A program made the position numbers and the translations under genes. From Pegoplata infirma (Eukaryota; Arthropoda; Insecta; Diptera; Anthomyiidae), in contig CAWUER010000512.1 of NCBI GenBank assembly GCA_963921195.1, forward strand, positions 186,001-250,000: a stretch of 64,000 bases of DNA. Direction: 5' to 3'. This document shows, piece by piece, positions 1 to 64,000 of this stretch (positions are counted from its first letter, which is position 1; every line of letters starts with the position of its first letter). The notes under the pieces were generated by a model. It had not been told where the DNA came from, searched no databases, and saw nothing but the letters and a program-made list of their open reading frames with translations.

Positions 1-720
1 TATGTTTTCTAAGCTTATTTATTTATAATTTGTTTAAAAAAAAACAACTGAAACAACATAAATATGATGATGGAAAAAAAGGTCCCGTGCGACATGTCCC
101 GTGCGACAGTGGTTAAAGTTAAATTAAAAAAAAAAGTAGAAATAATTTTGAGGTAAAATTTTACAACTTTTAAGAGACATTATTAGCCAACATTCTAAAA
201 TTAGTCGCATTGTGATATTGCGAATGGTAGTGTTTTTTGCGATTATCTCGAAAGCTTGAAACAATTTTCAAAATCAACCTGAGCAACAATTATAGAGCTA
301 GTTAAGAGCTAAAAGTTTGCCCTTTTGTCAAGAAAAAAATTCGTTTTATTTTGACTTTTTTTTCAGCTTAAATGTGTGCAACGGTCACGTTCGACATGAT
401 GGAATTGCCCATATTCGTTTCGTACATTATTATTTGTTGTTTTAAGTGTAGCTAAATTTATCTTCGTTTTCCTTTGTTTCGTATACGTTGATCGGTATGT
501 AATGGGGTGATGTCAGACCGGCAAATTTTGGGTTTCCCCACTTTGGGTATTTAAATAATCCCCATAATCCCCCAATGGTAATATAATTTAGTTTTTATTA
601 TTATTTTTATTATATTATATGTATTTTATTAGTTTTAATAAATTATTTTAATAAAATCCATACATTTTAATGATTTTTGTTATCTGTCTTGACTGTCTTG
701 AAATACCGAAATTTTTAAAT
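1..720. other. AT-rich intergenic or intronic DNA, nothing recognised
   Basis: No open frame with coding character, no splice-site pairs and no recognised repeat boundary was seen here. Composition is AT-rich with short A and T runs. Confidence 0.5.
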
Positions 721-789
721 TAAGGGGCCTATTCATAGAAAACAAGCATGACTCAATCATAAGTCAATATTTTCCATGAGCTTGTTGTA

Positions 790-1680
790 CACCCAAAAAA
801 AACCGTTGGTATTCAATACTAAAAATTTTAATAATGAACTAATTTTTTAGTCCAAAATGATCTAGTGCAGGCGTTGGTAATCAATACTAAAATTTTTTAC
901 TAATATTATTCAAAACCAGTAAAAATTACTAATTTTAGTACTTTGAAGATACTAAAAAACTACCGTACTACTGGTAACACAGTGATACAAAATCGAACTT
1001 TCGGAATCGGAATGGGATGAAACCAAAAGCAAATGAAAGCTGACGTTTTCCATGACAAAACCCTCAAGGCCTTTTTTTTAGGTCAGAGCTAGATTTTATT
1101 TTACACGCATTTAAAGTTGGTGATTTTAAAGCATTTAAAGTTTTTGTGTACTAAACGTGTCCAACTTTAAAGACCCCTGGTGGTGCCCTTATTGGACATG
1201 TAGGGTCCAGTTTCCAAACTTAAGCTCAAAATTACTTCAGCTATGACTGGTATGAATTTTGCTGCAATCGGTCCAGTACCTATTTACTGAATAGCGAAAT
1301 TATTAAAATAAACCATGTACACCGTTGCGTATGATTGTTATTTAAAGGCAATTATTAATATAAATCACTGGACACCGTTGCGTATGATTGTTATTTAAAG
1401 GCAATTACAATATTAATCATTCGCCACTAATACAGTTTTCAAGCATTTATTATTGTAATTATAATAAAAGTGCACTAACTTCAAATGCGTGTAAAACAAA
1501 ATTTAGCTCTGAAGTAGAAAAAAGCCTTGAGGGGTTTGTTATGGAATATGTCAACTTTCATTTGCTTTTGGTTTCATCCCATTCCGATTTTGGGTGTTGC
1601 ACTGTGTAATTAGTAAGTTATTAGTAGATTTTGGTACCAAATCACTTACTAATATTTTTACTGCAGAATTATTTTGAGTG
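790..1680 (+). mobile_element. TA-flanked MITE with CACTC/CACCC termini
   Basis: Ends read CACCCAAAAA and TTTTGAGTG and are flanked by TA at 788-789 and 1681-1682. The LINE copies at about 10850 and 46280 carry the unoccupied site (ttgcagaacaatca), so insertion at TA is directly supported. TA target duplication and CACTCAAAA ends suggest a Tc1/mariner-type non-autonomous element. It contains a nested inverted-repeat element at 978-1606. Confidence 0.7.
978..1606. mobile_element. Inverted-repeat element with CACAGTG ends
   Basis: Both termini read CACAGTG inward. Subterminal arms of about 140 bp match in inverted orientation (ggaatcggaatgggatgaaa at the left; its complement ends near 1590). 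The centre holds a 54-bp direct duplication around gttgcgtatgattgttattt (1320-1420). The 5-bp flanks are GGTAA and TAATT and do not match, so superfamily placement is open. No coding capacity. Confidence 0.55.
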
Positions 1681-2305
1681 TAGAACAATCATACAATATT
1701 AAAATTTTGTTTGAAAATATCAACAAAAATTAAAGACATGCTACCCAGGCAGTCTTTAAATTGACAAATACTTTTGAGTTTTAAGACGTTTTCTGATTGG
1801 TAAAGTAAGAAAACAATAATATCAATGCGAAAACAAAAAATAAATCATACGCACTGTTGTACAAAAAAAATTAGCTGCTTTGCAATTTGGTGCACCAGTA
1901 CGTATGATAAATATATTATTATTAAATATTGCTTATACATATAGTACTGTTCTTTTAAAAGAGAATAAATTTAACAGAATTAATAAATTTAGCATAGTTG
2001 TGCAGATTTGAACACGGGTTAATTTTACAAAAGTAGATATGAATAGTATTTTAGTAATCATTAGAAATACAGCAAATTTAAAAATAATTAAGGAAATGCC
2101 ATAAAAAATATGTAAATAAGCATGGGTTTTTTCATATAACTTGAAATTCCCATAAAATGTGTTATCGTAAAAATGTTTGTTACGGTCAGGTCAACACATG
2201 TTTATTCGATCAACTGTTGACAACTGTTGACAAGTTTAGCCCGGTTCAATTAATTAAATAAATAAAATTGTTCGTAATAGGTTTTGTGATATTTTCAAAA
2301 ACACG

Positions 2306-2955
2306 CACAGTGGGGTTAGATGCACTTTTTTTTTGTCAGAATTACTCTGCAGCCTTAAATTCTTAACCGATTTTAATTATTCTTTTTGCTGCTTGTAGCT
2401 TATTAAATTTCTCATCGACTTATGCAGCCATAATTTTTAATTAAGTTTTTTAATCCGTTTAAATTTGATTGCGAATGTCAAAAAGATGTGTTTTTTTTAT
2501 TTTGGCTGTAAAACGCTGAAAAGTATACGGAGTTAATTTATGGCAGTTTTGATTTTTTGAATAGCTATAGCTGTATGAATTTTCCTTATTACTAATCGTA
2601 TAGTAATGAATATTTATCGACAAATTGTGCTTCCAAAATCAATTTAATACGAAGTGGAAATATTTGTGATATAAAAATGCATTTTGAACGCAGTTTTGAA
2701 CTGAATTTTTCAAGTAAATTTTTTTAATGTCACTTGTATCCGTTTACTTTTGAATATTTTACAGCCAAAAAATCTATTTTTTTGACATTCGCAATAAAAA
2801 TTGAGTGGATAAAAAAATGAGCTTAAAAATCGGGCTGCATAAGTCGATGCGAAATTTATTTAGCTACAAGCAGCAAAAAAATAAAATAATTAAAATCGGT
2901 TAAGAATTGAGGGCTTTAGAGTAATTCGGGAAAAAGTACATCTCGCCCCACTGTG
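2306..2955. mobile_element. Non-autonomous element, CACAGTGGGG ends, 5-bp TSD
   Basis: Left end CACAGTGGGGTTAGATG and right end (complement) CACAGTGGGGCGAGATG form an imperfect inverted repeat of over 60 bp. Flanks ACACG (2301-2305) and TCACG (2956-2960) match at 4 of 5 positions. It splits a LINE 5' region. Heptamer and 5-bp duplication fit Transib, but no A-rich nonamer stands 12 or 23 bp from the heptamer. No coding capacity. Confidence 0.5.
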
Positions 2956-3053
2956 TCACGTCAAGAAAAATGAAAATATGGACACTAGACCTGTTCTTAC
3001 AATCAATGTTTGTTGGATTGGCTTATATTAGATTCGCTCACTAGCATCTAAAA

Positions 3054-4203
3054 ATAACAAGTAGAAAAATTAAATTCGACTTGGTCGAATCTATGAATAC
3101 CTTCCACAATGTTATCCGATAGTACACTCAAAATATTTTGTAGGCAAAAATAAAAGAAAAACACACTTAAAACCAGTGAATAAACAATTGAAAACCATCC
3201 CAGTAATTATTCATTTGTTTTAACAAACATCAACATTTATTTTTTACTGTTGACAAAATTTTCTAAAATAAATAACATTAAACATTAAAAAATTAGGTTT
3301 TTTTCACTCATTTTTACCAACAAATTCGAAAAAAAAATAACCAACGAAAACATTAAAAATTAATGATAGTTCTGTTATTTTTACCAACAAATTTCAAAAA
3401 AATAACCTACGAAAACAATAAAAATTAATGATTTCGTAGGTAATTTTTTACAATTTTTTATTGAAATATTTTTTTTAAAACTTTTAATAAAATTTTTGGG
3501 GAATCGATCCCGCAATCAACTACATTCTGGCCAGTCACTTGATACAAACATGTTTTTATATTTCAATAAATAATTTTTTGATTTTTTTTTTTCTACAAAA
3601 AAATAACTGACTTGTGTAGGTAAAAACTAATGATATTTCATTAAAAAATACCAACAATTTAAAAAAAAATTACTTACAATAATCATTAAAAATCAAAAGA
3701 ATAATCAGTAGTTTTTACTTACAGAACAAAAATAAATGACTTTAAAAATTAAATGTTAATGAAAGTCTTTATTTTTTAGTGCGTTGTTTTTGAAACAAAG
3801 GACTGAAGTAGTCATTAATAAAAACTGAACATTAAACAAATGTTTTTTCTTTTAAAAACGACTAAACGTAAAACTTTTTAAATAAACTACAAACAGTTAA
3901 TGACATAATTTTTTGAGTGTAATTTTCTAAAAAAAAATTTCAAAAAATTGCTTACAAATTTTTTATTAGAAATATGTATATTATTTTGAGTCAAACTTTC
4001 TTTAAATCAATCAAATTTTTTTGAGTGTAAAATTTTTTTGACTGTCAAAATTTTTTTTGAGTCTGACATTTTATTAAAAAAAAATTAATGTGTACATTTT
4101 TTTTGAGTGTAACATTTTTTTTTTAGCGTAAATATTTTTTTTAATTGTACAATTTCTTTGAGTAACAAAATTACTTTTTAAAATATTTTTGTTGTTTTAT
4201 ACC
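3054..4203 (-). mobile_element. INE-1/DINE-1-like (HINE) fragment, minus orientation
   Basis: Starts with aacaagtagaaaaattaaat and the ttcgacttggtcgaa hairpin, the 3' terminal signature of the family. Gagtgtaaaattttttt blocks continue after the MITE at 3125-3919. The copy is cut off by a second MITE at 4206, so its 5' half is missing. Confidence 0.65.
3125..3919 (+). mobile_element. TA-flanked MITE, CACTCAAAA family, copy 1
   Basis: Ends CACTCAAAATATTTTG and TTTTTTGAGTG lie between TA dinucleotides (3123-3124, 3920-3921). It is about 95% similar by eye to 4206-5017 and inverted relative to 20497-23771. It lacks about 25 bp of the tRNA-like block present in copy 2 (after ctggccag near 3535). 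Confidence 0.8.
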
Positions 4204-4205
4204 TA

Positions 4206-5017
4206 CACTCAAAATATTTTGTAGGCAAAAACAAAAGAAAAACACACTTAAAACCAGTGAATAAACAATTGAAAACCATCCCAGTAATTATTCATTTGTT
4301 TTAAAAACATCAACATTTATTTTTTACTGTTGGCAAAATTTTCTAAAATAAATAATACTAAACATTAAAAAATTACGGTTTTTTCATTCTTTTTTACCAA
4401 CAAATTCGAAAAAAATAACCTACGAAAACATTAAAAATTAATGATAGTTCTGTTATTTTTACCAACAAATTCCAAAAAAATAACCTACCAAAACATTAAA
4501 AATTAATGATTTCGTAGATAATTTTATACAATTTTCTATTGAAATATTTTTTTAAAATTTTTTAATAAAATTTTGGGGAATCGATCCCGCAATCAACTAC
4601 ATTCTGGCCAGACACTCTACCCATCGTGCCATAGCCACTTGATATAAATATGTTTTTATATTTCTATAAATAATTTTTTGAATTTTTTTTCTACAAACAA
4701 ATAACTGACTTGTGTAGGTAAAAACTAATGATATTTCATTAAAAAATACCAACAATTTAAAAAAAAATTACTTACACAAATCATTAAAAATCAAAAGAAT
4801 AATCAGTAGTTTTTACTTACAGAACAAAAATAAATGACTTTATAAATTAAATGTTAGTGAAAGTCTTTATTTTTTAGTGTGTTATTTTTGAAACAAAGGA
4901 CTGATGTAGTCATTAATAAAAACTGAACATCAAACAAATGTTTTTTCTTTTAAAAACGACTAAACGGAAAACTTTTTAAATAAACTACAAACAGTTAATG
5001 ACATAATTTTTTGAGTG
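4206..5017 (+). mobile_element. TA-flanked MITE, CACTCAAAA family, copy 2
   Basis: Same termini and TA flanks (4204-4205, 5018-5019) as copy 1. It keeps the complete block ccagacactctacccatcg (about 4610), so it serves as the unoccupied reference for the Transib-like insertion at 20892. The block around 4570-4640 reads, on the minus strand, like a tRNA-derived segment with a B-box-like GGGATCGATTCCCC. Confidence 0.8.
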
Positions 5018-6769
5018 TATGTGTAATACATAAGAGGAGTTCCGGCTAAGACTTAAATTTTGAGGTAAAAAAGATGTGATTTTTATTTTGATGGCACATC
5101 GATGAAGTTGGCATAAATATTAGAAGCTATTTAAGAATAAGAAATTCGTTCGCGTCAATCAAATCGCTCAAGGGGGTCAAAAGTTATGACGGTTTTAAGA
5201 TTTAGCGGTTTTAAAAAATCTTAAAAATATTTTAAATATTTTTTTTCTACACATTTGTTGCATGCGTTATTAAAACATGCCAGGATATATCATTTCTTCT
5301 AAAATATATGATATAAATTTAACCCTTTAATGACCAAACGATTTAAAAAAAATATATCTAAGTACCTAAAATCGCGATTAATTCGCGGTAAAGGAAAAGT
5401 TTCACAATTTTTTATAACATATTTAGGCAATGCGCGTTGGTTTTACTGAAAAAAAAATCACGGAAAATGGTATCATTGTACCAGTGTTTAAAAAAATCGG
5501 TGATGCTTTTTTATAACAAGAAAATTTAATATGGTCGAAAAAATCTAAAATCATCAAAATTTTTTAACCCGCCACTGATTTTATGATGACATATCAAGTG
5601 GTCTTTCATTTAAAAAAAATTTCATCCGATTTCGTGTAAAGCCTTGGATGTGCCAGATCAAAACAGGTTTAGATAAAATCATCGCGCTTTCCACTCAGGA
5701 TGGCTTAAAGTAAAAAGTCAAAAAGCAAATCAGTTCTACTCGTTAAGGCACGTCTTTTGGTGTATTAAAATGAACATGATGCATTAATTGCTACTAAAAA
5801 AAAATTGGAAACAGATTTGCAAATTTCGCTCAATTTTCAAAAATGCCATAAAATTTTTGCAATTTATTTTGTATAAACCCGCCAGTGATTTTTTTATGTA
5901 AACTCCTAAAAAACTCGGTTTACGCAAGAGTCCACCAAATTTCGAATGAAACCGCGAATGTGCCTCGCGAAAAACTGGTATTTTAAAAAAATTACGTTTT
6001 TTCTTTCGAACTTTGATCTGCTGAAACTCCTTAACTATTCGCGGCACATCAACGGGATTAATTCCAAAATGTTAAGAATTACAACAGTTACCAACTCTAG
6101 TTCAACTTTTTTCATTTTATAGGGGGGGCCGAAATCCCTGATCAAAAAACCTCGAAAATTTAAAAACTCTTAATTTTCGTTTCAAAACTTAAGCGTCTTA
6201 TAACTTCTTACCAAGCGATCTATCAAGCCAACATTAAAATATTCTTTTATATGTACTGACTTTGTGTTATGTCGGAAAAGATTGAAATATAAGGAGAACT
6301 TAAAAAAAAAATGCGAAAGAAGGTAAAAACTATGGAATATTTCAAGCCAATTTTATCGATTTTTCAACTTTAACCCTCTGTAACTTTTACGGATAAAGTG
6401 AGGTAATCCTTAAACATTGCTCAGTGATGGTCTTGTTTACAAAACTGCATTTACAGTTTTTCTAAATTCCAAAAACTGCCGGTTTTTTAAACATTTATTT
6501 CAGTTTCACTGAGTTAAAATTTAAAAAAAGATTTCATGATAAATAAACTATTTCACATATTTTCCTCTTTTTTTTATATTACCATTCTCTTCTTTAAAAA
6601 CCAAAACCAAATTAACATTCAATCATACACATACTTTATTTGATTTGTTCCCAAAAATGCCTACTACTATATACACCGTTACATATAGTTACACTAACAA
6701 TAACAAAACAATAACAAATATTTACTTATTTGCAGAAAAACAACAACAAGTTTTAAAAAAACTGGTATT
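5018..6769. other. AT-rich DNA, no feature recognised
   Basis: Open frames here (for example 5784-6047 minus) have no coding bias or recognisable motif. No terminal repeats were found. Confidence 0.45.
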
Positions 6770-7160
6770 TCACCATGCCTTTAAAACTTGTTTAACAAGT
6801 TTTCAACAGTTTAAGGTGAAACCAATGCGAAATTCAGAGCCTTGCTTATAAATTTTGAACCCCTGAACCGATTTTTCTGAAATTCAAAACTAAACAGATT
6901 TGAATGACAAATACATACTTTAAGCTTCAGCCCCCTCAGAATTGTCATTCGAAAGTTAGAGGGGTTTTAATCTTGTAAATTCGCAAAATACCCTTGCCGA
7001 AATTTACTCTTTTGCTCATAACTTTTGAACCACTAAACCGATTTCGCTGGATTGCAAAACCAACCTGACCCGGTAAATGCCCAACTTATATGTCAAACTT
7101 CAGGAGCCTCCGTAAAGTCTTTCAAAAGTTAGCGTGTTTTCAACGGACAGACAGACAGAC
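6770..7160 (-). mobile_element. INE-1-like (HINE) fragment, minus orientation
   Basis: Contains the family's internal blocks (aacttttgaaccactaaacc, ggtaaatgcccaactta, ctttcaaaagttagcgtgtt) and a short (gaca)n tract near 7146. The terminal hairpin is missing, so the copy is truncated. Confidence 0.6.
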
Positions 7161-8103
7161 GCACGTTGGGTTGAAATGGATCAAAAGTGGCGCTTTATTC
7201 AAAACTGAAAAAAAAATTTTTTACAAAAATTATTAATTTAGGGTTAAAAATTACACTAAAAAATCTGTCACAACTATTATTCTGAGTTGTTTACTTTTCT
7301 TGCAATCCGCCGTCAAAATCAAATAATTTTTTGTGTTTTTGAATATGGTGCTAAAAATTGAAAATCAACTTATTTCTAGAAATTTTTTTTTGGTACATAT
7401 TTATTCGTTCAAAGGTAATTTTTTTATTATGGAACCATCATTTTCAGGCATTTTCAAATACATTTCTGTTTTTTGTTTTTTGAAAATTGTTGTAAAAATA
7501 TTTTTGAAATTTTTTTGTAAAATGTTCCAAATTTGGAGAATTTTTAATACTTGATGGAATATAAAAAAAATGTAAGAGGTTGTTATTGCTTATACATTGT
7601 GATAATAAAGCATATAGTATAAGCTTTAATTTAAAAGAAAAAAAAAACGTCTGCGTTTAATGCCGTTATTTTTTTATTTAAGTTTTTATGAAAAAAATAT
7701 GGTGGCTTCAATAACACTTCATCACAAAAAAACCAAAAAGTTTCTGACCCAGAAGCTAGACCCACTTATCCTTATGTATTTTGACCTTCTGAAATCGATT
7801 CTGCCATCAGAATTGAATTCTATAGTTGGGGTTTCCTGTGATTTACAAGGAAAGTCAAAGTGAACCCACCTAATTTCCTAGTGAATTTGACAAAGTTACA
7901 AAATTTTTTAATTTTATTTCTGTATGTAAGGTTCAAGTCTGATTTATTACGTAGAAAATAAGAGTATTTTAAATAAAATCCGTAAAAAATTGCAAAAGTT
8001 ACATGCATTTGAACAAAAACGCGTTATTTCAGTTTTATACAAAAACAGTTGTATTTATATTGTGAATTAATGCGTTTTCGTTCAAATGCAAGTAACCTCT
8101 GCA
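7161..8103. other. AT-rich DNA, no feature recognised
   Basis: Short open frames at 7333, 7660 and 7820 are low-complexity and unlike known proteins. Nothing else stands out. Confidence 0.45.
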
Positions 8104-8690
8104 ATTTTTGAAAAGTATACGGAGTTAATTTATGGCAGTTTTGATTTTTTGAATAGCTATAGCTGTATAAATTTTCCTTAGTATTAATCGTATAGTAAAG
8201 ACATTTATCGAAAAATAGTGCTTAGAAAATCAATTTGTGTATTTAATACGAAGTGGAAAAATTTGTGATAGAAAAATGCATTTTAAACGCAGTTTTAAAC
8301 TGCATTTTTCAAGTAAATTTTTTTAATAATAAAATTCAAATGTAACAATTAATTTAAGCCAAAAGTCACTTGTATCCGTTTACTTTTGAATATTTTAAAG
8401 CCAAAAAATTAAAAAATCAAATTTTTTTAACATTCGCAATAAAAATTGAGTGGATAATAAAAAATGAGCTTAAAAATCGGGCTGCATAAGTCGATGCGAA
8501 ATTTATTTAGCTACAAGCAGCAAAAAAAAAATAAAATCGGTTAAGAATTGAGGGCTGTAGAAAATTCTGAAAAAAGTGCATCTCGCCCCACTGTGTCACG
8601 TCAAGAAAAATGAAAATATGGACTCTAGACCTGTTCTTAAAATCAATGTTTGTTGGATTGGCTTATATTAGATTCGCTCACTTGCATCTT
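8104..8690 (+). repeat. Diverged duplicate of 2513-3045
   Basis: Sequence from gtatacggagttaatttatg through the CACTGTG end (8589-8595), the flank tcacgtcaagaaaaatg and the tail gttggattggcttatattag repeats 2513-3045. Because the flank on the far side of the CACTGTG end is shared, this is duplication of the element plus its insertion site, not an independent insertion. Confidence 0.75.
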
Positions 8691-9930
8691 AAAATAATAA
8701 ATTCAAAATTTAAAGGCAATCGGATAAGGGGAACACGTGCCGAGAATCGGCTAAAAATTGTAAAAGGTGATTTTAAAGGGAAAAAACACTTCTTTTAGTT
8801 TTAAAAAAATGTATTTTTGACATACTTTTTTCAAATTAGTCAAAACAAAATTTTTTTTGTTATAAAATTATCTTCTAACTAACGAAAATCCACTTAAATC
8901 GGAGGAAAATTGGCCAAGTTTAACGTACTTCCCCAGACCAATATACCGTAATTTTTTATATGAGAAAAAAATATTTTTGTTATTTTTATTTTCAATTGTT
9001 GGCCAAATTACACCGCTCTAAAAATCTGCGCTTTGTCGCTGCGTTTTGAATGAAACCAAAAAAAGTTTGTAGGGGTTGGTTTCCCGATTCCAAAATGGTC
9101 ACTCAAATTTTTCTATCACGTCACAATTTTGAGAAAATCGCGGCTAAAGTGTCAAAAAAGGCCCATTTTGGCCATTTTTGAGCGCCTATAAAATAAGATC
9201 TTGACATGCGAATGACTTGATATCAATCTCATTCGAAGTTCGTAATTTCTCTTTAAGACAAAATCAAATCTTCTTGGAATTTAATTTTTTATAATGATGA
9301 AAAAGTCATTATCCACAAATGCTTTAATTCTAATATTTTCGTGTGTATTTGTATTGAAATTTGTTAAAAACACTAAGTAAATAAACTAAATATTTAAAAA
9401 ATAGAAGGTTTTTTGTTATTGATTTTTTTATCATTTTAGAAAATTAAATTCTAAGAACATTTTATCTTGTCTTATAGAGAAAAATACATACTTTTGAATG
9501 AGCTTGATACCAAGTCAATCTATTATAAGCTTTCAAAAAGGTTCAAAAATGGCCTTTTTCGGCACTTTAACTGCGAATAACTCGAAATCCTGATGTGATA
9601 GACATATTTGGGTCGCAGATTTGGAATCAGCGCAACAAACACTAGCTAAATCACTTACCAGAATCCAATACGCATTTTCATGTTGACATAATTGACAGCA
9701 AAACTCAGGTATTAAGAGGTGCAAAAGAAAAATATTCTTGCCCATATATGTTTGTGTGTGTAAGAAGATGTTACATTCTAACTAGTAATTGCATTTGCTT
9801 TCACACACAACAGTGATGCCACTGTTATGCAAGTGGGGGGTACCATACAACATATGTCGTACGTAAACAGAGACACAACTCTTGTGTGGTTTATTTTAAA
9901 ATATTTTTTTTACATTTTTTTTAAATTTTT
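8691..9930. other. AT-rich DNA, no feature recognised
   Basis: No convincing coding frame, terminal repeat or structured RNA was seen. The open frame at 9533-9745 minus has no recognisable motif. Confidence 0.45.
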
Positions 9931-9938
9931 ATATAGAC

Positions 9939-10571
9939 CATAGATGGGAATTTTTCATTACCATTGAAATTTAATTACCATTGGTCGATGTCAATGGTAA
10001 TGAAAAAAATTTTATTACCATTTAATGTTAATTAAATTTTTTTAATTGAAAAAATAATTACCAATTGTAATGAAATGCACCAATTGTTGAAAAACATAAT
10101 TATAATTGGTTTCAAAACCATTTGTTTACACATTTTTGTCTTTTTGAAAAGTTATAAATTTAAACATCAAAGCATGTTTTTTTTTTTAAATATGAATAAA
10201 GAAAAAAATCAAAACGCAAAAAAAAAACTTCAAATATTGTGTTATACAAAAGGCAAACGTGCGTTTGGTTCATAAAATGTGAAAAATTGAAATACAAAAT
10301 AACAAAAAACAACAGATATTTTCAAATATTAACGATTTTGACAATATTGTGACGACTTTTACTAATGGTTATTATTTTTTTTAATTGATGCCATACCAAT
10401 GGTAATTATTTTTTTTTTAATTTTCATTAGTAATTAAATTGATTAGTAATTTAATTGGTGCAATTGATACAACCAATTGTAATGAAAAAAAATTCATTAC
10501 CATTGACATCAATTTAATGGTAATTAAACAATCAATTAATTGGTGCCATTAATTTATTAGTCCCATCTATG
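9939..10571. mobile_element. hAT-like MITE with 8-bp TSD
   Basis: Identical 8-bp flanks ATATAGAC occur at 9931-9938 and 10572-10579. Ends read CATAGATGGGA in both orientations. The interior repeats accattgrtaattaaattt blocks in both orientations and has no transposase. An 8-bp duplication with short inverted ends is the hAT hallmark. Confidence 0.8.
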
Positions 10572-10639
10572 ATATAGACTTACTATATTTTTTCATTATT
10601 GCCTAGAATTTGATTTATTTATTTTTTTAATTTTGAATT

Positions 10640-11935
10640 TTTGAATTTGTATTACAATCTCGCAATAAAACAGTGCTACAAAAGTAAATAGAAGATATGC
10701 AGAGGTTCTCATAGAAAAATTCGGGTTCGTAGGAGTACACAATGGACGGAAATCCTCATAACTGTAATAAATTAAGGCGCCTATTTATAGAAAACAGGCA
10801 TTACTCAATCAAAAGTCAAAATTTTTCATGAGCTTGTTGCAGAACAATCATAAAATATTAAAATTTTGTTTGAAAATATAAAAAAAATTAAAGACGTGCT
10901 ACCCAGACAGTAAAATGACAAATAATTTTGAATTTTAAGACGTTTTCTGATTGTTAAAGTGTTAAAATAAAAAAACAATAATATCAATGCGAAAACAAAA
11001 AATTAATCATACGCACTGTTGTACAAAAAATAAAAATAAAAATAGCTGCTTTGCAATTTGGTGCACCAGTACGTATGATAAATATATTGTATTTAATATT
11101 GCTTATACTTCTCTTTTAACAGAGAATTAATTTAACTGAATTAATAAATTTAGCATAGTTGTTCAGATTTGAACACGGGTTAATACTTTAACAAAAGTAG
11201 ATATGAATGGAAATACAGCACATTTAATAATAAGTAATTACAGAATATGCTGCAAAAAAATATGTAAATAAATGGGCTTTTTCATATCACTTGAAGTTCC
11301 CATAAAATGTGTTATCGTAAAAATGTTTGTTACGGTCAACACATGTTTATTCGTTCAACTGTTGACAAGTGTTGACGTGTTTTTAGTTTAAATCCGTGCT
11401 ATTAATTAAATTAATAAAATTGTTCGTAATAGGTTTTGTGATATTTTCATGACTACAAAAAGGAAAATGAAAATATGGACACAAATTATACAGATTTAAT
11501 TCGAGGCTCTGCTTACCGAATGGTGCTAGTTCTAGCATGAATCTGGTAAGGGTGCTCAGCCCAATATTGGTGGCAAAAAGAACAAGAAACTTGAAATTGC
11601 AATGCTAGATATTATCAAGGGCGAGTAAAACTTGTTGATTTTGGGGAACGAATGATCAGCAGCCATATTTAAGGTTGCCATTAGCCTATTGGTAGAATTA
11701 TGGCCTGCATCCTAACTGGACGTTGTGGAAAAAGATGATATCCCGTAGCAACCCAGAGCTCATGCATGGATTCTGATTGCTTCAAGTGACACTGAGGTCA
11801 TTCTAAAGATGCCCAAAGTCTGCAATACTGACCTTCCTACTTAGAATTGACAAACTGCCAGATTGGGAGAGATGGAGGGCGCTCGTCGTCAAGCAGTGGT
11901 CTTGGTTAATAAGGAATCACTTCAATTTTTTTAGA
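10640..11935 (+). pseudogene. Decayed LINE copy: 5' region and ORF1 remnant
   Basis: The 5' part (acagtgctacaaaagtaaat near 10672, then cctatttatagaaaacaggc) matches the copies at 721 and 44150/46220. ORF1 begins at 11475 (atggacacaaat) and follows the 46919 copy to about 11935, but carries several stops and small indels. The segment matching the GARRQAV-type region is near 11880. Past 11935 the sequence is low-complexity and no ORF2 follows. Dead copy. Confidence 0.65.
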
Positions 11936-12129
11936 ATATCTTTGTTTTAGGTTTTTTTAGTTTTTCAAACTATTTTTAATTATTTTTTTCAAAACATTTA
12001 CATATGATTTTTTGGGTTTTTAAGGGGTTTTGTAAATTTTTTTGAAAATCTTTGTTTTTAGATTTTTTTAAAATATTTTTAATTTTGTATAGTTTTTTTC
12101 CAATGTTTGCCAACTGCACTTGTTCCTAT

Positions 12130-12400
12130 AGAAATTTCGAATTGTATCTCAAAAATTTACAATTATATTTCAGAAATTTTCAATTATTTATCAGAAATTT
12201 TCATTTGTAAATCGCAAATTTCCAATTATATTTAAAAAATTCTAAATGTAATTTAAAAACTTCCAATTATATATCGTAAATTTCCATATATAATTCAAAA
12301 ATTCAATAATTTTTCAGAAATTTCCATTTATATTTCAGAAATTTCAATTTATACTTAAAAAAATTGCAATTACATTTCAAAAATTTCCATTTATATATTT
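12130..12400. repeat. Degenerate 21-bp tandem repeat
   Basis: About twelve units of roughly 21 bp of the form aaatttccaattatatttca follow one another with substitutions. Unit length is mostly conserved although the sequence has drifted. The flanking 11936-12129 is T-rich and unassigned. Confidence 0.6.
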
Positions 12401-12432
12401 AAACAAGTAAGAGTGTTAAATTGCGTGTTAAG

Positions 12433-13300
12433 TGCGCCTAAAAATGGAGTCATGTGTTTTGGGGCAAGTGTTCAGGAGAGCAAAAAAACTGTTTATTTTC
12501 GTCCCTTCGCGATTTTTTTTTAAAAGTTTGTTCTATAAAAAATTCTAGTACCGATATGCTATTCACATACTACAAAAAAAGTTTGAAACATTTAAAGGTT
12601 TTCCAGTGGTGCAGAAATTTTCTAAAAACATACACATAACTCCTTTTTAAGTACTTTTTGAAACAAAATTTAAATAAAATGGAAATATTTTTTACACATA
12701 ACTCCTTTTGTTTATGAAATCATTTTTATTGTTAATTTCTTTTCGAGAGGGACAAGCTCTAAATAGGGTTTGTTAGTGGTTTAAAGCGACATACGTTAGA
12801 CAAGGTCTTTTAAATTTGGATATTATAAAGCTCTTCATTAACTATTCAAGAGCTTCGACATAAATTGACGTCTGTGAAAGATTCTGTACTTTAGATACTA
12901 AAATTTTCCGCCGTCAAATGATTTAATTGATTTCACAAGGCTTGATTGCCTGCCATTTAGGATTTAGATAACAGCATGAAAATGTGCAAATATTTTCCAA
13001 AAATCTTGACAAATTCATTCAAATACTTAGGTGGTATGTGTGAACCTCATATTACTAAAATAGTGGTCCATTTTGTCACGTTCTGTTACTTTTTTATCAA
13101 AAAAAGTTATGTGTAGCTTAACACATAACTGCTTTACATACCTTTTTTTAGTATGACGAACACATAGCTCCTTTTACTAACTTTTGAACCAATCAAGACA
13201 TCAAAAAACGGTTTAGTGAGTAAACGTATGACCAAAATGGGATCATAAAGATGTAATAAAAAAAAATAAAAAACTACACATGACTCCATTTTTAGGCGCA
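12433..13300. mobile_element. Inverted-repeat element, GCGCCTAAAAATGG ends
   Basis: GCGCCTAAAAATGGAGTCAT at 12434 reappears as its complement ending near 13299. The phrase acataactccttt recurs inside. No target duplication could be fixed and no coding frame is present. Confidence 0.6.
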
Positions 13301-13347
13301 GCGACGATTTGTAGAAATATAAATGCTGATTTTAAATTTCTCCTTTT

Positions 13348-14358
13348 TATACCCTCCACTCTAGTGATAGAGGGTATATATAAGTTTGTCATTCCGTTTG
13401 TAACACCTCGAAATATTGGTCTAGGACCCCATAAAGTATATATATTTATGATCCTCGATCGATTTTAAGTCGATCTAGCGATGTCCGTCCGTCCGTCCGT
13501 CTGTCTGTCCGTCCGTAGAAAACACGCTAACTTTTGAAAGACTTTACATAGGCTACTGAAGTTTGGCATATATGTTTGTTATTTACCTGGTCAGGTTGGT
13601 ATTGCAATCCAGCCAAATCGGTCCAGTGGTTCAAAAGTTATGAGCAAAAGAGTAAATTTCGGCAAGGGTGTTTCGCGAATTTACGAGATAAAAAACACGA
13701 TAACTTTCGAAAGACAATAATGAGGCTACTGAAGCATGGCATGTATCTTTGCCCGGGTCTGTTTGGTTTTAAATTTCAACTCAATCGGTCCAGTGGTTCA
13801 AAAGTTATAAGCAAAACCCTGAATTTCAGATTAGTTCCAACTAAAATGCCACGTGTTTTAACAAGTTTTAAAAGCATTGGTGGTAACTAAACAATGCTTT
13901 TCAAACTTCTTTAATTTTAAAGCAATGCTTTTTAAACTTGTTTAGTTTTAAAAGCATTGGTTACTTAAAAACCACACTCGAAAAAAATTTTACACTCAAA
14001 AAAAATTTTACACTCAAAAAAAGTTTTACGCTCAAAAAAAAATGTACACAAAAAAAATTTAGTTTTTTTTTTTAAAAAAATTACAATATTTTGTGTACAT
14101 ACATACGTGCATTCACTCAGAAATATTTTTACAGTAAAAAAACCATTACACTCGAAAAAAATTTTACACTCAAAAAAAAATTAGTAATTTTTTTTTTTTT
14201 TTAAATGTCAAAAAAAAGAGTTTTTTACTCAAAATAAAATGTTTCTAATCAAAATTGTTAATTTTTTTCACGTTAAAAAATGTACTACCCTTTAAAAAAA
14301 TGCATTATGGAGGGTATTCATAGATTCGGCAAAGTCGAATTTAACTTTTCTACTTGTT
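13348..14358 (+). mobile_element. INE-1/DINE-1-like element (HINE), complete
   Basis: Opens with hairpin ataccctc...gagggtat, then cccataaagtatatatattt, tcgatctagcgatgtccgtc and a (gtcc)n tract. It closes with gggtattcatagattcggc, the ttcggcaaagtcgaa hairpin and ttttctacttgtttt. Order and wording parallel Drosophila INE-1, a helentron-derived non-autonomous family. Open frames inside are incidental. Confidence 0.8.
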
Positions 14359-15048
14359 TTATATACACTTTAGTAATTTAGTTCTACAAATACATATGCA
14401 TGTATATTAGGGCGGGTCGATTTGTATGGATCGAAAAAAACTGAAAAATCGTATAGCAAAAACAAAATCTACAAGAAATTCTAAGAAACTTTTCAAAAGA
14501 AACCATTGGTCTAAAATCAAACCCTATACCGCGCCTAACGACATGAAAATCCGTCCGTCCGTCTGTTTTTCTGGCTGTGTGAAACACGCTAACTTTCAAA
14601 TGTTAGCGGAAGAACAAAAAATTCATGCGGCAAGCTGCTGAAGCATGGCGTATATATTTGTTATACTTCCGTTGTTATACTGGCGTATATATTTGTTATA
14701 ATACTAAATTTGATCGAAATCTGTCCAGTGGTTCATAAGTTATTGACAAAATGGGGAATTTTAGATGTGTTTTAACCCGAACTCCCGTGTTGAAAAAAAA
14801 AAACGCTAAACACGCTTTGAAAAGGAATGGTAAGCCAAAAAAAATATTTTAGAAACTATTTTTGTCACTCAAAAAAACTAAAAAAAAAAACTATTACACT
14901 CAAAAAAAAAAAAATACACTCAAAAAAATTTACACTCGAAAATTTTTTTTTTTACAGAAATTAAAAAAATAATTTTAATCAAAATAAATCAAATACTGAT
15001 GTAAAAAAAATATTCAGTTATCAAAAATTTTTATCGAACACATCTTTT

Positions 15049-15684
15049 TATACCCTCCACTCTAGTGATAGAGGGTATATATAAGTTTGTCATTCTGTTT
15101 GTAACTCATTGAAATATCGATCTGAGACCCCATAAAGTATATATATTCATGATGCCCGATCGATTTTAAGACATTCTAGCGATGTCCGTCTGTCCGTCTG
15201 TCCGTCTGTCCATCTGTCCGTCTGTCTGTCTGTCTGTGGAAAATGCTGTCGCGGACAAAATATTGCACAGAGATGACTGAAACTTAACGTATTTATTGGA
15301 AGTTCTCCCGAGAAGTTTGGTATTGCATTTGAGCGATATCGGTTCAGCGCTTCAAAAGTTATGAACGAAAATGTAAGCACACCTCAAAAATTTCAGTACA
15401 TTCAACATAACCTAAAAATACAAAATGCTTTAATTCGGCTTCTGGTTGGCATATGTGAACATAATTGAACACCAAATGGTATTTAACATGTACGAACACA
15501 AAAAAAAAAAAAAATCTCGGATTTTTTTTACCAAAATTGTTTTTCGCGAAATTTTTTTTTTTCAAAAAATTTTTTTTTTTCAAAAGTAATTTGCTTTTAA
15601 ATAAAGTTTTTTGCAATAATCTTTTTGAAATTGTGGAGGGTATCACTACATTCGGCAAGGCCGAATTTAACTTTTTTACTTGTT
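15049..15684 (+). mobile_element. INE-1-like element (HINE), second subfamily
   Basis: Same terminal hairpins as the copy at 13348, with a different interior (agttctcccgagaagtttgg) shared with 33498-34113. The gtccgtctgtcc tract lies at 15185-15237, and the end reads cggcaaggccgaatttaact. Confidence 0.75.
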
Positions 15685-15841
15685 TCCTCTCCGATATGCA
15701 ACTCTCCTGTTTCATCCCACAAAAGTATCTATGTTATGTGTTTTTTTTTTTTTACGAAATATCATTATAATCCTCAATTACATACTTTTATATACAAAGA
15801 AAAATCCGCTGCACCAGCTTCCATCTGTAATTAACATACAA

Positions 15842-15905
15842 ATGCTTTGGCGGGAATCGATCCCACAACCCCTGCACTTACTTTCAGAGTATCACGCTAC
15901 ATGTT
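15842..15905 (-). other. tRNA-like segment (possible SINE head)
   Basis: Read on the minus strand it gives a tRNA-like order ending in a B-box-like GGGATCGATTCCCGCC, with an A-box-like region upstream. There is no complete cloverleaf that I could pair, so a SINE head or decayed tRNA is more likely than a working tRNA gene. Confidence 0.3.
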
Positions 15906-16706
15906 AATATACTGTAGCCCAATATAAAATAAATAATGGAGTAAAATTATCATGGATTAACGATAAAAGCAGCGATTTATTGTTAAAATTTCTTATTATA
16001 ATTTTTCGTCTGTGGACTTTTCATTACAAATCAATCTAATTATTTATTTCTCCATTTCAGGGATTATGTCTAATATAGTACTTGCCGGTCATAATCCCAA
16101 AAATTGTTCAAATTATACCCAGCGGCAATTAGTAATGCATTGCCGCTGGATATATTCTTGCATCATATCTTTACATCTTTACATCTGAGGTGTAGGGTAT
16201 GTTCAGCAACTTTGTAAAAAATATTATGGCAAATATTTTTGTGAAACATATTAACCCTCTAACTCCCTCTCATAGCGGTATTTTTTGGCTCTATTCTAAC
16301 AAATCCCAAAAAACACCCCGAAAGAGGGGGAGGGTGGGTATGAAATATTCTACAAAAATGTTGCCAATAAAATTTTACCATATACCTCAGAGCACACCAA
16401 AGCCCAAATGTTTTGCTTATGAAAAAAGGACGGACGGACAAATATTCATGTCGTTAGGCGCGGTATAGGGTTTGATTTTAGAAACATGGTTTCTTTGGGA
16501 AATGTTCTTAGAATTTCTTGTAGATTATGGTTTTGCTATACGATTTTTGACAAAAAACTCGACCCGCCCTAATGTATTTGTTTATGTAAAAAGCAAATGA
16601 TTTTACATACTTTGTGTATTTGTATTTTAAGAAATTTAAATGCTGTTTTATAATTTTGAAAACGTGTTTTAAATTTTATTTATTAGGAGCACTCAAACGT
16701 AACAAG

Positions 16707-17236
16707 ATGACGTCTGGTAAGTTTATTTAATTATAATTTTATTTTAATAATTTTTTTTCCAATTTTTATTTTAATTTTTATTTCAATTTTTATTTTAATT
16801 TTTTCAATAGGAAACAAAAAGAATAAAAAACATGCCCTGGCTCTGGAGGAGCAAGTACGGGATGCACGGGAAGCAATACAAACTGAGGTAATTATAAAAA
16901 AAATAATATTTTAATATTTTAATTAGAAAAAGTTTTATAAAAATTTTAAATTTTTAAATTATATTAAATTTATATTTGTATTTATCTTCCACAGAACGAA
17001 GTGACGCCTCTTAGGTCAACAGTAAAAAAATTAAAAAACGGCAACCAGAGCCAGCGTCAGAGCCATCACCGCCACCATCGTCAGAGCAATCACTCGAGCA
17101 ATCAACATCAAGGGTTTCAGAACCAGCAATGGGCAACAACAGCAACATCAATAGGCAACAACAGCAACAACAAGGAACAGAATTGCCAGTGTGTGAAAAT
17201 ATACGGCAAGAGAAACCTAAAAGTTGGCGCAATTAA
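16707..17236 (+). CDS. Candidate three-exon small gene, hypothetical protein
   Basis: Exon 1 starts at ATG 16707 (MTSG) and ends at donor TCTG|GTAAGT (16716). Exon 2, 16811-16887, follows acceptor tttttcaatag and ends GAG|GTAATT; it reads GNKKNKKHALALEEQVRDAR and is phase-compatible. Exon 3 has two options. Acceptor ctcttag (exon from 17015) gives a Pro/Ser/Gln-rich tail (SEPSPPPSSEQSLEQS, later ENIRQEKPKSWRN) ending at TAA 17234-17236, total about 102 residues. The stronger acceptor cttccacag (exon from 16995) gives NEVTPLRSTVKKLKNG and then a His/Ser-rich frame to 17297. An AATAAA follows at about 17289. I do not recognise the protein. A lysine-rich N-terminus and low-complexity tail are all that can be said; a retroelement gag-like remnant is an alternative. 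Confidence 0.45.
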
Positions 17237-17586
17237 AATTGTCTGTTGTGAATTTGGACTATACAAAAAAAAAAAGGTGCTCAATCATAATAAAGATTAG
17301 GACATAAAATTTGGCGGTCCTACGTATATACATTCAGCATAACCTCAACATTTACAAAGTTTTCACAATAAGAAGGAAATTCGCGAATTTAAGGTCTTAG
17401 GATGAAAAAGTTGGATAGAAGAAGCAGCGAAAGTATTGGACGTGTTTTGTGAATGCTCCCGTTTGTGGTAGTGAAATTAAGGAAAATACAACGTCTTAAT
17501 TACCAACCTGTTGGTGGATCACTGGTTTTGCCTGTCTATCTTGCTGTGAATTATAGATTTTTCCAAACTTGAAGCTGAGGTGAGTT

Positions 17587-17775
17587 TTATGCTACTAATT
17601 CAGTAAATATTTGTCCATCTTCTTTGGTGGCTGGCCCTAGCTGGATTTCGGGCACATTAGTTTTTTTCGGCAATTCGATATTACTCGGATCAGCAATTGT
17701 AAAAGTGGCATTTGCTACACCACGGGACGTTGATGGAATGTTATCCATGTCCTCCAAATAGTCCGCATCCAATTG
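17587..17775 (-). CDS. Candidate exon, hypothetical acidic protein
   Basis: The minus frame reads DADYLEDMDNIPSTSRG and continues through TIADPSNIELPKK to end ...DGQIFTELVA at a stop near 17587. Composition and lack of simple sequence make it more protein-like than the surrounding frames. The upstream in-frame stop near 17792 suggests it starts with a splice acceptor or at the internal Met. Function unknown. Confidence 0.35.
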   Translation of the reverse strand, partial: QLDADYLEDMDNIPSTSRGVANATFTIADPSNIELPKKTNVPEIQLGPATKEDGQIFTELVA

Positions 17776-17826
17776 ATTAAGTTGGCAATATTATTTTTTT
17801 AACAATTCATAATTTCTATTACTTAA

Positions 17827-17979
17827 CTATTCAATTTCATTATCGTCTCCATTTTCATTTTCTTCATTATTATTTTTAAGCGGATGTTCATCATCTTCAT
17901 CGTCATCGTCATCATTTGAAATTATTTCAGTGGACTCCTCTGACTCCGTTTCACTTTCCCTTTCTTTTAAATACTTCAT
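17827..17979 (-). CDS. Candidate exon or small ORF, Asp/Glu-rich
   Basis: ATG at 17977-17979 opens a 50-residue frame beginning MKYLKERESETESEESTE, then an Asp-rich run and an Asn/Glu-rich end, stopping at 17827-17829. It lies just upstream, on the same strand, of the acidic frame at 17587-17775. The two could be exons of one acidic protein, though no clean donor was found before the stop. Function unknown. Confidence 0.35.
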   Translation of the reverse strand: MKYLKERESETESEESTEIISNDDDDDEDDEHPLKNNNEENENGDDNEIE

Positions 17980-18125
17980 TTAAATCCGTTCCTGTTTATT
18001 TCAGAGAAAATAAAAATCGTAAAAATACCATAAATTTGGTTTTACTTGATTATTCAGCATTAGTTTATTTAGTTCCATTCGAAACTCTCTCGTTAAATTA
18101 TACACTCTTTCCTTTTTTAGTTTAG

Positions 18126-18419
18126 GATCAAACTGTATCACAAATATCAAAGAAATTTAGATCAGTTACAAAAGAAAATTAAGGCTAGAATTCATCAACA
18201 AGAAAACTTAGAGAACAAGAACTATTACATAAAAGCCAACAACAGCTACGACAAATTCAAATCAACAGAGAACACCAACTACAACCTATTGATTTGGATG
18301 TGATGCCAGATGATGATGAAATTTCTTTTAACTCTAAAGTTTCAACAAATTCACCAAGCTGCAGTGATAGTGCAGAAAATGATGGCCAATTTTTAGGAAA
18401 ACTTTTTGGTGGTGATAAA
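18126..18419 (+). CDS. Candidate internal exon, Gln-rich coiled coil, frameshifted
   Basis: A pyrimidine-rich acceptor (ctctttccttttttagtttag) precedes 18126, and a donor AAA|GTGAGT follows 18419. The first frame reads IKLYHKYQRNLDQLQKKIKA then HQQENL. Near 18215 the coding sense moves by one base into EQELLHKSQQQLRQIQINRE and continues DLDVMPDDDEISFNSKVS to FLGKLFGGDK. Heptad-like Leu/Ile/Gln spacing suggests coiled coil for the first half. The single-base shift means a pseudogene or a sequence error. Protein family not recognised. Confidence 0.45.
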
Positions 18420-18865
18420 GTGAGTGTACTTCATAGTAAAACTAGTTTATAACATCGATAAAAATCTTAAATCAATCTTGTCTTGAGGTTTTTAAAAAAG
18501 GAACAAAAGAAAAAAAAAGTCTCCAAAGTCGTTTTTATACCCGACACTACTTTGTGATACAATGCATAATTTCACAGAAAGAATTGAAAACGAATTACAA
18601 TCAACAAAAACGCGGATTCAATTAATTTTTTAATTGAAACTCATCCGATGAAGAAAATTGTTATATCAATCATCAAATGATTAATTGATTTTTTTTTTTC
18701 AATCAATCAGTTTTTCGATTTTGATCAAAAATTTTATCAATTTTTTATTTTAAGTCAATTAAAATAATGATTGATTTAACAAATGAATTTTAAGCTTATG
18801 ACAAAATTATGAAGAAACTCATATGTTTTACTTTCCAATATGTTGCCGGCAGTAAAAAATTTTTT
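18420..18865. other. AT-rich DNA with short aattgatt inverted repeats
   Basis: Repeated aatcaattgatt-type words around 18600-18780 occur in both orientations. A truncated INE-1-like start (ttatacccgacactactttg) appears at about 18535. No gene seen. Confidence 0.4.
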
Positions 18866-20006
18866 TATACCCTCCACTCTAGTGATAGAGGGTATATATA
18901 AGTTTGTCATTCCGTTTGTAACACATCGAAATATTGGTCTAGGACCCCATAAAGTATATATATTCATGATCCTTGATCGATTTTAAGTCGATCTAGCGTT
19001 GTCCGTCCGTCCGTCCGTCCGTCCGTCCGTCCGTCCGTCTGTCTGTCTGTCCGTTGAAAACACGCTAACTTTTGAAAGACTTTATGGAGGCTCCTGAAGT
19101 TTGAGATATATGTTGCCCATTTACCGGGTCAGGTTGGTATTGCAATCCAGCCAAATCGGTCCAGTGGTTAAAAAGTTATGAGCAAAAGAGTAAATTTCGG
19201 CAAGGGTATTTTGCGAATTTACGAGATAAAAAACACGATAACTTTCGAAAGACAATAATGAGACTACTGAAGCTTGTCATGTATCTTTCCCGTTTCCCGG
19301 GTCTATTTGGTATTAAATTTCAGCTCAATCGGTCCAGTGGTTCAAAAGTTATAAGCAAACCCCTGAATTTCAAATTAGTTTCATCTAAAATGCCACGTGT
19401 TTTAACAAGTTTGAAAAGCATTGGTGGTAACTAAACAATGCTTTTCAAACTTGTTTAATTTTAAAGCAATGCTTTTTAAACTTGTTTAGTTCTAAAAGCA
19501 TTGGTAACTTAAAAATTACACTCGGAAAAAATTTTACACTAAAAAAAAAATTTACACTCAAAAAAAACTTTACACTCAAAAAAAAAAATTACACAAAAAA
19601 AAATTTAGTTTTTTTTTTTACAAAAATGACAATATTTTGTATACATACGTACGTGCATTCACTCAGAAATATTTTTACAGTAAAAAAACATTACACTCGA
19701 AAAAAATTTTACACTCAAAAAAAATAGTAATTTTTCTTTTTTTAAAAAAAAAGGCAAAAAAAGAGTTTTTTACTCAAAATAAAATATTTTACACTCAAAA
19801 AAAATTTTGCACTCAAAAAAAATTAGTAATTTTTTTTTTTTTTTTTTTTAAAAAGGCAAAAAAAAGAGTTTTTTCTCAAAATAAAATATTTCTAATCAAA
19901 ATTGTTAATTTTTTTACGTTAAAAAATGTACTACCCTTTAAAAAAAAAATGAATTGTGGAGGGTATTTATAGATTCGGCAAAGTCGAATTTAACTTTTCT
20001 ACTTGT
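18866..20006 (+). mobile_element. INE-1/DINE-1-like element (HINE), complete
   Basis: Same first and last hairpins as 13348-14358 and the same interior. A (gtcc)n(gtct)n tract spans about 19000-19052. Low-complexity tttacactcaaaaaaaa blocks fill 19520-19900. Target lies in a T run (ttttttt|ataccctc), as expected for helentron insertion at TT. Confidence 0.8.
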
Positions 20007-20891
20007 TTTTAATTAATGTATTTAAATAAATCGAAGCGAAAAAAATTTTGGTATGTTGAAAATTTGTAATTTGATGGTTAAAAAAAAATATCAAAAATGT
20101 TGATCATAATAATAACTGACTCTTTTAAATTTAATGATCAAAAGATTTAATTGAAATTTGTTAGCCAATAATTTTTTGTGTGTTGTTTCTGCTGATGTTT
20201 TGTAACACCAGCATTTTTTGACCACTGCCCATTTTTAAGAAAAAATCTCCGTCCATTCCTGCTGACGTTTTTCGTTTTTTTTTTTCACCTAGATTAATGT
20301 TGGTATATTTATTATTTCCGAAGCAATTTAGATGCTTTCGCGGCAGGAATTGCCCGATGCGAATGCGTGTTTAGAAGGAGATCCAGCGACTATCCAATGG
20401 AGGCAGACCACACCTCAGGATCCTTCAGGTATCGCAGGATGCAAGGAAAAGAAGTCTTAACTTTGCGCAGCCAGGATGCCTCAGAAACGTGTCATACACT
20501 CAAAAAATGATGTCATTAACTGTTTGTAGTTTATTTAAAACGTATTACGTTTTGTCGTTTTTAAAAGAAAAAGCATTTGTTCAATGTCCATTTTTTTTAA
20601 ACGACTATTTCTGTTCTTTGTTTCAAAAATAACAACATAAAAAATAAAGACTTTCATTAGCATTCATTTTTTAAAGTCATTTATTTTTGTTCTGTAAGTA
20701 AAAATAAGTGATTCTTCTTTAATTTTTAATGATTTGTGTACTTTATTTTTTTTTTAAATTGTTGACATTTTTAAAGAGAAGTCATTAGTTTTTACCTACT
20801 TCTGTTGGTTATTTTTTTGTAGACAAAAAATTCAAAAAAATATTTATAGAAATATAAAAACATATTTGTATCAAGTTACTTTGGCACGATG

Positions 20892-20920
20892 CACTATGCT
20901 TCGACCCATGGACAAAAGTA
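20892..20920 (+). other. RSS-like left end, 13-bp spacer
   Basis: Heptamer CACTATG (20892-20898) differs from the RAG consensus CACAGTG at two positions. Nonamer-like ACAAAAGTA is at 20912-20920. The spacer is 13 bp, against 12 in canonical 12-RSS. Confidence 0.6.
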
Positions 20921-21719
20921 AAAAAAAAAAATTTTGTCTCAAATTGTGTTTAAATACAGATTTTTTGAAAGATAATAAGGTATCTCAAATAAATATTAAC
21001 AGAAATATATTTTCTGATTACTTTTGTCACCACGAGAGGGCGCTAAACTCAGAGAATTTTATGCAAAAACTACTTAACAGGAAAATGTTTTTTAGCTGTT
21101 TCACAAAAATAATTCTCAAAAATTCATTTTTTAATAAAATGGTTCGAAATTTTGTTTTAAAGTACTTTGATATATTTGTAGTGAAGTTAAAATATAGAAT
21201 TTTGTATATATTTCCAAAAAAAAATTTTTTTATTGCGCAGAAAAACAAGTTTTTTTTGTTGAAAATCCAAAAATAGCTAAAGTTTGATGGAGTGTAAAAA
21301 AAAAAATATAAAAAAATAGATATTTTTTTTTTTCTTTTTTTTGTAGGTTTAAACTCTTATCTAACAGCGTATTCAAAAATTAGCGCCTATTTTTTACCAC
21401 AAATTAGAAAAAAATGCGTTTTTTTAAATGCCTAAATTCATGATTTTTACTCAAATATCATGCATTTAGGAGTGTTAAATATCATTGTGCAACACGATTT
21501 TATGTTTTGAAAGGGTAAAAAAGTAAAATAAATGTATATTAATAGTAGATCGAAATCCCCGCAGAATTTTGAAAATTTAGCTTGAGTTTTTTTTTTATGG
21601 CCCACTGAAGTTTTTAATTATTTTTCAAAGGAGTTCAGAATAAGTAAAAAAAAATATTAAATTTAATTTTGAGCTAAATGAGGTTAATAGATGTACAACG
21701 AAATTTGATGACGGTTCTT

Positions 21720-22900
21720 TTCTTAGAACATATTAACCCTCTATCTCCTATTTTTAGGGGTCACTTTAGTCCCTTTTCCAAATATCGTCGTAGAGCACCA
21801 CTTACACTTGCTTTTAAAGGGTTAACATGTTCTAAAAAATTTTTCTGCATAGAATTTCATTGTTAGTTGTAAAAGACCAAAAATTCGTAAGATATAAGCA
21901 AAATGCTTAAAAAAGTAAAAATTTTAATTATCATATATTGTTAAATTGTGATTCACCACAATTGAAATAATTCGATAAAATATAACAAATGTACTTCTGA
22001 GCCTAATACTGTTAATAGCTATCTTCGGTAAAATTTTATGTTTCTTTTTTCTTAAAATATATTAACCCTCTATCTCCTATTGTCAGGGGTCATTTCAGTC
22101 CCTTTTTTAAATATTCTTATAAAAAAACACTTAAACGTGCGTTTAAAGTGTTAAAACGTTCTACAAACATTTAATAGATATCTTTAATCATTCCAAACCC
22201 ATTAAAAAAAAAAAAAGTAAAGACTTCAATGGGCCATAAAAAGAACTCGAGCTAAATTTTCAAAACAATTCGTTTTTGGTTTACAAACGGTATATCTTCA
22301 TTTTTAGTTTTGTCCAATTTAAGATACACTCTGTGACCTCAAATTTGTTGCACAGTGTATTCTATTGAAGCTTTAAGTTATGTGAAATAACTCTTAAGTT
22401 ATAAATTATATTCAAGAAACTTTAAAAAAGTAATTTAGTATTACGCTTTAACCTTTAAACGCTCGTTTTATTAAATTTTATAAAAATATTTGAAATAAGG
22501 ACTAAAATGACCCCTTAAAATGGGAGATGGAGGGTTAATATGTTCTAACAAAAGAACCGTCATTAAATTTCACTGAAGACATTTTTCTTAAGACATTTTT
22601 TATGTCAGTAGTATTTTTAGTACATTTTTTCGACCTATTTCAGTCTACTTTGGTAAAAGCTATTTAACAATATATGATACTTTACAATTTTACTTTTTAA
22701 AGCATTTTGATTATATCGCACGATGTTTTGGCATTTGACAACCCCTAGTGAAATTTGATGCTTAACATTTTTGTAGAACATTTTAACTATTAAAACGCAC
22801 ATTTTAGTGTTGTTCTATGAGGATATGTTAAAAAAGGACAAAAATGACCCCTAAAAATGGGAGATAGGGGGTTAATGTATTCTAAAAAAAGAACCGCCAT
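21720..22900. repeat. Internal direct and inverted repeats of the Transib-like element
   Basis: The block ttaaccctctatctcctatt with aggggtca occurs forward at about 21732 and 22061, and inverted (gggagatggagggttaat, gggagatagggggttaat) at about 22520 and 22860. This gives a fold-back core. Poly-A/T runs separate the blocks. Confidence 0.6.
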
Positions 22901-23414
22901 CAAATTTTACTATAGATATGTATAAACATTATGTAGCTCAGAAGTTGATTTAATACATTTCTTTGACCTTTTTTAGATGACTTTAAAAATAAAAATAACT
23001 TATTTTCCAAAAAAGGATGTTTTTATATTTTCCACACTGCTAATCCGATTTTCCCCAAATTTGGCATTAATATATATCTAAGGAATATTAATTTGCTTAC
23101 AAAGTTTTTTTACGATCGGACAATTTTTGTAGGTGTTAAAGCGTTTCAAAGAAAAAGGATATATGGCAGGACCTTGAGTCCTTGCTCCGATTTAAGTGAA
23201 AATTTACATACACGTTGCTAGTGGAATGTGTATCAGCATGACCACTTTTTGTAATTTTTTGTGCATTATTGAAGCTAAAATTACATTTTTCAATTTCAGG
23301 ACACATGGGAGGTAGGCGTGTCCTTGCACCGATTTTTCCAAAAATTCATGTTTTTCTTAACTAATATATTTTATGTTAGTGTACCAAATCTCAAAAATAT
23401 CTGACAACTCCTTC

Positions 23415-23453
23415 TAATTTTGTCCCTTCGTTACATGGGAACGAAGCACTGTG
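23415..23453 (-). other. RSS-like right end, 23-bp spacer
   Basis: On the minus strand: exact RAG heptamer CACAGTG (23453-23447), 23-bp spacer, nonamer-like ACAAAATTA (23423-23415), which keeps the ACAAAA core. Confidence 0.65.
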
Positions 23454-24734
23454 CGATGGGTAGAGTGTCTGGTCAGAATGTAGTTGATTGCGGGATCGCT
23501 TCCCCAAAAATTTTATTAAAAATTTTTTAAAATAAAATTTAATAGAAAAAACTGTAAAATAACCTACGAAATCATTAATTTTTAATGTTTTCGTAGATAT
23601 TTTTTTGAATTTGTTGGTAAAAATAACACAACAAGCATTAGTTTTTAATGTTTTCGTAGTTTTTTTTTTTTGAATTTGTTGGTAAAAAATGAAAATGGCG
23701 TTATTTTTTTTTTAGGCAAAAATAACTTAAATATGTTTTTCATTTGTTTTGCCTACAAAATATTTTGAGTGTATGTTTCTGCAGAAGTTTTTCCAAGAAT
23801 CGCATTTTATCATTCTGATTATTTTCTTACAACTTTTAAGTTGCAGCCTATGTGCAGACCAGTCCTTGTCCACTCTTTAAGACTTTGTCTTATTAAAGAG
23901 CTTCCAGCAGGAATATGTGCTGGTCTGCAACTCATTTGGCCACAAAGGTGGCTTTTTTGCCCCATAGCATTTGCATAAGGGAAAGCTGCATCCAGACACT
24001 TATTACAAACATTTGTTATGTAGTCAACCAGAGAGTTAATGTTAGCCAAACTATGCGGTTTAGATAAGGGTAATTCATCCAATATCCGAGAAAAATGCTC
24101 CCCATATTTTACATATGTAGCGATGATCTGAGAAAAAATTTTCTTCAAAAACTCTCCAGTCATAAATTCTAACAGACAATGCATCTGGTACAAGTTTTAC
24201 ATAAAGAAACTCTTGCCACATACTTAAAATGAAAGTTGGTTCGCAACCCTTGTAACAGGTAGTGCTTAACCAAACCCAAAAAGTGATTCGACTCTATCGT
24301 TTGGTGCCAACCTATAGTCGGTGAGGCAGAGCCTCTAACTAAATCGGTATCATTTGTATCCATATTTTCGATTTCCTTGATGTGGCCTTGAAAATTTCAC
24401 AAAAAACTATTACGAACAATTTTATTAATCTGATTATTAGCATGGAGTTAAACTAAAAACACGTCTACAATATAAGTGTCCTTAAAATCTAAAATCACTT
24501 TTAACATGATAATGTTTTTAGGCTGGTGTCTAATTTTAAAAAAGTTGCAGGACGCCACCTCAGTTTCACTATATACTCGTAAGCTAACAATTAACGAAAA
24601 AGAAAATAAGAATTACTATTTTCAATTTCTTAAACCAAAAATTTTAGTAACTTGGGCTTGTAACTTGGATAATAATTCACCTCGTGGTGAATAAAATCGT
24701 TTTTCACCAGCTGGTGAATAAAAAGTACATGATT

Positions 24735-25310
24735 ATTTTTCACAAAAAAATTTTTTTTTTTTTTTGTCATCAATTTTTTTTTTTTTTTGCATCATTTTTT
24801 TTTTTTTTCATCTTTTTTTTTTTTTGCATCAATTTTTTTTTTTTTCATCAATTTTTTTTCCATAAAATTTTTATTTCCATTAATTTTTTTTTTTTTTGTA
24901 TCAAATTTTTTTTTTAATAATTATTTTTTTTTGTTTCATCAATTTTTTTTTCATCAAACTTTTTTTTCATCAATTTTTTTTTTCATCAATTTTTTTTCGC
25001 ATTAATTTTCTTCTTCATCAATTTTTTTTTTTTTTATCAAAAATTTTTTTTTTTTCATCAATTTTTTAGTTTTTTCATAAATTTTTTTTTTTTATCGTAT
25101 TTTTTTTATCAATTTTTTTTCATCAAATTTTTTTATATATTTTTTTACTATCAATTTTTTTCTTACCAAAAATTTTTTTTTTTCATATTTTTTTCATCAA
25201 CTTTTTTACATCAAAAAATTTTTCTTTTCATCAAAAAAGTTCATCAAAAACTTTTTTTCATCAAAATTTTTGTTCACCAAAAATTTTGGGTTCATTAAAT
25301 TTTTTTAACA
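24735..25310. repeat. Low-complexity (catcaattttttttt)n tract
   Basis: T runs of 6-14 bases are separated by catcaa or catcat words for more than 500 bp. Phenylalanine-rich frames here are artefacts. The stretch 24481-24734 before it has no recognised feature. Confidence 0.8.
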
Positions 25311-25673
25311 TAGTTTTGTTATATTTTTTGTGATAATTTTTTGTGATATTTTTGAATTAATGAAAATTAAGAAAAAGATGTGCAAATGAATAAAGTGTTC
25401 TTTAAAAATTGCAAAAGTCCGGCCAATTTTAAAAAAGTATTAAATAAGTCGAATTAACGTACTTTTCATCAATGTACATTTGCATTAACTTTTCCATTCC
25501 TGATTTTAAATGCTATTTTCTCAGAGAGAAACAAATTTTTGATTTTATATTTTATTTAACTTTCTAGCAAAGTGTCTCTGACGAAGCACTTCAATTTTCA
25601 GGTGACATATATTTTTTAGTGCCAAAACATGTATTTGGCGGTGTTAATTATTGGAGGAAAAGCCATAGCATTT
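25311..25673. other. AT-rich DNA, no feature recognised
   Basis: Nothing beyond A/T-rich sequence was seen. Confidence 0.4.
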
Positions 25674-26058
25674 ATTATACCCTACACCACTCTGTGGTAC
25701 AGGGTATAATAAGTTTGTGCTGATGTTTGTAACTACCCGAAATATTGGTCCCAGACCCACTTTCAAGTATACCGATCGACTCAGAATCACTTTTTGAGTC
25801 GATTTAGCGATGTCCGTCCGTCTGTCCGTCCGTCCGTCCGTCCACGTAAACGTCGTGCACACTATACAGGTTGCAATTTTTTTTGTCTTAATTGTCTGAT
25901 TTGTCTGAAATTTGAAACTTAAGCTTCTTTTGACCCAAGGACGGACGCTATTGAAATTGGCCCCCATACAAACGTCCCCTTTAAATTTACGTCAAATTCC
26001 ACTAACAACCGTATTTTAATAGATATCCCTTCAAAATTTGGCAGGTAGACGTTTTTTG

Positions 26059-27440
26059 TAGGGATGTCGCGAATAGTGTATTCGGCATTTTACCGAATAT
26101 TTACTATTCGGTATTCGGTTTGAACCGAATACGAATATTGCCGAATAGTTTAAATATTCATACGCCTGTATTTTATCTATGTACAAAATTGAAAAAAAGT
26201 ACCAGACTAAAAAACAACAACGCTTTCGTTGACACTATTTTTTCTATTACCTTAACAATTCGAATTTTTATCAAGTGCTCACGTTTTTTTTTGTATTTAA
26301 AGCATTCAAAAAAAAATTTACTAATTTTTTTTTGAGTGTAAAATTTTTTTTGAGTGTAAAATTTTTTTCGAGTGTATTTTTTTTTGTTTTGGTACAAAAA
26401 TATTTTTGAGTGACAAAAATACGTTTTAAAATATTTTTGTGACATACCAATGGTTTTAAAACAGGTTTAACGGGTTTTCACCACGTGAATTTAAGGTGAA
26501 GCTAATCTGATATTCACGGTTTTGCTAATAACTTTTGAACCACTGGACCGATTTGGATGAAATTCAATACGAACTGGGCTGGAGGAACGAAAAATATATA
26601 TGCCAAGCTTCAGCATCCTCAGAATTGACTTTCGAAAGTTATAGTGCTTTTAATCTCATAAATTCACGAAAAACCCTCGCCGAAATTCAGTCTTTTGCTC
26701 ATAACTTTTGAACCACTGGACCGATTTCACTGGATTGCAATACCAACCTGACCAGGTAAATGCCCAACATATATGCCAAACTTCAGGAGCCTCCGTAAAG
26801 TCTTTCAAAAGTTAGCGTGTTTTCAACAGACAGACAGACAGACAGACAGACGGACGGACGGACGGACGGACGGACGGACGGACGGACATCGCTAGATCGT
26901 CTTAAAATCGATCGAGGATCATGAATATATATACTTTATGGGGTCCTAGACCAATATTTCGAGGTGTTACAAACGGAATGACAAACTTATATATACCCTC
27001 TATCATAGTGACATAGTAATCCATCGACCGTTTTGTAGATCTGGCATCACCAAAGATAATTGTAAAATTCTGGCAATGCCAAACTAAAGTTCAAACGCAA
27101 AGCAAAGAGAGACAAAAAAAATCTACATTCTCACTGTAAAACTGGTATCTTTCATCTCGCTCGAATTTCGGTTTGTAATAAAATTTCGTAAACAATACCA
27201 TATGGTTTTTGTTTACTACTTTTTCAAACGCCATTTGTTGGACTACTCTATGACTCTGCCCTCTATCACTAGAGTGGAGGGTATAAAAAGTCAAACGTTA
27301 ATAAAAAGTGTTTTTTTAACAAATTTAAATTTTGCCGAATATTCGGCAAACTGTTGACGAATATTTATTTAACCGAATATTCAAAAAAACATGCCGAATA
27401 TGCCGAAAACCGACTGTGACGAATATTCGCGATATCCCTA
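26059..27440. mobile_element. hAT-like element, TAGGGATRTCGCGAAT ends
   Basis: Left end TAGGGATGTCGCGAATA and right end (complement) TAGGGATATCGCGAATA. Flanks GTTTTTTG (26051-26058) and GGTTTTTG (27441-27448) match at 7 of 8. Short attcggtattcggt direct and inverted repeats fill both ends. A further INE-1-like copy lies inside. Confidence 0.65.
26290..27286 (-). mobile_element. INE-1-like element (HINE), minus, 3' truncated
   Basis: The family's 5' hairpin lies at 27263-27286. A gaca/gacg tract spans 26830-26885. The terminal aacaagtag end is missing. The hairpin is itself split by a roughly 250-bp insert (27010-27260) whose borders repeat ccctctatca and whose ends, catagtaatcc and ggactactctatg, are roughly inverted. 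Confidence 0.65.
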
Positions 27441-28155
27441 GGTTTTTGTATTCACAAATCACCGTTCCGAATTTTAAAGGGATCGGACCAGTTCTTCTTG
27501 TAGCCCCCATACAAACTACCCTCCCGATATTCACATAAATGTATAAAATTTGATGAAAATAGAAAACATTTAATTAAAATTTTGTTTGTGTGTGTTTAAC
27601 GCATACTTTAATAACCCAAAAATCTGATTATAATCGGACTATTTTTGGACTTAGGCCCCATATGAAAATTTCGATCGACATTACTAAGAGCGGTTTATTT
27701 GCAACAAATATAAGTCAATTTCACTCAAATTTGGTATGTGAGTGTTTTCTACACTTATTAAAGATTTGACAAATGATAGACCCAATTGGTCCACGTTTGG
27801 AATTGGTACCCATTTTCCGGGAAACACTGGTGTAGGGTATTATATGGTCGGTTTTGGCCGACTATAATTTTCTTACTTGTTTTTTCATGTATCTCCTTTT
27901 TTATTCATATAAATAATTTTTTTTTAACTTTTTATTTGCTACCAAATATGACTTTGTTTGATTCAGATATGAACAAAAGACAAAAAACTAAAAAACCCTT
28001 TTTTCTCCCATACAAATATATCCCTCTTAAAATTAAGATTTGGTTTGCAATGGTAAATATAGCAACAAAAAGCTTTTGCTTGTTCCAGCCCACTGTAATA
28101 ATCGTTTTTTTTTTTTTTTTGGGAAGATCCGTTATTTTACTATTAAAAGAACATA

Positions 28156-28833
28156 AACAAGTAGAAAAGTTAAATTCGACTTGGCCGAATCTATAAAAAC
28201 CCTCCACAATGCCCTTTTTTAGTGGTAGTAAATTTTCTAACGTGAAAAAAATAACATTTTTGTTTAGAGATATTTTATTTTGTGTAAAAAAACTTTTTTT
28301 TATTAATTTTTGAAAAAAAAAAAAATTACTAATTTTTTTTTTGAGTGTAAAATTTTTTTGAGTGTAAAATTTTTTTTGAGTGTATTTTTTTTTGTTTTAG
28401 TGTAAAAATATTTTTGTGTGACAAAAATACCTTGCAAAATATTTTTGTAACTTACCAATGTTTTTAAAACATGTTTAACGGGTTTTCAACACGTGAATTT
28501 AAGGTGAAACTAATCTGAAATTTACGGTTTTGCTAATAACTTTTGAACCACTGGACCGATTTGGCTGAAATTTGAAATGAACTGGACCAGAGGAACGACA
28601 AACATATATACCACACTTCAGTACCCTCAGAATTGCCGTTCGAAAGTTACCGTGTGTTTTATCTCGTAAATTCCAGAAAAACCCTTGCCGAAATTCACTC
28701 ATTTGCTTATAACTTTTGAACCACTGGACCGATTTCGTTGGATTGCAATACCAACCTGACCAGGTAAATGCCCAACATATATGCCAAACTTCAGGAGCCT
28801 CCGTTAAGTCTTTCAAAAGTTAGCGTGTTTTCA

Positions 28834-28911
<78 letters not shown>

Positions 28912-29080
28912 GGACAGACGGACGGACGGACGGACGGACGGACATCGCTAGATCGTCTTAAAATCGATCGAGGATCATGAATATATATACTTTATGGGGT
29001 CCTAGACCAATATTTCGAGGTGTTACAAACGGAATGACAAACTTATATATACCCTCTATCACTAGAGTGGAGGGTATAAA
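28156..29080 (-). mobile_element. INE-1-like element (HINE), minus, with long (gaca)n tract
   Basis: Runs from aacaagtagaaaagttaaat to the hairpin gagtggagggtata. A pure gaca run of roughly 80 bp followed by gacg repeats spans 28837-28943, much longer than in sister copies. Frames through it read TDRQ repeats and are not genes. The stretch 27881-28155 before it is unassigned. Confidence 0.8.
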
Positions 29081-29202
29081 AATAACAAGTTGTTGAACTT
29101 TATACTGTTCTTACATTTTCAGTTTATAATTGTTCATTGACACTAAAGTAATTTATTAAAAACGTGAAAGTGAAAAAAAAAACAAAATAAAAATTCAGAA
29201 AA

Positions 29203-29961
29203 ATGAATTATTACGAGATTTTAACAGAAGTGAACAAAATAAAGTGTATAGAATGTGGTAAAGAATTAAATGGAACTAAAGTGATTTCAATTAAACTTCA
29301 TTATAAATTATTTATTTATTTATTTCAGTCTATGGATACAATATTATCCTTACAGACTAGCAACTAAAATCTAAAGTAAATAACTTATTTTAACAAATTA
29401 TTTAAAATTACTTTAAAATTTGAGTTAGTAAAACTTAAATCTAAATGATTACAATGATTGTTAAATAATCTCATAGCCCTAGTTAGTGGTTCATTCATAG
29501 CGTAATCAGTTCTATGAATATGAATAAATTAATTCAGAAAAAAGTCATTGAAAAGGATTTATAACCTTTATCAAAAAAACCAAAAAATAATATAGTTACG
29601 CTTGAAATCGATAAAAATAATATTATAATATTATGTTCCTCAAATACTGCGTAGGTCTGGTGGCAGCGATAATCTTACCATTTCGAACTTTTGATGATCA
29701 AAAGTATTTAAAAAAGTTAATTGCTCCATATGAAACGAAATTTGAGAAAAATCTAAATTCAAAAAACATAGTGTCATTAGTTGATTCTTCGACATTTACA
29801 ATTAAAAATATTATTCAAAATCGTATCAAAAATAAAATGATATGTTTAAAAATAGACATTGCCACTAGAATGGATAAATCCATACTTGGCATATACAATA
29901 TACAAAAAGTTTATACAAATAAGAGTATTCGTCCACAAAATATAGCAGAGGACCCTCTCTG
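29203..29961 (+). pseudogene. hAT transposase fragment with BED zinc finger
   Basis: ATG 29203 opens MNYYEILTEVNKIKCIECGK then LNGTKVISIKLHYKL. The CxxC pair (29245-29256) followed by L..H spacing matches a BED-type finger, the usual N-terminus of many hAT transposases. The frame is cut at 29310 by a LINE tail and resumes after 29531 (IQKKVIEKDL, then stops). A second open stretch from 29633 reads FRTFDDQKYLKKLIAPYE, LNSKNIVSLVDSST and KIDIATRMDKSILG, resembling the region ahead of the first catalytic Asp in hobo/Ac-like transposases. Stops between the blocks and loss of everything downstream of 29961 make this a relic. Confidence 0.6.
29311..29523 (-). mobile_element. LINE 3' end with (taaa)n tail, inserted in the hAT remnant
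   Basis: Begins, on the plus strand, with tttatttatttatttcagtc and ggatacaatattatccttac, the complement of a LINE/SINE tail ending in (taaa)n. Identical ATAAATTA at 29303-29310 and 29524-29531 is its target duplication. Removing insert and one duplicate restores the frame ...HYKL-IQKK.... Confidence 0.65.
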
Positions 29962-30232
29962 AAAATTTGGTCGTTATCTCGGTTTATCTGGAGAATTTTT
30001 TGAGAGAGAATTTATCTTTTTCAGAGAGGAAATATCAAAAAAACACATCGAAAAAGAAAATAAATCAACGAATAATAAAATAACCTAACGAAAAAGCAAG
30101 CAACTCATTGAAAACACATCGAAGAAAAAATAATTTAGTTTGGCAGCCTTTGTTTTTCACAACATTGCCAGAATAGAATTTTGAAAAAATGCTAAATTTA
30201 AAAAAAAGTGCTAAAATGCTTTAATCAATTTT

Positions 30233-30366
30233 ATACCAAATTCGCATTCATTTTTTTAAACATGTTTAAGCACTTAAACATGTTTATGTACCTTAAAAAG
30301 TTTAAATTTAAACATGTTTAAGTGGTTAAACATGTTTAAAAAAATTAATGCGAATTTGGTATTAAT
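30233..30366. mobile_element. Palindromic MITE
   Basis: ATACCAAATTCGCATTCATT and its complement bracket inverted aaacatgtttaag blocks. The whole 134 bp can fold into one hairpin. No coding content. Confidence 0.65.
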
Positions 30367-30780
30367 TTCAATTTCGATTTCTAAATTATCTTTGGATTTT
30401 TTTTTAAATTTCATTGGATACTAATTGCAATAAGGTTTTCGGAATTTCAATTGGGATTTCAATTTCAATTACCCTTTTCTTAATTTCTATTTGGTTTTAT
30501 TCATTTTAATTGGATTTTTAAATTTCATTGGACTTTCTGAATTTCGATTAGGAATTTTAATTTATCTTTTCTTATTTTCATTGGGCATTCGGAATTTCGA
30601 TTAGGGATTTCTAATTTCGATTGGGTTTTCTGAATTTCAATAAGGTTTCTGTATATCAATTTATATATTTTTTAATTTCAGTTGGACTTTCTGAATTGCA
30701 ATTGGACTTTCTGAATTTCGTTTGCGTTTTCTGAATTTCAACCGGGAATTTTCCATTTTAATTAATCTGTTTGGAATTTA
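30367..30780. repeat. Degenerate ~21-bp tandem repeat
   Basis: Units such as ttggactttctgaatttcga recur about every 21 bp with many substitutions. The unit length equals that of the unrelated-looking array at 12130-12400. Confidence 0.5.
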
Positions 30781-30785
30781 ATAAT

Positions 30786-30925
30786 ACCCTATTCACACTT
30801 ACAGTTTTAACCCGTTTTTAGCAGCAATATTTTTAGCACTTTCTTTATGCTATTACAGAATATTGACAGAAAATGCTAAAAATAATTGCTAAAAACGGGT
30901 TAAAACTGCAAGTGTGAACAGAGTA
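30786..30925. mobile_element. Palindromic MITE
   Basis: CCTATTCACACTTACAG at the left and ctgcaagtgtgaacagag at the right are inverted. Arms of about 55 bp share ttttaacccgtttttagca. Probable TA flanks. Confidence 0.65.
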
Positions 30926-31235
30926 TAAACAAGGTTTTCTAAATTTAAATTTGGTTTTCTGAATTTCATTTTGGTAATGAATTTAGAGGTTGTAGTTTTT
31001 AATTTTTTTATTAAGATATTTTTTTTTTATAAAACTTATAATATATAAAAATTTATTGGTGATAAAATTTCACACTGTTTGCATGATATAGAATGATTTT
31101 TGCAAGAAAATACAAGATTTCCCTGCATTTTTAAAATGTTTTTAAATGTTAAAAATTTTAAAAAAGTGATGAAATATCAATTAGCACTTTTTTCCAAAAA
31201 CTTAAAAGCGCTAACATGGCATCACTGGCTTTTTA

Positions 31236-32275
31236 TATGGGGCATACCATGTCAAATCGGACACTTTGAAATTTTTTTTTTTTTAGATTTTCCCAATATG
31301 TTTACAGTTTTTAGTACCCTTCGAAAACTCCTTTGTGGTAAATTTTCAGATTTTTTTGATGACCCGTTCAAAAGATATCGAATTTTTGAAAATTGGTAAT
31401 TTGTTCCTTTACTCAAACTTCTTTTACTCATAACTTCTTCAATAATGGTCCAAATTTCAATTTTTTTTTTTTTTTATTTTTGCTTTTAAAGTACTTAAAA
31501 AAAAAATTTAAGGTGTGTTTAGAGAAAATGTTTGGACTAAAAAAATATTGTGGGTCGGTCATACATTTTGTTACTCTAAGGGCAATATTAGGGCAGTTAG
31601 AGCGGGTGGAGCAAATTTTAAAAAATGTCGTTTTGTGTGGAAGCCCCCTTAGAAATTGTAGATAGGGTATTAGTTTGTTCCAAAGAAATGTTAAGACGGA
31701 AAAATTAATGGGGGTCGGTCTTATAAAGTACCCCTCTATGACGCACCATTCGAGCAGTAGAAATGATTTTAAGATTGGAAAATTACAATAAAATTTTTTC
31801 AAAAAATTAAAAAAAATAGTAATAATCGTTATCCCACGAGCCTCCTGGGCAAAAAACTTGTAGAATCGATAGATGTTTTACACAAAAAAATTTCAAAAAA
31901 ATCGAAGAGTACAAACATTTTCAAAAATGAGATTTAAATTTTAAAACTTAAAAATCGCATACTAAAGCTCTTTTAAGAATTTTTCGGGATTCTTTTTTAA
32001 AAAGTACGTAAAAAAAACAAAAATTTTGAAAAAAAGAAATTGAAATTTGGATTATTATTGAAGAAGTTATGAGTAAAAGAAATTTGAGTAAAGGAACAAA
32101 CTACCAATTTTTAAAAAATCGATATCTTTTGAACGGGTCATCAAAAAAATCTGAAAATTTACCACGAAGGAGTTTTCGAAGGGTACTAAAAACTGTTAAC
32201 AAATTGGGAAAATCTAAAAAAAAATTTTTTCAAAGTGTCCGATTTGACATGGAATGCCCCATATATATTGTGTTT
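31236..32275. mobile_element. Long inverted-repeat element, ATGGGGCAT ends
   Basis: About 190 bp at each end are inverted copies (ccatgtcaaatcggacactt; aaactcctttgtggtaaatt). The terminal word ggcattccay is shared with 47740 and 63035, hinting at one family. The internal frame at 31428-31802 shows no known domain. Confidence 0.6.
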
Positions 32276-32287
32276 CGTTCAGTTTGC

Positions 32288-32440
32288 ATCAGAGTTGCAT
32301 TTTGGAAGATGAATAGAATGAGATAAAAAAATACAAAGAGTTGCATTTTGGAAGATGAATAGAATGAGAGAAATGAAAGAAAATATAAGAAATAGAAATT
32401 TTGTAAAATCAGAGTTGCATTTTGGAAGATTAATAAAATG
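32288..32440 (+). repeat. Short direct repeats, three copies
   Basis: agagttgcattttggaagat appears at about 32290, 32338 and 32410 with shared tails (gaatagaatgaga). A local duplication of unknown origin. Confidence 0.6.
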
Positions 32441-32687
32441 GAATAAAAAAAGAATGTAAAGAAAGGAGACGAATGAGAAATGTGGGAAAAAAAGAAAAGT
32501 GGAAAAACGCAATTGGAACGGTCAGCGTCAAGCGGCTGTTAATTTACTTTTTTTTTTTTTAATTGCTCGATTAATTGACATTAATTAATCGATTTATTCG
32601 TTACTTGAAAACCGGCATTTTTAAATTACTTAAAGAAAAGTTTGGGTTTGTTTAATCAAATTATTCTTAATCGGTTGACAACTCTAA

Positions 32688-32840
32688 AGGTACCTACAGA
32701 CGACGCAATATTATGCACAATATACAATTATATTGATGGTGTGTTGTTAAGATTGACCATTGTACAATCGTCAATATTACCCACACACCATCAATATAAT
32801 TGAAAATTGTACATAATATTGAGTCGTCTGTAGGTACCTC
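32688..32840. mobile_element. Palindromic MITE
   Basis: AGGTACCTACAGACGAC at the left is matched by its complement at the right. Arms of about 65 bp include acaattatattgatggtgtg. Non-coding. Confidence 0.7.
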
Positions 32841-33497
32841 AATAATTATCTTTCTTTACTCTTTTATTTACATACTTAATAAAAATTATGCCAAATTAAA
32901 AAATGAAATTTTAAATTAAAAATAAAAAATAAACTTAAACTTAAAAATTAAATAATTTTTGTTTATCTTTACAGCATATTAACGTATATTGGATAACTGA
33001 TGTTCACACTACAAGAATAAATTGTTATTTGGTCAAAATAAACCAAATTAAATTGTTTGTATTTATTTTTTAATTAATGGTGGCTCTAAAAGAAAAAAAA
33101 ATATTTAATATTTGTATGAATATTAAATAAAAAATTTTTATGTAAAAATTATTGCGTATTTTTAAAATAAAATCGAAAATTATTGAAGACATTTGTGGAA
33201 AAACGCTTGCCGCTTCAATTGTGATTGTTCTCTAAAATAACAAAAGAAATCCACAAAATAAATAAAGGTTCTTTTCCATTAATTAAATTTTTTAAAGTAA
33301 ATTACTTTTGATTTTAAAGCAAAAGAACGTGAGTTTTAAAATATATATAAAAAAAAAGTGATTTTAAAATATGTATATAAAAAAAAAAAATTTCAAAAAC
33401 TATTTTTTTTTTAATTGTGAATTTAAAAAAAGTGATTTTTTTAATTATTAAAATAAATTTAATAAAAAAATTATTTAAAAATAAAATTTATTAAAAA
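32841..33497. other. AT-rich DNA, no feature recognised
   Basis: Very A/T-rich with runs of A. No repeats or frames of note. Confidence 0.4.
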
Positions 33498-34113
33498 ACA
33501 AGTAAAAAAGTTAAATTCGGCCTTGCCGAATGTAGCGATACCCTCCACAATTTCAAAAAGATTATTGCAAAAAACTTTATTTAAAAGGAAATTACTTTTC
33601 AAAAAAAAATTTTTTTTTAAATAAAATTTCCGCGAAAAAAAATTTTGGTAAAAAAAAAATCCGCAATTTTTTTATTTTTTTTGTCAAAACATATGTTCGT
33701 ACTTGTTTAATTACCATTTGGTGTTCAATTATGTTCACATATGTCAACCAGAAGCCGAATTAGAGCATTTTGTATTTTTAGGTTATGTTGAATGTACTGA
33801 AATGTTTGAGGTGTGCTTACATTTTCGTTCATCACTTTTGAACCGCTAAACCGATATTGCTCAAATGCAATACCAAACTTCTCGGGAGAACTTCCAATAT
33901 ATATGTTAAGTTTCAGTCATCTCTGTGCAATATTTTGTCCGTGAGAGCATTTTCCACAGACAGGCGGACAGACGGACATCGCTAGAATGTCTTAAAATCG
34001 ATCGGGCATCATGAATATATATACTATATGGGGACCCAGACCGATATTTCGATGAGTTACAAACAGAATGACAAACTTATATATACCCTCTATCACTAGA
34101 GTGGAGGGTATAA
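33498..34113 (-). mobile_element. INE-1-like element (HINE), minus, second subfamily
   Basis: Runs from aacaagtaaaaaagttaaat through the cggccttgccg hairpin to the gagtggagggtata end. Interior matches 15049-15684 in the opposite orientation. Confidence 0.75.
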
Positions 34114-34174
34114 AAAAAAGTTCAAGTTTTATTAATTATATTTTTTTTTTTCTTTGAAATTAAATTTTTTGAAA

Positions 34175-34368
34175 ATGTCATGTATTGTTAAACATTGCCC
34201 CAGCTTCGACGCTCCAAACATTATTATGTCGAGTTTCCCGGATGAAGTGGCTGTATATTGGTGTCACAACCTAAAAATATCTCTCAAAAATATGCAGCCG
34301 TCCCTTCATGTCGGAGGACACGGGTGGAGCTCGATTGAAGGTCGGGGCAATGCCTGTTCTTGACCTAG
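34175..34368 (+). pseudogene. THAP-domain exon with a one-base frameshift
   Basis: ATG 34175 opens MSCIVKHCPSFDAPN and continues to SFPDEVAVYWCHNLKI. The C-x4-C pair, the FP..., and the W at the expected spacing fit the N-terminal half of a C2CH THAP DNA-binding domain. At about 34311 the sense moves to another frame reading SEDTGGARLKVGAMPVLDL, which matches the THAP end (CSEHF..., then the AVP motif, here AMPVLDL). The Cys of the C...H pair falls on the shift; the expected His is Asp. Donor CCTAG|GTAAGT ends the exon at 34368. It starts 60 bp after an INE-1-like element. THAP domains occur in host regulators and in P-element transposases; which applies is not decidable here. Confidence 0.55.
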
Positions 34369-34838
34369 GTAAGTTTAAAATACAAATTTATTTGGGTTTT
34401 TTAATTTTAAGCCGGTGTTAAAAATGTTTTCCAATTTAACCATAAATATGTGTGGCAATAAGTATTAATAGCTTATGTCGAAAAACAATGTGATATAAAA
34501 ATTTGTGATACAATTAAAAAAAAAAAGCTAAAAAAAATATTAAAAACTTGTGATATTTAAAAAAATTTGTGATATTTACAAAATATTTTGAATTGCGGTG
34601 CGATATATTGTGCTCGATTCGGGAGTACTCTTTCGCCATTCACCAAATGATATTCCTTTGAATATTTAGATTATAATATTTTGAATATTAAGATTTTAAA
34701 AAACTTTTATTTTTTATAACTGTTATCAAAAACTCTTTGAGCCTTAAAAAAACTTGATTTATTAAAATAAAAACTCCAATAAACGCATGCAAAAGAAACC
34801 TATTGACTGCAAATATTTCAATCATTAATTTAAAGGTA
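34369..34838. other. Intron-like AT-rich DNA with a half fold-back
   Basis: Contains gctcgattcgggagtactct (34612), one arm of the fold-back found complete at 58086-58302. Nothing else recognised. Confidence 0.4.
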
Positions 34839-35235
34839 CACTAAGAAAATTATGTCATTAACTGTTTAAAGGTTATTTTAAAAAGTAATCAGTAAAGTTA
34901 TTTTAAAAGAAAAATCATTAATTTTAATAAGGACTTCTTATTTTCTACTGTTTCTGTAGTTAAAAAAAAATAATTTACTGTCTCAAAAACGAATTTTCTG
35001 TAACATTCAATTTCGGAAGTAAAAAATTTCTTCTATAGTTTTACTGTTTTTCAATACAAAATTAGTAAACATTCACTAGTTTTTTAATGTTTTGGTTAGT
35101 CATTAAAATAACATTTAAAATTGACTTTAATATGCTTTTATTTTAAATGAAAAAAAAGTGGAATGGTTTTTAAATAAAATTTCATTTGTTTTAAGTGAAT
35201 ATTCACTGGAATTTACCTACATAATTTTTTGAGTG
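34839..35235. mobile_element. TA-flanked MITE, CACT...GAGTG family, short copy
   Basis: Ends CACTAAGAAAATTATGTC and CATAATTTTTTGAGTG lie between TA (34837-34838, 35236-35237). Interior words (cattaactgttt, aaaagaaaaatc) echo the 3125/4206 family but are shorter and diverged. Confidence 0.6.
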
Positions 35236-35379
35236 TATACACTTTGATTGATTTTTTTTTTAAATAACTGTTATAACAGTTATTTACTCAAATAAATATA
35301 AAATAAGTTATTTTAAATTTTTTGAACAAAAAGTTTTTAATAACTGTTATTTTATACTTTTATGATAAATATCAAAAAC

Positions 35380-36030
35380 GGCGTACGGACATAGCGCCCA
35401 AGTGCATATCGCCCAATTTGAAAAAGTCATTCCACCCAAAAAAAATGTGTGTTAGTTGTTGTTGCAAAATTTTTCGGACGATATGGTCATTATTTTTGGG
35501 TATTTTAACAATTTTCTTTAAATTAATATAAATTGTCAAAAATGTCATATTACCCAAATATCAAAATTTTGAATTTATAAAATGTCATAGCACCCAAAAA
35601 AATAATCATAAAACTCACCAATATTTTAAAGTTTTTTTGGCTAGCTTAGGGATTACAAAATCCATGCATTAAACCCACCCTTTCCGCAAAGTAAAGTTTT
35701 CTAGGGTAGCAGGCCTTCACGCTATCAAATTTGTTATGCCTCAAAAAGGCCTGATAACCAAAATAGCTTTGGTTTGCAGAGAGGGTGGGTTTAATGCATG
35801 GAGTATGTAATCCCTAAGCCCGGCCGGATGCCGGCTTCGCAGAAATCCTTTAGTACAAAAAAACAAATCATAGAAGTCATAATTTCGACATTTCGCCCAA
35901 AAAAAAAATATTGGATTTTTTGACAGTTTTGTTTTGGGAGAAATAACATTTTTAGACCTATCATTTTGGTCTATATGTCGCAGCTTGGGCGATATGACAT
36001 TTACGGCTTTGGGCGCTATGTCCGTACGCC
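35380..36030. mobile_element. MULE-like element with 9-bp TSD
   Basis: Identical ATCAAAAAC flanks lie at 35371-35379 and 36031-36039. Ends GGCGTACGGACATAGCGCCC are perfectly inverted for 22 bp, with further inverted similarity (atatcgcccaa) inside. A 9-bp duplication is the Mutator signature. No transposase. A second palindrome is nested at 35648-35818. Confidence 0.75.
35648..35818. repeat. Nested palindrome
   Basis: AGGGATTACAAAATCCATGC, then attaaacccaccct, is inverted at the right (agggtgggtttaatgcatgg). Arms are about 34 bp around a 100-bp centre. Possibly a separate small MITE inside the MULE-like element. Confidence 0.6.
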
Positions 36031-36315
36031 ATCAAAAACTAAAAGTTATTGCAAATTTTTAAACGGGACATCTATAGAAGTCCATTCATATATAAAATAC
36101 TTAAATTGGACAACATTCGTTTAATGACTTTTTTAAAACAAAAAGATGCAAATAACTGTTATATTTGGTCTCTGACCAAAAATCTTTTTTACTCGGGTAT
36201 TATTTATGAATAGTATATATTTTATATAAAAAATATAATTATATGTCATTCTTTTTACTCGGGCTCGTTTATTTATGAAAGTTCTTATTTGTGAATATAT
36301 AGGGACTAATTCATA

Positions 36316-36562
36316 CACACAGAAAACAAATTTGCTATTTTCCAACTGAAATTCAGTTTTTGCAACAAAAAATTGGTGAATGCATTTGAATTAATGTTGA
36401 AACTACTAAATAACGGTAGTTACAACTAAATTTTGTTATTACAACTGTTTTAAAATTGAAACAACTACAAAATTCGTTAGCCATATCAAAATGTCGTAGC
36501 AGCAACCGAATTTTGAGTTGATACAACTGAAAAATTCAGTTGGAAATTTATTTTTCTCTGTG
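36316..36562. mobile_element. TA-flanked small MITE
   Basis: Ends CACACAGAAAACAAATTTG and (complement) CACAGAGAAAAATAAATTTC lie between TA dinucleotides. Aactgaaattcagtt words are inverted inside. Confidence 0.55.
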
Positions 36563-36951
36563 TAATAATTATATTACACTTAATGTAGGTTTATTTAACT
36601 AATATTCATTAAAAATCTGTAAAACCTACCCAGGCAGAAAAATACATACGGGCCAGGTCTGGCAAAGTACCTAATAAGGTAGTATTAATACTGGCAAAGT
36701 AAAATTTTTTTGGGTTTTTAGTACTTGCTAAGATGCTAAATGATAACACCATTAAGTAGTGGCAAAGTACTTTTAAAAGCGCTTTCCCTGTACTTTAAAA
36801 AGTACTATCCGAGAATTTTTAAAATAGCTTTTTAACTAAAACAATCCATTACAAAATTAAAAATGTATTTAAAAAAATATTTTTTTTATTTAAAAATTTG
36901 TACATTAGAAATCTTTTTTTTTTAATTTTTCTATTTTAAATAAATTACACA
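36563..36951. other. Unassigned DNA with repeated ctggcaaagtac words
   Basis: ggcaaagtac-type words recur at about 36666, 36691 and 36770. No gene seen. Confidence 0.4.
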
Positions 36952-38166
36952 GCGTGACAAAACTGACCACTATTTTAGATAACAAGAGGTGTGACCAACT
37001 TTTCTATATATTTGAGACATGCTGATTCGAATGGCGTACTCCGTTTTTCGATGTATGGTACAGTTTTCTTGCAAAATGTCGTTAAAGATTTGCTGATTTC
37101 GAGCCAGTTTTTCAACAAAAAAATTTGCAAAGTTAATGATATTTAAATTGTATGGCATGGAATACCAAGATATGACTTGTAGCAATATTTCTTATGCAAA
37201 TTTGGTTTAAAGTTTTTCATCTTAAGCCCTTAAATTCGCGAACTTCTTAATTTTTTGACGTCTTCGCGAAATTAACCGCCAAGTTGGTCTTTGATTAAAA
37301 ACTTGCTTTTAGTAAACCAAAAAGGTATCTCTAACAATACAAATAGTTGACAAAAAACAGCTATGTTATATGGACCATAATGATGAAAATCGCGAAAAAC
37401 CGTTTTTTGGAATATGGCATCATTATTTTACGAGATGATTTAAGGTTCCATTTTTTAGTATATAATGTGGGAACCTTAAACAATTAACTGACCAAAAATT
37501 TGGCCAAAAAAGTTTTCATTTGCAAAAGTTATCTTAACAAAAATTATAATTATTGTAGGGTTAACACTGAAATAATAGTTTTTGTTAAGATAACTTTTGC
37601 AAATGAAAACTTTTTTGGCCAAATTTTTGGTCAGTTAATTTTTTAAGGTTTCCACATTATATACTAAAAGATGGAGTCTTAAATCATCTCGTAAAGTGAT
37701 GCTGGCATATACAAAAAAACGGTTTTTCGCGATTTTCATCATGATGGTCCATATAACATAGCTGTTTTTTGTCTACTATTCGTCTTGTTAGGGATGCCTT
37801 TTTGATTCACTAAAAGCAAGTTTTTTATCAAAGACCAACTTGGCGGTTAATTTCGCGAAAACGTCAAAAAATTAAGAAATTCGCGAATTAAAGGGCTTAA
37901 GATGAAAAGCCTTTAACCAGATTTGTATAAGAAATATTGCTACAAGTCGTATCTTTGTTTTCCATTCCATACAATTAAAAAATCATTAACTTTGCAAATT
38001 TTTTTGTTGAAAAACTGGCTCGAAATCAGCAAATCTTTAACGACATTTTGCAAGAAAACTGTACCATACATCGAAAAACGGAGTACGCAATTCGAATCAG
38101 CATGTCCGAAATATATAGAAATGACGGTCGTAACTCTTGTTTATTTTTTTGTGTTCCGCAGTGTTA
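36952..38166. mobile_element. Fold-back element, arms of about 600 bp
   Basis: The two halves are inverted copies meeting near 37555-37580. Diagnostic words gaatggcgtactccgttttt (37031) and its complement (near 38078), and caaatgaaaacttttttggc at the centre. Ends read ACACAGCG and CGCAGTGT. No intact coding frame. Confidence 0.7.
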
Positions 38167-38177
38167 TATATTAATTA

Positions 38178-38860
38178 CACAGCATGACAAATGTGACCAC
38201 TATTATAGAAAATAAGAGGTATGACCAACATTTCCATCTATTTGAGACATGCTGAGTCGAATGGCGTACTCCGTTTTTCGATGCATGGTACAGTTTTCTT
38301 GACTTGTAGCAATGTTTCTTATGCAAATTTGGTTTTAAGCTTTTCATCTTAAGCCCTTGAATTCGCGAATTTCTTAATTTTTCGAGGTTCTCGCGGAATA
38401 AACCTCTAAATTGGTATTTGATAAAAAACTTGCTTTAAGTGGATCATAAAGGCATCCCCAACACTACGAATAGTGAACAAAAAAACATCTATGTGATATA
38501 GACCATCATGTTAAAAATCGCGAAAAACTTTTTTTTATGGCAGAATCATTTTACAAGATGACTTAAAGGTCAATCTTTAACTATATAATGTGGTAACCTT
38601 AAACAAATAACTGACGAAAAATTTGTCCAAAAAAATAATTTTTGGTCAGTTAATTATGTAAGGTTCCCACATTATTTACTTAAAGTTGAACCCTTTAATT
38701 ATTTGAAAAATGGTGCTGCCATATATAACATGATTATAAAATTCAACATGATTGTAAAAGCAAGTTTTTTATCAAAGGCCAATTTAGGGGCTAATTTCGA
38801 AAAAACGTCAAAAAATGAAGAAAATCGCGAATTTATTGCTACATCCTCTTAAAAGAAGTT
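38178..38860. mobile_element. Second fold-back copy, internally deleted
   Basis: Starts ACACAGCATGACAAATGTGA and follows the left arm of 36952-38166 with an internal deletion after tggtacagttttcttg (38300). It has its own shorter inverted centre around 38640. Adjacent to the first copy in the same orientation. Confidence 0.6.
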
Positions 38861-38993
38861 CCAAATAAAATGTTAAAATTTAATTAAATTATTAAAAAAA
38901 ATGTTTCAAATAAATAAACCGACTTTATTTTGGTATAAAAGTACTAGCAAAGTACTTAATTCGGTGAACTGCATAAACTTCGTTGCATTGCAG

Positions 38994-39116
38994 AATAAAA
39001 TTAAGAAAATGGAAGAAGACCACCAAAAATATAAAGAAATGTTGACTGGAGTAAATGAATTTTACCAAGAAACAGTTAGTACATTGAACGAAAAAAATCG
39101 TATTCTAGGGATCAAA
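38994..39116 (+). CDS. Candidate coiled-coil exon
   Basis: Acceptor gttgcattgcag precedes 38994 and donor ATCAAA|GTAAGA follows 39116. The 41-codon exon reads NKIKKMEEDHQKYKEMLTGV then NEFYQETVSTLNEKNRILGIK, charged and heptad-like, with phase 0 at both ends. The open frame extends upstream (from 38901), but the splice site decides the likely start. It could belong with the phase-0 exons at 18126 or 40904 or with the THAP exon; that is inference. Confidence 0.45.
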
Positions 39117-39193
39117 GTAAGAAACTCTGCCGAAGGAACCATACCTCTAAAACGAATTCTACTCCCCCCCAACTGTTGACTTTTGTCCCGTAG

Positions 39194-39232
39194 CACAGTG
39201 CCACATTTGGCCAATCTAGAACGACAAAAATC
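39194..39232 (+). other. RSS-like left end, 23-bp spacer
   Basis: Heptamer CACAGTG 39194-39200, spacer 39201-39223, nonamer ACAAAAATC 39224-39232. Confidence 0.75.
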
Positions 39233-39989
39233 CAATTTTTATTATATTGTCTTGAAATTCGGTATAAATGTTCGTTTTGACTTCGAAAATAACATTATGA
39301 AAAATGTGGGAGGCCGGTTAAGGGCCACGCCCACTTTTTTTAAAATTTGTAATTTTGGTTATAATTTCTTTAAATTTGGTATATATACTCTCAATGACTG
39401 TAGAAATAATATCACAAAAAAAGGGGGCGGTCAGACAACTGTCACGCCCACTTTTTTAAAATATGTTTAAAAAATATGTAAAAACAAGGTTTACATATCG
39501 CCCCACTGTAGTCGGCGTCGCAGACGGTCGCAAAAGTTAGCCGTTGAAATAAGTACTATGGATATTGGTCAATATATCTGAAAAAGTCCGGCGACCAATA
39601 CGGACCAAACACAAAAGTTCTATTCCATCAAAAAAAATAAATATATAATTTGCTTTTCAAAAATTTGTATTTTGTTAAAAATTTAATGAACAATAGAAAA
39701 ATTTGTTAAAAAAAAAAAAGAAAAGATATGACTTAAAACATTAAAATATCCTTTAAAATTACCAAAAAAGAGTGGATAAATATGTTCAAAAGTTACAACA
39801 GTTTAAACTCGACTTAATTTATGCGAAATAATGTGCACTAGTTACAGGATTTTACAAGATGCAAATTTATGCACCCACCTGTTAGTAACGAGCAGAATTA
39901 TCGATCTTATATGATTATTTCCGTGCTATTAGGAATGTTCTATAATACATACAAACATATCATGAAAATCGGGGAACTTTCTTTTTTTG

Positions 39990-40028
39990 ATTTTTGTCGT
40001 GCTAGATTGGCCAAATGTGGCACTGTGC
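39990..40028 (-). other. RSS-like right end, 23-bp spacer
   Basis: On the minus strand: heptamer CACAGTG 40028-40022, spacer 40021-39999, nonamer ACAAAAATC 39998-39990. Confidence 0.75.
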
Positions 40029-40033
40029 GTAGG

Positions 40034-40330
40034 GTCAAGTTTTGAAAAATCCTACTTTGACCCATTTAGAGTGCCCCAATCGAGTCCAAATGTATGACCG
40101 ACCCCCACTAACTTTGGAGGGCCGATCCACCCATGCCAGTGGCACACCCCCTGGAACTCCCCTGGGGGGTTCCTCATACAAACATTTCAAAAAATAACCA
40201 TTTTTGGAACTTTATTTTAATATTTTTTATTTATTTTATTTATTTTTTCTCCTTAGAAATTTATTTAGTCAGAACATATGTAAATGAAAAAATTAATTTA
40301 ACTTAGTAATAGAAAAGAAAATAAAAAAAA
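40034..40330. other. Unassigned DNA and probable 3' UTR of the minus-strand BTB gene
   Basis: 40080-40180 is unusually GC-rich (cactaactttggagggccga). The stretch 40230-40290 gives AATAAA-type signals on the minus strand downstream of the stop at 40331, fitting a 3' UTR. Confidence 0.4.
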
Positions 40331-40470
40331 TTACTGTTTGAAGTCTTTTTTGCTTTCAAGTCTGGGCAATTTCGCACGGCTCTCTAATGTCGTCGCCATA
40401 ACAGCCTCTACATTTTCCGGTATAACTCGTTTGGAAACGCTAGCTAGCAATTGAACGTGTCGTTCTGTTC
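40331..40470 (-). CDS. Candidate terminal exon of BTB-domain gene
   Basis: The minus frame reads TERHVQLLASVSKRVIPENV, then EAVMATTLESRAKLPRLESK and KDFKQ to TAA (40333-40331). It follows an acceptor-like aaaataag and begins in phase 1, which matches the one-base overhang left by the exon ending at 43765. Amino-acid use is clearly protein-like. I do not recognise the domain. AATAAA signals follow on the same strand. Confidence 0.5.
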
Positions 40471-40903
40471 CTTATTTTCTGTTAAATAACTTATAACTTT
40501 AAAAATTTTTAATAAGCATTCAATTTCCAAACAAATGGTATTTCAAATAAGTGGGCAACGCGCAGGGTGTAGTACCTCTTTAGGGGTTGCTGTGGAATTA
40601 GATTTGTAATTGTAAAAAAACTATTTTTTACTTACTTCTAACAATTTCATTCTCTTTTCAGAAATTCTTTTAAAACAGCGCTCTAAAACTAAAAATGGTA
40701 AGGCCTTAAAAAAAAAAAAAAAATTTACTAGCATGCAACTATTTGTATCGTTATTTAAGATCATTCAAAATATTCTAATAGGAATGCACTGTACTTTGAA
40801 AATAGTGCATTCTTAAACGGATGATTTGGTGTATGAAAAAAAACGAATACATTATCACTTAATGAATTATCACTTAACAAAAATCGTTTAACTATAGTTT
40901 TAG
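40471..40903. other. Intronic AT-rich DNA
   Basis: No feature beyond the acceptor at 40903. A poly-A run lies at about 40710. Confidence 0.4.
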
Positions 40904-40953
40904 AATAACAGCAACAAAAACAATAACACCAACAAAAACAACAACGACAACAA

Positions 40954-42717
40954 AAAGCTATCAAAGAAGCGAAAGCCTCCACGGCAATAGGTCCAGATGG
41001 TCTCGCTATGATCATGCTTAAACACGTGGGGGAGAAAGGGTTGACATACATGGCAGAAACGTTTAGCCTGTGTGTTAACTCCTTGGAGATTCCAGACATG
41101 TGGAAGCTCGGGAAGATTATTCCCCTTCTCAAACCTGGGAAGCCCAATAATTTGGGGAGCTCCTACAGACCGATAACACTACTGTCACCAGTGGTTAAGG
41201 TCCTGGAATCTGTCCTTCTCCCTACTCTTAGGGAGAATCTCCCCATGGCGGACCACCAACATGGCTTTCGTTCTGGTCACAGTACAACAACTGCGTTGTG
41301 CGAAATCACGACAGCCATAGCCGGAGGCCTTAACAGCAGACGCCCACACGAGAGGACCATTGTGGTCGCTCTCGATCTGTCTAAGGCCTTCGACACGGTC
41401 TGCCACACGCAGCTTCTGCAAGACCTGTATGACTCTACGCTCCCTAATGTCCACAAACGATGGTTGGCGAATTACATGGCTGGGAGGCAGTCATATGTAG
41501 AGTTTAGAGGTTCCAGGTCGGGACTGCGGAGAAATAAGCAGGGTGTTCCACAAGGGGGTGTCCTCTCACCCATCTTGTTCAACACATATATCTCCAAAAT
41601 CCCGACCCCACCTCCAGGACTGAAATTGATATCCTACGCCGATGACTGCACAATTTTGTGCACAGGCAGGGATATCGAAGCCCTGGAGGAACAGCTTAAC
41701 AGCTATCTGCCAACCCTGACGAAATTTTTGGCAGATAGGAACCTCCAGCTCTCGACACCCAAGTCGACGGCCACGCTCTTCACCACGTGGACTAAAGAGG
41801 TTAACAGGGAACTCAATGTCCACATTAGTGGGCAGAGAGTTCCCACGGTGAAAAACCCCAAAATTCTTGGGGTTCACTTCGATAGCCTCTTTATGTTCGC
41901 GAGGCATTCTGAAGAGGTGACCAGGCGAGTGAAAGGGAGGAACTCCATTTTGAAAGCGCTGACTGGCAGCACCTGGGGTAAAGATAAGGAGACGATCTTG
42001 ACTACGTATAAAGCCATAGGTCGTCCCCTTATCGACTATGCCTCCCCGGTATGGTCGCCGTCCGTTAGCGACACACAATGGAGAAAGCTCCAAACGGTGC
42101 AGAACACGGCCCTCAGGGTGGTAACAGGATGTCATTCCATGGCATCTGAAGACCACCTACATGAGGAGACCAAAATTCTGCCCGTTCGGAGCCATTGCTC
42201 CCTTCTCACTCGTCAATTCGTACTTGGATGTCATATGACCGAGCACCCCAACCATGCAAGCGTCGTTGGTACGTCGGCACCGGAGGTGAGACAGGTGAGG
42301 TCTGACCTACGGTCCGAGAAATCGGCCGTGAGTCACCTCATCGGTCTTGTGCAGTGTGGCGACTTAAAAGAGGCGCAGGCTCGCCTACACACGGAGATCG
42401 TCTCGGAATCCATTGGGAGGATGCGAGACAATGTTGTGTTAGGTGGCAGGCCCCCTCCCCTTTCCGAATCCGAAAAGAGCCTGCCACGTAAGGTCCGCAC
42501 GACATTGTCCCAACTCAGGTCAGGTTACTCTAGGGGGTTAAATAGTTACCTGGCCAGAGTTAACCCTGACATCTCTGATGCCTGCCCTCTTTGCAGCGCT
42601 ACACCTCACAACACCATACACCTCTTCGAGTGCCCGGTTCGGCCCACGACACTCACACCTAGGTCATTATGGACCAATCCAGTCGAGGCAGCTCGCTTCC
42701 TCGAACTGGAAGGGTAA
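40954..42717 (+). CDS. LINE ORF2 fragment: reverse transcriptase
   Basis: The frame is open from 40954 (AIKEAKASTAIGPDG, the entry to the reverse transcriptase domain; the Met at 41008 is internal) to the stop at 42717, 587 residues. Reverse transcriptase motifs in order: YRPITLLSPVVKVLE, HGFRSGHSTTTAL, LDLSKAFDTV with the first catalytic Asp, QGGVLSPILFNTYIS, and YADD with the two catalytic Asp (41635-41646). After the thumb comes a C-terminal CPLC...H...C zinc-knuckle-like motif (CPLCSATPHNTIHLFECPV) and the ending LWTNPVEAARFLELEG. Endonuclease and ORF1 are absent through 5' truncation; no RNase H is seen. The family is of the Jockey/CR1/LOA/R1 type; the clade is not certain. GC-rich and without stops, so a recent arrival. 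Confidence 0.9.
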   Translation, partial: KAIKEAKASTAIGPDGLAMIMLKHVGEKGLTYMAETFSLCVNSLEIPDMWKLGKIIPLLKPGKPNNLGSSYRPITLLSPVVKVLESVLLPTLRENLPMADHQHGFRSGHSTTTALCEITTAIAGGLNSRRPHERTIVVALDLSKAFDTVCHTQLLQDLYDSTLPNVHKRWLANYMAGRQSYVEFRGSRSGLRRNKQGVPQGGVLSPILFNTYISKIPTPPPGLKLISYADDCTILCTGRDIEALEEQLNSYLPTLTKFLADRNLQLSTPKSTATLFTTWTKEVNRELNVHISGQRVPTVKNPKILGVHFDSLFMFARHSEEVTRRVKGRNSILKALTGSTWGKDKETILTTYKAIGRPLIDYASPVWSPSVSDTQWRKLQTVQNTALRVVTGCHSMASEDHLHEETKILPVRSHCSLLTRQFVLGCHMTEHPNHASVVGTSAPEVRQVRSDLRSEKSAVSHLIGLVQCGDLKEAQARLHTEIVSESIGRMRDNVVLGGRPPPLSESEKSLPRKVRTTLSQLRSGYSRGLNSYLARVNPDISDACPLCSATPHNTIHLFECPVRPTTLTPRSLWTNPVEAARFLELEG

Positions 42718-42855
42718 CCTGCTTTATGTCTCCTATCCCAATCCCCTTCCCATCCCCATCCCAAAATATAAATATATTTTTTAATAATAATATAATAATA
42801 ATTACTACTAACATTTCTTGTATCTGCATGTGAACCTCCAGTGGACGCTACAACA
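40954..42855 (+). mobile_element. 5'-truncated non-LTR retrotransposon with (caa)n-type end
   Basis: Starts abruptly within ORF2 at 40954 and ends at gtggacgctacaac. The 16-bp acaacaacgacaacaa is present at 40938-40953 and 42856-42871 as probable target duplication; simple sequence leaves its exact length open. A 140-bp 3' UTR follows the stop. Confidence 0.8.
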
Positions 42856-43074
42856 ACAACAACGACAACAACAACAATAAGAATAACAACAACAACATAA
42901 TGTCGGCAATTCCCCAAATGCCCTGCCCCCTGGAAATACCGCTATCATTCGTAATAAGAATGGTATTGGACGCTCTCCAGCAGCAGCTCATAATCCAGCA
43001 ACGGGACATGCAGCAGTTGAAAATGGACCTGCAGCACGAGCGGAGCCAACAACAGCTCCAGAGAGCAAGGGGAG

Positions 43075-43764
43075 GTAAATTTTGTTTTAAAAAAAATTAA
43101 CCTTTTTTAATTACTTTACTTACAGTAATTTTAATTTTTTATAAATTTTTATAAATTTGTTCATAAAAACTATAAAATTAATTCATTAGAAAATTGTTCA
43201 TAAATACTATAAAATTTATTTTTAAAATGAGATTTGAAATGTCATTTTCCGTACAAAACGAAACTTGAAGTCACATTTTAATTAATTTCCATTGCAAAAG
43301 TAAATTTGAATAGACAAAAATTATTTTACATTTAGGCTCTGTTCTGTCTTTCACAACTTTTCAATTCACATGAAAATTTCCGAATCACATGAAATCAAGT
43401 TTAGTATTTTTTTGATCACGTTTTCATTCGAAGTTGAAATCAAATAATTAAAATTTAAAAAACTATAAAGGAAAAACTGCATTACTGCGTTTTACTTTCA
43501 CCAAATTTCCTTTATGTGAAACAAAACGAAAAAAAAATTAGGATGTATAATCTAGAACACCAAAAAAATTCGGAAATTTTAATTTTCACATTTTTTATAT
43601 GAATTACTTTTAACATAATATACGAAAAATCATACATCAGTTTTGATTTTTTTTATACACATCATATATCGAAGGCTTATACTTAAAACTTGCTTATACT
43701 TAAAAATTGCTTTAGAAACGCTAATCATATGCTAATAAATATTAATATTTATTTTTTTTCTTAC
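43075..43764. other. Intronic AT-rich DNA
   Basis: No recognised feature. Poor in long frames. Confidence 0.4.
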
Positions 43765-43893
43765 TCATTGGTTCCATGCTGGTTTTACACTGAATTTTTA
43801 ACGCGCTGGGCACAGTGACAAACCGGGACAAATTATTTCCCGATATACAGCACTCACCCGTGCATATAAATTTCACCAATTCATCAATGTCAT
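43765..43893 (-). CDS. Candidate BTB gene exon, second half of the BTB fold
   Basis: Minus-strand acceptor tatattttaag opens the exon at 43893; donor ATGA|GTAAGA closes it at 43765. It reads DDIDELVKFICTGECCISGN then LSRFVTVPSALKIQCKTSME. The core resembles the BTB stretch 'L..F.YTGE..V......F...A..LKI'. Phase joins both the exon at 43958 and the exon at 40470. The usual YxGE is here CTGE, and some helix residues are unusual, so it may be a diverged or decaying copy. Confidence 0.55.
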
Positions 43894-43957
43894 CTTAAAA
43901 TATAAATATATGTAACAAAACGTCAATAAAATATATATAAAATTAAAAAAAGATTAC

Positions 43958-44105
43958 CTTCAATATCTGGAATGATTAGAGTATCATTCTCAGATGGCGA
44001 ACTAGACAGAAGATCCCGTAAAAACGGGCTGGCTGTACAAAGCATAATCTTGTGAGCCTTGACAGTTCGACTATTTGTCACAATTGGCGATGCGTCGCCT
44101 CGAAT
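43958..44105 (-). CDS. Candidate BTB gene exon, first half of the BTB fold
   Basis: Minus frame GDASPIVTNSRTVKAHKIML, then CTASPFLRDLLSSSPSENDT and LIIPDIE, ends at donor GAAG|GTAATC (43958). The KAHKIMLCTASPFLRDLL stretch matches the BTB signature 'KAHK.VLsa.SpfFrdlL', followed by the 'iilPD' strand. The N-terminal part of the fold is not visible upstream, where LINE sequence begins near 44110. BTB domains dimerise and often serve as transcription or ubiquitin-ligase adaptors; no second domain is seen. Confidence 0.6.
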
Positions 44106-44185
44106 TAGAATTATTTTAATTTCTTAATTTTTATTACAATCTTTCAATAAAACAGTGCTACAAAAGTAAACAGAAAAATATGCAG

Positions 44186-46144
44186 GGGTCAGTCTTAGTG
44201 AAATCAATCAAAAATAGCTAAAAATTTTCGTGACCCCCTCCGATTTTGATGAAATTTGGTTTAGTTGTAACACTAAGTGATAAACTGACGTACACTTATT
44301 TTCAGCCCTCTAAGTAAACAGTGGGCGAAAACACGGAGGGTCAAAATGTCCCCCAAAATCTCCCAGTCGGGACACTTTACACCGTAAAAACTTAATATCG
44401 TTGGTTCTATTATAGCTAGAAAGACCATTTTTGGTTTGTTTTGAAGCTCATAATATGCTCTACAAGACCTACCATAACCAAAAAATTTTCGAAAAAAAAT
44501 AAGGGTTACCTTCCTTATTTTAAGGTCGTGATATACGGAGGAGAAAATGGGGATGATGGTATCCCCCGATTTTTTTTTTACTTGATAATCTTATAGAGAA
44601 AGTCCTAAAGAATATATTCTAAAATTTTTAAGTTGGGACAACAATGGGATCGCTCAAAATCAAAATTTTTCACAATTTTCCCCAAAATCTCCAAAATCGC
44701 AACACTCTTTAACCTTAAAAATTTAATATCATAAGTGCTTTTGTAGCTACAGAGCCCATTTTTTTTGTTTTGAAGCTTATAATACGCTCTACAAGACATA
44801 CCAAAACCAAAAAATTTTCCAAAAAAAGGAATTGGTGCCTCCCTTATTTGAAGGTCGTGGCAAAGGGTGGAGGAAATGGGGGGAAAGTATCCCCCGATTT
44901 TTTTTTTACTTGTTATTCTCAAAGTGCAAGTCCTAATGAACATAGTCTACAATTTTTATATTGGGACAACAATGGGATCGACCAAAATCAAAATTTTTTA
45001 AAATTTTCCCCCAAAATCAACAAATCGCGACATTCTTGCGCCTCCCATTGGAGTCCCAAGATAAAAATTTCAGGATATGCTCTCTAGAACTTACTCTTTA
45101 AAAAAAAAGGTAAAAAAATGGGGGATACTATCCCCCGATTTCCCCCACCCCTTGCCACGATCTTTTAATACAAGAGGCACCCCTAATTTTTTTTATTTTT
45201 TTTGTGATAGTAATATTGTAGGGCATATTAAGAGCTTTAAAACAAACACAAAAATGGACTCTGTAGCTACAATACAGTCCACGATATTAAATTTGTAATG
45301 TGCAAGAGTGTCGCGATTTGAAGATTTTGGGGGAAATTGTGAAAAATTTTGATTTTGGTCAATCCCATTGTTGTCCCAACATAAAAATTTTAGGATATGT
45401 TCATTAGGACTTGCACTTTGAGAATACCAAGTAAAAAAAAAATCGGGGGATACCTTCCCCCAATTTCCTCCACCCTTTGCCACGACCTTGAAATAAGGGG
45501 GGCACCAATTCCTTTTTTTTGGAAAATTTTTTGGTTTTGGTATGTCTTGTAGAGCGTATTATAAGCTTTAAAACAAAAAAATGGGCTCTGTAGCTAAAAA
45601 AGCACTTATGATATTAAATTTTTAAGGTTAAAGAGTGTTGCGATTTTGGAGATTTTGGGGAAAATTGTGAAAAATTTTGATTTTGAGCGATCCCATTGTT
45701 GTCCCAACTTAAAAATTTTAGAATATATTCTTTAGGACTATCTCTATAAGATTATCAAGTAAAAAAAAAATCGGGGGATACCATCATCCCCATTTTCTCC
45801 TCCGTATATCACGACCTTAAAATAAAGGAGGTAACCCTTATTTTTTTTCGAAAATTTTTTGGTTATGGTAGGTCTTGTAGAGCATATTATGAGCTTCAAA
45901 ACAAACCAAAAATGGTCTTTCTAGCTATAATAGAACCAACGATATTAAGTTTTTACGGTGTAAAGTGTTGCGACTGGGAGATTTTAGGGGACATTTTGAC
46001 CCTTCGTATTTTCGGCCCCTGTTGATTTGTAGGGCTGAAAATTTGCATTTGTTAGTTTTTTACGTAGTGTAAGAACTAAACCAAATTTCATCAATATCGG
46101 AGTGGGTCAAAAATATTCATGATTGATTTCACTAATAATGACCC
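44186..46144. mobile_element. 1.96-kb fold-back element with 4-bp TSD
   Basis: GCAG at 44182-44185 and 46145-46148 is single in the uninterrupted copy at about 10698. Ends GGGTCAGTCTTAGTGAAATC and (complement) GGGTCATTATTAGTGAAATC. The two halves are inverted copies throughout (ttgttgtcccaac, ttttggttatggtaggtctt) meeting near 45165. No transposase. Superfamily unknown; a 4-bp duplication is uncommon. Confidence 0.75.
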
Positions 46145-46918
46145 GCAGAGGTTCTCATAAGAAAATTCGGGTTGGTAGGAGTACGCAGAGGACGGAAATA
46201 CTCATGGTTGTAATAAATTAAGGTGTCTATTTATATAAAACAGGCATAACTCAATTAAAAGTCAAAATTTTCCATGAGCATGTTGCAGAACAATCATAAA
46301 ATATTCAAATTTCGTTTGAAAATATAAAAAAATTAAAGGCGTGCTACCCAGGCAGTCTTTAAATTGACAAATACTTTTGAATTTTCACATGTTTTTTGAT
46401 TGTTAAAGTTTTTAAAAAGTAAAAGGAATAATATCAATATGAAAACAAAAATAAATCATAAGCACTGTTGTACAAAAAATGAGTTGCTTTGCAATTTGGT
46501 GCACCAGTACGTATGATAAATATATGGCATTAAATATTGCTTATACGTACTATTCTTTTAACAGAGAATTAATTTAATAGATTTAATAAGTTTAGCATAG
46601 TTGTTTAGATTTGAACACGGGTTAATACTTAAACAAAAGTAGATATAAATAGTATTTTAGTAATCATTAGAAATACAGCACATTGAAAAATAATTAAGGA
46701 ATATGCCGTGAATAAATGTGTAAATAAATGTGTTTTTAAAATTCCCATAAAATGTGTTACCGTAAAAATTTTCAAACGGTCAAAACATGTTTATTCGTTC
46801 AACTGTTGACAGGTGCGGACGTGGTTTTAGTTTAACTCCGTGCTATTAATTAAATTAATAAAATTGTTCGTAATAGGTTTTGCGATATTTTCCTGACCAC
46901 ATTAAGAAAAATTAAAAT

Positions 46919-47460
46919 ATGGACACAAATGAAACCGATTTAATTCGGGGCGCTGCCTCACCGACCGGTGCTAGTCCTAGCACTAGTCCTAGCACTAGTC
47001 CTAGCACTAGTTCTAGCACTAGTCTAAAGGTTGGGAGCTTGGAATCCGGCCTTGAATCTGGTAAGAGTGCTCAGCCCAATATTTTTGGCAAAAAGAACAT
47101 GAAACTTGAACTGTCAACGCAGGTTGGTATCAAGGACGAGTACAACTCGTTGGTTTTGGAGAACAAAGATCAGCAGCCATATTTAAGGTTGCCATTAGCC
47201 AACTGGGAGAATTATGGCATGGATCCTAAGTGGACGTTGAAGAAAAAGATGATATTGCGTAGCAACCCAGAGCTCATGCATGGATTCCGATGGCTTTAAG
47301 TGACACTAAGGTCATTCTGAAGATGATCAAAGTCTGCAATCCTGACATTCCAACTCAGAATTGGCAAATTGCCAGATTGGGTGAGATGGAGGGCGCTCGT
47401 CATCAAGCAGTGGTCTTGGTTAATGAGGAATCACTTAAATTTTTTGAAAATCGTTGCTTG
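46919..47460 (+). pseudogene. LINE ORF1, frameshifted
   Basis: ATG 46919 opens MDTNETDLIRGAASPTGASP followed by an STSPSTSP repeat from ctagcactagtc units, then SAQPNIFGKKNMKLEL and YLRLPLANWENYGMDPKWTL to HGFRWL and a stop at 47299. From 47290 a second frame carries on: ALSDTKVILKMIKVCNPDIP, WQIARLGEMEGARHQAVVLV, NEESLKFF. The latter resembles the DUF4780-like region of insect retroelement ORF1 proteins (from memory, moderate confidence). One missing base at the junction explains the break. Confidence 0.6.
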
Positions 47461-48807
47461 TTTAAGTATTTTTTTATTTTTTTTTTAAGTTTTTTTAGTT
47501 TTTGTTTTTTTTTTCAAAATATTAATGATTTTTGTGTTTTTTTTTTTTAGCTTTTTAGGGTTTACGTAAATTTTTAGAAAATCTTTGTTTTTTTTAGGTT
47601 TTTTTAGTTTTTCAAAATGTTTTTAATTTTTTGTAGTTTTTTTTTTAATTTCTTTATTTTTTAGTTTTTTTTTGTTTATTTTTCAAAATATTTTAATTTT
47701 TTTAGTTTTTTTTTTTTAAATTTATGATTTTTATATATGAGGCATTCCACACCAAATGTCCCGCTACAGAAAAACATGTGTCCCGTAAATTTCTGAATAG
47801 GTTGTTTGGATAGCCCTATATGGAACTAAGAAAATTTCGTTTTTGGTTTTTCTAATTTTCAAAAACTGGGCTTAGAAGGCGTGGTCAAATATTGGAAAAA
47901 TGGTAAAATTTGTGGCGAGTTGCCTTGATTAAATATTTATCACATTAAAACGGAATGCACCACAATCTTAAAAATTTACATTCTTATATAGTTTTGTATG
48001 GCCTATCGAATAAAATTTTTTTCTTTAGAAAATTTTCAGAACCCGTTCTGAAATTTTCCATTTGTTAAAAAAGTCAATTTATCAAAAATCCGGCCACTTT
48101 TTTTTTCTTTTTTTTAATTTTTTTTTTTTTTTAAGTTTAGATGTTTGTCCATCCACACAAAGAAAATCAGAAATGTATTTTTCATTTTTTTCGAGAAAAT
48201 CGCATTTGAATTTAAAATTTCATAACAATTTTGTAATTTGCTTGTATTTTCTTGTTTTAACGTGTCGAATGAGTAATATTCATGCAGAATATTTTTTTTT
48301 AAGATTTCATTGTTTCCAAGTTGTATATCGTAAAAAACTATTTCTCCATAAGTCATGGATTTTCGCGATATCTAAATTGGTTAAAGGTAATTTTTACGCC
48401 GCCTTCTTTTTCTTGCGTTAAAGTCCTGCCTTTTTCTGTGGACAAACGGAGAAGAAAAGCTAAACGCGGCAAAAAGAGAATTCGAGATTTTTTTCTACCC
48501 CGTTACCTTCTCGTACCCATGCCTGACTTCAACTTAAGAACAAAAAAAGTGCATGTAAATTCCCATTAAGTGACAATTAACATGCAGACTTTTTCTCGCT
48601 TTTAATTCTTGCAACTTTTTGTGGCAAACGGGTGTTAATAGCCAACGGGAAAGATGAAAAGTCAAGAATTCTGTTTTTATCACGTGTTGCTTGTCTCCTC
48701 CGTTTGCTTACAAAAAGGGATGACTTTATCTAACGAAAAAAAGTATGCGTGTAAATTCCAACTTACAAAGTCAAATCAATAAAAAGTATTCTGCTTTATA
48801 CATATGT
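47461..48807. other. T-rich low-complexity DNA and unassigned sequence
   Basis: 47461-47735 is mostly T runs. atgaggcattccacaccaaa at 47739 marks one end of the element family also seen at 63035. 48060-48800 has no recognisable gene. Confidence 0.45.
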
Positions 48808-49551
48808 ATTAGCCTGTCCCGAAAATGAAAAATTTTTGGGCATACCTCTAGAATGATGCTTAGTAAAGAGCTGATTACGGGAAAAATAATTAAAAAAATT
48901 TTGGAGGTCATCTTCAGGGCGCAACCAGCGCTTAAAGTTTGCATCCGTAGTGCATTTGGGAAAAAAAAAATATTTTTTTTTATTTTTAAAATTGGTGCCA
49001 AAAGTTTCGTTAGGTATAGTACATTCTGAAAAAAATATTTGTAAAGTTTTCATGGAGCAATTTTGGTCCAGCACAACGTTTTGAAATTTTGAAAAGGTGT
49101 AATTTATTATGTAGTTTATGAAGTTTTTGTAAAAACTGGAGTTTGTAAGACTTCTTTTAAGATTTTGTATAAAACGAAGTTAATGTTCAAGCCTTTGTAT
49201 AAAAAGCTGTTTTTTTACGAAAACTTAAAAAAATATGTAATAAATTATGCATCTTCGAAGCTTCAAAACGTTGCGCTGGACCAAAATTGCTCCATGAAAA
49301 CTTTACAAGTATTTTTTCCAGAATGTACTCTACCTAACGAAACTTTTGGCACCAATTTTAAAAATAAAAAAAAATATTTTTTTTTGACCAAATGCACTAC
49401 GGATGCAAACTTTAAGCGCTGGTTGCGCCCTGAAGATGACCTCCAAAATTTTTTAAATAATTTTTCCCGTAATCAGCTCTTTAATAAGCATCGTTCTAGG
49501 GGTATGCCCTAAAGAAATTCCAAAATTTACTGATTTCGGGACATGCTAATA
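48808..49551. mobile_element. Fold-back element, arms of about 280 bp
   Basis: TATTAGCCTGTCCCGAAAAT at the left and its inverted counterpart (tcgggacatgctaata) at the right. Arms share gctggttgcgccctgaagat and its complement. The frames at 48796 and 49165 are the same sequence read from opposite arms, not two genes. Confidence 0.65.
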
Positions 49552-50439
49552 TGTATATAGTTTTGTAAAGGTTGGGTACCGTTGTCATTAAAATATCATC
49601 ATTAAATGTTTCAAATTTGCCACCATTACCAATTTTTCTAAGGCCGGATATAATATTAATTTTTGTATTGAACAATATGCTTGATAGATTTCGCACTTAA
49701 ATCTACATATACTTAAGTGCCAATTTAAAAACCATCCAAAAATACTGTTTTTGATAAAAAAAATATTACCGTTATCGTAATATTTAAAATATATCTTTGC
49801 CAATTTTTTAAAACATCTTTTACTAGCGTGCGCAGGGTATTTCGTAAATACAGAAAAATTTTATAATGATAATAAATGACCCATTTTTTGAACTTTTCGC
49901 TATGGAATCTTTATATATGTATATATGTCTTAAGCCTTTACAAAAACTGTGCTTATGATGATCACAACACTTACAATAAAATACCAAATACATCAGTTGA
50001 TATAATAAGTACTACGTTAGTTTTAAGACGGTCTTACGTTATCAAAAAAAAAAAAAATATTGATATATTAATTTGAGCAAAAAAAAAAAAATTGTAAATA
50101 AAACTGAGTCAAAAATTTAATTAAAAAAATTTTGTAAAAATATGAACAAATATGTATGAATGAAACAAAAAAATTAATGAAAAATTAATTGATAAACAAA
50201 TTCAAATACAAAAAAAAAATTTAGTAAAAAAAAAATAAAAAAAAATATTGAAGACATTTTCATTTGAATTCGTTCCCAGTTTCATTCCATTTCGTTCCCT
50301 GTTCTATTCCATTTGGTTCCCTGATCCATTTTCGAATAGTATCCGTTAAAGAACAAAAGAGTTTCTAGGGATAAGATAATTAAATTAAAAAGAATCATTT
50401 TGCCCCTTATTTTGTTTCAGACAATTTAGAAAGTACCCC
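49552..50439. other. AT-rich DNA, no feature recognised
   Basis: Contains ttcgttcccagtttcattcc-type near-repeats at about 50270-50330. Nothing else. Confidence 0.4.
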
Positions 50440-51791
50440 TTTAACTCCTTAGGAATCAGAATTTAGAAAAAAAAATCTTTTGGGAACGTTTTTTTTCGCT
50501 AGACGAAAATTTCAAGTTTCCCGTACCATTATTTCAAATAATATGAAAAGTACCAAAGTGCTCGTTTTTACTCCCTTAGAATCGAAATTTGGAAAAAAAG
50601 TACTTTTTACAGATTTCTTTTCTGTTGTTTGATCCTACATTCCTAATTTTAAGTTTTTATGACCTCTATTTAAGAAAACATAAACAGTACCAAAAAGTAA
50701 TTTTTGATGGGATTTTTTCCCACTAGATGATGCTACATTCCAAGTTTCAAGTTAATATGCTCATTATTTAAGTATATATAATTCCGTTTTTTAATTAATT
50801 TCCTTAGGAATCTGAATTTCCAAAAGTTATTCTTTTGAGAATATTTTATTTCGCTAGACAATCTTACATTCCAAATATCCATTATAATTATTTCAGAAAA
50901 TATAAAAGCTACCATAGTACTCGTTTGTATCCCCTTAGGTCGGAATCGGAATTTCCAAAAAGTAAATTTTTTTCATTTCATTCAGAATCGGAATTTCGAA
51001 AAAGTACTTTTTCAAATTTTTCCCGTTGTTGGAAATAACGTTTTAAAATTTTTTTGTAAATTTCAAAAAATTTAGAAAGTACCAAAGTAAATTTTTTTTA
51101 CCTCTATTTACCCTTAGGAGTCCGAATTTCCAGAAAGTACTTTTTTTTTAATGTTTTTCCGTTAGAGGATCCTACATTCCAATTTTCAAATTTATAGGAT
51201 TTTTTTTTTTCAGAAAAAGTAAAAAGTACCAAAGTGCTCGCTTCTTACCCCCCTTAGAATCGGTATTTCGAAAAAGTACTTTTTCATAATTTTTTTCATT
51301 GTTGGAAACAACAATGCAAATTTTAATTTTTTTGTAGGACTTTAATTTAAAAAAATATAAAAAGTGCCAAAGTACAATTTTTGACCCCTTTTACCCTTAG
51401 GAATCCGAATTTCCAGAAAGTACTTTTTTTTGGGAATGTTTTTCCGTTAGAGGATCCTACATTCCAATTTTCGAATTAATAAAATCCAATTTTTCAGAAA
51501 AAATAAAAAGTACCAAAGTACTCGTTTTTTTACCCCTCTTATAGTATGTTTCCCGTGGCATGATTTGGGCAAATCAGCGTTTTTGAGGAAATCATGTCAT
51601 TTTCTACATGTTTCCCATACATTTTTCGTATGCGCAAAACATCTCAAATTGGGTGTTTTGGTACAAAACATGTCGACTTTTTTAACTCACCACTTGTTTT
51701 GGTCGGTGCAACACTGTATTTCATATTCGAAAATAAAAGCTACTCATTCGTAGTGAGTGTTCGCTAGAAGAAGAAGACATTTTATTTTTTT

Positions 51792-52728
51792 TATACCCTC
51801 CAATCTAGTGATAGAGGGTATATATAAGTTTGTCATTCCGTTTGTAACACATCGAAATATTGGTCTAGGACCCCATAAAGTATATATATTCATGATCCTC
51901 GATCGATTTTAAATCGATCTAGCGATGTCCGTCCGTCCGTCCGTCCGTCCGTCTGTCTGTCTGTCCCTTGAAAACACGCTAACTTTTGAAAGACTTTACA
52001 GAGGCTGCTGAAGTTTGACGTATATGTTGGTGATTTACCGGGTCAGGTTGGTATTGCAATCCAGCCAAATCGGTCCAGTGGTTCAAAAGTTATGAGCAAA
52101 AGAGTAAATTTCGGCAAGGGTTTTTCGCGAATTTATGAGATAAAAAACACGATAACTTTCAAAAGACAATAGTGACAATTCTGGAGTTTTCATGTATCTT
52201 TGCCGTTCCCCAGGTATGTTTGGTATTCAAGTTCAGCTCAATCGGTCCAGTGGTTCAAAAGTTATAAGCAAAACCCTGAATTTCAGATTCGTTTCATCTT
52301 AAATGCCACGTGTTAAACAAGTTTGAAAAGCATTGGTGGTAACTTAAAAATTATTTTCAAACTTGTTGAGTTTTAAAGCAATGATTTTTAAACTTGTTTA
52401 GTTGTAAAAGCATTGGTAACTTACAAATTACACTCGAAAAAAATTTTACATTCAAAAAAAATTTACACTCAAAAAAAATTAGTTTTTTTTTTACAAAAAT
52501 TACAATATTTTGTGTACATACATACGTACGTGAATTCATTCAGAAATATTTTTACAGTAAAAAAAAACATTGCACTCGAAAAAAGTTTTACACTCAAAAA
52601 AAATTAGTATTTTTTTTTTTTTTTAATGACAAAATGACAAAAAAAAATTGTTAATTGTTAATGTTAAAAAATGTATATTAAAAATAGGCATAGATTCGGC
52701 AAGGTCGAATTTAACTTTTCTACTTGTT
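51792..52728 (+). mobile_element. INE-1/DINE-1-like element (HINE)
   Basis: ataccctccaatctagtgat start, (gtcc)n tract at 51927-51965, and gattcggcaaggtcgaattt end. Same subfamily as 13348 and 18866, with a shortened A-rich part. Confidence 0.8.
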
Positions 52729-52753
52729 TATTATTAAAATAATATATAGAGAA

Positions 52754-52795
52754 AACGTCAAATTAATTACGAAAATTCGTAATTAATTTGACGTT
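52754..52795. repeat. Near-perfect 42-bp palindrome
   Basis: AACGTCAAATTAATTACGAA is followed directly by its complement. Only the central dinucleotides differ. Confidence 0.8.
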
Positions 52796-53260
52796 GCAAA
52801 TCACTTCAACTTGAGTGGAAACAGCTTGAAGTGTTTTGCTTAAATGAAGTGTTTTTGATATCGATGGAAACATGGTTTTAGACTCGGAATTTCGAAAAAG
52901 TACGTTTTCAGAATTTTTTCCGTTGTTGAAACCCCCATTACAAATTTTAATATTTTTGTAGGACCTTAATTTCTAAAAATATCAAAAGTACCAAAGTACC
53001 ATTTTTTACCCCTTTTAACCCTTAGGAATCCGAATTTCCAGAAAGTTCTTTTTTTATGAATGTTTTTCCGTTAGAGGATCCTAAATTTCAAATTTCAATT
53101 TAATTGAATTTTTTTCAGAAAAAATAAAAAGTACCAAAGTTCTCGCTTTTTCCCCTTTTTCAACCCTTCGTTTTTACCCCTTAAAATCAACATTTCCAAA
53201 AACCAAGCCTTAGCGGATATGTATTCCAGGAGGTGAAACTACACAACAAATTTCAAGACT

Positions 53261-53904
53261 CTAGCTTCAGTGGTTTGGGCTGTGGGATGATGCGTGATTA
53301 GTATGTCAGTCAGTCATCAGTCAGTCATGCAACTACTTTCTATATATAGATTACGAACATTTAAATCAAAAAAAAAAAATTGCCATATCGGTCCAGCCGT
53401 TCTAAAGTGTTGCAAATTTTAAGGATATTGAAAAAAGTGGGCTTTGAAGTGGGGGAGGACAATAATTATATCCGCAAAATTCTTACTTGGACTATAATGA
53501 TCATTAAGGAAAAAAAACTCCCAAATCAGGCCAGTCGATCTAGTATTTTAGATGTATTGAAAAAGTGGGAGTGGACAATTGTTCTTTTCGTATAAACCTT
53601 AGTAGTACTATCATGATTCATGAACGTCAACAAATACTACAAATAACCAAATCTGCCCTGCCGTTCTGCTATTTAAGATGTATGGAATAAAAACCTAAGT
53701 TGGACTATGACGAACGTTAAAAACAAAAGTTCAGTCAAATCAAAGTTTAGAAAAGGAGGCGTAAAACTGGGCGTGATAAATTTGTTTTCCGAAAAAAACC
53801 TTAGGCGAACATTAAAAAAAGTAAGACGAACATTAAAAAAAAAAAAACATTATCCAAATCGGTCAGTTCTCAAGTGATGCGATTACCAACGAACAACAGA
53901 TGAT
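53261..53904. other. Unassigned DNA with a short (cagt)n tract
   Basis: gtcagtcagtcatcagtcag at 53303. The frame at 53380-53595 resembles no known protein. Confidence 0.4.
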
Positions 53905-54606
53905 TTCTCTCAGAATCTGAGACTTTTTCTATAAGCATAATGTCTCAGATTCTGAGATTTTTTCTATTAGAAAAATGTCTCAGATTCTAAGACATTTTCT
54001 ATAAGAAAAATGTCTCAGATTCTAAGACTTTTTCTATAAGAAAAATGTCTCAGATTCTGAGACTTTTCTATAAAAAAAATGTCTCAGATTCTTAGACTTT
54101 TTCTATAAGAAAAATGTCTCAGATTCTTAGACTTTTTCTATAAGAAAAATAACTCAGATTCTGAGACTTTTCTGTAAGAAAAAAGTCTCAGATGAGACTT
54201 TTTCTATAAGAAAAATGTCTCAGATTCTGAGACTTTTTCTATAAAAAAAATGTCTCAGATTCTTAGACTTTTTCTATAAGAAAAATGTTTCAGAATCTGA
54301 GACTTTTTCTATAAGAAAAATGTCTCAGAATCTGAGACTTTTTCTATAAGAAAAATATCTCAAAATCTGAGACTTTTTCTATAAGAAAAATGTTTCTGAA
54401 TCTGAGACTTTTTCTATAAGAAAAATGTTTCTGAATCTGAGACTTTTTCTATAAGATAAATGTCTTAGAATCTGAGACTTTTTCTATAAGAAAAATATCT
54501 CAGAATCTGAGAATTTTTTTACAAGACAAATGTCCTAGAATCTGAGACTTTTTCTATAAGAAAAATGACTCAGAATTTGAGACCTTTTTTATAAAAAAAA
54601 TGTTTC
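53905..54606 (+). repeat. 35-bp minisatellite with a palindromic core
   Basis: About twenty tandem units of roughly 35 bp: tttttctataagaaaaatgt plus ctcagattctgagac. The latter is itself palindromic. In units before about 54290 the centre mostly reads attct, after it mostly aatct. Degenerate remains continue to about 54850, and a single unit appears at 58912. Confidence 0.9.
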
Positions 54607-55689
54607 ATAAATATTTTTAAAACAAAAAAACTTCCTAGGAAACCGCTTCAGATTGAAAGGAGTTTTTTCTATAGAATACTTAACCCAACATTCAAAAGAC
54701 TTTCTTTAGAAAAGAACCCTTTTAAATTTGGCCTTTGAATCATCTGGAACTTTCTTCAAAGAAAAACAAACGATTCTGAGAATTTTTGTACAGAAGCAAT
54801 TTTATAGGACCAAAAACTTTTCCTAATGGAAAAAAAGCCTCAGAATCTCCGACTTTATCGATGAGCTTACAAAAAAATATTTTATAGGAAAAATATCACT
54901 GGGTTTTTTATAAAAAAAATTTCTAAATTCTTAATTTGTTTAATTAAATTTTACTTTTTTGTTTTATTCCAAATATAAAAAAATATTTAATGAAAATAAA
55001 CATAAATAAAATATTGACATTGCTATTATTAGTGGTGATATAGGTGTGGTAAATTTCAAAAACGAGTACAGAGTTGATATGAAGTACTATAATTTTTATA
55101 AATTTATTTGCCTTTTCTTTAATTTTAATTGCAAATATGCATTCATTTGGGTTCTAATAGTTTTGTTTAATGTTTGTTTATGTTTTCTCACTTTTTGTTA
55201 CGCTCCGGCTCCACCAACATAAAATTGAAGATAATATAAGAGATAACGTCGGCAGAATTTTTTTGTATTTTAATTTTATGTTAAAGGGTGGTGTAATCGA
55301 AATTTATGTTAACTCATTTTTTTTAGGAATTCGTTGATGAAGGTCGTTTGGATTTTATTTTTTATTTATTTTTTAATACATGAGGGGCTCAAAGCACAAG
55401 GGGTTCAAGTGACTTTTTTAAAAAATTTAGGTAACATATGGAATTAGTAGGTGAAGTTCACAGTAGTTCAGAGCACAAGAGGTCAATGTGAAATTCTTAT
55501 TCGTTAGCGAGATATGGCGACAATTTTTAGCTCTTGTTACTAAAATACCTGTTTTGCTTGGAGCACAAGGGGTATATGAGCACTTAAACCCCTTGTGCTC
55601 CAAGCAATTATTAAAATTTAATTTTTTACGTGGACAAAGTGGTTGAAGTCCTAGAAGTTCGTGTATTAATAGTAATAAAATTTAGCAAG
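54607..55689. other. AT-rich DNA, partly decayed minisatellite
   Basis: After the minisatellite remains, cacaaggggt words (55398, 55477, 55565) occur, related to the duplicated block at 61500-61990. No gene. Confidence 0.45.
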
Positions 55690-56337
55690 AACATCTTAGG
55701 TCGGTAACCAGCGGTAAAAATTTTAAAAAATTACATTTTTTAATCAAAATTCATGTCCAATTTTTTTCACCAAATCCGGCTCAAAAATTAGGAATTGTTG
55801 CGTACTTTATAGGAAAAATATAAAAAAATACAAAAAAAAATGTTGGTCCACAGATGCTGATTTTTAAACATATAAATTATTTTTTTTATCCAAATTGGTC
55901 TCAAAACTTTGAAAATGTAAAGCATTTTATATATTAAAAAAATATAAAAAGACGATTTTAGTTCAAAAATGCTGATCAAAGATTTTGGTCCACAGATGCT
56001 AATCACCATTTTTGGACCAAAATCGTGTTTTTATATTTTATATATATTCCACATAAACTTCTCAACATTTATCGACTTTTAAGACAAATTTTGTTAAAAA
56101 ATATTTTTTATGTTTGAAAATCAGCATCTGTGGACCAAAATCGCTATTTTGGAATTTTTTAAATATTTTTCTAATAAAGTACCCAAAACTTCCTTATTTT
56201 TGAGCCAGATTTGGTTTAATAATTCTGATACGCATTTTGGTAAAAAAACGTTATTTTTTTAACTTTGACCGCTGGTTGCCGACTAAACTAAAGATGACCT
56301 TGCAAAAATTTTTCATAAATTTTCCCACAATTAGCTA
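55690..56337. mobile_element. Palindromic element, ggtccacagatgctgat family
   Basis: Arms meet near 55990. The left arm (accaaatccggctcaaaaat, ggtccacagatgctgatttt) is inverted in the right arm (ttgagccagatttggttt, aatcagcatctgtggacca). A second copy spans 57990-61290 and is split by the hAT-like element. Confidence 0.6.
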
Positions 56338-56342
56338 CTCCG

Positions 56343-57588
56343 CACAGTGTTGTGACCTTGGCCATAAATGGTCAAATTAAATGTCTTAAAACTTCAGGTT
56401 ATATAAATTTTATTTTAAGAAAACATCATAAATAAAACAAATCCAAAACAGTTTATAGATATCTTTAACAGTTTTTAAGTTACATGTCTCTAAAGTTGAA
56501 GTTTTTAAAATATATAATATTTTAGATTTAAAATCTTTGAAATCCACATGTACTTGTAACGGTTAAATAATTCCAAGAACCATTATTGGTCATCCAGGTC
56601 TGACACAAATTAGATGCTTGGCAAGACACAAGTTGTGCATTAACAGATGCAGACTTTTATTTAGTAAGATTTTGTTGAGGAAGTACGTTGTTTTATATTT
56701 TTACTTGCTTATTTTATAAAGGTCTTTTTGAGATAGGCATATCCCTGATCAAACCTAAAACAATATTAAACGTATTGTAAATACTACGTGCAAAAAGTTT
56801 TGTGAATAATTGATAGTTTTAAGGTCAAAGGATTTCCCTGAATTTTCTCATGTCTTTATAAAAGGGATATTTATTCGCTAAGAATATCCTAATAATAGGT
56901 TAAGGAAAATCCTTGCTTCAATTATACTAAAATAAGGTATTTTCGACATTATCAGAACAGAATTTCATGAAGTACGAAGGATTTTTTAAATTTTTTTTTT
57001 AATTTTTTAGGGACATTTTTAATTTATGAATTACATCCTTGCTTCAATTTTTCATTTGATTAGGATTTGAGATATATTCTAAGTGTTGAGGATGCAAAAA
57101 TTCATGAAGGAATTTGAATTTTACACTTTTTCTTGACTTTTTTTAAAAAAGGAGATTTTCGAGGAGGGCGTATCCTTGTTCCGATTTGCAGAAATTTTGG
57201 TAAATACATTAGGCATATTATAACAGTTGGGTTTTCAAAATTTTATGAAATAACTTAAATTTTTACCATTTTTCTAAACGTTATTTTAAAAAGGACATTT
57301 TTGAGCTAGGCGTATCCTTGCTCCGAATAGGACAAAATTTGGTTGAATAATTAATGGCATTATAGGTAATAACTGCAATAAATAACATGAAGATTGAAGT
57401 TTTAGTTTTCATTTAATGCCATATTTTAATTTCAGGACATATGGGAAGGATACGAATCCTTGTTCGGATATTAACCAAATTCAAAATTTTTCTTGATCTT
57501 GTGATCTTAACAAGTGTTCCAAATTTTAACGCTCTAACTTAACTCCTTCTATTTTTGGCCACTCTTTACATGAAGACGCAACACTGTG
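56343..57588. mobile_element. Transib-like non-autonomous element, third copy
   Basis: Ends are CACAGTG at both sides. Flanks CTCCG (56338-56342) and CTCCA (57589-57593) match at 4 of 5, and the paralogous unoccupied site tagctactccatggcc stands at about 61293. Right end: 23-bp spacer, then CCAAAAATA; it aligns with the right end of 20892-23453 (shared CATGTAA and agaaggagtt). Left end: weak CATAAATGG after a 13-bp spacer. The interior has roughly 140-bp units around ggcgtatccttgctccga, also present near 23170-23320. No transposase. Confidence 0.7.
57550..57588 (-). other. RSS-like right end, 23-bp spacer
   Basis: On the minus strand: heptamer CACAGTG 57588-57582, spacer 57581-57559, nonamer-like CCAAAAATA 57558-57550. 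Confidence 0.6.
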
Positions 57589-57590
57589 CT

Positions 57591-57710
57591 CCATGGCCAT
57601 CGTTCGGCAGGTATTACGGCACAAAATTCGAAAGTTTAGATTTGACGGGACGCCCTAATGAGGATGAAGATGAGCCCGATGATGTCAAGGAATCTGATTA
57701 CAACGACTAA
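57591..57710 (+). pseudogene. Acidic C-terminal coding remnant, copy A
   Basis: The frame reads PWPSFGRYYGTKFESLDLTG, then RPNEDEDEPDDVKESDYND, and stops at 57708-57710. It directly follows the Transib-like element, which cut the sequence upstream. A duplicate lies at 61300-61419. The acidic tail and the conservation of frame between copies suggest a once-coding C-terminal exon, perhaps of a transposase; the family is not recognised. Confidence 0.4.
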
Positions 57711-58085
57711 AAAATGCAACAAAGAACCATTGAAGATTTTCGTAATAAATTGTGGTTTCCTTTTACGTATGACTACCGATTTTTCATATATTTAGAAATT
57801 TATAAAAAAAGTTAGGGCTCAAGGGGTATAAGTGCGACTTACTTACTTCAAAGGCAATTTTTGGGTTCTTGAATTTGTAAAAGATGGTATTTTATTAACT
57901 TGTTAGATAAAAATATATCTCAGGAACTCTATTAACTAAAAAATAATATACTAGATATCATCTAACATTTTTTATTGCAATTTAATGGCGCTTTTCGACC
58001 AAAATTCATGTCCGAATATTTTGACCAAATCCGGCTCAAAAATTATGAGTTCTTGCGTACAACTGCTAAATGCGTAGGAAAAATA
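57711..58085. other. Unassigned DNA, duplicate of 61420-61700
   Basis: Contains tcaaggggtataagtgcgac (57812) and tatctcaggaactctattaa. No gene. Confidence 0.5.
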
Positions 58086-58302
58086 TTGTACTCGATTCGG
58101 GAGTACTATTTCACCATTCACCAAATTTTTAAAAATTTGATATTCTTTTGAATTTCAAGATTTTAATTTTTTTTTCTTGTTAAAATATAGTAATATCTTA
58201 AATAATTACAAGGAAAAATTTAAAAATCTTAGAATTCGAAAGGATATCAAATTTTTAAAAAGTAGGTGAATGGTGAAAGAGTACTTCCGAATCACGCACA
58301 TT
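58086..58302. mobile_element. Fold-back MITE
   Basis: ctcgattcgggagtactatt and cattcaccaaatttttaaaa are inverted at 58235-58302. One arm also occurs at 34612. Confidence 0.65.
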
Positions 58303-58338
58303 AAAAAAAAAAAAACAAAAAAAAATTTGGTCCACAGA

Positions 58339-60814
58339 CAGCGACGTATCCAGGAATTTGAAAAGGGGGGGGGGGGGCACATTAAAAAAATTTAACCATC
58401 GCCGACTAATTTTTAACTCGAACTACCCCCCCCCCCCCTACGTAGTCTTGCGTTATATTCAAAAAAAAATTGCTTTTATATCAAATAAACTTTCTGATTC
58501 CAAATCAGCCATCCAAACTGGTTTTAAAACATTTCGTTATTGAGATATTTGCGTCATTAAAAATTTTTCAGGTGTTTCTGTTTTTGAGAAACTCGTAATT
58601 GAAAATGTATCCATTTACATCTGGATCATAAAAATGTTGACTGATAAAATATTGCTTTTTGTCGGTTTTCGCGAAAATATTACATTTTTAGACCCGATTC
58701 TTGCAACGGGAACCAAATAGAAAATTTTAATTTTGTATCGGAAAATTGTGGTTAAGTATTCCAAATACATTTTCATAAATAAACATTTCTTTTGGTCGCG
58801 CTTGATTTAAGCTTGTTCCCAGGTACCATGAGAAGATTTTTTTATAGAAAATTTGTGTTTGAATCTGATAAATTTTTTTTATAAAACTTTTTTAAAAATA
58901 ACATTTTTTCAGAATCTGAGAATTTTCTGTATAAAAAAAATAATTATCTCTGACTTTTAATATAGAGAAAGTGAAGTAGGATCTTGAGGTTTTAAAAATT
59001 AGTTTATCTCAAAATCAAAATCTTTAATAACAATATTCGACATCCTATATTTATTGATATCCTATTACCTAATCTACCATCCGAATTGTTGTAGCAATTA
59101 CCGGTTTCGTGATATTCGCGGTTAAAAGTAGAAACAAGCGGTTTAAACAAAACAAGCAAATGTGCCAAATGTAATGATTATCACAACAGTATTAATAACT
59201 AATTACATATCGTGGAACTATATTCAATTTGAGCTATCTGCTCGGTTGACGAAAATGAGTTTTTGATGGCAAAATGTTCGCTGGCATAAGTGTCATCTAT
59301 GGTATTAATTTCAGAACAAAAAAATTATTTTAAGACTATTTTATTCCAAAAATAGCATGAGCTATGTGAAACCATGTTTTTTTATAAATAAAAATTTGAG
59401 CTATCTACAGTTTAGTTTACTAGGGTAAACTTTTAAATTTAAATTTTTTTATATTATCACTTTTTATACGGTGTTTCCATCAATAAAAATAATGGCAGTT
59501 TTTTTTTTTTGAAAGTTTCAACTCCTTTCCGCGGTTAAAAACGCGGTTTTTGAACCATATTTCGATGCGGAGCAAAATCGGTTGAACTTTTTGCATATTT
59601 CATTTGTCCATTCGATTGTACAGCAAACACAAGTGTTATGACATTTTTCGCAAGCTTCATGAAGGTTCCAAATAATGGCGATAAAGCGCGATAAAATCGA
59701 TGATTTAAAAAAAAAAATTAAAAAGTGTATTTTTAGCACTTGTAACGGAAGGGCTTTAAAAACTGAGAAATATGGTACCAAATTCACATTTTTATCATAA
59801 TCCGTTAAAGAGTAATAAAGCTTTAAAATCTATATTTAATGAGCTATCTGCTTAGGTTGATTAATTTCAAATAAAAAAGGTTGAGCTATCTGCTGTAACT
59901 CAGCGAATAATACGAATTTTTACAAACAAAGCACGTATAAAATTTAGTAGTAATTATTAATTAATATTGTAAAAGATCGGCCGACAAAAAGTTTAAAAAT
60001 ACGCGAATGCGACGGTTTTTTTGCTCTCCTGAAAAGTAATGTTTTTTTAGATAGCTCAAATTGAATATAGTTTAACGATATATACTTACAGGTAATGAAA
60101 AAATTGTTTAAAAAAAAATTAAAAAAATATTTAATTTTCTTTTATTTTTAACCAAAATAATGTGCAGTGAGTCAAAAAAAGAAAATCTCGTTCTGAAATG
60201 TTTTTATTTTATTATAATGACTTAGGTAATTCATTATTAGTAAGTCCTTATTTTACATTTCAAAATAATGCTAAAGGTAATTTTCTATCATTACTAAGTA
60301 ATGCGAATGGTAATGATGTGTCATTACTAAATTTTTGCTGGGCTGTAACATATTTTTACGTTTTTTCCACAAAAGAGGACTTGAATTTTTAAAAAATCGA
60401 CCTCCTGATTTCAAATCAGAAATCCCAAAAGTTTGAATTTCAAGGTGCATTCTTATAAAATCAAGTCCTGTTTTATATGACCAACGTAACAATACGTTGC
60501 GGATGCCCTCAAATAAATTAATAGCGTATTTTCACTATTCAGAATCGAATATCTTTAAAACGGTACGTGATAGAAAAATTTGGACAGCCGACTTCGAATC
60601 ACGTTCGTAAAATCTATCTTATTCATGTTTTTTATTCATGGGAGTTCGAATTTCTTTGAATTTGTTAAACAGTCGAACTAAAAAATTACAATACTTAAAA
60701 AACGAATGTTTATTTTTTGTATAATGCGTTGTAGTGTATTAAATTTTTAAAATTTCGAATTTGAAAAGGGGGGGGAACGTGCCCCCGGTGCCCCCCCCCC
60801 TGTATACGTCCATG
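58339..60814. mobile_element. hAT-like element with 8-bp TSD and poly-G subtermini
   Basis: Identical TCCACAGA flanks lie at 58331-58338 and 60815-60822; the whole word is ggtccacagatgctgat in uninterrupted copies. Ends CAGCGACGTATCCAGG and (complement) CATGGACGTATACAGG. Next to each end lie G and C runs of 10-14 bases and tttgaaaaggggg. No transposase; 59518-59787 minus is an incidental frame. Confidence 0.75.
59207..60081. repeat. Inverted-repeat unit inside the hAT-like element
   Basis: ATATCGTGGAACTATATTCA continuing into atttgagctatctg is inverted at 60049-60081. gagctatct words recur at 59397, 59839 and 59883. Possibly a nested MITE. Confidence 0.55.
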
Positions 60815-61299
60815 TCCACAGATGCTGATTTTTATGCACAATTTTTTTTCTTATCCAAATTTGTCCCAAAAGTTGGAAAATGTAAAGCATATTATCTAAA
60901 AAATATTAAAAAAAGTATAGCAACACGATTTTGGTCCACAAAAGTTGATCAGAGATTTTGGTCCACAGATGCTTATGAGCATTTTTGGCCCAAAATCGTG
61001 TTTTTATTTTTATATTTTTCACATACTCAACATTTTGCTACTTTTAAGAGGAATTTGGTTAAACATATTTTTTATGTTTTAAAATCAGCATCTGTGGACC
61101 AAAATTGCTATTTTGGAATTTTTAAATATTTTTCCCATAAAGTACTCAAAAATTCCTAATTTTTGAGCCAGATTTGGTTAAATAACTCGGATATAACATT
61201 TTGTCGAAAAATGTCATTTTTTACAAACTTTGACCGCTAGTTGCCGGCTGAATATGACCTAGCAAAAATTTTTCATAAATTTTCCCACAATTAGCTACT

Positions 61300-61419
61300 C
61301 CATGGCCATCGTTCGGCCGGTATTATGATACGAAATTCTAAAGTTTGGATTTGACGGGATGCCCTAATGAAGATGAAGATGAGCCCAATGATGTCATGGA
61401 ATCTGATTATGACCACTAA
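61300..61419 (+). pseudogene. Acidic C-terminal coding remnant, copy B
   Basis: Same frame as 57591-57710 (PWPSFGRYYDTKF, stop, SLDLTG, PNEDEDEPNDVMESDYDH) with one in-frame stop. It preserves the sequence into which the element at 56343-57588 inserted. Confidence 0.45.
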
Positions 61420-61486
61420 AAAATGAAACAAAGAACCATTACAGATTTTCTTAATAAAATGTGGTTTTCCTTTTACGAATTTACAA

Positions 61487-61995
61487 ATTTATAAAAAAAA
61501 GTTAGAGCACAAGGGGTATAAGTGCGACTTACTTACTTCAGATACAATTTTTGGGTGCAAAAGGGTGTAAAAGACGGTATTTTTTTAACTTGTTAGATTA
61601 AAATATATCTCAAGAGCTTTATTACCTTAAAAATAATATACTCGATAGCACCTAACATTTTTTATTGCAATTTAACTTTAACCCCTATTTTCTCATTATT
61701 AAATATAAGGCACTTGAACCCCTTGTGCTCTAAATAGAAATTTATAAAAAAGTTAGAGCACAAGGGGTATAAGTGCGACTTACTTACTTCAAAGGCAATT
61801 TTTGTGTGCTTGTATACGTAAAAGATGGTATTTTTTTAACTTGTTAGATTAAAATATATCTCAGGGTCTCTATTAACTAAAAAATAATATTATAGATAGC
61901 ATCTAACATTTTTTATTGCAATTTAACTTTAACCTCTTTTTTCTCATTATCAAATATAAGGCACTTGAACCCCTTGTGCTCTAACCCCCTCACAT
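61487..61995 (+). repeat. Tandem duplication, period about 251 bp
   Basis: gttagagcacaaggggtata starts at 61501 and again at 61752; each copy ends cacttgaaccccttgtgctc, itself inverted relative to the start. The copies differ at scattered sites. Confidence 0.7.
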
Positions 61996-62073
61996 ACAAC
62001 ACACTTTTTTTAATTAAAAAGCTTAAATTTAACGTTATTAAGTTACTTTCTTTCAAAAAACAACATTTATTAC

Positions 62074-62180
62074 ACTGTGCTACAAAAGACCAAAAATAAT
62101 TTATGCAGGGGTTCTCATATGATAATTCGGGTTGGTTGGAGTCCATAGAGTACTGATATACTCATAGTTTTTCTGGATCA
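62074..62180 (+). mobile_element. LINE 5' fragment
   Basis: gtgctacaaaagaccaaaaa and gcaggggttctcatatgata match the starts of the LINE copies at 10672 and 44153. Truncated after about 100 bp. Confidence 0.55.
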
Positions 62181-62996
62181 CTTCGTTAAGTACGTTTTTT
62201 ATTGGCAAATGTGTTGAAAAACGGAAATTCTTAAATTACAATTTTAAAAAATTATTACTTTGTTAGTTTGCAACCGATTTTCGATTTTATGGATTTGTTT
62301 TAAAGGTATATTTCTTACCTTTCAAACAAAACAAAAATATTAAAAATCGATCAAGAATTGGATGAGCTACGATCGCTTAAGTAGAAAAAAAACGTATTTT
62401 TTGAAAAATTTGTCATATTCTTTACACTCTAAGTTGAAAGTGCATCATTAAACAATTTTTTTGAATTTTTTGTAAAAAAGTATAGTAAAGTAGCTTTCCA
62501 GAACACCAAAAAACATAACAATCGGTTTAAAAATGAATGAGTTATGCTAAGTTTTGTGATAGGGCATTTTTAAATTTTTTCAGAAACGCTTGTAATTCAA
62601 GCATTATTCATAAATCTTGTTACTAGTATTAATTTTATGCGCATATGCATATAAACTAGAGATGGGAACGTAATTAGATTTGTACGTGATTCACACATGA
62701 TCAGAAGTGAGCGTGATTGAAAATTAATTTTACTCACGTGGTTGTTAGTGAGTGTCAGTGTGAGTGGAATAAAAAAATGGGCGTGTCAGTTACTTCCAAA
62801 TCCTATTTATAATTTTTTGGGTTTGTTTAAAAAATCTCAGTGTTACTTCTTAAACAAAAAAATGTTGTAAATCGGTTGAAAACTGGCTAAGGTGCGCTTG
62901 TTTAAGTAAAAAACCTTTTTTGAAGAGTTATACCTGCAACATTTTTATGACAAAAAACATTTGACATTTTTGAAACGAAATTGGTAAAATTGTGGG
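62181..62996. other. Unassigned DNA with one hAT-like end
   Basis: ctagagatgggaacgtaatt at 62657 resembles the CATAGATGGGA end at 9939, with reiterated gtgagtgt words after it. No partner end was found. Confidence 0.35.
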
Positions 62997-63810
62997 ATCA
63001 TTTGATGGAAATTTTACCTGTTTATAAATATACGTATGAGGCATTCCACACCAAATGTTCAGCGAAAAAAAAAACATGTGAACCGTAAATTTGTAAATGG
63101 GTTGTATGGATAGCCATGTGAGGCATTCCACACCAACTGTTCCACTACAGAAAAACCATAGTGGTTTCAATGGGATATCATTTGCAAAGTATTCACTCTT
63201 AGGTACTAATAAATAACAAAAATAAAATTTAAGTTTTTTTCAAAAAGTGGGCCTTGTAGGCGTGGTCAAATATTAAAAATATCAAACTTTTTTGCCCGAT
63301 TTTATTGTATAAAATAAGCGTGTTGCAATTTTTGAATTTTGATTTTTCGAAAACAAGGCAAAACACATCTCTAAAAATTTCAGATCAGATAGAAAATTCC
63401 TTTATCATTTGATGGAAATTTTACCTGTTTATAAATATACGTATGAGGCATTCCACACCAAATGTTCAGCGAAAAAAAAAACATGTGAACCGTAAATTTG
63501 TAAATGGGTTGTATGGATAGCCATGTGAGGCATTCCACACCAACTGTTCCACTACAGAAAAACCATAGTGGTTTCAATGGGATATCATTTGCAAAGTATT
63601 CACTCTTAGGTACTAATAAATAACAAAAATAAAATTTAAGTTTTTTTCAAAAAGTGGGCCTTGTAGGCGTGGTCAAATATTAAAAATATCAAACTTTTTT
63701 GCCCGATTTTATTGTATAAAATAAGCGTGTTGCAATTTTTGAATTTTGATTTTTCGAAAACAAGGCAAAACACATCTCTAAAAATTTCAGATCAGATAGA
63801 AAATTCCTTT
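62997..63810 (+). repeat. Exact 407-bp tandem duplication
   Basis: 62997-63403 and 63404-63810 appear identical base for base (start atcatttgatggaaatttta, end gatagaaaattccttt). Each contains two copies of gaggcattccacaccaa. The two minus frames found here are the same sequence twice. Confidence 0.9.
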
Positions 63811-64000
63811 AACTTTTTTTAAAAAAATAAAAAACAAATAAAATTGCGGCATGTTTTTTGATAAATAAAGTTTAAGTTTAAATTTAAAAAATTCAGAACT
63901 TCTTCTGAAAATGTTCCAATTTTCATTTTCTTAGCTTTTATTGATAGCCCATTCAGCTTTTATTGATAGCCCATTTAATTGATAGCCCATTCAAAAATCT
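63811..64000. other. Unassigned DNA to the window end
   Basis: agcttttattgatagcccat is repeated at about 63934 and 63955. No gene. Confidence 0.5.

Follow-up and report, generated by a model that had tools for sequence, protein, structure and literature searches.

The element at positions 20892-23453 of the DNA analysed here (64,000 nucleotides of Pegoplata infirma, hereafter the window) belongs to a young, abundant and recently amplified family of non-autonomous Transib transposons whose left and right ends differ in spacer length, 13 bp against 23 bp. Taken as a whole, the data are probably best explained by a non-autonomous Transib that was mobilised in trans and amplified, with a shortened left end and an unequal spacing that is tolerated. 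The assignment to the Transib superfamily as a non-autonomous element, made in an earlier sequence-only reading, was borne out by the CAC termini, the exact 5-bp duplication of the CGNCG type and the lack of a long open stretch in the consensus.

The flanks of the focal element, joined through a single CGATG, matched positions 5021-4367 without a break (86.6%), representing an empty site. A further relative of the repeat around the element provided a second empty site, the joined flanks matching positions 3921-3287 (82.8%). These two uninterrupted matches firmly fix both the boundaries and the 5-bp duplication. The sequence-only reading had derived exact boundaries from the target kept at 4206-5017, and its coordinates, heptamers, 13- and 23-bp spacers, nonamer-like words and CGATG duplication were all recovered (Table 1). 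The ends, their spacing and the duplication are confirmed as real. The termini fit CAC(A/T)(A/G)TG in inverted orientation.

Table 1. Features of the focal element and of related sequences in the window
Feature	Position	Strand	Remarks
Non-autonomous Transib-superfamily element (focal)	20892..23453	+	2562 bp
Left target-site duplication CGATG	20887..20891	+	Basis: empty sites
Right target-site duplication CGATG	23454..23458	+	
Left heptamer-like CACTATG	20892..20898	+	
Left 13-bp spacer CTTCGACCCATGG	20899..20911	+	
Left nonamer-like ACAAAAGTA	20912..20920	+	Family consensus ACAAAAGTC
Right nonamer-like ACAAAATTA	23415..23423	-	
Right 23-bp spacer CTTCGTTCCCATGTAACGAAGGG	23424..23446	-	Carries 7-bp inverted repeat CTTCGTT/AACGAAG
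Right heptamer-like CACAGTG	23447..23453	-	
Empty-target relative of the repeat surrounding the focal element	4204..5019	-	92.5% to further relative at 3123-3921
Second Transib-like non-autonomous element	39194..40027	.	CACAGTG+23+ACAAAAATC, symmetric 23/23, duplication CGTAG
Third Transib-like element	56343..57588	+	Spacers 22/23, duplication CTCCG/CTCCA

Two details of the sequence-only reading were modified. The extra 10 bp on the right stood as a net difference but not as a single stretch: CTTCG and CCCATG blocks are common to both spacers, and the difference is divided into 1 bp between these blocks and 9 bp after CCCATG. The left nonamer-like word is present in the focal copy but is a minority variant, carried by 3 of 33 full copies, and the consensus differs. 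For the chance occurrence of such ends, all CAC..TG pairs 150-12000 bp apart within the 64-kb window were compared. The focal pair was one of two that combined a perfect 5-bp duplication with at least 9 of 12 matching end letters; when 4/5 duplications were allowed, six pairs (two with a common left end) were detected, whereas 10 shifted controls averaged 0.6. Inside the element, element positions 717-1276 and 1544-2110 form a large inverted repeat (74% over ~570 bp), and more internal repeats are present.

The family was searched for in the 1.38-Gb assembly, in which the window is C504:186001-250000. Searching with the 201-bp left end yielded 523 candidates, of which 40 were scored, at 98-100% identity; 39 other places were fetched, one of them twice, giving 40 loci. 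The left spacer was 13 bp in 40/40 fetched loci (39 places). Including the window copy, 40 copies had a left end and 33 a right end readable in the fetched stretch. The right spacer was 23 bp in all 33, and the right heptamer was CACAGTG in 32 and CACATAG in one. The 5-bp duplications were identical in 30 of the 33 full copies, the three others being L031, L040 and L044; position counts gave CGNCG, and the duplications had a GC content of 77%, compared with 30% for the window. The family consensus measures 2553 bp and has no open stretch longer than 127 aa; several copies are shorter, at about 2230 bp. The median divergence from the consensus was 1.0% (33 copies). Because the copies were picked by how closely they resemble the left end of the focal element, the invariance of that end and the low divergence are partly due to selection of the sample; the right end was unselected.

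With up to three mismatches, the left end was found at 417 places and the right end at 395, and the reversed-pattern control gave 0 for each. When the spacer was left open at 7-37 bp, the left end gave 216 matches, with 13 bp in 100/100 of the matches listed, and the right end gave 224, with 23 bp in 99 and 22 bp in one of the 100 listed. The spacer difference, whose disappearance the sequence-only reading had named as the result that would speak against it, persisted in the consensus and among the listed genome-wide ends. In both, the spacers of 13 and 23 bp fall within the 12/23 ± 1 definition.

Pairs of exact ends were counted among the 100 left and 56 right ends of C1 together with the part of C2 below 120.5 Mb. 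Inward left-right pairs within 10 kb numbered 38 and right-right pairs 0, and the single left-left pair, 8.2 kb, encloses a complete left-right element. These counts fit a mixed-pair rule and descent from a single founder equally. The focal copies descend from one founder. At C3:114015386-114015473, two focal right ends, one on each strand, are separated by 16 bp at their tips, representing either two neighbouring insertions or a rearranged junction. At the level of titles and abstract openings, where the sequence itself is not searchable, no report of the family was found.

The window contains two further Transib-like elements. The 42-bp inverted ends of the element at 39194-40027 match at 95%, and its nonamer-like word agrees with the RSS nonamer in 8/9 letters; ends similar to those of this element are carried by L053 and L075. 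For the element at 56343-57588, the left box is weak (4/9), and the final ~170 bp share 70% identity with the focal right end, indicating that this element is probably an older relative of the focal family. The sequence at 2306-2955 and a right end at 8595 form a CACAGTGGGG-ended pair with duplications matching at 4/5, possibly another Transib-like family. Inverted repeats with CACTTTG ends and the duplication TCGGA/TCCGA occur at 31262-32237, and a 569-aa ORF at 41008-42717 resembles, by eye, a non-LTR retrotransposon reverse transcriptase.

The first search for transposases gave 2074 candidates, of which 69 were scored, yielding 71 matches, some of them pieces of one gene and several with intact ORFs; the second gave 3843 first-look candidates. 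The genome is rich in Transib transposases, with about ten families with long ORFs as judged by identity levels without clustering, whereas PMC4411706 describes one to a few copies as typical of autonomous Transibs. Family I is represented by L080 (C4:97688528-97691574), an apparently complete autonomous Transib with a 745-aa ORF. The second search detected three near-identical full-length ORFs of this family, L080 among them, indicating that it was probably recently active. The ends of family I (L080, 529-3575) consist of CACTATA, a 22-bp spacer and CCAAAAGTC on the left and of CACTATA, a 23-bp spacer and CCAAAATTA on the right, with the duplication CAGTG. Family I resembles the focal family in its words, which agree in 8/9 letters at each end, in the difference between the left and right words (GTC versus TTA) and in its 5-bp duplication, but it differs in its autonomous ORF, its 22/23 spacing, its spacer sequence and its heptamer. 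Bases 18-60 of the focal consensus align to the family I left end (79% over 43 bp, E 9e-5), in A-rich sequence.

Boxes in the comparison of spacers were assigned by eye. Family H (L069, one copy read) has 21/21 spacers and the duplication CGACG. For families G, K/L and E, of which the right end alone was read, the spacers were 23, 22 and 23 bp, respectively. The right ends of A (L049, L050: CACAGTGGGCCAAAGTACC..), B (L079: CACAGTGGGAAAAATCACC..) and C (L094: CACAGTGGACCAAATGCTC..), as well as C113 (L052) and C2:142 Mb (L087), had no confident box and were excluded from the comparison; of the 17 fetched transposase flanks, L081, L083, L085, L090, L095 and L097 had no recognisable end. All 11 non-focal Transib ends with an assigned box had spacers of 21-23 bp. 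The focal left end, about one helical turn short of these, is an outlier. By comparison with the other families, its 13-bp spacer was therefore read as derived, apparently through loss of that turn.

The sequence-only reading had suggested a Transib transposase encoded elsewhere and proposed a search for one whose own ends match. Transib transposases with several intact ORFs were indeed found, but none with focal ends among the flanks, intervals and listed places compared. The focal right end was absent from 17/17 flanks downstream of transposase genes (13 + 4 flanks). Fifteen mid-chunks, taken from left-right intervals 3.0-6.1 kb long, gave no transposase match (E ≤ 1e-3, 215 proteins). When the best transposase places were compared with the first 100 listed places per end pattern, the nearest transposase to a focal end, among 37 listed transposase places on C1/C2 and the listed ends, was 22.8 kb away. 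Against four local transposases, the focal element showed no transposase remnants. None of the families with readable ends has the focal ends, and the autonomous partner was not found, either by a family search or by the two transposase searches; our best guess is a relative of family I.

The GRP motif was invariant in 31/31 aligned transposases. In the set of 40 aligned for folding, GR was invariant and P nearly so, and 41 of 211 transposases carried the stricter [RG]GRP word within their first 220 aa. In some RAG structures, the full transposase model places the motif opposite the beginning of the RAG1 nonamer-binding domain (residue 99 to RAG1 391 in 5zdz_A, at an rmsd of 8.3); for most RAG rows, the alignment with the full model begins only at about residue 175. 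The hhalign probability for the RAG1 nonamer-binding domain was 4%, with 0/150 full shuffles and 3/150 shuffles with the hook kept scoring as high. No RAG1 chain was among the 6 weak matches of the profile search, and the domain model alone gave no match at E ≤ 0.001 and one RAG chain among 13 weak matches. Sequence profiles and the domain model by itself did not establish homology to the nonamer-binding domain, the hook alone being suggestive.

We propose that a RAG1-core-like Transib transposase made elsewhere would bind both focal ends in trans. The cut would adjoin CAC, and the element would be inserted with a 5-bp duplication of the CGNCG type. The Transib reaction is described as forming a hairpin on the flank (PMC6941560) and Transib insertion as producing 5-bp duplications (PMC7204232), indicating that the focal element was most likely excised and inserted in trans. 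The left end may descend from an end whose spacer was originally 21-23 bp and which lost a net 10 bp. Since this loss is about one helical turn, the xCAAAA box would keep the same face of the helix. The N-terminal region with the GRP motif perhaps contacts this box via a flexible hinge, and the transposase would tolerate, not demand, unequal spacing.

An origin from another superfamily with CAC termini, which are common to the CACTA/EnSpm and Chapaev groups, is extremely improbable. The target duplication expected in those groups is 2-4 bp, whereas the empty site shows exactly 5 bp for the focal element and 30 of 33 copies have a CGNCG-like duplication, and the word pair is common to the focal family and the full-length Transib of family I; non-Transib superfamilies were rejected on the 5-bp duplication. 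It is rather unlikely that the nonamer-like words are incidental A-rich sequence, so that the terminal ~15 bp would be recognised and the spacer difference would be meaningless. The window is 70% A+T with CAAAA at 0.6% of positions, several local families have no assignable box, and invertebrate RAG-like proteins are argued in PMC7204232 to use mainly the outer 15-17 bp. However, a box of the xCAAAA type is found at 21-23 bp in several families with unlike spacer sequence, and the GTC and TTA variants recur in family I.

A functional 12/23-like asymmetry, with 13- and 23-spaced ends synapsing far better than like pairs, is unlikely. It is consistent with the ratio of left to right ends of about 1:1, with the left-right pairs found to the exclusion of right-right pairs and of any left-left pair other than the one enclosing a complete element, and with a spacing that was fixed in the listed places despite the wide spacer search; ProtoRAG is also reported to prefer its own asymmetric ends (PMC8289069). 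However, because the copies descend from a single founder, the hundreds of them amount to one observation. Moreover, family H (21/21), family I (22/23) and the element at 39194-40027 (23/23) coexist in the genome without such asymmetry, and mouse RAG1 alone is described as not favouring 12/23 pairs over 12/12 pairs (PMC8355894). The data are accounted for just as well by a founder event combined with tolerance of one helical turn as by a required asymmetry. That a RAG2-free Transib transposase enforces a one-turn 13/23 pairing rule via its N-terminal GRP-hook, as a RAG1-nonamer-binding-domain-like domain whose hinge would let it reach an xCAAAA box at either spacing, is distinctly doubtful. 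If it did, loss of one turn from a symmetric end would have given rise to the 12/23 rule within Transibs, in the absence of RAG2.

Ends resembling 12/23 within 1 bp are described for Transib5 of D. melanogaster and for Transib2, N1, N2 and N3 of A. gambiae, and symmetric spacers of 20-22 bp for other Transibs (PMC8355894, citing Kapitonov & Jurka 2005); the focal asymmetry is therefore not new in kind. As set beside each other by description alone, these elements and the focal one share the superfamily and unequal 12/23-like spacers between heptamer- and nonamer-like words, but they belong to different families and genomes. HzTransib (PDB 6pqn series) resembles the local transposases in the catalytic region (E=6.6e-113, by sequence), its solved chain matching from profile position 176 on, behind the local GRP-bearing region. 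Unlike the focal 13/23 ends, those of HzTransib are symmetric according to PMC8289069 and resemble the nonamer little or not at all. ProtoRAG of amphioxus is like the focal element in its unequal spacers and GC-biased 5-bp duplications, as described in PMC8289069, and unlike it in having 27/31 spacers and a RAG2-like partner gene. The vertebrate 12-RSS and 23-RSS have the same pattern of heptamer and nonamer, with 12/23 instead of 13/23 spacers, although the focal element is a transposon. Compared with the RSS nonamer ACAAAAACC, ACAAAAGTC agrees in 7/9 and ACAAAATTA in 6/9 letters; the focal heptamers agree with the RSS heptamer in 5/7 and 7/7.

Whether the 12/23 rule was brought by the transposon or added in vertebrates is debated (PMC8355894, PMC8289069). 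In the present analysis, a 13/23 family was measured for its copy number, the constancy of its spacing and its target duplications, together with symmetric families that share its genome. The co-occurrence of a young 13/23 family with 21/21, 22/23 and 23/23 Transibs and intact transposase ORFs constitutes a natural experiment, and these natural, probably recently active substrates could be used to test whether a RAG2-free transposase prefers mixed spacers.
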